Positions 1 to 64,000 of a DNA stretch of 64,000 bases are shown piece by piece. The notes below the pieces were generated by a model. It saw only the letters and a program-made list of their open reading frames with translations, was not told the DNA's origin and ran no database searches. This stretch comes from Streptomyces qinzhouensis (GTDB lineage Bacteria > Actinomycetota > Actinomycetes > Streptomycetales > Streptomycetaceae). How positions within the stretch are numbered: position 1 is the stretch's first letter; every line of letters starts with the position of its first letter. Position numbers and translations under genes: made by a program. Where the stretch lies: positions 7,812,001 through 7,876,000 of the forward strand of contig NZ_CP042266.1 of the NCBI RefSeq assembly GCF_007856155.1, written 5' to 3'.

Positions 1-233
1 ACCCTCCGGCCCGTACCGCCTCTCCGGCTTTCCGATTTCCGACCCTGCCCCGCGATCGTTTCCGGCCTGTTCCCGCAGTCGTTCCGTCCGTGCTCCTGTT
101 CCGTCCGTTCTCCTGTTCCGTCAGTGCTCCCGCTCCGTGCTCCCGCTCCGTACTTCCGTCTTCGGCTCTTCACTTTTTCCCGTTTCTCCTTCGTCTTCCC
201 GCGTTTCCTCTCTCGGCCCTGGAGGCATGTCCC
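1..233. other. Left-edge leader, no gene seen
   Basis: Pyrimidine-rich sequence with short repeats of the type gctcccgctccgt between about 85 and 150. Open frames run through it, but their translation looks like low-complexity shadow. The first convincing start lies at 234 behind a GGAGG at 221-225, so I treat this stretch as upstream region. Confidence 0.4.
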
Positions 234-1289
234 GTGACCGGTTCGCCGTCCATCCCGCTCTCCGTCCTCGACCTGTCCCCTGTCTGGGCCGGTTCGACGC
301 CGGCGCAGGCGCTGCGCGAAACCCTCGATCTGGCCCGCGCCGTGGAGGAACTCGGCTATCACCGCTACTGGCTGACGGAGCACCACAACGCCCCGGGGGT
401 CGCCAGCTCGTCACCGCCCGTACTGATCGGGCAGATCGCCGCGGTCACCCGCTCCATCCGGGTCGGAGCCGGCGGGGTGATGCTGCCGAACCACCCCCCG
501 CTCGTCGTCGCGGAACAGTTCGGCACCCTCGAAGCCCTCCACCCCGGCCGGATCGACCTCGGTCTCGGCCGCGCCCCGGGCACCGACCCCGCCACCGCCC
601 AGGCGCTGCGGCGCAATGCCGGCCCCATGGCCGCCGAGGAGTTCCCCCAGCAACTGGTCGAACTGTCCCAGTACTTCGCCCCGCCGGGCGACCGGGAGCC
701 CGCCCGGATCAGCGCCGTACCCGCCGCGGGCAACGCCCCCGCCATGTGGCTGCTGGGCTCCAGTCCGAGCAGCGCCCGCCTCGCCGCGGCACTCGGCCTG
801 CCCTTCGCCTACGCCTACCACTTCAACGCCCAGCTCGCGGTGCCCGCGCTGCGCGTCTACCGCGAGGAGTTCCGGCCCTCCGGGCTGTTGGACCGCCCCC
901 ACAGCATCGTCGCCGCCTTTGTGATAGCCGCCCCCACCGACGAGGAGGCGCTCCGGCTGGCCGGCCCCATCCGGCTGGCCACGGCGATGTCCATGCGCGA
1001 TCCACGGCAGACGGAGTACCGCACCACCGGCGAGGCCAACGTCCACCGGTTCACCGAAGGTGAACGCCGCCTCGTCGACGGCCATCTCGGCCGGCAGTTC
1101 ATCGGCGGCCCCGACTCGCTGGCCCCCCGGCTGGAGGAACTGCTCACGGACACCGGCGCCGACGAACTGATGGCGATGACGGTCATCGAGGACTACTCCG
1201 CCCGCGTGGCCAGTTACGAGATCCTCCGCGACCTGACCGCCGACCTGAAGCTCCTCGCGCACCGGAAGGCCGCCCAAGGCGCCCTGTGA
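234..1289 (+). CDS. Luciferase-like FMN-dependent monooxygenase (LLM family)
   Basis: Predicted flavin-dependent oxidoreductase of the bacterial luciferase fold, 351 residues, a normal length. The N terminus [10 protein letters not shown], then YWLTEHHN, then [10 protein letters not shown] and [11 protein letters not shown], is the classic order of the single-component LLM group. Such enzymes use reduced FMN from a separate reductase to hydroxylate or oxidatively cleave a substrate. The GTG start at 234 is preferred because GGAGG sits 8 bases upstream; a longer frame back to 90 is low complexity. A DIM6/NTAB flavin reductase that could supply FMNH2 lies at 43325. By position it is a tailoring enzyme of the polyketide cluster, comparable in role to AbyE of abyssomicin clusters (family knowledge). 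The substrate is unknown. Confidence 0.85.
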
Positions 1290-1344
1290 CCGCCTTGGAC
1301 GCCCTGTGCCGTGGACGCCCTGTGACTGCCGTGGACGCCCTGCT
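1279..1344. repeat. Short direct repeats at the 3' end of the LLM gene
   Basis: Four imperfect copies of a unit containing gacgccctgtg, spaced about 16-20 bases, start inside the last codons and run past the TGA. They look like small tandem duplications of the gene end. The rest of 1345-1492, between the convergent LLM and TetR genes, shows no gene. A weak GC hairpin (ggggcg...gcgcccc near 1458-1475) could act as terminator. Confidence 0.4.
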
Positions 1345-1492
1345 CGGCGGCGGTCCCGGGCCCGCGGTACGCCCCCGGAGCTCCGGGGCCTCCGTCCGCG
1401 CGCCCGGGGAGCCGCCGACCGCGGACCCGGCTTGAGCCGGAACGCCCCGCGCCGGTCAGGGGCGGCCGCGCCCCTCGGCACCACGGGGCGAC

Positions 1493-2125
1493 TCAGCCCG
1501 CCGCCCGGTTCCGCCGCCCCGCCTGCGAGTGGTGCCGGTGCTCGGCCTCGACACAGCGCAGCGCGTCCATCATCAGTTCGAAGACCCGTTCGCCCTGCTC
1601 GGCTCCGGTGGCGGACTGCTCCACCGACCAGGCCACGGCATTGACCATGGTGACCGCGTCACCGATGGTCACGTCCCCGCGCACGGTGCCCTCGCGCTGC
1701 GCCCGGTGCAGCAGCGCCGTGGCGGCCTGGAGCATCGACCCGCAGGTGGCGGCCACGCCGGAGTTCTCGTCCAGCAGATCCACCATCAGCGCGGCCGAGA
1801 GGCCTCGGTAGCGGGTGGCGTGGTCGCGCAGGGCCCGCATCCAGTCGGCCAGTGCGGCGGCGGAGTCGTCGGCCGTGATCAGTTCCTCGGCCCTGATCTC
1901 CAGGGCGTCGATCCCGCCGCGCAGCATGGCCTCCAGCAGCGCCTTGCGGGTGGGGAAATGGCGGTAGAGCGTGCCGATGCCGACGCCGGCCCGGCGGGCC
2001 ACCTCCTCCAGGGAGGCGTCGGCGCCGGACTCGCCGAACACGCCTTCGGCGGCGGCCAGCAGCCGCTGGTAGTTGCGGTGGGCGTCGGAACGCATCGCGC
2101 GATGGGGATCGGCACTTCTGGGCAT
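1493..2125 (-). CDS. TetR family transcriptional repressor
   Basis: A 210-residue DNA-binding regulator. The N-terminal helix-turn-helix shows SLEEVARRAGVGIGTLYRHF, the TetR recognition-helix signature, at about residues 35-55. The variable C-terminal ligand domain follows. An ATG at 2158 would add 11 residues, but the ATG at 2125 has a clean AGGAG five bases upstream and is preferred. It is divergent from the DHA2 efflux gene at 2361, with an imperfect palindrome between them at 2169-2198. It therefore probably represses that pump, and perhaps itself, until the pathway product or an intermediate binds. This pair is common in antibiotic clusters. Confidence 0.9.
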   Translation of the reverse strand: MPRSADPHRAMRSDAHRNYQRLLAAAEGVFGESGADASLEEVARRAGVGIGTLYRHFPTRKALLEAMLRGGIDALEIRAEELITADDSAAALADWMRALRDHATRYRGLSAALMVDLLDENSGVAATCGSMLQAATALLHRAQREGTVRGDVTIGDAVTMVNAVAWSVEQSATGAEQGERVFELMMDALRCVEAEHRHHSQAGRRNRAAG

Positions 2126-2168
2126 AGCGGCTCCTGGCGGGTTGTCATGCGGAGGCATCCTCCGTATT

Positions 2169-2198
2169 CTAGGTGGAGGAGCCCTCCTCTTAGCCTAG
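2169..2198. promoter_or_regulatory. Candidate TetR operator
   Basis: Imperfect inverted repeat between the TetR and efflux genes. The left arm is CTAGGTGGAGGAG and the right arm, read on the other strand, is CTAGGCTAAGAGGAG. Size (about 30 bp) and position suit a TetR dimer site. The assignment is inferred from symmetry and location only. Confidence 0.4.
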
Positions 2199-2312
2199 CG
2201 GGGCCCTTGTTACGCCATTGAACGGCTTCCGGCCCGAGGGCTGCCTCCCTCGCGCCGTACCCCCTGCCCATCGCCCGCACCGATGTGCCCGATGAGCGCA
2301 GTACCTCTCACT

Positions 2313-2341
2313 TTGTCATCCATGTCATCCATGCGAAGAAT
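2313..2341 (+). promoter_or_regulatory. Candidate promoter for the efflux gene
   Basis: TTGTCA, a 17-base spacer, then AAGAAT, just upstream of the GGAGG/GTG of the efflux gene. The spacer holds a perfect tandem 9-mer tcatccatg (2317-2325 and 2326-2334). The predicted leader is short but keeps the ribosome site. Weak evidence. Confidence 0.3.
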
Positions 2342-2360
2342 AGCCCTTCTGGAGGCTGTT

Positions 2361-3902
2361 GTGACGACCTCGTCACCCCCGTCGCAGCCGGCGAGTTCAG
2401 CGAGTTCCACGTCCCGGAACCCTTCCATCGCGCTGCTGTTGATCGTCACCTGCCAGCTCATGGTGATCCTGGACGCGACCATCGTCAATGTCGCCCTGCC
2501 CGAGATGCAGCGGGCCCTGGACTTCTCGGAAGCCGGTCTGTCCTGGGTGCTCAACGCCTACGCCCTCGCGTTCGGCGGACTGCTGCTCCTCGGCGGTCGC
2601 GCCGGGGACATCCTGGGGCGGCGGCGGGTCTTCCTCGCCGGTGTCCTGGTGTTCACCGTGGCCTCGCTGATCGGCGGCCTCGCCAACTCGGACGAGCTGC
2701 TGCTCATCTCCCGCGCCGCCCAGGGCGTCGGCGCCGCCTTCGCCGCTCCCGGGACCCTGGCACTGATCGCCACCACCTTCGAGGAGGGCCCCGCCCGGAC
2801 CCGCGCCGTAGGCGTCTACGGCGCGGTCTCCGGATCGGGTGCCGCCATCGGGCTGGTGCTCGGTGGCGTCCTCACCGACTGGCTGTCCTGGCGCTGGGTG
2901 ATGTTCGTCAATGTGCCCTTCGGACTGCTCCTGCTGCTGCTCGTCCCCGTCTACATCAAGGAGACGGACCGTATCCGCGGCAGCCGCTTCGACATCACGG
3001 GCGCTCTGACCTCCACGGTCGGTATGACACTCCTCGTCTACGGATTCATCCGCGCGGCCGAGGACGGCTGGAGCGACTCGCTGGCCCTGGGATCCTTCGC
3101 GACGGCCGTGGTGCTGCTGGTCTGGTTCCTGGTCTGGGAGGCCCGTGCCAACCAGCCCATCCTGCCGCTGAGCCTGTTCGCCGACCGCGACCGGTCGATC
3201 ATGTTCGCCGGGATGCTGCTGCTCTCCGGCACGATGACCGGGATGTTCTTCTTCCTCACCCAGTTCGTGCAGAAGGTGCTCGAATTCAGCCCGCTGAAGG
3301 CCGGCTTCGCCTTTGTGCCCGTCGCGCTGGCCCTGATGGTCGCGGCCGGAGTCGTCACCAAACAACTGGCCAAGGTGGGCGCCAAGACGTTCATGCTGGT
3401 GGGCGTGGCCCTGGTCGGAGTCGGCATGGCCTGGCTGGCCCAGATCGGCGCCGACAGCAGCTATCTCGGCGGACTGCTCGGCCCCATGCTGCTGTTCGGT
3501 GTGGGTGTCGGCTTCTTCACCGTGCCGCTGACGATCGTCGCCGTCTCCGGCGTACCGCCGCACGAGTCGGGCGCCGCCTCCAGTGCCCTCAACGCCATGC
3601 AGCAGGTCGGTGGCTCCCTCGGTCTCGCGGTCCTGGTGACGGTCTTCACCAACGCGGCCCGGGACGCGGCCACGGACCCGCCGGCCGGACTCGACGCCGT
3701 GGGCATCGCGAACTACAGCCTCGCCGAAGGCAGTTCGCTGGCCTTCTGGGTGGGCGTCGGATTCTCCGTCGCCGCGCTCCTCGCCGTACTGCTGGTCCGG
3801 GGCGGCTCCGCCGCGCCCCCGGCACCTCCGGCCGCCCCCGACGCCGAAGCCACCGGGGTCGAATCGGGCGCCGGCGGTCAGGGCGCCGTAGAGACGCACT
3901 GA
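2361..3902 (+). CDS. DHA2-type MFS drug efflux transporter (14 TM)
   Basis: Integral membrane proton antiporter of the EmrB/QacA group, 513 residues from the chosen start. The first helix carries LDATIVNVALP, the hallmark of DHA2 pumps. It is followed by GGRAGDILGRR (motif A loop) and GAVSGSGAAIGLVLGGVLTDW (motif C helix, the antiporter motif). About fourteen hydrophobic segments are visible. The GTG at 2361 has GGAGG five bases upstream; the upstream ATG at 2283 would add a non-hydrophobic tail and is rejected. It probably exports the polyketide and gives self-resistance. The divergent TetR gene is its likely regulator. It ends in front of a strong hairpin shared with the convergent FAD monooxygenase. 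Confidence 0.9.
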   Translation: MTTSSPPSQPASSASSTSRNPSIALLLIVTCQLMVILDATIVNVALPEMQRALDFSEAGLSWVLNAYALAFGGLLLLGGRAGDILGRRRVFLAGVLVFTVASLIGGLANSDELLLISRAAQGVGAAFAAPGTLALIATTFEEGPARTRAVGVYGAVSGSGAAIGLVLGGVLTDWLSWRWVMFVNVPFGLLLLLLVPVYIKETDRIRGSRFDITGALTSTVGMTLLVYGFIRAAEDGWSDSLALGSFATAVVLLVWFLVWEARANQPILPLSLFADRDRSIMFAGMLLLSGTMTGMFFFLTQFVQKVLEFSPLKAGFAFVPVALALMVAAGVVTKQLAKVGAKTFMLVGVALVGVGMAWLAQIGADSSYLGGLLGPMLLFGVGVGFFTVPLTIVAVSGVPPHESGAASSALNAMQQVGGSLGLAVLVTVFTNAARDAATDPPAGLDAVGIANYSLAEGSSLAFWVGVGFSVAALLAVLLVRGGSAAPPAPPAAPDAEATGVESGAGGQGAVETH

Positions 3903-3973
3903 CCGGACCCCACGGACAGCGGTCGGCCGTTGTGGTGCTGGGGCGCCGCGAACCCCCGGGGCCGGCCGCCATG

Positions 3974-4011
3974 CCGACGGCCTCTCCGCGAGAACGCGGA
4001 GAGGCCGTCGG
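3974..4011. terminator. Bidirectional intrinsic terminator
   Basis: Perfect 17-bp stem, ccgacggcctctccgcg with its exact complement at 3995-4011, and a 4-base loop agaa. It lies between the convergent efflux (+) and FAD monooxygenase (-) genes. There is no clear U tract, as is usual in Streptomyces terminators. Confidence 0.85.
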
Positions 4012-4025
4012 TTCGAACACGTATG

Positions 4026-5201
4026 TCAGTGGACGCCGGTACCCGGGTCCGGGCTCTCCAGTCCGCTGACCGCCCGGGCCAGATACTCGTTCACACCGCC
4101 CAGCCGGAGCAGTTCGCCGAAGAGCTCCCGCAACGGGCCCACCCGCTCCAGCGGATACAGCAGGGCCGACTGGGCCCGGGTCACCGCGATGATCCGCCGC
4201 CCCACCGGATGCCGCTCCGCGTGGTACGAGTCGAGCAGCCCCGCCGGGGCCTCGCCCCGGACCGCGGCCGCCAGCTTCCCGCCCAGACTCACCGCGTCCG
4301 CCAGCGCGGCGCTGAGCGCGAGCCCGCCCAGCGGATAGTGCGTATGCGCCGCGTCCCCGGCCAGGAACACCCGGCCGGAGCGGTAGGCGTCGGCGAGATG
4401 GGTCCGGTCGTCGTAGCGGACCGGCGGCCGGTACAGGCCCTCGATCTTCGGCTCGGAGCCGGTCAGCGCGGCCACCGCGGCGATCAGTTCGTCCCGGGTC
4501 GGCGCCCCGTCCGCTGCCCGGCCGCCGAACTCGGTGGTCATCAGCCGTACCGTACGGGGCCCTACCGGCACCCCCATGTACAGACCCGCGGCCGAGAACC
4601 TGGCGCCGAAGTGCTCGGGGGCCAGCGCCGCCGGATCGGCCTCCGCGTCCGCGACGAGCCCCGAGACCGTGGGGGCCGTACGGGTACGGGTGATCCCGGC
4701 GGCCCGCCGCACCACGCTCTCCGGACCGTCCGCCCCCACCAGAAACCGGGACCGGAGGACGTGTCGCCCGTCCGCGCCGCGCACCCGCACCGCCACGCCG
4801 TCCCCGTCCTGCTCCAGACCGAGCACCTCGTGCCCGCGGCGGACGACGGCGCCCCGCGCGACCGCGTGCTCCGCGAGCACCGCCTCCAGCCGGGACTGCG
4901 GCAGCAGCACCGGATCCGGCGGCCGGGGCGTGACGGCATCCAGGTCCACCCACAGGAGGGCGAAATGCACCTGCGGCAGGGGTACGGCCTCCCGGCGCAG
5001 CCGTTCCATCAGACCGAGCCGCTCCAGGGTGAGGACGGCGGAACCGTTCAGGGCCACGCCGGGCGCGACCCGGGGTTCGGCGTCCCGCTCCAGCACCAGG
5101 GCCCGTACTCCCGACCGCGCCAGCTCGGCGCCGAGCAGCAGACCGGCCGGACCGGCGCCCACCACGACGACATCCGCGTCGTACGTCTCCCGCGGGCTCA
5201 T
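4026..5201 (-). CDS. Short FAD-dependent monooxygenase-like protein
   Basis: PF01494-type flavoprotein, 391 residues. It has the Rossmann GxGxxG (VVVGAGPAGLLLGAEL) at the N terminus, an ADGPESVVRRAAG DG motif near residue 160, and [15 protein letters not shown] near 280. The segment after GDAAH reads GGLALSAALADAVSLGGKL, where active relatives, including its neighbour, read [19 protein letters not shown]. The C-terminal thioredoxin-like domain of the class (about 100 residues) is missing. The start ATG overlaps the stop of the preceding FAD monooxygenase by 4 bases (ATGA), so the two are translationally coupled and may act as a pair. It could be a hydroxylase or Baeyer-Villiger-type enzyme, or a degenerate partner subunit. 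Confidence 0.8.
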   Translation of the reverse strand: MSPRETYDADVVVVGAGPAGLLLGAELARSGVRALVLERDAEPRVAPGVALNGSAVLTLERLGLMERLRREAVPLPQVHFALLWVDLDAVTPRPPDPVLLPQSRLEAVLAEHAVARGAVVRRGHEVLGLEQDGDGVAVRVRGADGRHVLRSRFLVGADGPESVVRRAAGITRTRTAPTVSGLVADAEADPAALAPEHFGARFSAAGLYMGVPVGPRTVRLMTTEFGGRAADGAPTRDELIAAVAALTGSEPKIEGLYRPPVRYDDRTHLADAYRSGRVFLAGDAAHTHYPLGGLALSAALADAVSLGGKLAAAVRGEAPAGLLDSYHAERHPVGRRIIAVTRAQSALLYPLERVGPLRELFGELLRLGGVNEYLARAVSGLESPDPGTGVH

Positions 5202-6718
5202 ACCGTCCGCCCTTCCGCATCGTCGCCGTCGTGGGAGTCCGGGTCGCCGAGCCAGGTGGTCAGCGCGGTCCGGAGCAGGGGATCACGGGGGTCGTGTCCG
5301 GCGTGGGCGATATGACCGTCGGGACGGATCAGCACGCTGGTGGCGTCGAGTCCGGGTACCGGCCGGGCGACGACGGTCAGCACCCGGTCTCCCCAGCCCT
5401 CGACGGCGGGCGGAGCGGTGGCCGGGTCGAGATGCAGCAGCACGGCCCGGCCGGAGTGCAGGGCGGCGGCGATCCCGTCCGGACCCTCGCCGTCGTCGGT
5501 CACCAGGGGCAGGTCCGGCACCCGCCGCCCCAGCAGTTCGTGCGCGGACCCGGCGGACTCGTCCGCATAGGGCATGGTGTAGCGGAATCCGGTGCCGGTG
5601 ACCATTTCCAGCAGATACCGGTTGACCTCGGGCAGCGCGGTCAGCTCGCCGAACAGCTCCCGCAGCGGACCGACCGAGTCCAGCGGGTGCATCAGCGCGA
5701 TCTGTGCCTGGGTGTTCATGCAGACCTGACGGCCCACCGGATGGCGTTCGTCGTGGTACGAGTCGAGCAGCCCCGCCGGGGCCCGGCCATGGACCGCGGC
5801 GGCCAGCTTCCAGCCCAGGTTGACCGCGTCCTGGACTCCGGTGTTGAGGCCCTGACCGCCGATCGGATAGTGCACATGGGCGGCGTCCCCGGCGAGGAAC
5901 ACCCGGCCGATCCGGTACCGCTCGGCGATCCGGGTCGCATTGCCGAACCGGGACCGCCACAGCGTGGTGTCGAACTCCCGCTCGCTGCCGGTGAGACGTT
6001 TCACGGCGGCCCTCAGCTCGTCGTCCGTCACCGGGGTGCCCGCCGGCGGGGGCTCGACGTCGAACTCGGTCGTCATCAGCCGCAGTTTGGTGCCCCCTTC
6101 CAGCGGAACCTCCGCATAGAGCCCGCCCGGGTAGAGGTTCACCCGGTAGTCCGCGGTGTCGCCCGGCGGCACCGCCAGATCACCCAGGACTCCGTAGAAG
6201 GTCGAACCGGTGCCGGGGAACGCGAAGCCCGCCAGCTTCCGTACCGAGCTGTGTCCCCCGTCGGCCCCCACCAGATAGGCGCCCGCCAGCGGGTACTCGC
6301 CCTCCGGGCCGCGTACCCGGACCGTGACCTCGTCCTCGGTCTGCTCCAGACCGATCACCTCATGGCCCCGCCGGATCTCCGCGCCCAGCTCGACGACCCA
6401 CTCCTCCAGTACCTGTTCGGTCCGCCACTGCGGCACCGCCAGGGTGTAGGCGTCGTCGCCCACCTCCGACAGGTCCAGCCAGAACAGCGAGAAGTGGAGC
6501 CGGGGCCAGACCGGAGTGTCCGGGGTACGGAACCGGTGCCCCACACCGCGCTGATGGAGCACCTCCACCGTACGGGCGTGCAGACCCATGCCCCGGGACT
6601 CGCCCCGCGGCACGGGATCACGCTCCAGCAGCACCACGGGCACTCCCGCGATCCGTAGTTCGGCCGCGAGCGTGAGACCCGTGGGGCCCGCACCGGCGAC
6701 GATGACAGGAGAGGTCAC
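5198..6718 (-). CDS. FAD-dependent aromatic-type monooxygenase
   Basis: Full-length class A flavoprotein hydroxylase, 506 residues, of the RdmE/PgaE/rifampicin monooxygenase group. Visible motifs are [16 protein letters not shown] (FAD ADP), [14 protein letters not shown] (DG motif) and [20 protein letters not shown] followed by [16 protein letters not shown] (GD motif). A C-terminal thioredoxin-like domain ends near [14 protein letters not shown]. The reaction would be NADPH-dependent hydroxylation, epoxidation or Baeyer-Villiger oxidation of a polyketide. Its ATG overlaps the stop codon of the last PKS gene by 3-4 bases, so it is read on the PKS transcript and is a tailoring enzyme of that chain. 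It is in turn coupled to the shorter homologue downstream. Confidence 0.9.
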
Positions 6719-9700
6719 GGTTTCCGCCTTTCTCCGATTTCTCCGTCCTGGCCGGTGCCAGAACGTACGAGGGTCGACAGGGCCGCCGTGAGCAGGGCGC
6801 TCACCAGGGCCCGGGGGGTGGGATGGTCGTAGACGGCCTTCGGCGACAGCGTCAGACCGGTGGCCGTCGCGATCCGGTCACGCAGCTCCAGGGCGGTGAA
6901 CGAGGAGAAACCCGCCTCGATGAAGCCGTCCTCCGTGCCGAGGTCCTCCGGCCGGTCCAGTCCCAGGATGTCCGCGGCGTTCGCCCGGACCAGCCGCATC
7001 AGCAGCTCCTCACGGCCCGGGCCTTCGGCGGCGGCGAACCGGCCGCGGAACACCGCCGAACGGTCCACGTCCGTCACGTCTTCCGGGTCTGTGGCCTTCG
7101 AGGACGGCCCGGGGATACCGGGAGAGTCCGGCACCGCCTCCGCCCGGTCCAGGTCCGCCAGCAGCAGCACACCGTCGCCGGTCACCGGAGCACCGCCCAG
7201 CAGGGCCAGCGCCGGTCCGGGCCGCACCTGGAACGCCTCCGGCCCGCCGGCCCCCGGCCGCTCACCCCAGGCGATCACCCCCGCCGGTCCGCCGGCCGCG
7301 CGCCGCCACAGGACCAGGGCATGGACGAAGGCCGCGGTCTCGGCCGCCGCCCGGTCCCCGCCGTCCGGTACCGCTCCGGCAGCCGAGGTGAACGCCACGA
7401 AGGCCGTCCCGTCGCGCCCCGCCGCGATCCCGTGCGCCACCAGGGCGGCCCGGCACGCGGCGTCGCCGGTGTCCCGCCGGGCATGGACCACGGCCCGCAG
7501 CGGCAGCCCGGCCGGGAGCTCCGCCACCGCCCCGGCCACCGCGGCCGCGTCGGCGGAGTCGTACCCGCCGGGCACCACCCGGACTCCGGCCCCGGACAAC
7601 TCGGTGACCAGCGCGGCCACCTCCGGCGCCGCCGGATCCGGGCAGTCGGCCAGCAGCAGCCGGGTCACCCCATCGGCGGCCAGCCGGCGCGCGGCCTGCG
7701 CCGCGAGCCCGGCCGCCCCGCCGGTGACCAGCGCGGCCGCCGGACCCGGCGCGGAACGCTCCGCCGGGGCCACCGGCCGCGGTTCGGCACGCATCCGCCG
7801 CACATAGACACCGGATGCCCGCAGCGCCACGCGATCCGCGCCCGACGCCGGCAGACCCTCGCCCAGTACGGTCGCCAGCCGCCGCCGGAACCCCTCGTCC
7901 AGGGCCGCCGGATCAGTGGGTACGTCGACCAGCCCGCCCCACTGGTCCGGAGAGCCGTCCGCCGCGCCCCACAGCCTGGCCTGCAACGGCAGCCCCGGCC
8001 CCGGATCGGCCCGCCCCTCCGCCGCCACGGGGAAGGCGCCACAGGTCAGATGCCACACCTCCGCCTCCCAGCCCAGCGAACGGGCCGCGGCAAACAGGGC
8101 CTCGGCCGCCCCCGGCCCGTACCCGGCGACGGCGCCCTCCGGTGTATGCAGGCCGTCCAGCAGCGCCAGCAGCGACACCATCCCGGCGGGTGGCCCGCCC
8201 TCGGCCCCGGCCGACCGCCGCAGCGCCCGCGCCAGCGCCTCCGCCTCGGCTCCCTCGGGCTCCCAGGACAGTGGTACGGGACGGGCCCCGCGCTCCTCCA
8301 GGGCCGTCACCACCGCGTCCACCAGCGGACCGCGTTCGTGCCCGGCCGGAATCAGCACCGGCCACCAGCCCGGCGCCGGCGCCCGTTCCGGCCCGCCCGG
8401 CTCGGCGGCCCGCTGCCAGTCCCACCGGAACCACCGGCGCTCCTCCCGGCGCCAGGCGGCGAGCGCGGGCAGCAGTTCGGCGAGCGCCGAATCCGCCTCG
8501 TCCGATACTCCGATCAGGCCCGCCAGCGCGGCCCGGTCCTCCCCGTCGACCGCCGCCCACCAGCCTTCCTCCGAAGGCGATGACGTCACGGGCGGTCCCG
8601 GATCGGGATCCAGCCAGTACGACCGGTGCTGGAAGGCGTACGTCGGCAGATCCACCTCCCGCCCCCCGGTCCCCGCCAGCGCCTGCCGCCAGTCCACGTC
8701 CAGTCCCCGGACGAACAGCCGCGCCAGCGCGCCGAGCGCCGACTGCGTCTCCGGCCGGTCCCGCCGCAGCAGCGGTACGAACAGCCGCTCGGCCGCTTCG
8801 GCCCCGCCCGACGGGACGGACTCCTGCGCCATCGGAACGCAGACGGCGTCCGGCCCCAGCTCGACGAACGCGCCGACACCCCGGGCGTCGAGTGTCCGCA
8901 CTCCGTCGAAGAACCGGACCGGGTCCCGCACCTGGCGCACCCAGTAGTCGGGAGCTGCCAACAGCTCGGCGCCGACCACATCGCCGGTGACCGCCGACAC
9001 CAGGGGGATCCGCGGCGCCCGGACGGTCAACCCCTTGGCGATCTGCCGGAAATCCTCCAGTACGGCATCCATGTGAGGCGAGTGGAACGCATGGCTCACC
9101 CGGAGGCGCCGCGTTCTGCGCCCCAGCTCCGCCCACCGGCCGGCGACCTCCTCGACCGCCTCCGCGTCCCCCGAGATCACCGTGGCGGCAGGGCCGTTGA
9201 CCGCAGCGATCGCGACCCGGTCCGCGAGCCCCTTCAGGGAGGCCAGCACCTGCTGTTCGGGAGCGCGTACGGAGAACATGGCGCCGCCCGCGGGAAGCTC
9301 CTCCATCAGCCTGCCGCGGGCCGCGACCAGCGCACAGGCGTCGTCGAGGTCGAGGGCCCCGGCGGCATGGGCCGCGGCGATCTCCCCGACCGAGTGCCCG
9401 AGCAGTGCCTCGGGCACCACTCCCGCATGCCGGAGCAGGCGGTGGAGTGCGGTCTGGAGGGCGAAGAGGGCGGGCTGGGCGTACCGGGTGTGGTGGATGA
9501 GGGGGTCGTCGCCGGGGTCGTCGGTGAACATCACCTCTTGGAGGGGCCGGGGGAGGTGGGGGTCGAGACGTCGGCAGATGTCGTCGAGAGTGTCGGCGAA
9601 GACGGGGAAGGCGGCGTGGAGTTCACGTCCCATACCGGGGCGCTGACTTCCCTGGCCCGAGAAGAGGAAGGCCGTGCCGCCGCCCACGGGCCGGGCGGGA

Positions 9701-11367
9701 CCCTCGTACACACCGGGCGCGCTCTCCCCGCCCGCCAGCGCGGCGAGCCGCTCCCGCAACACCGCGGCGCTGCCGCCCGTCACCACGGCCCGCCGGTTCA
9801 GGGGCGCACGGGTGACGGCGAGCGAATGGCCGATGTCCTCGGGACGCAGCTCCGGAGCCGCCTCCAGATGCGCGCCCAGCCGGGCGGCCTGGGCCCGGAG
9901 GGCGGCGTCGGAACGGGCACTGAGCAGCCAGGGGAGGGGTGTGGTGGTGCGGGGGTGGGGTTGGGGTTCTTGGGTGGGGGGTTGTTCGAGGATGAGGTGG
10001 GCGTTGGTGCCGCTGATGCCGAAGGAGGAGACGGCGGCGCGTCGGGGGCGGCCGGTTTCGGGCCAGGGGTGGGCGGTGGTGAGGAGTTGGAGGGAGTCCC
10101 ACGGGGTGTGGGGGCTGGGTTCGTCGATGTGCAGGGTCTGGGGGAGGTGCCCGTATCGCATGGCCATGGTCATTTTGATGAGGCTGGCGATGCCTGCGGC
10201 GGCTTGGGTGTGGCCGATGTTGGATTTGATGCTGCCGAGGTAGAGGGGCTGTCCGGTGGGGCGGTTGGTGCCGTAGGTGTGGTGGAGGGCTTGGGCTTCG
10301 ATGGGGTCGCCGAGGGTGGTGCCGGTGCCGTGGGCTTCGACGGCGTCGATATCGGCATACGTCAGGCCCGCGCTGTTGAGGGCCTGTTGGATGACGCGTT
10401 CTTGTGCGGGGCCGTTGGGTGAGGTGAGTCCGTTGGAGGCGCCGTCCTGGTTGATCGCGGAGCCCCGGATCACCGCCAGGATCCGACGCCCGTTCCGCCG
10501 GGCGTCGGAGAGGCGTTCGAGGACGACGACCCCGACGCCCTCGCCCCAGCCGGTGCCGTCGGCGGCCGCCGCGAAGGACTTGCACCGCCCGTCCGGCGCG
10601 AGACCGCGCTGCTCGCTGAACTCCGTGAAAATGGCCGGGGTGGCCATGACGGTGACGCCGCCGGCGAGGGCGAGGGTGCATTCGCCGCGTCGCAGGGCCT
10701 GGGCGGCGAGGTGGACGGCGACGAGGGAGGAGGAGCAGGCGGTGTCGACGGTGACCGCCGGTCCTTCCAGACCGAGGGTGTACGCCACCCGCCCCGACGC
10801 CACGCTGCCCGCACTTCCGTTCCCCACGAAGCCCTCGTAGCCGCGGGGCGCGGGATAGAGCCGGGCGCCGTAGTCCCCGTACATCACTCCGGTGTAGGTG
10901 CCGGTGGGGGTGGAGTGGAGGGTGGTGGGGTTGATGCGGGCGTGTTCGATGGCTTCCCAGGTGGTTTCGAGGAGGAGGCGTTGTTGGGGGTCGGTGGCGA
11001 GGGCTTCGCGGGGGCTGATGTTGAAGAAGGCGGGGTCGAAGTGGGGGGCGTCGTAGAGGAAGCCGCCGTGGCGGACGTAGGTGGTGCCGGGGTGGTCGGG
11101 GTCGGGGTCGTAGAGTTGGTCGAGGTTCCAGCCGCGGTCGGTGGGGAAGTCGCCGATGGCGTCGGTGCCGTTGGCGACGAGGTTCCAGAGGTCTTCGGGG
11201 TTGCGGATGCCGCCGGGGTAGCGGCAGCCGATACCGATCACCGCGACCGGCTCCCGCTCCGCCTCCCTCGCGTCCGACAACTCTCTTTTTGACGCCGCGA
11301 GTTCGGCGGTCACCCATTTGAGATAGGTGACCAGCTCCTCGTCCGTGGTCCTGTCCGGTTCGGTCAT
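6715..11367 (-). CDS. Type I PKS D: KS-AT-KR(inactive)-ACP, last module
   Basis: Single extension module, 1550 residues. A short coiled N-terminal docking helix is followed by the KS, with DTACSSS near residue 210. The AT carries GHSVG near 660 and HAFH near 760, predicting malonyl-CoA. The KR is degenerate. The NADPH loop is [10 protein letters not shown] instead of GGTGxLG, there is no LDD, and the catalytic Tyr position in [11 protein letters not shown] is Ala. The beta-keto group should therefore be kept. The ACP near 1488 reads GFSSF instead of GFDSL, keeping the phosphopantetheine Ser but losing the Asp. No thioesterase domain follows. The start at 11367 is chosen over 11457 because it has GGAGG nine bases upstream and begins the docking helix. 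A beta-ketoacyl thioester with no TE is what a KAS III-type tetronate offloader would need. Confidence 0.93.
9277..9660. repeat. Inter-module repeat R6, copy in PKS D (AT)
   Basis: About 384 bp shared with 32071-32454 in PKS A module 1 (offset 22794). Both flanks are nearly identical and a divergent island lies at about 9395-9440. Both ATs are the malonyl type. Confidence 0.8.
10150..10506. repeat. Inter-module repeat R3, copy in PKS D (KS middle)
   Basis: About 357 bp with only a few mismatches to 20908-21264 in PKS B (offset 10758). It covers the KS HGTGT region. Confidence 0.85.
10883..11266. repeat. Inter-module repeat R4, copy in PKS D (KS N-terminal part)
   Basis: About 384 bp nearly identical to 21641-22024 (same offset, 10758, as R3). 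A KS stretch of lower identity separates the two blocks. Confidence 0.85.
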
Positions 11368-11404
11368 GGGGTCCGGCCTCCTCGTCCGGCGCCCGGGCCG
11401 CGCC

Positions 11405-14400
11405 TCAACGGCGGGCCCGTCCGAGCTGGGTGTCGATGAAACTGAGCAACTCGTCACGGGAAGCGGAGCGGATGGAGCCCTCGACGTCCGCGCCCTCGGC
11501 CCGCGGCTCTCCGTCCACGGGGGCGGCGCCGTCCGGGGGTGTCGCCCAGCGGTTCGTCAGATCCCGCAGCTTCTGGGACACCCGGGCCCGCAGCGGTGCC
11601 TCCAGGACCGTGGAGACCAGCGCCTCCTCGATCCGGTCCAGTTCGGCGAGGAGGGCGGCGGCGGAACCGGTCTCCTCCGGCGCGATCTGCGAACGGAGGA
11701 ACGCACTGATCGCCAGGGGCGTGGGATGGTCGAAGACCAGCGTCGCGGGCAGCCGCAGACCGGCCCGGGCACCGAGGCGGTTGCGCAGCTCGACCGCGGT
11801 CAGCGAGTCGAACCCCAGCTCCTTCAGCGGACGGTCCCGGGGCACCGAGTCGGGCGCGGCATGACCGAGCACCCTCGCGGCCTCGGCCCGTACCAGACGG
11901 AGGACGAACGCGTCCCGCTCCTCCTCCGGCAGGGTGCCCAGCGTCCGGGCCAGCGGTACCGGACCGGTGGAGTCCGTTTCGGTCGTCGCCGGAGCGGCCG
12001 CCCGTACCAGGGAACGCAGTACCGCCGGTACGGTCCCGGCGGCCGGGGTGCCCTCGGGCTGTGACAGCCCGGCCGGGTCCAGCCTCGCGCCGACCACCAG
12101 GGGATCGCGCCGGGCGACGGCACGGTCGAACATCCGCAGACCGGCGCCGGACGGCAGGGCGGCGACACCACCCCGGGAGATCCGGGCCAGATCGGTCGCG
12201 TCGAGTTGTCCCGTCAGCCCGCTCGCCTCCTCCCACCGGCCCCAGGCGATGGAGGTCGCCGGCAGGCCGAGGGCACGGCGGTGGTGCGCCAGCGCGTCGA
12301 GGAAGGTGTTCGCGGCCGCGTAGTTGCCCTGCCCCGGAGCGCCGATCACACCGGCCGCCGAGGAGAACAGCACGAACGCGCGGAGGTCCAGCCCCCGGGT
12401 CAGCTCGTGGAGATGCCAGGCGGCGTCGACCTTCGCCCGGAAGACGCTGTCCAGCCGCTCGGGCGTCAGCCCTTCGACCAGGCTGTCGTCCAGGGTTCCG
12501 GCGGCGTGGACGACGGCGGTGAGGGGGTGTTCGGTGGGGATGGTGTCGAGGAGGTTGCCGAGGGCGTGGGGGTCGGCGGTGTCGCAGGCGGTGATGGTGA
12601 CGGTCGCGCCGAGTCGGGTGAGTTCGGTGTGGAGGGCTTCGGCCGCGGGGGTATGCGGTCCGGTGCGGCCGGCGAGGTGGAGGTGGGTGATGTGGTGTTC
12701 GGTGACGAGATGGCGGGCGAGGAGGCTGCCGAGGGTGCCGGTCCCGCCCGTGATCAGTACCGTGCCGGATCCGAAGAGGGTCTCCGCCGGTTCGCGCGCC
12801 CCATCGGGCTCGTCCGGTTCCTGCTCCTCCTGGTCCTCCTGGTCCTGCTGGTCCAGTGGTTCGGTGACGCGGCTCAGCCGGGGCACGAGTACGGCGCCGG
12901 AGCGGACGGCCACCTGGTCCTCTCCCGTGGCCACGGCGGCGGCCAGCGCGTGGGCGGACTCCTCCGTACCGTCCGTGTCCAGGACGGCGAACTGCCGCGG
13001 ATGCTCGGTGAGGGCGCTGCGGAGAAGACCCCAGACCGGCGCCTCGGCCAGTGCGGGCACATCCTCGCCGGGTTCTGTCGCGACCGCACGCCGGGTGACC
13101 ACGACGAGCCTGCTGTCCCGGGCCCACGGCGCGGAAAGCCAGCCCTGGAGCAGGTCCAGGACGGCCCCGGTGGTGGCGCGCGAGGCCGGGACCGTACCGT
13201 GCGGTCCGGCTTCGGTGCCCTCCGTACCGGCCAGGACGACATCGGGTGCGGTGGCTCCCCGCTCCACGGCGCTGCCGAGCGCGGCCAGGTCGGGGTAGTG
13301 CGCGGCGACCACGTCCGCCGTCGTCAGGGCCGAGCGCAGCCCGTCCGGATCGGCGCCGACGACGGCCCAGTTCAGATCCTGTGCGGTGTCGGTGTCGACG
13401 GGCAGCTCCGGTGCCACCCAGTCCACCCGGTGGAGCGGATCCGGGTCCGCCCCGATCAGCCGGGCGAGCTGGGCCGGTGTGACCGGCCGGACGGAGAGGG
13501 CCTCGATGAGGGCGACCGGTCGGTTCTCGATGTCGAACATCTCCACCCGGACCGTCTCCGGGCCGGTGGTGCTGATCCGTACCCGTAGTTCGGTGACCCC
13601 CTCCTGATAGATGGTCACCCCGCTCCAGGAGAACGGCAGCCGTGCCCGGTCGCTGTGGAGGAGTGGGAGGAGGTGGAGGGTGGTGTCGAGGAGGGTGGGG
13701 TGGAGGGTGTGGTGGTGGGGTGTGGTGTGGGTGGTGGGGTGTTGTTGGGTGTGGGCGTAGAGGGTTCCGTTGGGGTGTTGGTGGGCTTGGGTGAGTCCTT
13801 GGAGGGTGGGTCCGTAGGTGTATCCGTGGGTGTGGAGGGTGGGGTAGTGGTGGGTGAGGTTGAGGGGTGTGGTGTGGGGTGGGGGCCAGGTGGTGGGTGG
13901 TGTGGGGGGTGGTGTGGTGGTGGGGGTTGGGGTGAGGGTGGCGGTGGCGTGGTGGGTCCAGGGTGTGGTGTGGGGGTTGGGGGTGGTGTGGATGGTGAGG
14001 GTGCGTTGGTTTTGGGGGTTGGGGGGTGTGAGGTGTGCTTGGAGGTGGGTGGGTTGGTGGGGGTGGGTGGGTGTGGGGGTGTGGAGGGTGAGTTCGGTGA
14101 TGTGGGGGGTGTGGTGTTGGGTGCCGATGTGGTGGGCGAGTTCGAGGTGGGTGGTGCCGGGGAGGAGGGGTGTGTTGAGGATGGTGTGGTGGGTGGTCCA
14201 GGGGTGGGTGTGGGGGGTGATGGTTCCGGTGTAGAGGTGGTGGTCGGTGGCGAGGGTGGTTTTGGTGGTGAGGATGGGGTGGGGGTTGGGTTGGGTGGTT
14301 GGGGTGGTTGGGGTGGTGGGTGGTGTGGGGGTGAGCCAGTAGGTGTGGTGTTGGAAGGGGTAGGTGGGGAGGGGGGTGTGGGGTGTGGCGGTGTTGGCAT

Positions 14401-17086
14401 CCGTGTTGGTGGTGGGGTGCCAGGTGGTGGGGGTGCCGTGGGTCCAGGTGTGGGCGAGGTTGGTGAGGTAGGTGGTGTGGTTGGGGTGGTTGCGGTGGAG
14501 GGTGTGGGTGGTGGTGGTTGTGGGGTGGGTGTCGGTGATGGTGGGGGTGAGGATGGGGTGGGGGCTGATTTCGATGGTGTGGAGGGGTTGGTTGGGGTGG
14601 TGGGTGGTGAGGTGGGTGAGGGTTTGGTGGAAGTGGACGGGGTGGCGGAGGTTGTCGTACCAGTAGGTGGGGTTGAGGGGGGTGGTGGGGGTGATTTGGG
14701 TGGTGGTGAGGGTGGAGTAGAAGGGGATGGTGGGGTGTTCCGGCACCACCCCCGCCAGGGCGCTGATCAGCCGCTCCCGCAGGACGTCGATATGCGGGGT
14801 GTGGGATGCGTAGTCGACCTTGATGATCCGGGCGTGGTGGCCCTGCTCCCGTACCTCGGCCACAAATGCGGCCAGCGCCGTGGTGTCACCCGCGACGACC
14901 GTGGTGGTGGGGCTGTTGTAGGCGGCCGGATACAGATCGTCGAAGCCTTCGAGGAGCGTTTCGACCCGGTCGGCCGGGAGCGCGACCGAGGCCATACCGC
15001 CGGGCGGTGCGTCCGTGGCGAGAAGCCGGGAGCGTACGGCGGCGATTTTCGCGGCGTCGTGGAGGGTGAGGGCGCCGGCGATGTGGGCGGCGGCGATTTC
15101 TCCCTGGGAGTGGCCGATGACGGCGTCGGGGTGGATGCCGTGGTGTTGCCAGAGGCGGGCGAGGGAGACCATGACGGCGAAGAGGGCGGGCTGGACGACG
15201 TCGGTGCGGTCGAGGTCGGGTGCGGTGTCGGTGGTGTTGATCAGGTCCAGGAGTGACCAGTCGGTGTGGGGTGCCAGGGCGTGGTGGCAGGCGGTGAGGT
15301 GTTCGGCGAAGACCGGCTGGGTGTGCAGGAGTTCCCGGGCCATCCCGGGCCATTGGGAGCCCTGGCCGGGGAAGACGAACACGGTCAGTGGACGCGAGGC
15401 CGCCGCCGTCCCCCGGACCACATTCACCGCCTCGCCACCCTTGCCCAGTACGCCGAGGGCCTCGTGGAACTCCTCCCGGGACGCCCCCAGGACCACCGCG
15501 CGCTCGGTGAACTCGGCCCGGGTCTCGGCCAGCGCCGCCCCGATCCGGGCCAGATCCGGCCGCGCTGTCGCGGCCACCAGACGCCGGAGCTGACGGGCCC
15601 GTGCCCTGAGCGCCCCCTCGTCATGGGCCGACAGGACCCAGGGAATGGGGTGAGCGAGCGGAGCCGGTCCGGCGGTGCCGTCGCGCTCCCCCTCGGATTC
15701 ATCGGCGGGGGGCTGTTCGACGATGAGATGGGCGTTGGTTCCGCTGATGCCGAAGGAGGAGACAGCGGCGCGCCTGGGGCGGCCGGTTTCGGGCCAGGGG
15801 CGGGCGGCGGTGAGGAGCTGGAGGGAGTCGTCCCAGGGGGAGTGCGGGGTGGGCGCGTCGATATGGAGGGTCCTGGGCAGCTCCCCGTACTCCATCGCTG
15901 TGATCATTTTGATGAGGCTCGCGATGCCCGCGGCGGCCTGGGTGTGGCCGATATTGGATTTGATGCTGCCGAGGTAGAGGGGCCGTCCGGTGGGGCGGTT
16001 GGTGCCGTACGTGTGGTGGAGGGCCTGCGCTTCGATGGGGTCGCCCAGTGTCGTACCGGTGCCATGGGCCTCGACCGCGTCGATATCCGCGGGCGTCAGC
16101 CCCGCGTTGTCGAGGGCCTGCCGAATCACGCGCTCCTGCGCCGGGCCGTTGGGCGAGGTCAGCCCGTTGGACGCGCCGTCCTGGTTGATCGCGGACCCCC
16201 GGATCACCGCCAGGACCGGATGCCCGTTCCGCCGGGCGTCCGACAGCTTCTCCAGCACCACCATGCCCACGCCTTCCGCGAGGCTGGTGCCGTCCGCCGC
16301 CGCCGCGAACGGCTTGCAGCGGGCGTCAGGTGCGAGCCCGCCCTGCCGGCTGAACTCGACGAACACGTTCGGCTCCGCCATCACCACCGCACCGCCCGCC
16401 AGCGCCAGGACGCATTCGCCGTTCCGCAGCGCCTGCACGGCGAGGTGGATCGCGACCAGCGACGACGAGCAGGCCGTGTCCACCGTCACCGCCGGGCCCT
16501 CGAGACCGAGCGTGTAGGCGATCCGCCCGGACAGCACGCTGCCGGTGCTGCCCGTGATCAGATACCCCTCGACCCCTTCGGGCACCGACGTCAGACCGTG
16601 CCCGTAGTCGGTGAACGTCGCCCCCACGAAGACCCCCGTCGCGCTGCCGCGCAGCCGGTCCGCGTTGAGGGTGGCCCGCTCCAGCGCCTCCCAGGACGTC
16701 TCCAGCAGCAGCCGCTGCTGGGGGTCCATCGCCAGCGCCTCCCGGGGGCTGATTTCGAACACCCCGGCGTCGAACCGGTCCGCGTCATGGAGGAAACCGC
16801 CCTCCCGGACATAGGACGTGCCGGGGTGCTCCGGATCGGGGTCGTACAGCTCGTCCAGCCGCCAGCCGCGCCCGGTGGGGAACGGGGTGATGGCGTCCCT
16901 GCCCTCCGAGACCAGCCGCCACAGCGCCTCGGGGGAGTCCACCCCACCCGGATAGCGGCAGCCGATGCCGACCACCGCGATCGGCTCCCGCGCCGCCGAC
17001 TCGATCTCCTGAAGACGGCGGCGGGTCTGCTGGAGATCGCCGGTCGCCCGCTTCAGATAGTCGAAGAGCTTCTGTTCTTCCGTCAT
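11405..17086 (-). CDS. Type I PKS C: KS-AT-DH-KR-ACP
   Basis: Single module, 1893 residues. The N-terminal coiled docking segment ([20 protein letters not shown]) is followed by the KS, with DTACSSS near 203. The AT has GHSQG near 655 and YASH near 758, predicting methylmalonyl-CoA. The DH has the catalytic His in [10 protein letters not shown] near 961 (Asn replaces the usual Gly of HxxxGxxxxP) and Asp in HPTLLD. The KR has GGTGTLG near 1448, LDD (B-type) and Tyr in GQGNYAAAN. The ACP has GFDSL near 1760. The module should give a 2-methyl enoyl unit. Residues about 776-1142 come from a block almost identical to one in PKS A and extraordinarily rich in Thr, Pro and His. The KR-ACP part has a C-terminal helical docking tail. 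Confidence 0.95.
12498..12766. repeat. Inter-module repeat R5, copy in PKS C (KR Rossmann half)
   Basis: About 269 bp nearly identical to 23336-23604 in PKS A module 2 (offset 10838). It covers GGTGTLG to the LDD region. Confidence 0.8.
13661..14758. repeat. Inter-module repeat R1, copy in PKS C (AT end to DH)
   Basis: 1098 bp, ungapped and nearly identical to 25444-26541 (offset 11783); one difference seen is at about 14398. The plus strand is almost only G and T, so the coding strand is A/C-rich and encodes mainly Thr, Pro, His, Asn and Leu. Confidence 0.9.
15038..15440. repeat. Inter-module repeat R2, copy in PKS C (AT N-terminal half)
   Basis: About 403 bp nearly identical to 26824-27226 (offset 11786). 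It covers the start of the AT through the GHSQG region. Flanking KS-AT linker sequence diverges. Confidence 0.85.
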
Positions 17087-17187
17087 GGGAGCCTCATTCG
17101 TCCTCGTACGTTTCGGGGTCGGGCCGGGCCCGGGCGGAATCGCCGCCCGGAACGGTCGCTACGTCGCTACGGCCGCTCGGCGGCGGC

Positions 17188-20100
17188 TCAGGAACGCCCC
17201 AGCTCCTGGTCGAGCAGGGCGAAGACCTCCTCATGGGTCGCACTGTCCAGATCGGGGGCCGCGGCCCGGCCGCGCCGGTCCGCCTCCGCCGCCTCCAGCC
17301 GGCCGAGCAGGGACCGCAGCCCGGGCAGTACGGACTCCGCTGCCGTCTCGCCGGCGTCGGGCTCGGCGAGCGCCTTCTCCAGCGCGGCCAGCGCCTCGGC
17401 CCCCGGCCCGGCGGACCCACCGGAACCGGAACCGGACCGGGTGTCGAGGAAGCCGGCGACGGCGCGGGGGGTGGGATGGTCGAACGCCAAGGTCGCGGGC
17501 AGCTGGAGCCCTGTCGCGGCCCCCAGCCGGTTGCGCAGCTCAACCGCCGTCACGGAGTCCAGCCCCGCGTCCTTCAGGGCCCGCCCGCCATCCACCTCGG
17601 CGGCCCCCTCGTACCCCAGGACGGCCGCCGCCGTCCGCCGGACGAGGTCCTCCAGCAGCAAGCGCCGGGCCCGGCCGGTGGCGGCGGCCAGCCTGGCCGC
17701 GAAACCACCGTCCGCCGTTCCGGCGTCGTCGGCGTCGCCGTCGGCGCGCGCGTCCACCGCCCCCGCCGCCTCGGGCACATCCTCGAAGAGCGGGCTCGGC
17801 CGGACCGCGGTGAACGCGGTGTGGAAACGGCTCCAGTCGATATCGGCGACCGCGACGGTCGTCTCCCCACGGGTCAGCACCTGTTCCAGCGCCGCCGTGG
17901 CCAGCAACGGGTCCATCGCCGGTACGCCGTGCCGGTTCAGCAGAGCGCTCACCGCCCGCTTCTCGGCCATCCCGCCACCGCCCCAGGCACCCCACGCGAC
18001 GGAGACGGCCGTCAGACCGCGTTCGCGGCGCCACAGCGCGAAGGCGTCCAGAAAGGCGTTGCCGGGCGCATAGTTGCCCTGCCCGGCGGCGGCGAACATG
18101 CCGGAGGTGGAGGAGAACAGGACGAACGCGTCCAGGTCCAGACCGTCCGTGAGGGTGTGCAGATGGCGGGCCGCGTCCACCTTGACCCGCAGGGTCCGCT
18201 CCAGGCGTTCGGCGTCGAGACTGTTCACGGGCCCGTCGTCGAGGACCGCGGCCGTGTGCATCACCGCGGTCAGCGGCTCGCCGTCCGGGATCCCGTCGAT
18301 GAGCCGCGCCAGCGCCGCCCGGTCCGAGACATCGCAGGCGGCGAACGTCACCCGGGTGCCCAGCGCGGCCAGTTCCGCGCCCAGCTCCGCCGCGCCCGGC
18401 GCCAGCTCCCCGCGACGGGCGGCCAGCACCAGATGCGGGGCGCCGCGCCGGGCCAGCCACCGGGCCACATGTCCGCCCACCGCGCCGGTCCCGCCGGTGA
18501 CGAGCACCGTGCCGCGCGGGCGGTAGCCGGGCCCGGGAGCCGCGCCCTCGGCCGGGGCCCGCACCACCCGCCGGCCCAGCAGGCCGGACGCCCGCAGTGC
18601 CATCTGGTCGTCCCGGCCCGGTGCGCCCAGCGCCCGTACCAGCAGTTCGCCCGCGGCACCGTCGGCACGGTCGGCGGCCAGATCGACCAGCCCGCCCCAC
18701 CGGGTGTGATGCTCCTGGGCCACCACCCGGCCGAGCCCCCACAACAGCGACTGGTCCGGCGCGAGCAGCGGTTCACCGCCGGCGGCGGCCACCGCACCCC
18801 GGGTGGCGCACCACAGCGGCGCGGTCACCGAGAGATCACCCAGCGCCTGCACCAGGGCGACCGTCAGGGCGAGACCGCGCGGTGTCGACGGCAGGCCGGG
18901 GTCCCGCGTCTCGTCGAGACCGGCGAGCGAGAGCACACCACCGAGGGTTTCCGCCCCGTCGCCGATGGCGGCCCGTAGGTCTTCGGCGACCGCCGCCCGG
19001 CCGGTGCCGGCCGCGCCGATCCGGACCGTGGCCACCCGCGCGCCGGACCGCTCCAGCGCGGCCCGGCAGGCGTCGGCCAGCGGCTTCGCCTCCGGTACGT
19101 CCGGCTCGACCAGCAGCCAGTCCCCGTCGACCCGGCGGGTGGCCGCCGCCCCGGCGAGCGGCTTCCACACCGCCCGGTAGCGCCAGCGGTCCACCGTCTC
19201 CGCCTCGGCGGCATCCCGGTGCCAGGCCGACAGCGCGGGCAGCACCGCCGTCAGCGGCGTGTCCTCGGCCACCCCCAGCAGCCCGGCCAGTGCCGAGGCG
19301 TCCGGGTCCGCCACGGCCGACCAGAACGGTCCGTCCGCCGGGGCCGGGGCAGCCGCCGTACCGTGCGAAGCCTGGTGGGTGAACCAGAAGGGCCGGTGCT
19401 GGAAGGCGTACGTCGGCAGATCCACCGTCCGGTACGGCTCACCGGCATACGCCCGCTCCCAGTCGACCCGGACACCCTGGACCTGCGCCTCCGCCAGGGA
19501 CCGCAGAAAGCGGGACCGGTCGCCCTCGTCGCGCCGCAGGGTGCCGAGTACGGCCCCGGCGCCCGCCTCCAAGCAGTCGTCCAGGGTGCCGCTGAGCCCG
19601 AGCCCCAGCACGGGATGCGGGCTGATCTCCAGGAAGGTGTGGTGCCCGCGTTCGGCCAGGGACCGTACGGTGTCCGCCAGCCGTACGGGCTCCCGCAGAT
19701 TCCGGAACCAGTACTCCGGGGTCAGCTCCGCGGTGTCCAGCCGGGCCCCGGTGACGGTCGACCAGAACGCGATCCGCGCGGGCCGCGGCACGATCCCGGT
19801 AAGCCGGTCGATAATCTCCCCGCGTACCTCGTCGACATGGGCCGAATGCGAGGCGTAGTCCACCTGGACCCGCCGCGCCCGTACGTCCGCCCCGGCACAG
19901 AAGGTCAGCAGTTCGTCCAGCGCGCCGGCGTCCCCGGAGACGATGACGGACACGGGACCGTTGACGGCGGCGATCGACAGCCGACCCTCCCAGGACGCGA
20001 GAAGCTCCGTCACCCGCCGCTCGCCCGCCGCCACGGACACCATGCCGCCGCGGCCCCCCAGCCGGGTCAGGACCAGACTGCGGGAGGCCACGATCCGGGC

Positions 20101-22191
20101 CGCGTCTTCCAGGGACAGCGCCCCCGCCACGTACGCGGCGGCGATCTCCCCCTGCGAGTGCCCGACGACCGCTGCCGGTTCGACGCCCGCCGCCCGCCAC
20201 AGCCCGGCCAGCGAGACCATGACGGCGAACAGCAGGGGCTGCACCACATCGACACGTTCCAGCGGTGGCTGCCCCGGTTCGCCCCGCAGGACCCCGCCGG
20301 GCGACCAGTCCACATGAGGGGCGAGGGCCCGCTCGACGGCCTCGAACTCCGCCCGGAACACGGCGGACTCGGCCAGCAGCCTCAGCCCCATCCCGGCCCA
20401 CTGGCTGCCCTGGCCCGGGAAGACGAAGACCGTCTTGCCCGGTGCCCGGGGCTCCGCCGTCAGCACACCGGGAGCCGACTCCCCGGCGGCCAGGGCGGCG
20501 AGCCCGGCCAGCAGCTCCTCGCGGTCGCGGCCCGTGACGGCCGCCCGGTGGGCGAGCGCGCCACGGGTGACGGCGAGCGAGTAGCCGATGTCCGCGGGGT
20601 CCTCACTGCCTCCGGCGGAGAGCCGTTCGTGCAGGGTACGGGCCTGGGCGCGCAGCGCGTCCGGGGAGGCCGCCGACACCGGCCAGGGGAGGGGTGTGGT
20701 GGTGCGGGGTTGGGGTTGGGGGTCTTGGGTGGGGGGTTGTTCGATGATGAGGTGGGCGTTGGTGCCGCTGATGCCGAAGGAGGAGACAGCGGCGCGTCGG
20801 GGGCGGCCGGTTTCGGGCCAGGGGCGGGCGGTGGTGAGGAGCTGGAGGGAGCTGTCCCAGGGGGAGTGCGGGGTGGGCGCGTCGATATGGAGGCTTTCGG
20901 GCAGTTCCCCGTATCGCATGGCCATGGTCATTTTGATGAGGCTGGCGATGCCTGCGGCGGCTTGGGTGTGGCCGATGTTGGATTTGATGCTGCCGAGGTA
21001 GAGGGGCTGTCCGGTGGGGCGGTTGGTGCCGTAGGTGTGGTGAAGGGCCTGGGCTTCGATGGGGTCGCCGAGGGTGGTGCCGGTGCCGTGGGCTTCGACG
21101 GCGTCGATATCGGCATACGTCAGGCCCGCGCTGTTGAGAGCCTGTTGGATGACGCGTTCTTGTGCGGGGCCGTTGGGTGAGGTGAGTCCGTTGGAGGCGC
21201 CGTCCTGGTTGATCGCGGAGCCCCGGATCACCGCCAGGATCCGACGCCCGTTCCGCCGGGCGTCCGACAGCCGCTCCAGCACCACCATGCCCACACCCTC
21301 GGCGAACCCCGTCCCGTCGGCGGCCGCCGCGAACGGCTTGCACCGCCCGTCGGGCGCGAGACCGCCCTGCCGGCTGAACTCCGTGAACAGACTCGGCTTC
21401 GCCATGACGGTGACACCGCCGGCGAGGGCGAGGGTGCATTCGCCGCGCCGCAGGGCCTGGGCGGCGAGGTGGACGGCGACGAGGGAGGAGGAGCAGGCGG
21501 TGTCGACGGTGACCGCCGGCCCTTCCAGACCGAGGGTGTACGCCACCCGCCCCGACGCCACACTCGTGGTGTTGCCCGCGAGAAAGTAACCCTCGCACTC
21601 CCCGCACGGTTCCCCGGCCCGCGGCGAGTACTCCTGCGAGATCACTCCGGTGTAGGTGCCGGTGGGGGTGGAGTGGAGGGTGGTGGGGTTGATGCGGGCG
21701 TGTTCGATGGCTTCCCAGGTGGTTTCGAGGAGGAGGCGTTGTTGGGGGTCGGTGGCGAGGGCTTCGCGGGGGCTGATGTTGAAGAAGGCGGGGTCGAAGT
21801 GGGGGGCGTCGTAGAGGAAGCCGCCGTGCCGGACATGGGTGGTGCCGGGGTGGTCGGGGTCGGGGTCGTAGAGTTGGTCGAGGTTCCAGCCGCGGTCGGT
21901 GGGGAAGTCGCCGATGGCGTCGGTGCCATTGGCGACGAGGTTCCAGAGGTCTTCGGGGTTGCGGATGCCGCCGGGGTAGCGGCAGCCGATACCGATCACC
22001 GCGACCGGCTCCCGCTCCGCCTCCTCGATTCCCCGCAGCTTCTGATTGGCCTGCCGCAACTCGGCCGTGGCACGCCGGAGGTACTCACGGAGCCTGCCCG
22101 TGTTCTCCGTCTTCTCCGTGTTCTCTGTGTGCTCTGCGTTCTTTGCGTTCTTTGCGGGGTCCGCGGGCCCCGCTTTCGCCACGTCGTCCAT
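17188..22191 (-). CDS. Type I PKS B: KS-AT-KR-ACP
   Basis: Single module, 1667 residues. The N terminus carries an unusual Asn/Thr/Glu-rich repeat ([16 protein letters not shown]) before the docking helix [19 protein letters not shown]. The KS has DTACSSS near 230. The AT has GHSQG near 680 and YASH near 780, predicting methylmalonyl-CoA. The KR is complete, with GGTGAVGG near 1235, LDD (B-type, predicted D-hydroxyl) and Tyr in GQGNYAPGN near 1371. The ACP has GLDSV near 1546. The module should give a 2-methyl-3-hydroxy unit. It sits 39 bases after PKS A and 101 bases before PKS C on the same strand, so all four PKS genes are probably one transcript. Its KS shares long blocks with that of PKS D. 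Confidence 0.95.
20908..21264. repeat. Inter-module repeat R3, copy in PKS B
   Basis: Partner of 10150-10506. Sequence immediately after the shared ggcgtc diverges. Confidence 0.85.
21641..22024. repeat. Inter-module repeat R4, copy in PKS B
   Basis: Partner of 10883-11266. Identity stops where the gene-specific N-terminal linker begins. Confidence 0.85.
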
Positions 22192-22230
22192 ATGCGATCG
22201 ACTCCTCGATTACGTCCGTGGTCCGGCCGG

Positions 22231-25200
22231 TCAGGCCGGGCCGAATTCGTGGTCCAGCGCATCGAACAGATCGTCGTCGGAGGCCGATGAGAGATCGTCC
22301 GCCCGCTCGGCGGGACGGGTGCGCTCCTCCCAGTCGCGCAGCAGCCGCCGGAGCCGGTCCGCCACGCCGTCCGGGTCTTCGGAGCTCTCGGATTCCTCGG
22401 AGTGCTGGGAGTACTCGGAGGCGAGCGCCGACAGGGTGCGCGCGAGACCGTCGATCTCCGCCAGTACGGGCGCCCCCGCCTTCCGTACCGCCCCCTCCGC
22501 CGCGGCGGAGGCGACCCGGGAACGGACATGCCCGGCCAGGATCTGCGGAGTGGGATGGTCGAAGACCAGCGTCGACGCCAGTGGCAGCCCCGTCGCCGCA
22601 CTCAGCCGATTACGCAGCTCGACGGCGGTCAGCGAGTCGAAGCCCAGATCCTTGAACGCCTCGTCGGCCGCTACCGCGTCGGGTCCCCGATGCCCCAGAA
22701 CGACAGCCACCTGTTCCCGGATCAGTTCCAGTACGACATCGTCCGCCTCGGCCTCCGTCAGCCCGGTCAGCCGCTCGGACAGTGAAGGGCCGGTTCCGGG
22801 CGCCGGACCGGACCGGGCCCCGGCCACCGGCGCGGCCGCGGGGCCCGTCCGTACCAGCGATCGCAGCACCACCGGAACCCCCGAGCCCCCGTCCGGGGCG
22901 GCGAGCGCCGCGGTGTCGAAACCGGCCGCGACGGTCACCGGCTCCGCCGAGCCCAGCGCGGCGTCGAACAGCGCCAGGCCCTCCGCGGACGACAGGGGCC
23001 GCAGCCCGCCCCGGCTCAGCCGGCGTACATCACCCTCCGTCAGATGGCCCGTCATCCCGCTGGCGTCCTCCCACAGACCCCACACCACGGACGAGGCCGG
23101 CAGCCCGGCCCGGTGCCGCTGCCCGGCCAGTGCGTCGAGAAACGCGTTCCCGGCCGCGTAGTTCGCCTGCCCCGGGCCGCCCAGGGTGCCCGCGGCCGAG
23201 GAGAACAGCACGAACGCCGCGAGATCCGCGCCCGCCGTCAGCTCGTGCAGATTCCAGGCCGCGTCCACCTTCGACCGCAGCACCGAGTCCAGCTGCTCCC
23301 CGGTCATCGACGTCACCGTCGCATCGCTGAGCGTCCCGGCGGCGTGGACGACGGCGGTGAGGGGGTGGTCAGTGGGGATGGTGTCGAGGAGGTTGCCGAG
23401 GGCGTGGGGGTCGGCGGTGTCGCAGGCGGTGATGGTGACGGTCGCGCCGAGTCGGGTGAGTTCGGCGCGGAGGGCTTCGGCCGCGGGGGAGTGGGGTCCG
23501 CCGCGGCTGACGAGGTGGAGGTGGGTGATGTGGTGTTCGGTGACGAGATGGCGGGCGAGGAGGCTGCCGAGGGTGCCGGTACCGCCCGTGATCAGCACCG
23601 TGCCCTCCGGGTCCAGCGGACGCGGCACCCTCAGCGCGACCTTCCCGACGTGCCGCGCCTGGCCCAGATGGCGAAAGGCCTCCAGGGCGCTCGCCGCATG
23701 CCAGGCGGTCACCGGCAGCGGACGCAGCGCACCCGTGTCGAACAGCGCCAGGATCTCGGCCAGCATGTTCCGGATCCGCTCCGGGCCCGCCTCCACCATG
23801 TCGAACTGCCGGTACCGCACCCCGGGACTGTGCCGTGCCGTCTCCGCCGCGTCGCGGACGTCCAGCTTGCCCATCTCGATGAACCGGCCGCCGCGCGGCA
23901 GCAGCCGGAGCGACGCGTCGACGAACTCCCCCGCCAGCGAATTGAGGACGACGTCCACGCCCCGGCCGCCGGTCGCCGACAGGAACGCGTCCGCGAACTC
24001 CGTATCGCGCGACGACGCGATGCGTTCCGGCGGCAGCCCCGCCCGGCGGAGCAGATCCCATTTGCCACGGCTCGCCGTTCCGTACACCTCGGCACCCCAG
24101 TGGTGCGCCAACTGGATCGCGGCCAGCCCCACACCACCGGCCGCCGCGTGGATCAGCACCGATTCGCCCGCGCCCAGGCCCGCCAGATCGGCCAGCCCGT
24201 AGTAGGCGGTCAGATACACCACGGGAACGACGGCGGCCCGCGGGAACGACCAGCCCTCGGGGATCCGCGCCACCAGCCGGCGGTCGGTCACCGCCACCGG
24301 GCCGACCCCGCCGGGGAAGAGCCCGAACACCCGGTCGCCGGGCCGCAGGTCCGTCACCTCGGCACCGACCTCCCGGACCACCCCGGCGGCCTCGCTGCCG
24401 ATCGGGGCGTTGCCCGGGTACATGTCCAGCGCGATGAGGACATCGCGGAAATTGAGTCCGGCCGCCCGGACGGAGACCCGGATCTGCCCCGGTTCCAGAT
24501 CCGCGCCGGCCGTGGCCGAGGGCAGCAGGGCCAGATTCTCCAGCGTGCCCCGGGGCCGGGCGTCGAGCACCCAGGGATCCGGTCCTTCGGGCACGGTCAG
24601 CGTGGAGTCGTCCCCGGCGGGCGCCAGCCGGGGGACGAACACGGCCCCCTCCCGTACGGCGAGCTGAGGCTCGTCGGCGTCGCGGATCGCCGAGACCGCC
24701 GCGGGCAGCGCCCGCAACGACTCCCCGGAACCGTCCAGGTCGAGCAGGGCGAAAGCGCCCGGATGCTCGGCCTGCGCCGAGCGCAGCAGACCCCAGAGCG
24801 CCGCCTCGCCCAGATCGGTGACCGTCTCACCGGGCCGGGCCGTCACCGCGCCCGCGGTCGTCACGGCCAGGGTCGCCCCGGCCAGCCGGTCGTCGGCCGC
24901 CCAGCCCTGGACCAGCTCCAGCGTCCGGTGGGCGAGAGCGCGGACCGTGTCCGGTACGGATCCGGCCTCGGACACCGGTACGGGAGCGGGCAGGGCCAGT
25001 ACCGCATCGGGCACGGGAGCGCCCGCGTTGAGGGCCCCGGCGAGACCGGCCAGATCCTCGTACACCTCCACCCGGCCGCCCGACGAGGCCAGTGCCTGCC
25101 GCAGCGGCTCGCCACGGTCGGCGGGGCCGATGACCGCGCAGCGCCGGGCCCGGACCGTGCCGCCCGCGGAGGACAGGGCCTCCCAGCCGAGCCGGTAGAG

Positions 25201-28200
25201 CCCGTTCCCGGTGTCCGGGGCACCGAGCGTACGCGCGAGCCGGGCCCGGGAGACCGTACGGACGGACAACTCCTCGGCGTACAGCACCGGGGCGCCGGAG
25301 GTGTCCGTGAGCCAGAGCTCCACCGAATCCTCGTCACGCGGAACGCACTGGACCCGTACTTCGGTGACCCCGGTGGCGAAGAACCGCACGTTCTTCCACG
25401 CGAACGGGATACGGATCAGCTCCGGGTCCGGTTCGGGACCGCTGAGTGGGAGGAGGTGGAGGGTGGTGTCGAGGAGGGTGGGGTGGAGGGTGTGGTGGTG
25501 GGGTGTGGTGTGGGTGGTGGGGTGTTGTTGGGTGTGGGCGTAGAGGGTTCCGTTGGGGTGTTGGTGGGCTTGGGTGAGTCCTTGGAGGGTGGGTCCGTAG
25601 GTGTATCCGTGGGTGTGGAGGGTGGGGTAGTGGTGGGTGAGGTTGAGGGGTGTGGTGTGGGGTGGGGGCCAGGTGGTGGGTGGTGTGGGGGGTGGTGTGG
25701 TGGTGGGGGTTGGGGTGAGGGTGGCGGTGGCGTGGTGGGTCCAGGGTGTGGTGTGGGGGTTGGGGGTGGTGTGGATGGTGAGGGTGCGTTGGTTTTGGGG
25801 GTTGGGGGGTGTGAGGTGTGCTTGGAGGTGGGTGGGTTGGTGGGGGTGGGTGGGTGTGGGGGTGTGGAGGGTGAGTTCGGTGATGTGGGGGGTGTGGTGT
25901 TGGGTGCCGATGTGGTGGGCGAGTTCGAGGTGGGTGGTGCCGGGGAGGAGGGGTGTGTTGAGGATGGTGTGGTGGGTGGTCCAGGGGTGGGTGTGGGGGG
26001 TGATGGTTCCGGTGTAGAGGTGGTGGTCGGTGGCGAGGGTGGTTTTGGTGGTGAGGATGGGGTGGGGGTTGGGTTGGGTGGTTGGGGTGGTTGGGGTGGT
26101 GGGTGGTGTGGGGGTGAGCCAGTAGGTGTGGTGTTGGAAGGGGTAGGTGGGGAGGGGGGTGTGGGGTGTGGCGGTGTTGGCATCCGTATTGGTGGTGGGG
26201 TGCCAGGTGGTGGGGGTGCCGTGGGTCCAGGTGTGGGCGAGGTTGGTGAGGTAGGTGGTGTGGTTGGGGTGGTTGCGGTGGAGGGTGTGGGTGGTGGTGG
26301 TTGTGGGGTGGGTGTCGGTGATGGTGGGGGTGAGGATGGGGTGGGGGCTGATTTCGATGGTGTGGAGGGGTTGGTTGGGGTGGTGGGTGGTGAGGTGGGT
26401 GAGGGTTTGGTGGAAGTGGACGGGGTGGCGGAGGTTGTCGTACCAGTAGGTGGGGTTGAGGGGGGTGGTGGGGGTGATTTGGGTGGTGGTGAGGGTGGAG
26501 TAGAAGGGGATGGTGGGGTGTTCCGGCACCACCCCCGCCAGCAGTTCGAGCAGCTCGTCGCGGATCGCGTCGACATGGGGCGAATGAGACGCGTAGTCCA
26601 CGGGGATCGTGCGCGCCCGGACCCCGTCCGTCCGGCATGCCGCCACGAAGTCGGCGACGGCCCCGGCGTCGCCGGAGACCACCGTGGAGACCGGGCTGTT
26701 CGTGGCCGCGATGCAGAGGGCCTCCCCGTACGGGCGCAGCCGCTCTTCCACCTCGTCGGCGGGGAGCGGAACGGAGGCCATTCCGCCCGTACCGGCCAGG
26801 GTGATGAGGGCCTTGCTGCGCAGGGCGGCGATTTTCGCGGCGTCGTGGAGGGTGAGGGCGCCGGCGATGTGGGCGGCGGCGATTTCTCCCTGGGAGTGGC
26901 CGATGACGGCGTCGGGGTGGACGCCGTGGTGTTGCCAGAGGCGGGCGAGGGAGACCATGACGGCGAAGAGGGCGGGCTGGACGACGTCGGTGCGGTCCAG
27001 GTCGGGTGCGGTGTCGGTGGTGTTGATCAGGTCCAGGAGTGACCAGTCGGTGTGGGGTGCCAGGGCGTGGTGGCAGGCGGTGAGGTGTTCGGCGAAGACC
27101 GGCTGGGTGTGCAGGAGTTCCCGGGCCATCCCGGGCCATTGGGAGCCCTGGCCGGGGAAGACGAACACGGTCGGCGGACGCGAGGCCGCCGCCGTCCCCC
27201 GGACCACATTCACCGCCTCGCCACCCCGCCCCACCACACCCAGCCCGGTGAGGAGTTCGGCCCGGTTCCCGCCCACGACGACCGCACGGTGCGGCAGCTG
27301 GGCCCGGGTCAGCGCGAGCGACCGGCCGGCCGCGGCGATGTCCGTGTCCGGATCGTCGGCCAGCATGGTCTGGAGCCGTACCGCGAGCTCCCGCAGCGCC
27401 CCTTCCGACTGCGCCGAGAACATCCAGGGCACGGCCGTGGATTCGCCGTCCGTACGGGTCGGCTCAAGGTCCACCGGGTCTGCTGTGTCGGTCGCTGCGG
27501 AGGGTTGTTCGACGATGAGATGGGCGTTGGTGCCGCTGATGCCGAAGGAGGAGACGGCGGCCCGCCTGGGCCGGCCGGTTTCGGGCCACGGCCGGGCGGC
27601 GGTGAGGAGCTGGAGCGAGTCGTCCCAGGGGGAGTGCGGAGTCGGCGCGTCGATATGCAGGGTCTGCGGGAGATGCCCGTACCGCATAGCCATGATCATT
27701 TTGATGAGGCTTGCGATGCCCGCGGCGGCCTGGGTGTGGCCGATATTGGATTTGATACTGCCGAGGTAGACGGGCTGTCCGGTGGGGCGGTTGGTGCCGT
27801 ACGTGTGGTGGAGGGCCTGGGCCTCGATGGGGTCGCCCAGTGTCGTACCGGTGCCATGGGCCTCGACCGCGTCGATATCGGTGTAGGTCAGCCCTCCACT
27901 GTCCAGCGCCTGCTGGATGACGCGCTCCTGCGCCGGGCCGTTGGGCGAGGTGAGCCCGTTGGACGCGCCGTCCTGGTTGATCGCGGACCCCCGGATCACC
28001 GCCAGGACCGGATGCCCGTTCCGCCGGGCGTCGGAGAGGCGTTCGAGGACGACGACCCCGACACCCTCGCCCCAGCCGGTGCCGTCGGCGGCCGCCGCGA
28101 ACGGCTTGCACCGCCCGTCGGGCGCCAGACCGCGCTGCCGGCTGAACTCGATGAACGTCGCCGGGGTGGCCATGACGGTGACACCGCCGGCCAGGGCGAG

Positions 28201-31200
28201 GGCGCATTCGCCGTTCCGCAGCGCCTGGGCCGCGAGATGGATCGCGACCAGCGACGACGAACAGGCCGTGTCCACCGACACCGCCGGGCCCTCGAGACCC
28301 AGGGCATAGGCCACGCGCCCCGACGCGACGCTTCCCGCACTGCCGTAGCCGAGATACCCCTCGACCTCCTCCGGCGTCGAAGCCGGGAACAGCATCCGGG
28401 AGGCGTAGTCGTTGTACATCACCCCGGCGAAGACTCCGGTACGGCTGCCGCGCAGCGCCGCCGGGTTGATGCCGGCGCGTTCGATCGCCTCCCAGGAGGT
28501 CTCCAGGAGCAGCCGCTGCTGCGGGTCGGTGGCCAGGGCCTCGCGCGGACTCATCCCGAAGAACTCGGCGTCGAAACGGTGCGCGTCGTAGAGGAAACCG
28601 CCCTCGCGTACATAGGTGTGCCCGGACCGGTCCGGGTCGGGGTCGTACAGCCGCTCCGTGTCCCAGCCCCGGTCGGTGGGGAAGGCGCCGATCGCGTCGA
28701 CGCCCTCCGAGACCAGCCGCCACAGCGCCTCGGGGGAGTCCACCCCGCCCGGATAACGGCAGCCGATACCGACCACCACGATCGGCTCGTCGTCGACCGG
28801 GAGCCGGGCCGCGGCGGGCCCGCCGGACCCGGCGGCGGCCGAAGGCGCGCCGGACAGCCGGTCGGCGAGCTCGGCGGCGAGCGCCGCCACGGTCGGACGG
28901 TCGAAGACCACGGTGGTCGGGAGCTGGAGTCCGGTCGCCTCGTTGAGGCGGTTACGGAGTTCGAGGGCGGTCAGCGAATCGAAGCCGAGTTCGTTGAGGG
29001 CCCGCTCGGTGTCGATGCCCTGGGCGTCGGTGTGGCCCAGCACCTCGGCCACCTGACCCCGTACCAGATCGAGCAGGGCGGTGGTCCGCTCCGCCGGGTT
29101 CAGCGGGGTCAGGGCCGCCGCGGGGGCGCCGCTCGCGGCCGTCCGGCGGCGCCCCGCCCCGAGCAGACCCCGCAGGAGTGGCCCCCCGGTGCCGGGCGGG
29201 GCCGCGCGGAGCGCCGCGAGGTCGAGCCGTACCGGCACCGCGAGAGGTACGTCCGCCGACAGGGCGGCGTCGAACAACGCCAGCGCGGTCCCCGTCGGCA
29301 GGGGCAGTACGCCCGACCGCCGGGCGCGCTGCCGGTCGGCCTCGGACAGACCACCGGTCATCGCGCTGCGTTCGGCCCAGGGACCCCAGGCCAGGGAGGT
29401 GCCGGGCAGCCCGGCGGACCGGCGTTCGGCGGCCAGGGCGTCGAGGAAGGTATTGGCGGCCGCGTAACCGGCCTGCCCCGCGCCGCCCAGGACGCCCGCC
29501 AGCGACGAGAACAGCACGAACGCCGTCAGCCCGGCGTCCGCGGTCAGTTCATGCAGCTGCCAGGCGCTGTCCGCCTTGGCCCGGAGCACGGTGTCGATCC
29601 GCTCGGGGGTGAGGCTCTCGAACACACCGTCGTCGAGGACGCCCGCCGTATGGATGACGGCCCCGAGCGGCCGCCGCGCCGACTGATCCCGCAGCAGGGT
29701 GGCGAGGGCGTCCGGGTCGGCCGTATCGCAGGCGGTGAGTACGGTGTCGGCGCCCAGCGCGGTCAGCTCCGCGAGCAACTCACCGGCGCCCGCCGCGGCC
29801 GGGCCGCTCCGGCTGGCCAGCAGCAGATGCCGGACACCGTGCTTTGTGACCAGATGACGGGCTAGCAGGCTGCCGAGCGTGCCGGTGCCGCCGGTGATCA
29901 GGACGGTGCGTTCCGGGTCGAACACGGGACCGGTGCCCTGGGCCGCGGGGGCGGTCCTGGCCAGCCGCGGCACCCGGACCGTGCCGTTCCGCAGGGCGAT
30001 CTGGGGCTCGCCGCTGCGCAGGGCGGCGCCGAGCACGGCCCGGGACGCCGGTGTTCCGTCGTCGTCGACGAGAACGATCCGGCCGGGGTGCTCGCTCTGG
30101 ACGGAGCGGAGCATCCCCCACAGCGGCGCCGAAGCGAGGTCGGTCCCGGTTCCGGGCGCCTCGTGGCCCGTACGTACGGCCACGCGGGTGAGGAGCGTCA
30201 GGGTGCTGTCCCCTCGGCGGTCGTCCGCGAGCCACTCCCCGACGAAGGCGAGCATCCGGCCGACGGCCGCCCGCACCCGCCCCGGCACGTCCGCGCCGCC
30301 GGGCCCCGCGGAAACGGCGGAGGCGACGGGCGCGGTGGGGACGGCGACCACCAGATCGGGCAGTGGTACGCCGGGCGGCGCCCCGGCCAGGACACCCGGA
30401 TCCGCCACGACGGGGGCCGGACCGCCCGCCTCCGGTACGCCGTCCAGGGACGGCCAGCGCACCTCGTACAGCGGCGCCGCGGAGCCGGGCCCGGCGGTGA
30501 TGCGTTCGACGGGGACGTCGTGCAGCGCGAGGGAGGCGACCTCGGCCACCGGCCGTCCCTCGCCGTCCGCGAGGTCCAGCGCCCAGGTGCCGTCGCCGTC
30601 GGCGCCCGGCCGGACCCGGACCCGCAGCGCGGTCGCGCCGTCCGCCCGCAGAGTGACGCCCGACCAGGAGAACGGCAGGCGTACCCGATCCGGCCGCTCC
30701 TCCCCGGCGCCCCTGGCCGTATCGTCCAGGAAGAGGGGGTGCAGCGCCGCGTCCAGCAGGGCGGGATGCAGGGCGAACCGCCCCGCGCGGTCGCGGGCCT
30801 CCTCCGGGAGCCGTATCTCGGCCCACAGGGTGCTGCCCGAACGCCAGACCGCGCGCAGCCCCCGGAAGGACGGGCCGTAGCCGTGGCCCCGTTCGGGCAG
30901 GCGCTCGTACAGCCCGGACACATCGACGGGGACCGCGTCCCGCGGCGGCCACACCGTCAGGTCGGTATCGGTGCCGGGGGGCGGTGCGCCGGCCGGGGCG
31001 AGCGTGCCCGTGGCATGCCGCTCCCACGGGGCGTCGTCGCCGTCGGTGTGCGCATGGACGGTGAAGGCCCGGTGGCCCTTCCCGTCGGCGGGTTCCAGCA
31101 GAAGCTGGATCAGGCAGCCCTCGTCCGGGACGGCCAGGGGTGCCTCCAGGACCAGTTCCTCGACCGTGCCGCAGCCGACGCGGTCACCGGCGTGCAGGGC

Positions 31201-34167
31201 CAGTTCGACGAGGGCGGCGCCGGGCAGGACCGGCGTACCCGCCACCGTGTGGTCGGCCAGCCAGGGCAGGGCCCCGGGCGTCAGCCGGCCGGTGAACACC
31301 TGACGTCCGCCGTCGGCCAGCGACAGTTCGCCGCGCAGCAGCGGATGGCCGGCACTGCGCAGACCCGCGGCGGCGAGGTCCGCGGGCTCGTCGGCCTCCA
31401 GCCAGTAGGACGCACGCTGGAAGGGGTATGTCGGCAGGGGCGCCGGAGGGCCCTCCACGCGGGGCGGAGCGGGGGACGCCGGGACGAGAGCGGCCAGGTC
31501 GACGGGCACACCGCTCGTGTGCAGCCCGGCGGCCGCCGTCACCGCCGCCGTCGGCTCCGGAAGGCGTCGGTCGAGCAGAGCGGCCGGTACGGCCGTGTCA
31601 CCCACCGCGGCGGCGGCGAGCGCCGTCAGCGTGTTGTCCGGGCCCAGCTCGACGTATGCGGTCACCCCGTCCTCCCGCAGGGCCGTGACCGCCTGGTGGA
31701 ACCGGACCGTCTCCCGGGCCTGCCGGACCCAGTAGTCGGGCGACGCGAGTTCCTCGAAGGCCGCCGGCCGGCCGGTGAGGGTGGAGACCAGGGGAACGAC
31801 GGGCGGCCGGAACCGTATCTCCGCCGCCACGGCGCGCAGTTCGGCCAGGACCGGATCCATCAGCGCGGAGTGGAAGGCCCGGGTGACAGCCAGTCGGCGG
31901 GTCCGGTGCCCCGACTCCTCCAGACGGCGCGCGAATGCCTCGACGGCGGACTCGTCGCCGGACACCACGGTCGCCTCGGCGCCGTTCACGGCCGCCGGCC
32001 AGACCCGGCCCGCCCACGACCCCTCGTCGAGGAGCGCGGCCACCTCCGCCTCCCCGGCGCGCACGGAGAGCATGGCGCCGCCCGCGGGAAGCTCCTCCAT
32101 CAGCCTGCCGCGGGCCGCGACCAGCGCACAGGCGTCGTCGAGGTCGAGGACCCCGGCGGCATGGGCCGCGGCGATCTCCCCGACCGAGTGGCCCGCCACC
32201 CGGTCCGGCCGGACACCCCACGCGCCCAGCAGGCGGTGGAGCGCGGTCTGGAGGGCGAAGAGGGCGGGCTGGGCGTACCGGGTGTGGTGGATGAGGGGGT
32301 CGTCGCCGGGGTCGTCGGTGAACATCACCTCTTGGAGGGGCCGGGGGAGGTGGGGGTCGAGACGTCGGCAGATGTCGTCGAGGGCGTCGGCGAAGACGGG
32401 GAAGGCGGCGTGCAGTTCACGTCCCATACCGGGGCGCTGACTCCCCTGGCCCGAGAACAGGAACGCGACCCGGTGCTCACCCGCGCGGGCCGTGCCGCGC
32501 ACCGTCCCCGGCACCCGCTCCCCGCGGGCCAGGGCGTCCAGCCCCGCGCCGATCTCCTGCCGGGTCCCGCCGACGACGGCCGCGCGGTGCGCGAACGACG
32601 GACGGGTCGCCGCCAGCGCATGGGCGACAGCGGCCGGGTCCGGTTCGGGGCGGGCGTCGAGATGGGCCCGGAGCCGGACGGCCTGGGCCCGCAGGGCCGG
32701 TTCGGTACGGGCGCTGAGCAGCCACGGTACGGGCACATCGGTCCGGGTCGGCTCAAGGTCCGCCGGGTCCGGGGTGTCCGTCGGCGCGGGGGGCTGTTCG
32801 ACGATGAGATGGGCGTTGGTGCCGCTGATGCCGAAGGAGGAGACGGCGGCGCGTCGGGGCCGGCCGGTTTCGGGCCAGGGGCGGGTGGTGGTGAGGAGCT
32901 GGAGGGAGTCGTCCCAGGGGGAGTGCGGGGTGGGTGCGTCGATATGGAGGGTTCTGGGCAGCTCCCCGTACTCCATCGCTGTGATCATTTTGATGAGGCT
33001 TGCGATGCCCGCGGCGGCCTGGGTGTGGCCGATGTTGGATTTGATGCTGCCGAGGTAGAGGGGCTGTCCGGTGGGGCGGTTGGTGCCGTAGATGTGGTGG
33101 AGGGCCTGGGCCTCGATGGGGTCGCCCAGCGTCGTACCGGTGCCATGAGCCTCGACCGCGTCGATATCCGCGGGCGCCAGCCCCGCACTCTCCAGCGCCT
33201 GCTGAATCACCCGCTGCTGCGAGGGGCCGTTGGGCGCGGTCAGCTGACTGCTGGCGCCGTCCTGGTTGACCGCGGACCCCCGGATCACCGCCAGGACCGG
33301 ATGCCCGTTCCCGCGGGCGTCCGACAGCTTCTCCAGCACCACCATGCCGACGCCCTCCGCCCAGCCGGTGCCGTCGGCGGCCGCCGCGAACGGCTTGCAC
33401 CGCCCGTCGGGCGCCAGACCGCGCTGCCGGCTGAACTCGACGAAGGTGTTCGGGGTCGCCATGACGGTGACACCACCGGCCAGCGCCAGAGCGCATTCGC
33501 CGTGCCGCAGCGCCTGGGCCGCGAGATGGATCGCGACCAGCGACGACGAACAGGCCGTGTCCACGGTGACCGCCGGGCCTTCCAGACCGAGCGTGTAGGC
33601 CACCCGGCCCGAGGCGATACTGCCCGCGCTGCCGGCACCGATGTACCCCTCGAAGCCCTGCGGGGGCCGGGTGATCCGGGAGGCGTAGTCGTTGTACATC
33701 ACCCCGGCGAAGACTCCGGTACGGCTGCCGCGCAGCGCCGCCGGGTTGATGCCGGCGCGTTCGATCGCCTCCCAGGAGGTCTCCAGAAGCAGCCGCTGCT
33801 GCGGGTCGGTGGCCAGGGCCTCGCGCGGGCTCATCCCGAAGAACTCGGCGTCGAAACGGTGCGCGTCGTAGAGGAAACCGCCCTCCCGGGTATAGGAGGT
33901 GCCCGGATGGTCGGGGTCGGGATGGTAGAGCGCGTCGAGGTCCCAGCCGCGGTCGGTGGGGAAACCGCCGACCGCGTCCACCTCGTCGTGCACCAACTGC
34001 CACAGCGCCTCGGGGGAGTCCACCCCACCCGGATACCGGCAGCCGATACCGACGACCGCGATCGGTTCATGACGCTCGGACTCGTACTCCCGCAGGCGCC
34101 GGCGGGCCTGGTGGAGATCGGCGGTCACCCGCTTGAGGTAGTCGCGGAGCTTGTCCTCGTTGGCCAT
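22231..34167 (-). CDS. Type I PKS A: two modules, KS-AT-DH-KR-ACP-KS-AT-DH-ER-KR-ACP
   Basis: 3978 residues. An N-terminal docking coiled coil ([20 protein letters not shown]) implies an upstream PKS partner not in this window.
Module 1: KS Cys near 204; AT GHSVG near 660 and RAFH near 763 (malonyl-CoA); [12 protein letters not shown] near 975; KR GGTGTLG near 1427 with LDD and Tyr; ACP GFDSL near 1730. It should give an enoyl unit.
Module 2: KS Cys near 1967; AT GHSQG near 2421 and YASH near 2525 (methylmalonyl-CoA); DH His near 2727; ER with [10 protein letters not shown] near 3345; KR GGTGTLG near 3530 with LSD instead of LDD; ACP GFDSL near 3842. It should give a fully reduced methyl-branched unit.
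No loading domain is present. Its DH1-KR1 boundary is the source of most fragments in the mosaic at 49839-50063. Confidence 0.95.
23336..23604. repeat. Inter-module repeat R5, copy in PKS A module 2
   Basis: Partner of 12498-12766. The codons just beyond it change LDD to LSD. Confidence 0.8.
25444..26541. repeat. Inter-module repeat R1, copy in PKS A module 2
   Basis: Partner of 13661-14758. Sequence on both sides differs sharply from the PKS C copy, so the ends are abrupt, as expected for gene conversion or recent duplication. Confidence 0.9.
26824..27226. repeat. Inter-module repeat R2, copy in PKS A module 2
   Basis: Partner of 15038-15440. Confidence 0.85.
32071..32454. repeat. Inter-module repeat R6, copy in PKS A module 1
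   Basis: Partner of 9277-9660. Confidence 0.8.
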
Positions 34168-34448
34168 ACGGACTCTGCCCTCCGGATCGGGGAAGCATCG
34201 GCGCTGCCCTCGAGAAATGGGGGCGGCCGGGGCGGGAGGAACGGCGGCCCGCGACGGGAGCGACGGTGCACCCGGGGCCGCATGACCACCCTCGTGTCCT
34301 GGGCCAACGCTCCTCTAAAGAACGGCTACCGCCTTGGCTAGGCCCGCGCCGTACCGCTGCCCGCCGGGGCAGCCGGGCGCACAGGGGTGTGCGGCCCGGC
34401 CGTCGTCGGCGCGGGCCGTGAGAGACGTGGGTACGCGCTCCCGCCGGG
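34168..34448. other. PKS upstream region, no gene seen
   Basis: The 281 bases between the hydrolase stop and the PKS A start hold a GGAGG-type site before the PKS ATG and an AT-richer patch at about 34312-34340. It is the only sizeable gap on the minus strand between the tetronate-type genes and the PKS genes, so a PKS promoter could lie here. I see no clear -35/-10 pair. Confidence 0.4.
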
Positions 34449-35612
34449 TCAGCGTGCCCGTGCCGTCCACCGGTTGCGGAGCCGTGCCGTACGCCAGAGC
34501 GCCGAGACGGCGGCCCGCCGGGCGCTCCGCTCGCCGCGCATCCGCAGCAGCGACAGGATCATCCACAACGGTGTCTCCGCGGCGTGCCGTGGCGAGCCGT
34601 GCACATCGTCGTTCTCCACCACGTCGAGCCGCCGTACCCGACGCCTCAGCAGCTCCGCCTCGCCGGGCGGCACGATCTCGTCACGGCGGCTCACCAGATA
34701 GCTCACCGGAATGTCCAGCGCCGCCAGTTCGGCATCGGACAGGGCCCAGTCCCGCAGCCGCCCGGGCACCTCGGCGGGGGCCAGACCGGTCAGATGCGCC
34801 AGGGTGTTCACGGTGACGGCCGGTACCGTCCCGCCGGGCAGGGCCTCGGTGAAGAACCGCCGGACCGGTGCCCCCGCGGTCACCACCCCGCGCAGCCGCC
34901 CGTCGTCGAGGGCGCAGCGCAGTGCGAGATGGCCGCTGAAGCTGAGCGCCACCGCGTACGTGCGGTCGACCTGCGCCCGGCCGGTCACGGAGTCCAGCAC
35001 CCGGGAGAAAAAGGCCGGGCTCTTCGGCCCGTACACCAGGGTGTTCCCGCCCGCCCCGGGGAGTTCGGTGACCACTCCGGCCATCCCGAGCCGTGCCACC
35101 CGGGTCAGTACCGGCGCCCACTGCTCCTTGGTGCTGACGATGCCGCCGGTGAACAGCAGCAGCGGCCGGGGCTCCCGGGCGGAGAGCCCGGCGGTCCAGC
35201 AGTGGACCGTGCCGCCGGGGAGTTCGACGGAGTGCGGTTCGATGGGGGTGCCGTCGCGCCGCCAGCTGTCGAACGCCGCTGTGGCACGCTCCAGGGCGCG
35301 GGCCCGGGCCGGGCCGTCGACGTACGGGAAGCGGGCCATGGTGAAGGCGCGGCAGGCGTCCAGCGGTTGCCCTGCGGCCTCCGCCGACTCACCGGCGCGG
35401 AACCATTCGTACGCCCAGGATCCGGGCCCTTCCGGATCGTCGGTCCGGATCCGGTCCATGACGCCGGTGTAGACCGCGGGCGGGATCCGCTGCGCCTTGG
35501 CGTGGACCGCGACGTACTGCTTCAGCTCCGTGAGGTCGTTGGCGGGCGGTGGTACGGGCCGGGTGCCCGGTACGGGCGTGCCGTCGGCCGGATCGGTGCG
35601 CTGCTCGTCCAC
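34449..35612 (-). CDS. Alpha/beta hydrolase, FrsA-like, tetronate elimination type
   Basis: Alpha/beta hydrolase fold, 387 residues from the GTG at 35612 (GGAG six bases upstream), starting 19 bases after the acyltransferase stop. The core begins near LLLFTGGIVSTKEQW (about 151-165), typical of FrsA-like esterases. The nucleophile elbow is ALSFSGHLA (Ser224), an altered GxSxG in which both Gly positions are replaced. A late Asp (VSRRDEIVPP) and His (DDVHGSPRH) could complete the triad. In tetronate pathways a protein of this kind (Agg5, AbyA5) removes acetate from the acetylated hydroxymethyl tetronate to make the exocyclic double bond. The neighbouring E2-like and KAS III genes support that role here. 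It could also be a plain esterase. Confidence 0.75.
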   Translation of the reverse strand: MDEQRTDPADGTPVPGTRPVPPPANDLTELKQYVAVHAKAQRIPPAVYTGVMDRIRTDDPEGPGSWAYEWFRAGESAEAAGQPLDACRAFTMARFPYVDGPARARALERATAAFDSWRRDGTPIEPHSVELPGGTVHCWTAGLSAREPRPLLLFTGGIVSTKEQWAPVLTRVARLGMAGVVTELPGAGGNTLVYGPKSPAFFSRVLDSVTGRAQVDRTYAVALSFSGHLALRCALDDGRLRGVVTAGAPVRRFFTEALPGGTVPAVTVNTLAHLTGLAPAEVPGRLRDWALSDAELAALDIPVSYLVSRRDEIVPPGEAELLRRRVRRLDVVENDDVHGSPRHAAETPLWMILSLLRMRGERSARRAAVSALWRTARLRNRWTARAR

Positions 35613-35631
35613 GCTCTGCTCCCGGGTGTCG

Positions 35632-36528
35632 TCAGGGCCGGTCCGGCCGGGCGGCCGGGGCTTCGGCGGTGACCGGGCCGGCCGCGCCGCTTCCGGGGGC
35701 CTGCCCACCGGCGTCCGCCGGGTCCGTCGCCGCTGCCGGGTCCGTCGCGTTCGGCGCCGGATCCGCCGTCTCGTCCGGGGGGAACGCCTCCAGACCGTCC
35801 TTGACGGCGGCGAGCAGATCGGTCGCCTCGGCGCCGTCGATCACCCGATGGTCGAAGGTGAGGTTCAGCCGCAGCACCGGGGCCACGGTCACCGCCCCGT
35901 CGCGGACCACCGGCCGGTCCAGGATCCGCCCCACCCCGAGGGTGACGGTGGTGCCCCCGACGGAGTGGAAGCCGTCGACCGGACCATGGCCCAGGGAGCT
36001 GACGGAGAAGGTGCCGGTACGCCGGTCCCGGCCGCGCAGCGGGCGGGTCGCCACGTGGTACGCCAGCGGCGCGACGAGCGCGGGCAGCCGGTGCAGCCTG
36101 CGGACCCCGGCGAACTCCGGCAACGTCTCGGGATCGCCGTCCCGGAACCGGTCGATCCGCCGCTGAATCGCGTCCAGCGTGGCCCGCTCCAGTTCGGGTA
36201 CGACGGTGGCCAGCACCACGCGCCGGCCGCCGAGCGTCCGGTCCAGCGCCAGTTTGCCCGCGACGGAGTCGTAGCGTGCCAGCCGCGGCCAGATCCGGCC
36301 CCGTACCGCCGCATTGGCCTCGGGCCGCTCGGCCAGGGCCCGGCCCGCCGCGTGGAGCACATAGGCGACGGGGGAGTAGCGGCGTCCGGCGGCCCGGGCC
36401 GCACGGCGGTGCCGCCGGACGGCGGTCATATCGACCTCGGTGTCCAGATGGACCGGGGCGAAGTCCCGGACGGCGTTGAGGAAGTAGACGGTATGGCGGC
36501 GCTCCCGCGCCACCCGGGTCACGGCCAT
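35632..36528 (-). CDS. Lipoyl-less 2-oxoacid dehydrogenase E2-type acyltransferase
   Basis: 298 residues holding only the E2 catalytic domain. There is no lipoyl domain and no E1-binding domain. The active-site motif FDHRVIDG (His227, Asp231) is intact, and FSVSSLG near 175-180 matches the E2 core. The C-terminal 50 residues are a Pro/Ala/Asp tail. Free-standing E2-like acyltransferases of this size occur in tetronate clusters (Agg4, AbyA4), where they acetylate the tetronate hydroxymethyl group before elimination. The ATG lies 4 bases after the KAS III stop, and its ribosome site overlaps that stop codon, so the pair is coupled. No E1 or E3 gene is nearby, which argues against a dehydrogenase complex. 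Confidence 0.85.
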   Translation of the reverse strand: MAVTRVARERRHTVYFLNAVRDFAPVHLDTEVDMTAVRRHRRAARAAGRRYSPVAYVLHAAGRALAERPEANAAVRGRIWPRLARYDSVAGKLALDRTLGGRRVVLATVVPELERATLDAIQRRIDRFRDGDPETLPEFAGVRRLHRLPALVAPLAYHVATRPLRGRDRRTGTFSVSSLGHGPVDGFHSVGGTTVTLGVGRILDRPVVRDGAVTVAPVLRLNLTFDHRVIDGAEATDLLAAVKDGLEAFPPDETADPAPNATDPAAATDPADAGGQAPGSGAAGPVTAEAPAARPDRP

Positions 36529-36532
36529 GACT

Positions 36533-37588
36533 TCACTCCCTCTCCAGGGCGAACCCGGATTTGATCCACTTGCTGGACTCGATGGCGATGCCCAGCGCGC
36601 GTTCGCCGGGCGCCATCAGCGGCAGCAGCTCTTCGAGTTGAAGGAACGGCAGGCCGTTGCCGTTGTTGCCGCTGCGGGTCACGCAGCTGATCTCCCGCGC
36701 CCCGCCGCCTCCGCCGAGGGCCGTCATGATCGTTCCGGTCATCCGGGTCGACAGCTGCGGCGGCAGCAGATAGTCCACATCCGGCGCCGCCCAGCCGAGA
36801 TCGGCGAGGAGTTCGCCGTACACCTCGACGGCCAGCTCCGGGACGAGCCGCTCGATGGCCTTGTAGTCCTCCGTCACCGACGGCCGGCCGCTGTCCCGGT
36901 CGTTGGGGCCGAACCAGGCCAGGGTCTGCCCCGGCTCCCGGCCGAGGCCGACCAGACGGGTACGGACCCGGCGCAGGGTCACCGCTCCGGGCACCGGCAG
37001 CGTGGTCAGGACCACCGCACCCGCGCCGTCCCCGAACAGCACCGCGTTGATCATCTCTTCGGGTGGCATCGTCCGCAGATCGGCCGTCAGATCGAAGGCC
37101 CTGGCGCAGACGTCGCCGCCGATCACCAGGGCGGTCCGGTGGTCTCCGGCGCGCAGCAGCTGCGCGGCCACGCTCATCGCCTGGAGGGCACCCGTACACC
37201 CGGACTGGAGCTGGAAGACGGGCAGATCGTCGATGCCCAGCCGGTCGGCGACGACACTGGCGGTGGTGGGCATCAGCAGATCGGGGGTCGCGGTGCCCAG
37301 CACCAGCAGGTCGACCGCACCGGGATCGAGCCCGGCGGCGTCGAGGGCCCGCCGCCCGGCGGACTCGCCGAGGTCCGCCAGGGTGCAGAGCGGTTCGTCG
37401 GTCTCCAGATCGATGGAGAGGTGCCGGGTGCGGGTTCCGATGAAGACGTCGACCCACTCCTGCCACGAGGGGCTCATGCCGAACCGGCGGGCGAGAGCGG
37501 CATTGTCCACCGGTGGCCCCGGCAGGGCCGTGGCCGCCGACAGAACGCGGACCTGCGGTTCACCGGACGTGGGGGCTGCGGACGGCAT
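36533..37588 (-). CDS. KAS III-like ketosynthase, tetronate offloading type
   Basis: Thiolase-fold enzyme, 351 residues from the ATG at 37588 (AGAGG seven bases upstream); a longer frame is low complexity. The nucleophile Cys131 lies in QLQSGCTGA and the Asn region SGNNGNG is near 306-312. The FabH HQAN motif is replaced by PPQLS near 276-280, so the usual His is gone. Simple fatty-acid initiation is therefore unlikely. In tetronate pathways KAS III-like proteins (RkD, Agg2, AbyA1) join the beta-ketoacyl chain to glyceryl-ACP and close the ring. The final PKS module here should give exactly such a beta-keto thioester. It heads the KAS III - E2 - hydrolase block. No glyceryl-ACP genes are present, so its second substrate is open. 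Confidence 0.8.
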   Translation of the reverse strand: MPSAAPTSGEPQVRVLSAATALPGPPVDNAALARRFGMSPSWQEWVDVFIGTRTRHLSIDLETDEPLCTLADLGESAGRRALDAAGLDPGAVDLLVLGTATPDLLMPTTASVVADRLGIDDLPVFQLQSGCTGALQAMSVAAQLLRAGDHRTALVIGGDVCARAFDLTADLRTMPPEEMINAVLFGDGAGAVVLTTLPVPGAVTLRRVRTRLVGLGREPGQTLAWFGPNDRDSGRPSVTEDYKAIERLVPELAVEVYGELLADLGWAAPDVDYLLPPQLSTRMTGTIMTALGGGGGAREISCVTRSGNNGNGLPFLQLEELLPLMAPGERALGIAIESSKWIKSGFALERE

Positions 37589-37763
37589 GGGTCGGCCTCT
37601 CTGGTCTGGTCGGACTCGGACGGGCTCGGACCGACTCGGTCGGGCCCGGTCGGACTCGAACGGGGTGGCGGCCGGCGGGAGACGCCCGGCGCCGGAAGCC
37701 CGCGGACGGACGGCGGCGGCCCCACCGGGACACGGACCCGGACACCCGGGGCCGCCGCCGGGC
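37589..37763. other. Short spacer with imperfect repeats
   Basis: 175 bases between the ABC ATPase stop and the KAS III start. About 37605-37665 holds repeated elements of the form cggactcgga/cgggctcgg. No gene and no confident terminator is seen. Confidence 0.4.
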
Positions 37764-39689
37764 TCACGGCCGGGCCTCGGCGCCGCCCGCCGGAACCGGG
37801 GGCCGGCCCGTCCCCGCCCCGCCCGGCTCCCGCCAGGCGCGCTCCGGCCGGGGTACGGCGTCCAGCAACTCCCGGGTGTAGGCGGCACGAGGCCGCAGCA
37901 GTACGTCGTCGGCCGTACCCTCCTCGACCACGGCGCCGTCCCGCATCACCAGCACCCGGTCGCTGAGGTGGTGGATCACCCCGATGTCGTGCGAGATGAA
38001 CACCATCGCCACCTCGGTCGACGCCTGGATGTCCGCGAACAGGTCGAGCACCTGAGCCTGCACGGAGACGTCCAGGGCCGATACGGGCTCGTCGCAGACC
38101 AGGACCGCGGGCTCGGGCGCCAGCGCCCGGGCGATGGCCGCCCGCTGGCGCTGGCCGCCGGAGAGATCGCGGGGACGGCGGTGCAGCACCGCATCGTCGA
38201 GGCCCACCAGATGCAGCACCTCCCGCACCCGCCGCTCGCGCTCCTTCGCATCGCCCGCCCGGCCGCCGCCCGGAGCGTCGAACGCCTCGCCGACCAGCTG
38301 CCGCACGGTCCAGCGGGGATCGAGCGCGCCGAAGGGGTCCTGGTGCACCAGCTGGATACGCCGCCGCCGGGTCCGGCGCCCGCGCTCCCGGACCCCGCTC
38401 CAGGGCTCGCCGAGGAACGTCACCCGGCCGCCGTCCGGTTCGAGCAGACCCATCAGGATCCGCGCCAGGGTGGTCTTGCCCGAGCCGGACTCGCCGACCA
38501 CGCCCAGCGTCTCACCGGCGGACAGGGTCAACGACACCTCCCGCACGGCCTGCCGCCGCCCTCCGCCGGGCACGGCGAAGGACGCGGTCAGCGCCTGTGC
38601 CGACAGCACCTCCGCCCGGCCGGTACCGACGGGGGCCGGGTACCGGGCGACGGTCACCGGCTCGGGCCACGGCTCGCCGGTGCGGGGGCAGCGGACCAGC
38701 GGACCGCCGTCGTCCCGCCGTACCAGCGGTGGTTCCTCGGTACGGCACCGCTCGACGGCGAGGGGGCAGCGGTCGGCGTATCCGCAGCCCCCGCCGGGGA
38801 CGGCGGGGGCCGCCGCGGGGTCCCGTACGGCGCGCGACGACAGCCGGGTGCCGCGAGTGCCGGATCCCGGCACCGCGTGCAGCAGATCCCGGGTGTACGG
38901 GTGGGCGGGGGAGCGCAGCACCTGCCGGGCCGGTCCCTCCTCGACGACCACACCGCGGTGCATGACCGCGATCCGGTCCGCCAAACCGGCCACCACCGCC
39001 AGATCATGACTGATCAGCAGCACCCCGGCGCCGTTGTCCCGGCGCTCGGCGAGCAGCTCCAGAATGCGGGCCTGCACGGTCGCGTCCAGGGCGGTGGTCG
39101 GCTCGTCGGCGACGATCAGTCCGGGACCGGCGGCCAGCGCCGCCGCGATCAGCGCGCGCTGCCGCAGACCGCCCGACAGCTGATGCGGATACTGCCGGGC
39201 CCGGGTCGCGGGCTCCGGCACGCCCACCTTCTCCAGCAGACCCACGGCCCGGCCGGGCCGGGCCCGGCGGTCGGCGAGCCGATGGGTGCGCAGCGCCTCC
39301 GTCACCTCGGCGCCCACCCGGCGCAGCGGGTCCAGCGACACCAGCGCGTCCTGCGGGACCAGGCCCGCGTGCCGGCCGCGCAGGGCCCGCCAGCCGCGCT
39401 CGTCCAGCTCCCGGACATCCCGGCCCGACAGTTCGTGCCGGTCCGCGGTCACCCGGGCCGCCGGTCCCGCGAGACCCAGCAGGGCGCGGCCGGTCACCGT
39501 CTTGCCCGAGCCCGACTCGCCGACCACGGCCAGACATTCCCCGGCCGCCAGCGTCAGGTCCACCCCGCGTACGGCCGCCACCGCCCGGGCCCCGCCGGAC
39601 CCGTCGCCGGGGCCCGGGAACGACACCCGCAGCCCGCGGACCACGAGCAGCGGGCCGTTCTCCCGCCGGTCCTCGTCAGTGCGTCCCAC
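37764..39689 (-). CDS. Fused double ABC ATPase of a peptide/nickel-type importer
   Basis: 641-residue cytoplasmic protein made of two OppD/OppF-like ATPase halves. Half one has Walker A GESGSGKT, LVPQDALVSLDP (Q loop), LSGGLRQRALIAAAL (signature) and DEPTTALD (Walker B). Half two repeats this as GESGSGKTTL, LVHQDPFGALDP, LSGGQRQRAAIARAL and DEPVSALD. Each half keeps an oligopeptide-type C-terminal extension; the first has a Cys-containing segment (GCGYADRCPLAVERC) typical of the family. The GTG start overlaps the permease gene by 14 bases. It powers the two permeases upstream. Confidence 0.93.
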   Translation of the reverse strand: MGRTDEDRRENGPLLVVRGLRVSFPGPGDGSGGARAVAAVRGVDLTLAAGECLAVVGESGSGKTVTGRALLGLAGPAARVTADRHELSGRDVRELDERGWRALRGRHAGLVPQDALVSLDPLRRVGAEVTEALRTHRLADRRARPGRAVGLLEKVGVPEPATRARQYPHQLSGGLRQRALIAAALAAGPGLIVADEPTTALDATVQARILELLAERRDNGAGVLLISHDLAVVAGLADRIAVMHRGVVVEEGPARQVLRSPAHPYTRDLLHAVPGSGTRGTRLSSRAVRDPAAAPAVPGGGCGYADRCPLAVERCRTEEPPLVRRDDGGPLVRCPRTGEPWPEPVTVARYPAPVGTGRAEVLSAQALTASFAVPGGGRRQAVREVSLTLSAGETLGVVGESGSGKTTLARILMGLLEPDGGRVTFLGEPWSGVRERGRRTRRRRIQLVHQDPFGALDPRWTVRQLVGEAFDAPGGGRAGDAKERERRVREVLHLVGLDDAVLHRRPRDLSGGQRQRAAIARALAPEPAVLVCDEPVSALDVSVQAQVLDLFADIQASTEVAMVFISHDIGVIHHLSDRVLVMRDGAVVEEGTADDVLLRPRAAYTRELLDAVPRPERAWREPGGAGTGRPPVPAGGAEARP

Positions 39690-40569
39690 GCGGACCCGTC
39701 CCTTCCACTCCGGCCCGGGCGGCGGCGCCCAGGGCGTGAATCGATGCCACCGTCAGCGTGATGAGCAGCCCGGGACAGACCGCGGCCGTCCAGGCGGCGT
39801 CCAGATAGTTCCGGCCGTCCGCGAGCATCGCCCCCCACTCGGGGGTCGGCGGCTGCGGGCCGAGGCCCAGGAAACTGAGGGCCGATCCGGCCAGGATCGC
39901 GGTGCCGACGTTCAGCGTCGCGAAGACCAGCAGCGGCGGCATCGCGTTCGGCAGCAGATGACGGCGGTAGACCACCGAGGGGCGCAGCCCCAGCCCCAGG
40001 GACGCCGTCACATAGTCGGCGTTCTTCACCGTCAGCGCCTGGGCCCGGGCCAGCCGGATGAAGCCCGGCGTCATGGACAGCCCGATCGCGATCGTCGCGT
40101 TCCGGGTGCCGGGGCCGAGCGTGGCCACGACCAGCAGCGCCAGCAGCAGCCCGGGGAAGGCCAGCAGCACATCGTTGACGCGCATGATCGTCTCGTCGAC
40201 GGCCCGGTGCGAGGTCGCCGCCAGTACCCCGAGGAGCGTGCCCGCGACCACGGCCAGCGCGGTGGCCCCGAGGCCCAGCAGCAACGACAGCCGGGTGCCG
40301 TGGACCAGCCGGCTGAACACATCCCGGCCCAGTTCGTCCGTGCCGAGGAGATGGGCGCCCGACGGCCCCCGGAGGGCTCCGATCGGATCCACCGCGTCGG
40401 GCGCGTGGGTGGCGAAGAGCCCCGGCCAGGCCGCGGCCAGACCCAGCAGGACCAGGAGGACCGCGGCGGCCGTGTATCCGGCGTACGAGAGCCGGATCCG
40501 GCGGCGGCCGCGCGCCGCGGCCGCGGTCTCTACGGCGGCGGGTCCGCTGCCGGTGATCGCGGTGGTCAC
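39676..40569 (-). CDS. ABC permease, DppC/OppC type
   Basis: 297-residue membrane protein with about six helices and the BPD_transp_1 coupling region (the EAA-like stretch reads ASLGLGLRPSVVYRRHLLPN). The N-terminal OppC_N-like segment contains LLGTDELGRDVFSRLVHG. Its GTG start overlaps the stop of the other permease by 4 bases. It partners the permease ending at 40566, the lipoprotein and the double ATPase. Confidence 0.92.
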   Translation of the reverse strand: MTTAITGSGPAAVETAAAARGRRRIRLSYAGYTAAAVLLVLLGLAAAWPGLFATHAPDAVDPIGALRGPSGAHLLGTDELGRDVFSRLVHGTRLSLLLGLGATALAVVAGTLLGVLAATSHRAVDETIMRVNDVLLAFPGLLLALLVVATLGPGTRNATIAIGLSMTPGFIRLARAQALTVKNADYVTASLGLGLRPSVVYRRHLLPNAMPPLLVFATLNVGTAILAGSALSFLGLGPQPPTPEWGAMLADGRNYLDAAWTAAVCPGLLITLTVASIHALGAAARAGVEGTGPRGTH

Positions 40570-41501
40570 GCGACCGCCTCCTTCAGCCGTGGGTCGATCA
40601 CCGGATAGAGCCAGTCGACGAGGATGTTGACGACGACGAACAGCGCGGCGGACGCGATCACCAGACCGGTCACCACGGGCAGGTCACGGCTGTTGATGGC
40701 GGCCGTCATCAGCCGTCCCAGCCCTTGCCGGCTGAACACCGTCTCGATGATCACGGTGCCGCTGAGCAGGGCGCCGATGGTCCAGCCCGACAGGGTGACC
40801 AGGGGCACCAGCGAATGCCGCAGGGCGTGCCGGAGCCTCAGGTCGGTCTCGGTGGCGCCCCGGGCCCGGGAGGCCAGCGCGTAGGGCTGCCCCAGGGAGT
40901 GCTCCATCGACTCGCGCAGCACCTGGGCGAACACCCCGACCAGGGACAGCGCCAGGGTCACCGCGGGCAGCACCAGGGCCCGGACGCCCTCGCCGCCCGC
41001 CGCCGGGAAGAGCTGCCAGCGGAAGGACAGCAGCGCGAGCAGCAGCACACCCACCCAGAACGCGGGGGTGGAGATGAGCACCAGCTCGACCGAGGCCGAG
41101 AGCCGGCGCAGTCCGGGACGGCGGCCCGCGGTGGCCACCGCCAGCGGCACCGCGAGCGCACAGCCCAGCGCGAAGCCGGTCAGCGCGAGCCAGAGGGTGG
41201 GCGGCGCCTGCTCGGAGAGCAGTTCGGTGACCGGCCGCTGGAGTTGGTACGAGGTCCCCAGATCACCGGTCAGCAGCCGGCCCATGAACGACGCGTACTG
41301 CGCCGCCAGTGGGCGGTCGAGCCCCAGGTCCTTCCGGACCTCGGCCACCGCCTCCGGGGAGGTCGCCGTGCCGCCCAGCATCACCTCGGCCGGATCCCCG
41401 GGCGTCAGATGCAGGGCGGCGAACGCGGCGGACGCCGCGCCCAGGACCACCAGCACACCCAGCAGCAGCCGCCGGGCGAACCAGCTCAGCAGAGGGTTCA
41501 T
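40566..41501 (-). CDS. ABC permease, DppB/OppB type
   Basis: 311 residues. It has an N-terminal helix, then the periplasmic OppB signature LTPGDPAEVMLGG and DLGLDRPLAAQY, then five more helices with SRARGATETDLRLRHALRHS as the coupling loop. The ATG overlaps the stop of the solute-binding protein by 4 bases, so the transporter subunits are translationally coupled. Confidence 0.93.
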   Translation of the reverse strand: MNPLLSWFARRLLLGVLVVLGAASAAFAALHLTPGDPAEVMLGGTATSPEAVAEVRKDLGLDRPLAAQYASFMGRLLTGDLGTSYQLQRPVTELLSEQAPPTLWLALTGFALGCALAVPLAVATAGRRPGLRRLSASVELVLISTPAFWVGVLLLALLSFRWQLFPAAGGEGVRALVLPAVTLALSLVGVFAQVLRESMEHSLGQPYALASRARGATETDLRLRHALRHSLVPLVTLSGWTIGALLSGTVIIETVFSRQGLGRLMTAAINSRDLPVVTGLVIASAALFVVVNILVDWLYPVIDPRLKEAVA

Positions 41502-43123
41502 GATTCCTCCCGCCGGGCGTCCCGGAAGACGGGGTAGCCGCTGGGGTCCCAGCGCAGTCCGCGCAGGCCCGAGACGTACCCGACGGTGGTCGCCGGCACA
41601 TAGACGGGGATCGCCAGCGCCCGGTCGAGGACCCGGCGCTGGGCGCGCTCGTAGGCCGCGGCCCTGGTCGGCCCGGAAGCGCCGGCGATCGCCCGGTCCA
41701 GCGAGGCGTCCAGCACCGGATCGGAGACGCGGAACAGATTCGACCCGCCCTTCTCCGCGGTCTTCCCGGAGCCGAAGTAGTGGCGCAGGATGTCGGGTTC
41801 GGCCCGGGTGAAGCTGAAGGCGAGCACGTCGGCGTCGCCCGAACCGGCCCGGGTGGCGAACTGTCCGGGGTCCAGCCTGGTGTAGCGGAGTTCGATGCCC
41901 GCCCTGCGGGCCTCGGCCTGGATGCCCTGGCCCATCACATCCCGGCCGTCCCGGGCCAGGAAGTCGATATAGGGCCAGAACAAGGAGAGGCGCTTACCGT
42001 CCTTGACCCGGTAGCCGTCGCCGTCGCGGCGCTCCCAGCCCGCCGCGTCGAGCAGCCGGCCGGCCTCCTCGGGATCGTGCTCCCAGGGCGGCCGGGCCGC
42101 GTGGTGCAGAGTGGTGGGCGAGAGCGGTCCATAGGCCCTGATGCGCTGCCCGTGGTAGACGGCGTCCACCAGATCCGTCAGCCGGATCGCCTTCGTGAGC
42201 GCCCGGCGCACCCGGATGTCCGCCAGCGGCCCCCGGTTGGGGTTGAGGAACAGCGTCCACGGCAGCCCGGGATTGTCGGTGCGGTGCACCTCGTAGCCGC
42301 TGGAGCGCCGCAGCGCGGCGACGTTCCTCGGCGGTACGTTGTCCACCGCGTCCGCCTGGCCGCTGGTCAGCAGCCCCAGCCGGACGGACTGCTCGGAGAC
42401 GAAGAGATAGGTGATCTCCGCGATCCGCGGTGGCGCGCCCCGGCCCTCGGTGCCGGGCCCCCACCGGTAGTCGGGGTTGCGGCGCAGTGTGATGCTGTGC
42501 TTGCGCGACCAGGAGACCAGCTCGTACGGACCGGATCCGACCGGACGGGTGCACAGTTCCCCGGCCGGTTTCGCCAGCGCCCGGGGCGACTGGATGCCCA
42601 GATAGGCGGTGCTGAGGGCCTGGAGGAACGCCGCGTTGGGCCGGGCGAGTTCCACCCGGGCGGTCAGCTCGTCCACCACCACGGTCCGCCGGTAACCCTC
42701 CAGCAGGCTCCCGGCGTACATCGACCGTGTCTTCGGGTTCACCGCGTGGTCGAGCGTCGCCCGTACCGCGGTGGCGTCGAACCGGGCCCCGTCGTGGAAG
42801 CGCACCCCCGGACGCAGCCGGAAGGTGTAGGCCAGACCGTCGGCGGATCGGGCCCACCGCTCGGCGAGCCAGGGCCGGAAGGTGCCGTCCCGGTCCATCG
42901 AGATCAGCGAGTCATGGGTGTTGCGGACCAGGGCGGCGGTGGCGTCGAGCGGGCTGACCTGCGGGTCGAGACAGTCCGGTTCGGTTTCGACGGCGTAGAC
43001 GAGCGCGTCGGCCGACCGTGCCGCACCGGCCGAGAGGCCGCATCCGGAGACCGCCGTCGCGAGGACCAGACACCCGATGAGGACCCGTCTCCACGGGCCG
43101 CCCGCTGAACCACTGCTGAACAC
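41498..43123 (-). CDS. Solute-binding lipoprotein, family 5 (peptide/nickel type)
   Basis: Extracytoplasmic substrate-binding protein of the SBP_bac_5 family, about 541 residues. The signal peptide ends in the lipobox VSGC, so the mature protein is anchored by a lipid on Cys. The family start ETEPDCLDPQ and the later LAERWARSADGLAYTFRLRP and GVRFHDGARFDATAV are classic. A GTG at 43129 is in frame, but the GTG at 43123 has GGGAGG at proper spacing and is preferred. It heads the transporter and tetronate-type gene run. A comparable importer (AbyF1-F4) accompanies the abyssomicin genes (family knowledge). A 42-bp piece of this gene recurs at 49839-49880. Confidence 0.92.
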   Translation of the reverse strand: MFSSGSAGGPWRRVLIGCLVLATAVSGCGLSAGAARSADALVYAVETEPDCLDPQVSPLDATAALVRNTHDSLISMDRDGTFRPWLAERWARSADGLAYTFRLRPGVRFHDGARFDATAVRATLDHAVNPKTRSMYAGSLLEGYRRTVVVDELTARVELARPNAAFLQALSTAYLGIQSPRALAKPAGELCTRPVGSGPYELVSWSRKHSITLRRNPDYRWGPGTEGRGAPPRIAEITYLFVSEQSVRLGLLTSGQADAVDNVPPRNVAALRRSSGYEVHRTDNPGLPWTLFLNPNRGPLADIRVRRALTKAIRLTDLVDAVYHGQRIRAYGPLSPTTLHHAARPPWEHDPEEAGRLLDAAGWERRDGDGYRVKDGKRLSLFWPYIDFLARDGRDVMGQGIQAEARRAGIELRYTRLDPGQFATRAGSGDADVLAFSFTRAEPDILRHYFGSGKTAEKGGSNLFRVSDPVLDASLDRAIAGASGPTRAAAYERAQRRVLDRALAIPVYVPATTVGYVSGLRGLRWDPSGYPVFRDARREES

Positions 43124-43228
43124 TCCCACCTCCCACTGCCGTACACGCTTGCCCTCCGAGGGTCACCACCCGGCCCTGGACCGGACTAAGGGCGGTCTAA
43201 AGCCGAACCGGCCCGTATGAACGGCACA

Positions 43229-43257
43229 TTGAAAAGCGGAGGGTGCCTACGTATCGT
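43229..43257 (+). promoter_or_regulatory. Candidate promoter for the flavin reductase gene
   Basis: TTGAAA, 17-base spacer, TATCGT, about 70 bases before the reductase start. It is a good fit to a vegetative sigma consensus for a GC-rich host. The divergent promoter for the ABC operon should lie in the remaining 43124-43228, where ggactaag and gtctaaag elements are seen. Confidence 0.4.
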
Positions 43258-43324
43258 GGGTTTGCCGCTGCCCCCGGCTGCCCCCGGTATTCCCGTCGTC
43301 GACAGAGTGAACGAGGTCATGGCC

Positions 43325-43891
43325 ATGTCCGATGAACCGCTCCCCGCCCTACCGCGGCCGACGGCCGGGTCCGCCGCGGATCACGCCCACTACCGCAGGG
43401 TCCTCGGCCATTTCGCCACCGGTGTGGTGGCGGTCGTCGGACGCGACACGGTCACGGGCGAACCGGTCGGCATGGTCGCCAACTCCTTCGTGCCGGTCTC
43501 GGCATCGCCGCCGCTGATCTCCTTCTGCATGGCCCGCACCAGCTCCTCCTGGCCCCGGATGCGCGGCGGCGGACGTATCGGTGTCGTCGTCCTCAGCGAT
43601 ACCCAGCGCGCGGTGAGCGCCCGGCTGGCGAGCCGGGACCGCGACAAGTTCCGGGATCTGGAGTGGACGGACTCGCCCACCGGGCTGCCGCTGCCGGCGG
43701 GCGGACTGGCGAGACTCGAGTGCGAGATCGCCGCCGAACTACCCGCCGGGGACCATGAGATCGTGCTCTGCCGGGTGGCGCGGACGGTCCTGCTGCCCTG
43801 CGACGAGGGCCCGCTGCTGAGCTACCGCGGGGACTACGGCGCGTTCGATACGGAGCAGGACGCGCCCGCGGACCCGGCCGACGCCGCCTGA
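43325..43891 (+). CDS. Flavin reductase (DIM6/NTAB family)
   Basis: 188-residue NAD(P)H:flavin oxidoreductase domain. HFATGVVAVV, MVANSFVPVSASPPLISFCM and the C-terminal LSYRGDYGAF follow the FMN-binding split-barrel pattern of reductases that feed two-component monooxygenases. It would supply FMNH2 to the luciferase-like monooxygenase at 234-1289. ATGs at 43319 and 43325 are both possible; the second has GAGG at better spacing. It is divergent from the ABC operon and convergent with the thioesterase gene (36 bases apart). Confidence 0.85.
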   Translation: MSDEPLPALPRPTAGSAADHAHYRRVLGHFATGVVAVVGRDTVTGEPVGMVANSFVPVSASPPLISFCMARTSSSWPRMRGGGRIGVVVLSDTQRAVSARLASRDRDKFRDLEWTDSPTGLPLPAGGLARLECEIAAELPAGDHEIVLCRVARTVLLPCDEGPLLSYRGDYGAFDTEQDAPADPADAA

Positions 43892-43927
43892 GCGGCCCCG
43901 GCCGAAGCGGGCGCGGGCGGGTGGGCC

Positions 43928-44983
43928 CTATTCGGCGATGTACGTCTTGTGGCTCCACCGGAAGACCCGCAGGGTCCGCCCGTCCCGCTCCACCGATTCC
44001 GCCGTGGGCACGAAATGATCGTAGTGATTGCCGTGCAGCAGTTTGAGGGTCAGGGTCGGATCGTCGACCGTCACCACCTGACCGTCCGCCTGTCCCGCCG
44101 CCCACGAGGCGTGCGGACTGCCCCGGAGAACGGCATTGCCGGTGCTCCCGCTCGCCACGAACGTCTCGGTCATGAACGCCTCGCTCTCTCGGTCACGGTG
44201 GGCCAGCACCGAACGGAGCAGCCCGAAGAGGTGATCCGGCGAGTCCCGCAGGAACAGATGCCCGCCGGGTACGGTGTGCCGGATGCCGGGCCCCGTGCCG
44301 TGCCGGGCCCATCCCGCCATCGCCCCGGCACCGACCAGGGGGTCGGAGGCGCCCGCGAAGGTGTGGATCGGGAACGGCAGCCGCCCCGGGCCGTCCGCGC
44401 CGGGCGGACGGTGGCTGTTGCACAGGTCCAGGTCGTCACGGAGCACCGATACGGCGGCGTCGACCCAGTCCGGGTACTGGAGCAGCGCCTCCGAGATACC
44501 GCCCGCGTCGATCAGCCAGCGCACCAGCCGCTGCCGCGACATCTCCCGGGTGGCGGCGGAGACCGGCGGCACATGCGGTGGATTGCACGCCCCGGCGAGC
44601 AGCGCCTCCGGGAGCCGCCGGCCCGCCGCGGCCCGGAACACCGAGAGCCGCCAGGCGACGAGCGCGCCCATGCTGTGCCCGTAGAGGACGTACGGCGTGC
44701 CCAGATGAGGGTCGAGCTGCCCGTCCAACTCCCGTACCAGCGCGTCCATATCGGTGAATCGCGGCTCACGCACCCGGCGCTCCCGGCCGGGCAGCTGAAC
44801 GGGCAGGACCGCCACCGACGGCCCGAGGGCCCGCTGCCAGTCGCGGAAAATCGACGCGCCACCGCCCGCGTGGTGCAGACAGAACAGTCTCAGCGGCGCG
44901 TCCGGCACCGCTTCCGGGCGGACCGCGAGATACGGGGTCCGGATGGGCTGACGGGGGGCGGGACGGATACCGCCGTGGGTCAT
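43928..44983 (-). CDS. Type II thioesterase with C-terminal extension
   Basis: Alpha/beta hydrolase of the RifR/GrsT family. It removes wrong or stalled acyl groups from PKS or NRPS carrier proteins. LFCLHHAGGGASIF near 33-46, PVQLPGRERR near 61-70, YGHSMGALVAW with nucleophile Ser104, DPLVGAG for the Asp and PGGHLFL for the His are all present. The catalytic fold ends near residue 260, where the family usually stops. Here about 90 more residues follow (from MTETFVASGSTG to WSHKTYIAE) that I do not recognise. The start at 44983 has GGAG at good spacing; a frame to 45238 is low complexity. It is at the edge of the polyketide cluster, comparable in role to AbyT. Confidence 0.88.
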   Translation of the reverse strand: MTHGGIRPAPRQPIRTPYLAVRPEAVPDAPLRLFCLHHAGGGASIFRDWQRALGPSVAVLPVQLPGRERRVREPRFTDMDALVRELDGQLDPHLGTPYVLYGHSMGALVAWRLSVFRAAAGRRLPEALLAGACNPPHVPPVSAATREMSRQRLVRWLIDAGGISEALLQYPDWVDAAVSVLRDDLDLCNSHRPPGADGPGRLPFPIHTFAGASDPLVGAGAMAGWARHGTGPGIRHTVPGGHLFLRDSPDHLFGLLRSVLAHRDRESEAFMTETFVASGSTGNAVLRGSPHASWAAGQADGQVVTVDDPTLTLKLLHGNHYDHFVPTAESVERDGRTLRVFRWSHKTYIAE

Positions 44984-45243
44984 CACAGCTCCGATCGTCC
45001 GGTCCGGCGGCGGGCGGGCACGGGCCCGGTGCCGGACCGCGACCGGGCGGCGGCCGGCCCACCCCCGAAGGGTCGGCCGCCCGGCCAAACGAGCGCTTAA
45101 CACCGGCTGAAGGTACGGGCGCCGGGCCCGGTGACCTCGGTCGAGCGCCGCGCGGGCCCGGCCGCCCCGCCCCTCCGGAGATCGCGGGATATCACCGCCC
45201 GGCGGGGGGCGACAGCGTTCCCACCGCCCGGTGATCATCGGGT
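44984..45243. other. Divergent intergenic region, no gene seen
   Basis: 260 bases between the thioesterase (-) and the NlpC/P60 gene (+). The least GC-rich patch is gcttaacaccggctgaagg near 45095-45113. No reliable promoter or operator could be fixed. Confidence 0.35.
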
Positions 45244-46986
45244 ATGACCAGACCCAAGGGCCCTTCCCGCCGTTCGCTGATATCCGCCGTCGGCGCCGGA
45301 ACGCTGCTCACCTACGCCGGCGCACAGCCCGCCACGGCCTTCGCCGCACCGGTCCCGCAACCCGGCACCGACCCCGTCGAAGTGGCGACCGGCCCCTCCC
45401 GTACCGCCGTGACGGTCGCCGCCCACGACCCCGCGGTCTACACGCGCGCCGCCGTCGGCAAGCTCACCGTCACCCCCGTGAGCGGAACGCCGGGCCGGAC
45501 CGAGGTCGGCTCCGCGGACGGACCGCTCGCGGTCCTCACCCACGGCTCCCGCACGGTCGTACTGACCGGCCCCGAACGGACCTTCCGCGAGGACAAGCGG
45601 ACCGTCGACGACACCTTCCGGCGGACGGTGGCCCCGGGCGGCTGGGGCCTGTCGCCCGGCGGCGGCGCCTGGGAGACCGCCAACGGCACCGCGGGCGACT
45701 ACGAGGTCGTCCCCGGAGCCGGTGTCGTCCGGGTCCCCGCGAACAGCTCCGTGAGCCGCCATGTCACGCTGAAGGACGACCAGGTCGCCGACCTCGACGC
45801 CGTGATCACCGGACGGTTCGAGCAGGACCCCGCCGACGCGGCCCGCTCCTTCGCCCTCACCTTCGGCTACCAGGGGCCCGCCGACCACTGCCGGGCCCGG
45901 CTCTCCTTCGCCGCCGGCGGCGCGGTCACCCTCCATCTGGAGCAGGCCGTCAGCGCCACCTCCGTGACCCAGCTGACCACCCCCGTCGCCGTCTCGCCCG
46001 ATCTCCCGGCGGGCTCCTCGTGGTGTATCCGGGTCAACCGCACCGGCGGACGCATCCAGGCCCGCGCCTGGCGCGCCGACCTCGCCGAGGGAACCAACTG
46101 GCAGATCACCGTCGACGGCCGGCCGCCCGCCCCGGGCCGGATCGGGATCCGCGCCGCGGCCGACAGCACCGCCCTCGCGGCCGAACTGCGGATCCCCCGG
46201 GTCCGGATCCTCACCGCGACCTGGACCGCGCCGGTGACGGTGGTCCACCGCTCCTGGGTCCGGGTGCTCCCCGAACCGTACGACGGGGTATGGACTCCCG
46301 GCGTGGAACAGCACCTTCGCGGCTGGCTGGGCTCGACCGCGCCCGATGCCCTCGCCTACGGCTTCCACTTCCTGCCCGGCGCGCCGCGCGTCACCTCGTA
46401 CCGCTCCGGACCGCCGGAGCACGAGGCGCCGGTACTCGGCGAGTCCGACTACGGTCCGGCCCGGACCGGCGGCGGCCGTGAGGAAGGCGCCGACTTCCAC
46501 GAGTACATGGGCGTGAACTGGACCTTCGCCCGGGTGCCGACCGGTTCCCTGACGAAGACCGCCGCCCCCCGCTTTCTGGGCGCCCTGGACTGCTCCGGCT
46601 ACATCCGGATGGTCTACGGCTATCACCTGGGGGTGCCGCTCGCCCACGAGAGCGACCACACCTCCCCCGGCCTGCTGCCCCGCACCGCCGCGGACATGGC
46701 CGCCCGGGCACCGGGCACGAGAATCGCGCACTCCGCCACCGCGACACCGCCGCCGCTGACCGCGCTCCAGATCGGCGATCTGGTCTTCTTCGACGCGGAG
46801 AGCGACCCGGTGGACGAGATCGACCATGTGGGGATCTATCTGGGCCGGGACACCGCCGACATCCCGAGGTTCCTCTCCAGCCGCAAGACGCCGAACGGGG
46901 CGACCGCGGCCGATCTCGGCGGTCCGTCGACCCTGACCGGCACCGGCACCTATGCGACGAAACTGCGGACGGTCCACCGCCTCTGA
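45244..46986 (+). CDS. Secreted NlpC/P60 family cell-wall hydrolase-like protein
   Basis: 580 residues. A twin-arginine signal (SRRSLISAVGAGTLLTYAGA) with an Ala-rich cleavage region predicts Tat export. The middle (about 60-370) is beta-rich and not recognised; it contains stretches like a concanavalin-type carbohydrate fold. The C terminus has the papain-like NlpC/P60 core: Cys in LGALDCSGYIRMVYG near 457, a pre-catalytic ALQIGDLVFFD, and His in IDHVGIYLG near 525. Such enzymes cut peptidoglycan stem peptides. The ribosome site is weak. It ends at a strong hairpin shared with kdpB. It probably lies outside the polyketide cluster. Confidence 0.8.
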   Translation: MTRPKGPSRRSLISAVGAGTLLTYAGAQPATAFAAPVPQPGTDPVEVATGPSRTAVTVAAHDPAVYTRAAVGKLTVTPVSGTPGRTEVGSADGPLAVLTHGSRTVVLTGPERTFREDKRTVDDTFRRTVAPGGWGLSPGGGAWETANGTAGDYEVVPGAGVVRVPANSSVSRHVTLKDDQVADLDAVITGRFEQDPADAARSFALTFGYQGPADHCRARLSFAAGGAVTLHLEQAVSATSVTQLTTPVAVSPDLPAGSSWCIRVNRTGGRIQARAWRADLAEGTNWQITVDGRPPAPGRIGIRAAADSTALAAELRIPRVRILTATWTAPVTVVHRSWVRVLPEPYDGVWTPGVEQHLRGWLGSTAPDALAYGFHFLPGAPRVTSYRSGPPEHEAPVLGESDYGPARTGGGREEGADFHEYMGVNWTFARVPTGSLTKTAAPRFLGALDCSGYIRMVYGYHLGVPLAHESDHTSPGLLPRTAADMAARAPGTRIAHSATATPPPLTALQIGDLVFFDAESDPVDEIDHVGIYLGRDTADIPRFLSSRKTPNGATAADLGGPSTLTGTGTYATKLRTVHRL

Positions 46987-46998
46987 GCCGTCCGGGAT

Positions 46999-47032
46999 CC
47001 TCGCCGGGCCCATCGCGGCCGGCCCGGCGAGG
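46999..47032. terminator. Bidirectional intrinsic terminator
   Basis: Perfect 12-bp stem, cctcgccgggcc and ggcccggcgagg, with a 10-base loop, between the convergent NlpC/P60 (+) and kdpB (-) genes. Confidence 0.8.
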
Positions 47033-47047
47033 AACACCCGGGCCCCG

Positions 47048-49201
47048 TCAGCCCAGTCCCGGGACGGTGGAGACCACCAGATCGATCAGCTTGATGCCGA
47101 GGAACGGCAGGATCAGGCCGCCGAGACCGTACAACGCCAGATTGCGGCGGAGCAGCCCGTCGGCGGACGCCGGGGTCCAGCGCACGCCCCGCAGGGCCAG
47201 CGGGATCAGGGCGATGATGATCAGGGCGTTGAAGATGATGGCCGAGGTGATCGCCGATGTCGGACTCCGCAGCCCCATGATGTTCAACGCCCCCAACTGC
47301 GGATAGGTGCCGGTGAACATCGCGGGGATGATGGCGAAGTACTTCGCCACGTCGTTGGTGATGGAGAAGGTGGTCAGCGCGCCCCGGGTGATCAGGAGCT
47401 GCTTGCCGATCTCCACGATGTCGATGAGCTTCGTGGGATCGGAGTCGAGGTCCACCATGTTCCCGGCCTCCTTGGCGGCCGAGGTGCCGGTGTTCATCGC
47501 CACGCCGACGTCGGCCTGGGCGAGCGCCGGGGCGTCATTGGTGCCGTCGCCGGTCATGGCGACCAGCCGGCCGCCTTCCTGCTCCCGCTTGATGAGGGCG
47601 AGCTTGTCCTCCGGGCCGGCCTCGGCGAGGAAGTCGTCGAGGCCCGCCTCGGTGGCGATGGCCCTGGCCGTCAGCGCGTTGTCCCCGGTGACCATGACGG
47701 TACGGATGCCCATCCGGCGCAGTTGCCCGAAGCGTTCGCGGATGCCGTCCTTGACGACGTCCTTGAGATGGACGATCCCCAGGACCCGCGGCCCGTTCTC
47801 GTCGTGGACGGCGACCAGCAGGGGAGTGCCCCCGCTCGCGGCGATACCGTCCGACCAGGCCCGGGCCTGATCCGGTGCGGAGCCGCCGCGCTGCCGGACC
47901 CAGGTGATCACCTCCGCGGCGGCACCCTTGCGGATCGCGCAGGCCGTGCCGTTGTTCCAGCACAGATTGATGCCGCTCATCCTGGTACGGGCGCTGAACG
48001 CGGTGAAGTGAGGGTTCGCCAGCTCCTGCGGCGAGGGCGGCCGCAGCCCGAACTCCTTCTCCGCCAGCTCGACCACGGACCGGCCCTCCGGTGTCTCGTC
48101 GGCCAGTGAGGAGAGCTGCGCCGCGTCGGCGAGCTTCGCGGCCGGCACGCCCGGCAGCGGGACGAAGCCGACCGCCCGCCGGTTGCCGTGGGTGATCGTC
48201 CCCGTCTTGTCGAGCAGCAGGGTGTTGACATCGCCCGCGGCCTCCACCGCACGGCCGGAGAGGGCGATCACATTGCGCTGGAGGAGCCGGTCCATGCCGG
48301 CGATGCCGATGGCGGAGAGCAGCGCCCCGATCGTCGTGGGAATGAGGGTGACCATGAGGGCGACGAGGACGGTGGTGGACTGCGCGGCGCCCGCATGGGC
48401 CGCCATCGGCTGAAGCGTGACCACGATCAGGACGAAACCTATGGTCAGCGCTGCCAGCAGAATGTTGAGCGCCACCTCGTTGGGCGTCTTCTGCCGGCGT
48501 GCCCCTTCGACCAGGGCGATCATCCGGTCGAGGAAGGAGTGCCCGGGCCTGGCCGTGATCCGGACGACGATCCGGTCGGACAGGACCGCCGTCCCTCCGG
48601 TCACCCCGGACCGGTCACCGCCCGCCTCCCGGATGACCGGGGCGGATTCGCCGGTGACGGCCGACTCGTCGACCGCCGCGATCCCGTCGACGACCTCACC
48701 GTCGGCCGGGACCACGCCGCCCGCCTCGACGACGACGAAGTCGAAGAGCCGCAGTTCGGCCGCCGATACGGTCTCCGACTCGGCCCGGATCGGGTCGATG
48801 CCGTAGGTCCAGTGCCGCAGCCGCCGGGCCGTCAGCCCCGTACGGGAGCGGCGCAGCGAGGCGGCGTGCGCCCGGCCCCGGCCCTCGGCGACGGCCTCGG
48901 CGAGATTGGCGAAGAGCACCGTGAGCCAGAGCCAGCCGCTGATCAGCCAGGTGAAGACCGAGGGGTGGACCAGGGCGGACAGGGTGGTGAGCAGGGAGCC
49001 GACCGCGACGACGAACAGCACCGGATTACGGACCAGGGCCCGGGGATGCAGTTTGCGCACCGCCTCCGGCAGCGCGGCGATCAACTGTCCGGTGTCGACC
49101 GCTCCGCCGGGGACGGAGCGCCGGCGCCGGGACGACCGGGGGCGCTCCGGGGGGAGGCCCTCAGCCGTGGGCGGCGCCTTCGGGGACGCGGTGGGGAGCA
49201 T
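47048..49201 (-). CDS. kdpB: KdpB, ATPase subunit of the high-affinity K+ pump, without KdpA/C
   Basis: 717-residue P-type ATPase. The phosphorylation motif [12 protein letters not shown], the TGES motif ([11 protein letters not shown]), [14 protein letters not shown] and [18 protein letters not shown] are intact. The last part ([32 protein letters not shown]) is specific to KdpB. Normal size. The normal operon is kdpFABC. Here the 1.1 kb upstream contains no KdpA and the gene ends 62 bases from a convergent gene, leaving no room for KdpC. It may be an orphan from a split or partly deleted operon, or may act with subunits encoded elsewhere. An array of 11-bp-spaced heptamers lies 230-300 bases upstream and is the likely control element. 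Confidence 0.92.
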
Positions 49202-49429
49202 GCGGGGTCACCTTCGGCGACGGGCCGGCGCCGGGACGGCGGACGGCGGGGTGGGTCGAGTGACGGCCGGGGTCGGTGCCCACCGGCCGGGCATCGCGGT
49301 CGATGCCCGGCCGGTGGACCGTCGCGTGTCGTGCGCCGGGACCGGTCGGGCCACTGACCTCTCCGGCGACGAACGGCCGCCCCGGAATCTAGGCCCGCCC
49401 CGGCGCCCCGGAACCGGCCTTCCCGCCTC

Positions 49430-49502
49430 TTTGACGGTGCCCTGACGCTTTCTTGGCGCCGCTGCGGACGGCCCGTCAAAACCGCGTCAGAGAGGCGTCA
49501 AA
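49430..49502. promoter_or_regulatory. Two inverted triplets of 11-bp-spaced heptamers upstream of kdpB
   Basis: On the plus strand TTTGACG (49430), CCTGACG (49441) and CTTGGCG (49452) are exactly 11 bases apart. After 15 bases come CGTCAAA (49474), CGTCAGA (49485) and CGTCAAA (49496), again 11 apart, which is the same motif inverted. One-turn spacing of direct heptamers is typical of OmpR-family response regulators (KdpE, PhoP) and SARPs. The position suggests control of kdpB and perhaps a divergent transcript. Confidence 0.65.
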
Positions 49503-49838
49503 GCCGCCCGGCGGCCGGGGCCGGCCCGGCCGGTGGCCCTCGGCGGTCTTCGCCGCCCGTCCGGCATGCCCGGGGCGACCTCGCATCATCGCCGGGGGCT
49601 GATGAAGCGGACCGTCCCCAGCGCCTCCCGCCGGAGTTCCGCCGCGGCCGCTGACAGAACTCCGTCGGGAGGCGGCTCCGTTCCGCGTGCCGCCTTCCGC
49701 GCGTCCGGGCGAGGGCGAGCCGCCGTCTCCGGCGCCTGCCGGAGAGCGGGCGGAGCCCGTACGGCACGCGCCGCCGAACGCGCCGTCCGCCTCGAGCGCG
49801 GCAGCGTCGCCCCCTCGGTGGCACCGCTCGCCCGCAGC

Positions 49839-50063
49839 CCCGGGCGGTCAGCTCGGCCACCACCACGGTCCGCCGGTAACGCCTGCCCGAACGGGGCCAC
49901 GGCTACGGCCCGTCCTTCCGGGCCCGGATCGCCCTGCGGAACGACACAGTCCGGGTGCCGCGGTCGCGGGCCTCCTCCGGGAGCCGTATCTCGGCCCACA
50001 GGGTGCACCGGTCCCGTGTCCGACCCGGAACGCACCGTCCTGATCACCGGCGGCACCGGCACG
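49839..50063. repeat. Mosaic of five short fragments copied from the polyketide cluster
   Basis: The whole 225 bp can be assigned to five sources. 49839-49880 copies 42655-42696 (binding-protein gene, same strand, 1 mismatch). 49880-49922 copies 30861-30903 inverted (PKS A DH, exact). 49923-49963 copies 29965-30005 inverted (PKS A, 3 mismatches). 49959-50006 copies 30786-30833 in direct orientation (exact). 50006-50063 copies 29878-29935 inverted (PKS A KR start, 1 mismatch). Fragments of 41-58 bp abut or overlap by 0-5 bases. No product is expected. Confidence 0.9.
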
Positions 50064-50301
50064 TCCGGTCCGCTCGGGCCGGAGTGGCCCCTGTGGCGTC
50101 CGGCTCCCGCGCGGGAGCGTCCGTCGGCGGGCGGCGGCCCGGCCCCGGCGGCGGTCCTGACCGAGGCCGCCGGGTCCGGGACGCCGGCCGCTCGCGGTGG
50201 TGCGGCCGGTGGGCGTGGTCTCGTGCGTCATGGTTCCCCTGCGTCCGGCCCGGCGGTCGGGCCAACTCGTCGTCGGCCTCCAGTGCGCGGGAACGCGCGA
50301 G

Positions 50302-50973
50302 TCAGTCCGGGACGACGCGGCAGAGCACGGCGAGGACCGCGAGGCGGATGCGGTTGTCCCGGCCCGTCTTCGCCATCAGATTCGCCACATGCGTCTTCAC
50401 CGTGGTGACGCCCAGATGCAGCCGGTCGGCGATCTCCTGGTTGGACAGGCCCGCCCCGACCAGCCCGAGCACCTCCCGCTCCCGCGGGGTGACCGCCGGG
50501 AGCGCCGGGGGTGCCGGGGCCGCCGGGGCCGCGGGAGGCATGGCGGGCGCCGGGGCCGTCACCGCCCGGTCGACGAGCCGGGCCAGGGCGTCCCGGCTGA
50601 ACGGGGCTTCCCCGTGCGCCGCCCGGCGCACGGCGTCCAGGATCTCGGCCGGCGGGGTGTCCTTGACCAGAAAGCCGCAGGCCCCGGCGGCCAGCGCCGG
50701 ATACAGATGCTCGTCGTCGTCGAAGGTGGTGAGCGCGACGATCCGGGCGGCCGGGCGGTCGGCGAGGATACGGCGGGTAGCCGCGATGCCGTCCGTACCC
50801 GGCATGCGCAGGTCCATGAGGACCACATCGGGGGTGAGCCGGGCGGCCAGCCGGACCGCCTCGGCGCCGCCCGGCGCCTCGCCGCACAGCTCGATGTCCT
50901 GGGCCTGCTCGAACAGCATCCGCAGCCCCATCCGTACCAACTGCTGGTCGTCGACGACGAGAACCCGGATCAC
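50302..50973 (-). CDS. NarL/LuxR-type response regulator
   Basis: 223 residues. The receiver domain has Asp in VVLMDLRMPGTDG near residue 53, an acidic pair near VVDDQQ, and a conserved Lys in LVKDTPPAEIL. After a Pro/Ala linker comes the LuxR-type HTH VTPREREVLGLVGAG, then LSNQEIADRLHLGVTTVKTHV. It is phosphorylated by the kinase encoded just upstream, whose stop overlaps its ATG by 4 bases. It probably controls transcription of nearby or distant genes. No target site is evident. Confidence 0.93.
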   Translation of the reverse strand: MIRVLVVDDQQLVRMGLRMLFEQAQDIELCGEAPGGAEAVRLAARLTPDVVLMDLRMPGTDGIAATRRILADRPAARIVALTTFDDDEHLYPALAAGACGFLVKDTPPAEILDAVRRAAHGEAPFSRDALARLVDRAVTAPAPAMPPAAPAAPAPPALPAVTPREREVLGLVGAGLSNQEIADRLHLGVTTVKTHVANLMAKTGRDNRIRLAVLAVLCRVVPD

Positions 50974-52253
50974 CGGCGGGCCTCCGGCACCGGTACCGCC
51001 GCGGGCAGTTCGGCCGTGAGCCGCCAGCCCGGGTCCGCCGGGCCCGCGTCGAGCGTGCCGCCGAGCAGCGCCACACGTTCCCGCATACCGATCAGGCCGT
51101 GGCCACCGCCGGCTCCGCCGCTCCGGCCGCCCCGGGCACCGGCGGCTCCGTCTCGGTCACCGTCGTGGCCGTCGTGGCCGGAGCCCGGGGCCGGTGGCCG
51201 CGGCCCTTCGCCGCCGTCGTCACGGATCGTCAGCCGTACGGTGCCGCCGTCCATCCGTACGCTCAACTCGGCCCGCGCCCCCGGACCGCCGTGCCGGGCG
51301 GCGTTGGCCAGCCCCTCCTGCGCCAGCCGCAGGACGGCGAGGCCACGGACCGCGTCGAGCCCGGCGACGGCGGGATCCACCGACGCGGACACGGCCGGTC
51401 CGGCGCCGCGGGCCCGCTCCACCACCGCCGCCAGCGCGTCCGGCAGCGCCCCCTCGGCGATCAGCGCCGCCGCCGCGGGCTCCGGATCGCCGGGGGTCCG
51501 CAGCACGGCCACCAGCCGCCGCAGATCGGCCAGCGCCGCCCGGCCGCTGTCGTGCAGATCGTCGAGGACGCCCGTGATCCGGGGATCGGTGCCGCCGGCC
51601 GGCCCGCCCGGGCCCGCGGCCATGACGACATGCCGGGCCACCCCCACGCGCAGCACCATCGACGACACATGATGGGCCACCAGATCGTGCAGCTCCCGGG
51701 CGACCGCCGTGCGCTCCGCGGCCCGGGCGGCCGCCGACTCCTGCTCGGCCCGCAGGGCCTGCCGAGCCGCCGCCGCCCGGGCGTGCGCCGCCGCCTCGCG
51801 GGTCAACCGGACGTACGACCCCAGGAACAGCGGCAGCCCCGCGACCACCGCCGCCTTGAAGAGCACCGGCAGCAACTGGCCCGGCAGATCGCCGAAGCGG
51901 TTCACGACGACGGCGAGCGCCAGCACCGCGCAGCCCGCGGCGGGGACCCGCCCCGACTGCCGTACCGCCAGCTCGAAGAGGGCGACCGCGGCCACCACCT
52001 TCAGTGAGGGCACGACGCCCGCGCCGAGCGCGTGCGCCGTCACCAGCAGCGCCGACTGCGCCACCAGCGAGGCCGCGGCCCACCGCCACCCGGCCAGACA
52101 CAGCACCAGCCCGGCCGCCGCCAGGGCCCACTCCCCGTTCCCCGACGGCCGCCGCAGCAACAGGAAGTCACCGACCAGCGCGGCGCCGTACACCAGGACG
52201 CGCGCGCCCCGGCGGCGATGGTCGAAGACGAGGTCGGTCCGGAGCCGGTTCAT
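50970..52253 (-). CDS. Membrane sensor histidine kinase (HisKA_3 family)
   Basis: 427 residues from the ATG at 52253. The N-terminal half has about five hydrophobic segments (GARVLVYGAALVGDFLLL to LFKAAVVAGLPLFLGSYV), a membrane sensor with little extracellular loop. Then come a coiled linker, the HisKA_3 box ARELHDLVAHHVSSM with the phospho-His, an N box RLAQEGLANAARHGG, and G box HGLIGMRERVALLGG. A Gly/Asp/His-rich insert (about 30 residues) sits between N and G boxes. Forms a two-component pair with the coupled response regulator. Divergent from the SDR gene at 52386. Confidence 0.93.
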   Translation of the reverse strand: MNRLRTDLVFDHRRRGARVLVYGAALVGDFLLLRRPSGNGEWALAAAGLVLCLAGWRWAAASLVAQSALLVTAHALGAGVVPSLKVVAAVALFELAVRQSGRVPAAGCAVLALAVVVNRFGDLPGQLLPVLFKAAVVAGLPLFLGSYVRLTREAAAHARAAAARQALRAEQESAAARAAERTAVARELHDLVAHHVSSMVLRVGVARHVVMAAGPGGPAGGTDPRITGVLDDLHDSGRAALADLRRLVAVLRTPGDPEPAAAALIAEGALPDALAAVVERARGAGPAVSASVDPAVAGLDAVRGLAVLRLAQEGLANAARHGGPGARAELSVRMDGGTVRLTIRDDGGEGPRPPAPGSGHDGHDGDRDGAAGARGGRSGGAGGGHGLIGMRERVALLGGTLDAGPADPGWRLTAELPAAVPVPEARR

Positions 52254-52385
52254 CCGGCCCACGATAGGCCGGTACCCGGGCGCCGCGGCTCCTGCCGTGG
52301 GAGGAGGCCGGCTCCTTCCACCGGCCGGGAACCCCGGCCCGTGGAAGGAACCGGACACCCCCGCCGGACTGCGAGCGTGACCGCC

Positions 52386-53318
52386 ATGGAGAAGCACACC
52401 AGCACGAACTCCGGCCGCCCCGGGCGCCGCGCACTGCTCGGCACGGCCGCCGCCCTCGGCCTCGCGGGCACCGCCGGAACCACCGCCCACGCCGCCGGAC
52501 CGGTCCGGAACCACGCCCCGGCCGGACGCTTCCGGGGCAGTTCGGTCCTCATCACCGGAGGCACCTCGGGCATCGGCCGGGCGACGGCGATCGCCTTCGC
52601 CGCGGCCGGGGCCTCCGTCGGATTCTGCGGCCGCCGCACCGACCTCGGCCGCCGGGTCGAACGCGAGATCACCGACGCCGGGGGAGAGGCCGTCTACATC
52701 CGGGCCGACATCCGCAGCCCCGAGGAGACCCGGGACTTCGTGGACCGGGTCGCCGCCCGCTACGGCGGGATCGACATCGCCTTCAACAACGCCGGCATCG
52801 GCGGCGGCGGACCGCCGCACGAGCTGAGCGTCGAGCAGTGGGACTCCATCCTCACCACCAACGCCCGCGGTGTGTTCCTCGCCCTCAAGTACGAGATCCC
52901 GCATATGCTCCGCGCGGGCCGCGGCGTGATCATCTGCACCTCGTCGTCGGCCGCCGAACAGGCCCGTCCGGACAGCGCCGCCTACACCGCGAGCAAACGG
53001 GCCGTCCAGGGCCTGGTGAAGTCCGCGGCCCTGGCGTACGGGCCGAAGGGCATCAGGATCAACACCCTGCTGCCCGGCACCACCGACACCCCCTTCGTCC
53101 GCCCGCCGGGCATCCCCGACCCTGACTGGTCCCGCTACAAGGCGGCGTTCGGGCCGCTCAACGTCGACGGGCTGGAACGGATGGCGGAACCCGAGGAGAT
53201 CGCCCGCGCGGTGCTCGGACTCGCCTCCCCGGACTTCCCCTATATGACGGGGGCCTCGGTCGCGGTGGACGGCGGCGCCGGCGCGGGCCGCAAACTGGTC
53301 CACCCGCCGCGCAACTGA
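52386..53318 (+). CDS. Short-chain dehydrogenase/reductase with Tat-type signal
   Basis: 310 residues. A classical SDR fold: TGGTSGIGRATAIAF (NADP-binding) near 56-70, NNAGIGGGG near 135, Ser in TSSSAAEQ, catalytic YTASK near 203, and a C-terminal YMTGASVAVDGGAG. The first 40 residues, GRPGRRALLGTAAALGLAGT plus a short Ala-rich stretch, look like a twin-arginine signal. This is rare for an NAD(P)-dependent enzyme, whose cofactor would have to be exported with the folded protein. Several actinomycete SDRs carry similar leaders (family knowledge, uncertain). The substrate is unknown. Its 3' end is duplicated in tandem and it converges on the NRPS operon. Confidence 0.85.
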   Translation: MEKHTSTNSGRPGRRALLGTAAALGLAGTAGTTAHAAGPVRNHAPAGRFRGSSVLITGGTSGIGRATAIAFAAAGASVGFCGRRTDLGRRVEREITDAGGEAVYIRADIRSPEETRDFVDRVAARYGGIDIAFNNAGIGGGGPPHELSVEQWDSILTTNARGVFLALKYEIPHMLRAGRGVIICTSSSAAEQARPDSAAYTASKRAVQGLVKSAALAYGPKGIRINTLLPGTTDTPFVRPPGIPDPDWSRYKAAFGPLNVDGLERMAEPEEIARAVLGLASPDFPYMTGASVAVDGGAGAGRKLVHPPRN

Positions 53319-53354
53319 AACCGCCGCGCGACTGACACCGCCGCGCGACTGACA
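53304..53354. repeat. Three tandem 17-bp units at the SDR stop codon
   Basis: Units ccgccgcgcaactgaaa, ccgccgcgcgactgaca and ccgccgcgcgactgaca run head to tail from 53304. The first contains the SDR stop TGA and each copy repeats a TGA, so it is a short tandem duplication of the gene end. Confidence 0.8.
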
Positions 53355-53368
53355 CCGCCGGGGGACCG

Positions 53369-53410
53369 GACGGCCGCCGCCCCGTCACGGGGGTCGGGAC
53401 GGCGGCCGTC
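53369..53410. terminator. Bidirectional intrinsic terminator
   Basis: 11-bp perfect stem gacggccgccg/cggcggccgtc with an extended GC-rich loop, between the convergent SDR (+) and NRPS (-) genes. Confidence 0.75.
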
Positions 53411-53416
53411 GCGGGA

Positions 53417-56400
53417 TCAGCCGGCCTTCGTCAGGCACTCCGCGTCGACCGCCTCGCCGGTCGGCTCGCCTCCGTCGGGCACGCCGCGCCGACCGGACCC
53501 GTCGGCGGGGCGCCCCCGGCCGTCCGAGGTCAGCGTTGCCAGCCCCACCAGATCGTCCGCCTGGGCGTCCGGGACGTCCCGGTCGAAGCCCGACAGCGCC
53601 CGCAACCGCAGCGACACCGCCCCGAGGAGCAGGATCGCGGCGGCCAGCAGCAGATAGAGCAGACCGATACCGCGCCCGTCGCCCGTGCCCAGCACCGGGC
53701 CCAGCGTCCCGGCGAGCGCGCCGCCGGAGTCCATCAGCGGCTCCAGATACGCGGTCCCCAGCGGGGCGATCAGCAGAAGGCCCACCGGCAGGGTCGACCA
53801 GGCGACCAACTGGTTCAGGGCCATCACCCGGCCGTGGAACCGCTGCGGAACCTTCACCTGCACGATTGTCAGATAGATGCCGTTGAGCAGCGACAGCGAC
53901 GCCGACATACCGAACACTCCGGCGCCCACCACCAGCAGATCGGGCCGCAGCCCGGTCAGGGCGCAGAAGAGGGCGAGCACCGGAATCACCAGCAGCATGC
54001 CCCGCATCCTGCGGTGCCGCGGACCGCCCCAGACGCCCATCGCCAGACCGCCGACGACCGCCCCGACCCCGCCCGCCAGGGAGACCGTCGCCACCGAACC
54101 CAGGCTGGAGAAGCCGAGGACGAGCGGCGACACGAGCTGGAAGAGCACCGGCAGGAAGAGATTCAGCACCGCGAAGAAGATCAGCATCGCCCGGAACCCG
54201 CGCTGCCCGGTCACCAGTCTGAACCCGGCGACGATCTCCTGCCGGAGCGTCTCGCGCCGCCGTGCGGCCAGCGTCCGCGGGAACCGTACGGTGCCCAGGA
54301 CCAGTGCCGCGATCGCATAGCTCACCACGTCGAGCAGCAGCACCCAGCCGAGACCGATCGCGGCCAGCAGCCCGACCGCCGCCAGCGGGGCGACGACCTG
54401 CGCGATACCGCCGGAGATCTGGACGACACCATTGGCATGACCCAGATACCGCTTGGGCACGAGCTGCGGGATCGCCGACTGGAACGCCAGCCGCTGCCCC
54501 GTCAGGGAGACCGACAACAGCGCCATCAGCACGCCGACATGCCAGGTCCGCAACTCGCCGAAGGCGTAGAGCAGCGCGAGCAGCGCCTCCGTCGTACCGG
54601 AGACCGCCGTACAGACCAGCATCACCCGCCGCCGGTCGATCCGGTCCACCAGACTGCCCAGCACCGGCGCGGCCAGCAGCCCGGGCACGATCCCCAGCAC
54701 CGCGAAGAGACCGAACCAGGCGACCGAGTCCGTCGACAGGAAGATCCACAGCGGCAGGGCGAACTCGGTGAGCGCCGAACCCGTCTGCGACACCATCTGC
54801 GACGCCGCGACCGCGACGAACCGCCGGGTGTCCCGCCGGGTCCGGGACACCGCCCCGGCCTCCGGCTCCGCGGCGGATGCCGCGCTCTCCCGCTGCACCC
54901 CGTCCAGCCACCAGGTCGCGTCCGCGGGCCGTTCCCGCCGCCCGAGCCGCGCCGCCGCCTCATCGACGGCGACCGCCGGATGGACGGAGGTGACGATCTC
55001 GGCCAGCTCGGCCGCCCGGTGCTTGAGGAAGTAGTGGCCGCCCTCGTCCAGTACGGCCACCGCGGTCGTCGTACCGAGGAAACCCCACTCCCGGAACCGC
55101 TCCCGGTGGAACTCGGTCCCCGGGTCGGCCGAGCCGATCACCGACACCACCGGCGTCGAAAGACCGTCGGCCGGGGCGGCCAGCCGCTCGGTGAAGTACG
55201 CCTCCGCCGCCCGCGAGTCCGCACGGACGTTCGCCACGATCGTGGCCAGCTGCTCCGGCTCGAGACCCTCCAGATCCGCGCCCATGGAACGCAGCCAGTT
55301 CAGATGCAGCCGGCCGCTGCGCCGCCGGTCCAGCCAGGAGGACCGGGACAGCAGACCGAGCAGACCCTCCGTCGGCCGGGCGAACGGGAAGATCCCGCCC
55401 AGATACACGGCGGCGGGCTCCCGCCCCGCGGCGGCCAGCAGCCGGGCCGTCTCCACGGCGAGGGCCGCGCCCACCCCGCAGTGCCCGTACACCGCGACCG
55501 GCCCCGCCACCCCGGCCAGCACCTCGTCGGCGCACCGCCGGGCCACCTCCTCCAGCGGCAGCGAATCCTCCGACATGCCCAGATCGTGGCCGGGGACGGC
55601 GACCGCGTGCAGCGCGACACCGGGCGGCAGGGCGTCCGCGAGCGGCTGGTACACAACGGCACTGCCACCGCCGTACGGCAGACACACCAGCGACAGCGTG
55701 ACGGCGTCCGCGGACTGCCGGGGAGTGAGTTCGTGCAGCAGTCTGCGCGGCCCCCGCTCCTCCTCCGACCGGTCGGCCAGCGCCGCCAGCGCGCCGACCG
55801 TACGTTCCTGGAAGACATCCATCAGGGTGATCCGCGCCTCCGCGCCGAGCACCCGGCGCAGCGCCGCCACCATCCGCATCGCCAGCAGGGAGTGGCCGCC
55901 GAGATCGAAGAAGTCGTCGTGCGCGCCGACCCGTTCCAGACCGAGGAGCTCGGCCCAGACGGCGGCCACCGCCTCCTCCGCCGGGGTGCGGGGTGCCACG
56001 TACTCCGCGCCCTCACCGGGTCCCGGCGCCCCCGGTTCGGGCAGCGCCCGGCGGTCCACCTTGCCGTGGGCCTGCCTCGGCAGCTCCGGCAGTACGACGA
56101 AACGCGACGGGACCAGATAGTCCGGCAGCCGCCGGGACAGCAGGGCCCGCAGTTCGGCGACGGGCGGCGGTACGGTGCCATCGGCGGGCACCAGATAGCC
56201 GACGAGCACCAGCTCACCTGCCGGGCCCCGGGCCGCCGCCACGGCCTGGGCGACACCGGGCAGCTGCCCCAGATGGGCCTCCACCTCGCCCAGTTCGACC
56301 CGGTAGCCGCGGATCTTGACCTGGTCGTCGCCGCGGCCGAGGAACTCGACCGTGCCGTCCGGCCGGTGCCGGGCGAGGTCCCCGGTGCGGTACATACGGG

Positions 56401-59115
56401 GGTTGTCCCCCGGCCCGTCGGCGAAGGGGTCGGGCCGGAACCGTTCGGCGGTCAGCTCCGGCAGCCCGAGATAGCCGCGGGCCAGCCGGTCACCACCGAT
56501 CCACAACTCCCCGGTCACCCCGGGCGGCACCGGCTCGCCGTACCCGTCCAGCAGATACACCCGGGCCCCCGGCAGCGGGCGCCCGATGGGAGTGGTGGGG
56601 CCTTCGGCGGGCCGCTCCGGATCGACCAGCAGGGTGGTGGCGCCCACGGTGGCCTCGGTCGGGCCGTAGTGGTTGACCACCCGGCAGCCGGTCCGCGCCG
56701 CGGTCGCGGCCAGTGCACGGCTCCACTCCCAGCCCGACGCCTCACCGCCGAGAATCAGCAGCCGGCGCGGCAGCAGCAGACCCGGATCGTCCACCTCGGC
56801 GGTGAGCGCGGCCAGATGCGACGGCGTCAGTTTCACGCAGTCGATCCGTTCCCCGGCGAGATATCCGGCCAGCTCGGGCCCCGGGGTGCGGGGCGCCAGC
56901 AGATGCAGCGCGCCGCCCGTGGTCAGCGAGAGATAGAGCGTGGTCAGACCGAAGTCGAAGGCCAGGGACTGGAGCAGGGCATAGCGTGCCCCGTCCCCGA
57001 GTCCCGCCTCGGCGAACCGCTGCCGCACCCCGGCCAGATAGGTCAGCACCTGCCGGTGCTGGACGGCTACCCCCTTGGGCCGGCCCGTGGACCCGGAGGT
57101 GTAGATGACATACGCCAGATCGTCCGGACCGGCTCCCCCCGCCGGCGGCCCGGCGGGGGCGGCGGCGAGTTCTCCGGCCAGTTCGTCCAGGAGCAGTACG
57201 GGGGCGTCGGACCCGCTCAGCAGCGACCGGTGCGCCGTGGTGGTCAGCAGCACGACGGGCGCCGAGTCGGTCAGCATATGCCCGAGGCGCTCGGCCGGCT
57301 GCTCCGGATCCAGCGGTACGTACGCCGCCCCCGACTTCAACACGGCCAGCAGCGCCACCGCCTGCTCAAGACCCTGGTCGAGACAGACCCCGACGAGCGC
57401 GCCGGGCCCCGCCCCGGCGGCCCGCAGCACCCGCGCCAGCCGGTCCGCCCGCCCGTCGAGCGCGGCATAGTCCAGTGAACGGCCGGAGTGGACCAGAGCG
57501 GTCGCGTCCGGGGTACGGGCGGCCTGCGCTGCCACGGCTTCGGCGAGGGTGGCCGCGACCGGGACCGCGCCGCCGCTCTCGTTCCACTCGTACAGCACCC
57601 GCCGGCGCTCCTCGGACGCCAGCATGCCGAGGGTGCCGACCGGGGCGTACGGATCGGCGGCGGCCCCGGCCAGGATCCGCTGCCAGTGCCCGGCGAGCCG
57701 GGCGACGGTCTCCGCGTCCCACAGATCGGTGCGGTACGTGAGGAAGGCTTCGAGGCCCTCGTCCGTCTCGGTGCAGTACAGGCCGAGGTCCAGATGGACG
57801 GCGCTGCCCTCGAAGGGGAACGTACGCCACTGGACGTCCCGCGGCCGGACGGTCTGCGCCCGGTGGTTCTGGAGCGCGAAGGACACCTGGTGAAGCGGCG
57901 GCCTGCTGACGTCGCGCGGCAGGTCCAGGGCCTCCACCAGCCGCTCGAACGGTGTGTCCTGGTGCTGCTGGGCCCCGAGGGCCGCGGCACGGACCCGGGA
58001 CAGCACGGTCGCGAAGTCGGGCAGGGCGTCGTCCCCGCCGTCCGTCGCGCCGGTCCCGCTCAGATCGGCCCGCAGTGGCAGGACCGTGCTGAACAGACCG
58101 ATCAGGCCCTCCGTCTCCTCCGTCGGACGGCCCGCGAACGGAGTGCCGACGGCGAAGTCGCGCTGCCCCGACCACCGCCCGAGGACGACCTGGAAGGCGG
58201 CGAGCAGAGTCATGTACAGCGTCGCGCTCCGGTCCCGGGACAGGGCCCGCGCCGCCTCGTGGACCGCCGGGTCGACCCGGAAGGTGTACGTCGCCCCGCG
58301 CGGCCCCGGCACGGCCGGCCGCGGCCGGTCCGTGGGCAGCTCCAGCGGCGCCACCCCGGTCATCGCCCCGGTCCAGTAGCGCAGGCTCGCCGCGGCCCCG
58401 GGCTCCTCCTGCCGCTCCCGCTGCCAGTGCGCGAAGTCGCCGTATCCGACGGGCAGCGGCGGCGGCCCGGGCCGCTCACCCGCCGTCAGCGTCTCGTAGC
58501 CGGAGAGAAGTTCGTCGAGGAGGATGCCCGCGGACCAGCCGTCGCCGGTGAGATGGTGCTGGCAGACCACCAGGACGTGATCGTCGTCGGCCAGCCGCAG
58601 CAGCAGGGCGCGGACCAGCGGACCCTCCTCGACGGCGAAGGGCCGGGCGACCTCCGCCTCCACCGCGGACCGCGCGGCGGACTCCCGCTCCCCCACCGGC
58701 AGAGCGGTCAGGTCCCGGCTCTCCCAGGGCACGGCGAACCCGTCCGCGGGGGCGGTCCGCACCCGGGGCGTACCGTCCTCGTCGGCGGGATAGGCGCTGC
58801 GGAGTACCGGGTGCCGGACGGCCACCAACCGCAGCGCCTCTTCCAGGGCCGCGGGCTCCAGCGGACCGGTGAGCCGCCCGGCGGTGGGCAGCACATAGGA
58901 GGCGGTCCCGGGCGTGAGCTGCTCCACGAACCAGAGCCGCTCCTGAGCGGGCGACAGCGGTACCGGCGCACCGGCCGGCAGCGGTACGACGGCCGGGGGC
59001 CGCCCGGCCGCGGCGGGCCGCTCGCGCAGCTTCCGGGCGAGCAGGGCGCGCTGCTCGGCGGTGAGGATCCGGCGCGGCCGGTCCACGGTGAGCGGGGCGT
59101 TGTTCTCGCGCTCCA

Positions 59116-59116
<1 letters not shown>
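53417..59116 (-). CDS. NRPS C-A(Asp)-PCP-TE fused to an MFS transporter
   Basis: 1899 residues. The C domain has HHLTGDG near 187. The A domain has YTSGSTGRPKG near 670 and a ten-residue code that I read as DFTKIGHVGK, close to the Asp code DLTKVGHIGK. The PCP has LGGHSL near 1073. The TE has GHCGVG near 1213, where Cys replaces the nucleophile Ser, with Asp in GSADPGTEF and His in GGHYFLK near 1358. From about 1430 to 1830 follows a full 12-helix MFS permease of the MFS_3 type (SLVDRIDRRRVML loop), then a hydrophilic tail. The protein should release the peptide and export it from one chain. NRPS/MFS fusions are known as an annotation class. The ATG shares one base with the upstream stop (TGATG), so translation is coupled. 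Confidence 0.92.
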
Positions 59117-62193
<3,077 letters not shown>

Positions 62194-62673
62194 GGGGGGT
62201 CCTCAGGCTGGTCGGGAGAATCGGTCGGTTGTGGGGGCGGTGCGCGGTCGGGGCGGGGGACCCCTGGCGGCGAGTACCGGAGACAGGCCGGCAAACGGTC
62301 GCGCGCCGGTCGTCGGAGGGTGCGGGAGCGGCCGTGGCGAAGGACGGCGGGGCGGACGGGGTACGGGGGCGGAGCCCCAAGGCCTTCCCGGGCCGCCCGG
62401 TAGCGCCGGCGGCCGGCGGTGACGGGTGCTCACCCGCCGCCGCGGGCACGGCGGCGCACGGGCGCACCGGGCCGGGCGGGCCCGGCGGCCGGTTCGGGAA
62501 GGCCGCCCGGATCCGGCGCCGCTGGCGGACCCGGGCTGTGTGTGGTGCGGGAGTGCGCGGTGGAGAGGGAGTGCGGGAGTGCGGGAGTGCGGGAGTGCGC
62601 GGTGGAGACGGAGTGCGGGAGTGCGCGGTGGTGCGGACGGGGCGGGCGGGGGAGGGCCGGGGCCTAGCCGGGG
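62194..62673. other. 480-bp NRPS intergenic region
   Basis: Lies between the condensation-domain protein stop and the C-A-PCP start on the minus strand. It holds a tandem repeat at 62545-62637; the remainder is GC-rich with palindromic patches but no gene. The unusual size suggests a separate promoter for the two downstream NRPS genes. Confidence 0.5.
62545..62637. repeat. Composite tandem repeat in the NRPS spacer
   Basis: Built from an 8-bp unit gtgcggga and an 18-bp unit gtgcgcggtggaga(g/c)gga in the order 8-18-8-8-8-18-8 followed by a partial unit. No known regulator binds such a unit to my knowledge; it may be neutral slippage. Confidence 0.75.
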
Positions 62674-64000
62674 CTAGGCGCCCGCGTCGGTCAGCGCGGT
62701 CGTGAAGTCCTCGGCCAGGGCGGTGATCACGCTCTGGTCGAAGGCGAGCGCGTTGTACTGGATCCAGCAGTGGAGAGCGCCGTCCGGCTGCTCGACCACC
62801 GTCAGTTCGGGCACCCCGAGATCGCCGCCGGGCAGCGGCCAGGGCACGGTGGTGCCGCGCGGCAGCTCCCAGGGCTCGCAGCGCAGGCCCGGCAGATGGG
62901 CGTCGGCGGCCCAGTTCTCGTACCGCAGCCAGGCGGGGAAGGCCACCACCGACGGTTTGAACTCGGCGTACGGATACATCTGGTGGTCCAGCGCGCCGGT
63001 CGCCGCCCGCCGGACCCGCTCCGCCAGCTCGGCGAAGCCGGGGCCGCCGGAACAGTCCACCCGCAGCAGCAGTGACTGCACCAGACAGCCCACGGCCCGC
63101 TCCGCCTCCGGGCGGGTCCGGCCGGGCACCGGGGTCATCAGCACCAGATCGGTCTGTCCGCTGCGGTCCGCCAGCAGCCCGCTCCAGAGCGCGGCGACGG
63201 CCATGAACGGGGTCACGCCGAGCTCCCCGGCCCGCTTGCGCAGCCGTCCGGCCCGGTCGGCGCCGACGGTGAAGGGACTGGCGGCCATGTGGACCCGGTC
63301 GACGGCGCGCCGCCCCGGGAACGGATCCACGGCGGACGGGGCACCCGCCAGCGCCGCGGCGAAGTGCCGCCGTCCGGCCCCCCACCGGCCGTTCGCCCAG
63401 CGCACCAGCTCCTGATACGGCAGGGGCTGCTCGGGGAGCCGGGGAGCGCGGCCGCGGCGCAGGGCGTCGTAGGCGAGCCCCAGTTCGTGCAGCAGCACAC
63501 CGACCGACCAGCCGTCGGCGACCATGTGATGGACCGCCAGCAGGACGATGTGGTCGTCCGGGGCACGGCTGACGACCAGCAGCCGGGCCGTTGGTTCGGC
63601 CGCCAGATCGGTGAGCCGGTCCCGCTCGGCGATCAGCAGCCCGTTCACCTCGTCGTCGCTCGCACCCGGCGCCTGGCGCAGCGTGATCCGGGCCGTCGGC
63701 TCCTCGTCGAGGACGGTCCGCACCAGCCCGGACACGGGGCCCGGGACCGGGACGAAGCGGGTGCGCAACGACGGGTGGCGCCGGACGAGTTCGGTGAGGG
63801 ACCGGCCGAGGGCCTCGGCGTCGAGCCGGTCGGCCACCCGGAACAAGGCGGTGACGGCGCCGACGTCCCGCCCGGACTCCTCGGCCGCCCAGTCGAGGAA
63901 GTTCTCCTGCTGGGCGGTGAGGGGCACCTCGTGCGGCAGCCCTCGCAGCGCGCGGAGATAGGGCGGGATCGCCGCCGCTTCCGCTTCCGGTTCCTCGCCG
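62674..64000 (-). CDS. NRPS condensation-domain protein, 5' end beyond the window
   Basis: C-terminal 442 residues visible. A condensation domain with HHMVADG near the middle (about 63510), VPLTAQQENFLDW at its start and DFTTALTDAGA at its end. A GTG at 63927 could be a start, but the frame stays open to the window edge and reads a plausible linker (IPPYLRALRGLPHEVPLT). The protein therefore probably continues upstream, perhaps as an A-PCP-C or a longer NRPS. As it ends in a C domain and the next protein begins with one, two C domains meet across the gene boundary; one may be inactive, a starter C, or a docking variant. Confidence 0.8.
   Translation of the reverse strand, partial: GEEPEAEAAAIPPYLRALRGLPHEVPLTAQQENFLDWAAEESGRDVGAVTALFRVADRLDAEALGRSLTELVRRHPSLRTRFVPVPGPVSGLVRTVLDEEPTARITLRQAPGASDDEVNGLLIAERDRLTDLAAEPTARLLVVSRAPDDHIVLLAVHHMVADGWSVGVLLHELGLAYDALRRGRAPRLPEQPLPYQELVRWANGRWGAGRRHFAAALAGAPSAVDPFPGRRAVDRVHMAASPFTVGADRAGRLRKRAGELGVTPFMAVAALWSGLLADRSGQTDLVLMTPVPGRTRPEAERAVGCLVQSLLLRVDCSGGPGFAELAERVRRAATGALDHQMYPYAEFKPSVVAFPAWLRYENWAADAHLPGLRCEPWELPRGTTVPWPLPGGDLGVPELTVVEQPDGALHCWIQYNALAFDQSVITALAEDFTTALTDAGA

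Follow-up and report, generated by a model that had tools for sequence, protein, structure and literature searches.

A mosaic of at least seven short own-genome copies in a Streptomyces chromosome arm, probably a compound end-joining scar

We identified a mosaic of at least seven shards over 433 bp (49807-50239), located between two genes in the right chromosome arm of Streptomyces qinzhouensis, in which 372 of the 433 bp have a source in the same genome. The mosaic is probably a compound end-joining scar, and it has no evident function. Plain positions are those of the window, the whole stretch of 64,000 nucleotides that was analysed (C1:7,812,001-7,876,000); positions with the prefix C1 are those of the one contig, 8,146,484 bp in length, that makes up the genome. 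The insert is DNA from elsewhere in the same genome, and all seven sources are kept (Table 1).

Table 1. Shards of the mosaic, their sources in the window and the neighbouring genes
Feature	Position	Strand	Description
P-type ATPase-like gene, left neighbour	47048..49201	-	E1-E2_ATPase and HAD hydrolase domains
Shard T	49807..49838	+	terminal inverted repeat, C1:8085097-8085128 (+) = C1:61357-61388 (-), copied exactly (32/32)
Shard S	49839..49880	+	41/42 copy of 42655-42696
Source of shard S, still in place	42655..42696	+	within solute-binding-protein gene 41498-43129 (-), SBP_bac_5
Shard A	49880..49922	-	43/43 copy of 30903-30861; residues 1089-1103, in the dehydratase domain of the PKS
Source of shard A, still in place	30861..30903	-	PKS gene 22231-34167 (-)
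Shard B	49923..49963	-	38/41 copy of 30005-29965; PKS residues 1388-1401, ahead of the ketoreductase domain
Source of shard B, still in place	29965..30005	-	PKS gene 22231-34167 (-)
Shard C	49959..50006	+	48/48 copy of 30786-30833; antisense to residues 1112-1128, in the dehydratase domain of the PKS
Source of shard C, still in place	30786..30833	+	PKS gene 22231-34167 (-)
Shard D	50005..50063	-	58/59 copy of 29936-29878; start of the ketoreductase domain, PKS residues 1411-1430
Source of shard D, still in place	29878..29936	-	PKS gene 22231-34167 (-)
Source-less stretch, 61 bp	50064..50124	.	untemplated, from a lost source, or native
Shard E	50125..50239	+	112/115 (97%) copy of C1:964546-964660
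Response-regulator-like gene, 223 aa, right neighbour	50302..50973	-
Histidine kinase, after the response-regulator-like gene	50970..52253 (simple gene call)		frame 50970-53303 with HisKA_3

The original prediction described a tract built wholly from five shards of the polyketide cluster. These five (S, A, B, C and D) were re-found by BLAST and by base-by-base comparison, in the shuffled order, mixed orientation and near-exact form (0 to 3 changes each) in which they had been described. A BLASTN search against the own genome, proposed with the prediction, recovered the shards together with two further sources, which revise the extent of the tract and its restriction to the polyketide cluster: a copy of the terminal repeat lies on its left and a copy of sequence from 0.96 Mb on its right. 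The terminal inverted repeat shows no difference between the two chromosome ends over the 19,968 bp compared. The source of shard S is ∼7 kb away, those of A to D fall within a 1-kb stretch of the PKS gene ∼20 kb away, around domains PS-DH (residues 1068-1219) and adh_short (residues 1421-1580), and the source of shard E is the 5′ end, start codon included, of a frame of 321 aa on the minus strand that has no Pfam family. Across the seven alignments 8 of 380 aligned bases are mismatched: none in T, A and C, one each in S and D, and three each in B and E.

The search of the genome with 50064-50124 found no source, the next best match having an E-value of 0.04 (best 40 of 84 candidates scored). 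To the left of the mosaic, own-genome matches of 49690-49806 are no better than an E-value of 8.5e-4 at 78%. Those of the remaining gap sequence, as far left as 49190, are no better than an E-value of 0.001, apart from shard T and the self-match of an inverted repeat at 49280-49317. These searches scored at most the best 40 candidates each, a depth at which very short pieces could escape. A second inverted repeat in the gap lies at 49622-49674.

The shards are far above chance. Shard B is the weakest at 58.0 bits, followed by T at 63.9, and the others score 75.8-204 (58.0-109 for the five shards originally claimed), while the top score of 100 Markov-randomised gaps against the 503-kb arm was 46.1 bits. 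As a positional control, the 503,096 bp of the right arm were compared with themselves for matches of 28-400 bp at ≥92% identity between non-coding and coding sequence. The 73 matches comprise 63 in a CRISPR-like array that was called partly coding, 8 in the mosaic, two of which are additional occurrences of shard D's ketoreductase motif, and 2 isolated ones. The left-arm sample (420,000 bp) gave one isolated match, and 200,000 bp from each of two other genomes (G031 and G058) gave none. Thus no second cluster like the mosaic was found in 503 kb of right arm, 420 kb of left arm and 200 kb of each of the two other genomes, each sample being compared within itself, over ∼1.3 Mb in total and with our own simple gene calls.

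Three other repeats were noted in this chromosome. The CRISPR-like array, at C1:7607043-7607970, has 16 rows of one 28-bp repeat at 60-bp spacing with 32-bp variable parts. A coding and a non-coding stretch 1.5 kb apart (C1:8013374-8013563 and C1:8014870-8015058) share a 190-bp match at 95%. The pair C1:8000432-8000643 and C1:8044795-8044985, with pieces of 38-47 bp at 95-100%, was considered as a second mosaic and rejected, as it is a diverged colinear repeat, in inverted orientation, of two non-coding stretches.

The mosaic is private to this genome among the 392 of the genus that were searched. At E 1e-12 the query 49795-50250 hit one of them, its own, with the best two candidates per genome scored. 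A conserved or mobile element, whose presence elsewhere in the same order would have counted against a scar, is rejected on the 0 of 391 other genomes matched at this threshold and depth, at which weak or partial copies could be missed. The wider query 48800-51100 matched 342 of the 392 genomes, own included, at E 1e-30, again with two candidates scored in each. Among the matches listed, those outside the own genome fall within the ATPase gene (48800-49154) or start at or beyond 50286, and none of them covers the mosaic. The query 49201-50310 gave matches at E 0.001 in 97 of 101 genomes, and most of the matches listed are in the ketoreductase motif of shard D. A foreign source was also rejected, since a phage search gave no match. 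Sixty-nine plasmid records matched, and the best 20 of these comprise 17 with the match in type I PKS genes and 3 S. clavuligerus records at 49368-49461; no place on a plasmid reaches 80% coverage.

Zero genes were called between 49201 and 50302 by our simple gene calls, in line with the gene-free gap of the original prediction. Within this gap, the 94 bp at 49368-49461 are 78% similar to unannotated sequence on three large S. clavuligerus plasmids, and part of the gap to the left of the mosaic is therefore older sequence. The five best relatives of the flanking regulator, which we take from its motif to be of the LuxR type, are from Streptomyces (76-79% protein identity). The regulator/histidine-kinase operon (50288-53306) is common to five relatives, and in each pair compared the DNA homology ends sharply on both sides. 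No DNA neighbours are shared among these five relatives at E 1e-20, and the uninterrupted site was not found there. From these boundaries the operon looks as if it were moving as a cassette.

An assembly or library artefact, in which chimeric reads would have entered the consensus, is conceivable in GC-rich DNA with repeated PKS sequence nearby. Such an origin looks quite unlikely: the genome is one contig, the sources lie in four regions of which two are far off, and the copies differ from their sources at the bases counted above, whereas a fresh chimera would not.

The joints bear on how the pieces came together. The five shard-shard joints share 0 (T/S), 1 (S/A), no (A/B), 5 (B/C) and 2 (C/D) bases, which for the joints among the five original shards agrees with the predicted overlaps of 0-5 bp. 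At the A/B joint up to 4 bases are untemplated or hold a mismatch. Microhomology is not significantly enriched at the joints, the shared bases summing to 8 as compared with a mean of 4.28 at random joints (P = 0.107; 20,000 draws). Lengths within 0 to ∼6 shared bases are compatible with an end-joining scar rather than diagnostic of one, because they are not above those of random joints.

The same joints help to weigh serial template switching of the MMBIR/FoSTeS type, in which a repair or replication polymerase would have moved from template to template, copying a short stretch of each, rather than ready-made fragments being ligated. Shared bases are not needed in end joining with capture, while template switching should need them at every switch; two of the five shard-shard joints have none, and the total does not exceed that of random joints. 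The joints that share 2 and 5 bases would fit such switching, as would the alternation of A to D between two spots of one PKS gene, where the copied pieces are 27 and 28 bp apart within each spot, a pattern seen after the fact. Copies must also have been made, since the sources are kept, but the sources would equally have survived if fragments of sister DNA had been ligated in. On this balance we consider template switching unlikely as the origin of the mosaic.

We also considered whether the mosaic is a functional element, either a new chimeric gene or an antisense or decoy RNA against the PKS and transporter genes. A 127-aa ORF on the minus strand (49848-50231) takes its start codon from shard E and crosses D, C, B and A into S. 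However, its length was reached or exceeded in 2353 of 5000 shuffled shard orders, and the shards lie in mixed orientations relative to their source genes. A chimeric gene was rejected: the ORF has no homologue at E 0.001 among 2371 candidates (query without the first codon), its length is expected by chance and no gene was called. No Rfam family reaches its cut-off in the gap, and the gap has no terminator and no sigma-70-like promoter, judged by the sigma-70 consensus only. The regulatory or decoy role raised in the original prediction thus finds no support in gene calls, ORF homology, Rfam or promoter and terminator searches, and a function of this kind is highly improbable.

An end-joining scar is the best-supported reading because Ku and two LigD-type polymerases are present and because published S. 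ambofaciens scars carry similar endogenous inserts. The genome encodes one Ku; of the two LigD-type polymerases, one is encoded next to Ku and the other elsewhere. A classical LigD_N domain is absent from this genome, a point against the reading, as is the 61-bp stretch without a source. According to the account in PMC5124664, the end-joining genes of Streptomyces are split, with kuA, ligC, polK and polR as the core set. In the proposed sequence of events, the right chromosome arm would have suffered a double-strand break that was healed with several short DNA pieces incorporated at the joint. The PKS gene would have contributed four of these, and the terminal repeat, the solute-binding-protein gene and the region at 0.96 Mb one each. 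All pieces may have entered in one event, their source presumably being broken or degraded DNA, either the cell's own or that of a sister, with Ku, the LigD-type polymerases and a ligase as the probable joining machinery. The original prediction had proposed templated filler from end joining by Ku/LigD. Its end-joining part is borne out by Ku, the two polymerases and the S. ambofaciens precedent, while microhomology, not being above chance, lends no support to the filler being templated.

What is already known in Streptomyces is the capture of single inserts at induced breaks. A literature search, judged mainly by titles, found no natural multi-piece scar in a bacterium, which is weak evidence of novelty. 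A natural chain of at least seven pieces would show that bacterial end joining builds compound patchworks outside the laboratory. Such a chain also offers a signature by which genomes can be searched for similar scars, and it makes capture versus template copying testable. We suggest tentatively, as a broader idea that is more doubtful than the scar itself, that Streptomyces can heal one break by chaining many own-genome pieces of 30-120 bp, the bacterial equivalent of a chromosome being locally shattered and reassembled. Fossils of such events might then persist in the arms of natural isolates and give rise to new intergenic DNA and chimeric reading frames.

The mosaic resembles the complex templated insertions, or filler DNA, of eukaryotes in its several short local and distant pieces, mixed orientation and short shared sequences at the joints. 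Models of eukaryotic filler DNA lean on polymerase theta or on break-induced replication, and we know of no bacterial counterpart of polymerase theta. In Sinorhizobium, extra DNA is likewise taken up by end joining, but as the work is cited in PMC8627663 that DNA is foreign, whereas the seven pieces of the mosaic are endogenous. The closest precedent is the repair of I-SceI breaks in S. ambofaciens (Hoff et al. 2018, PMC5869714), for which the passages on scars report 1-6 nt of microhomology in 50% of cases and some added nucleotides. Five insertion events in total, from 30 bp to 18.8 kb, are described there, and three central-site clones carry inserts, two of them (42 and 83 bp) from the vicinity of the break and one (30 bp) from a terminal-repeat transposase gene. 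Those scars and the mosaic are alike in the similar size of their endogenous inserts, in their nearby and terminal-repeat origin and in having few or no shared bases at the joints. They differ in that the S. ambofaciens scars were induced in the laboratory and are described in those passages as single inserts, with no mention of a multi-piece chain, whereas the mosaic lies in a natural genome, chains at least seven pieces and has diverged from its sources by 2%.
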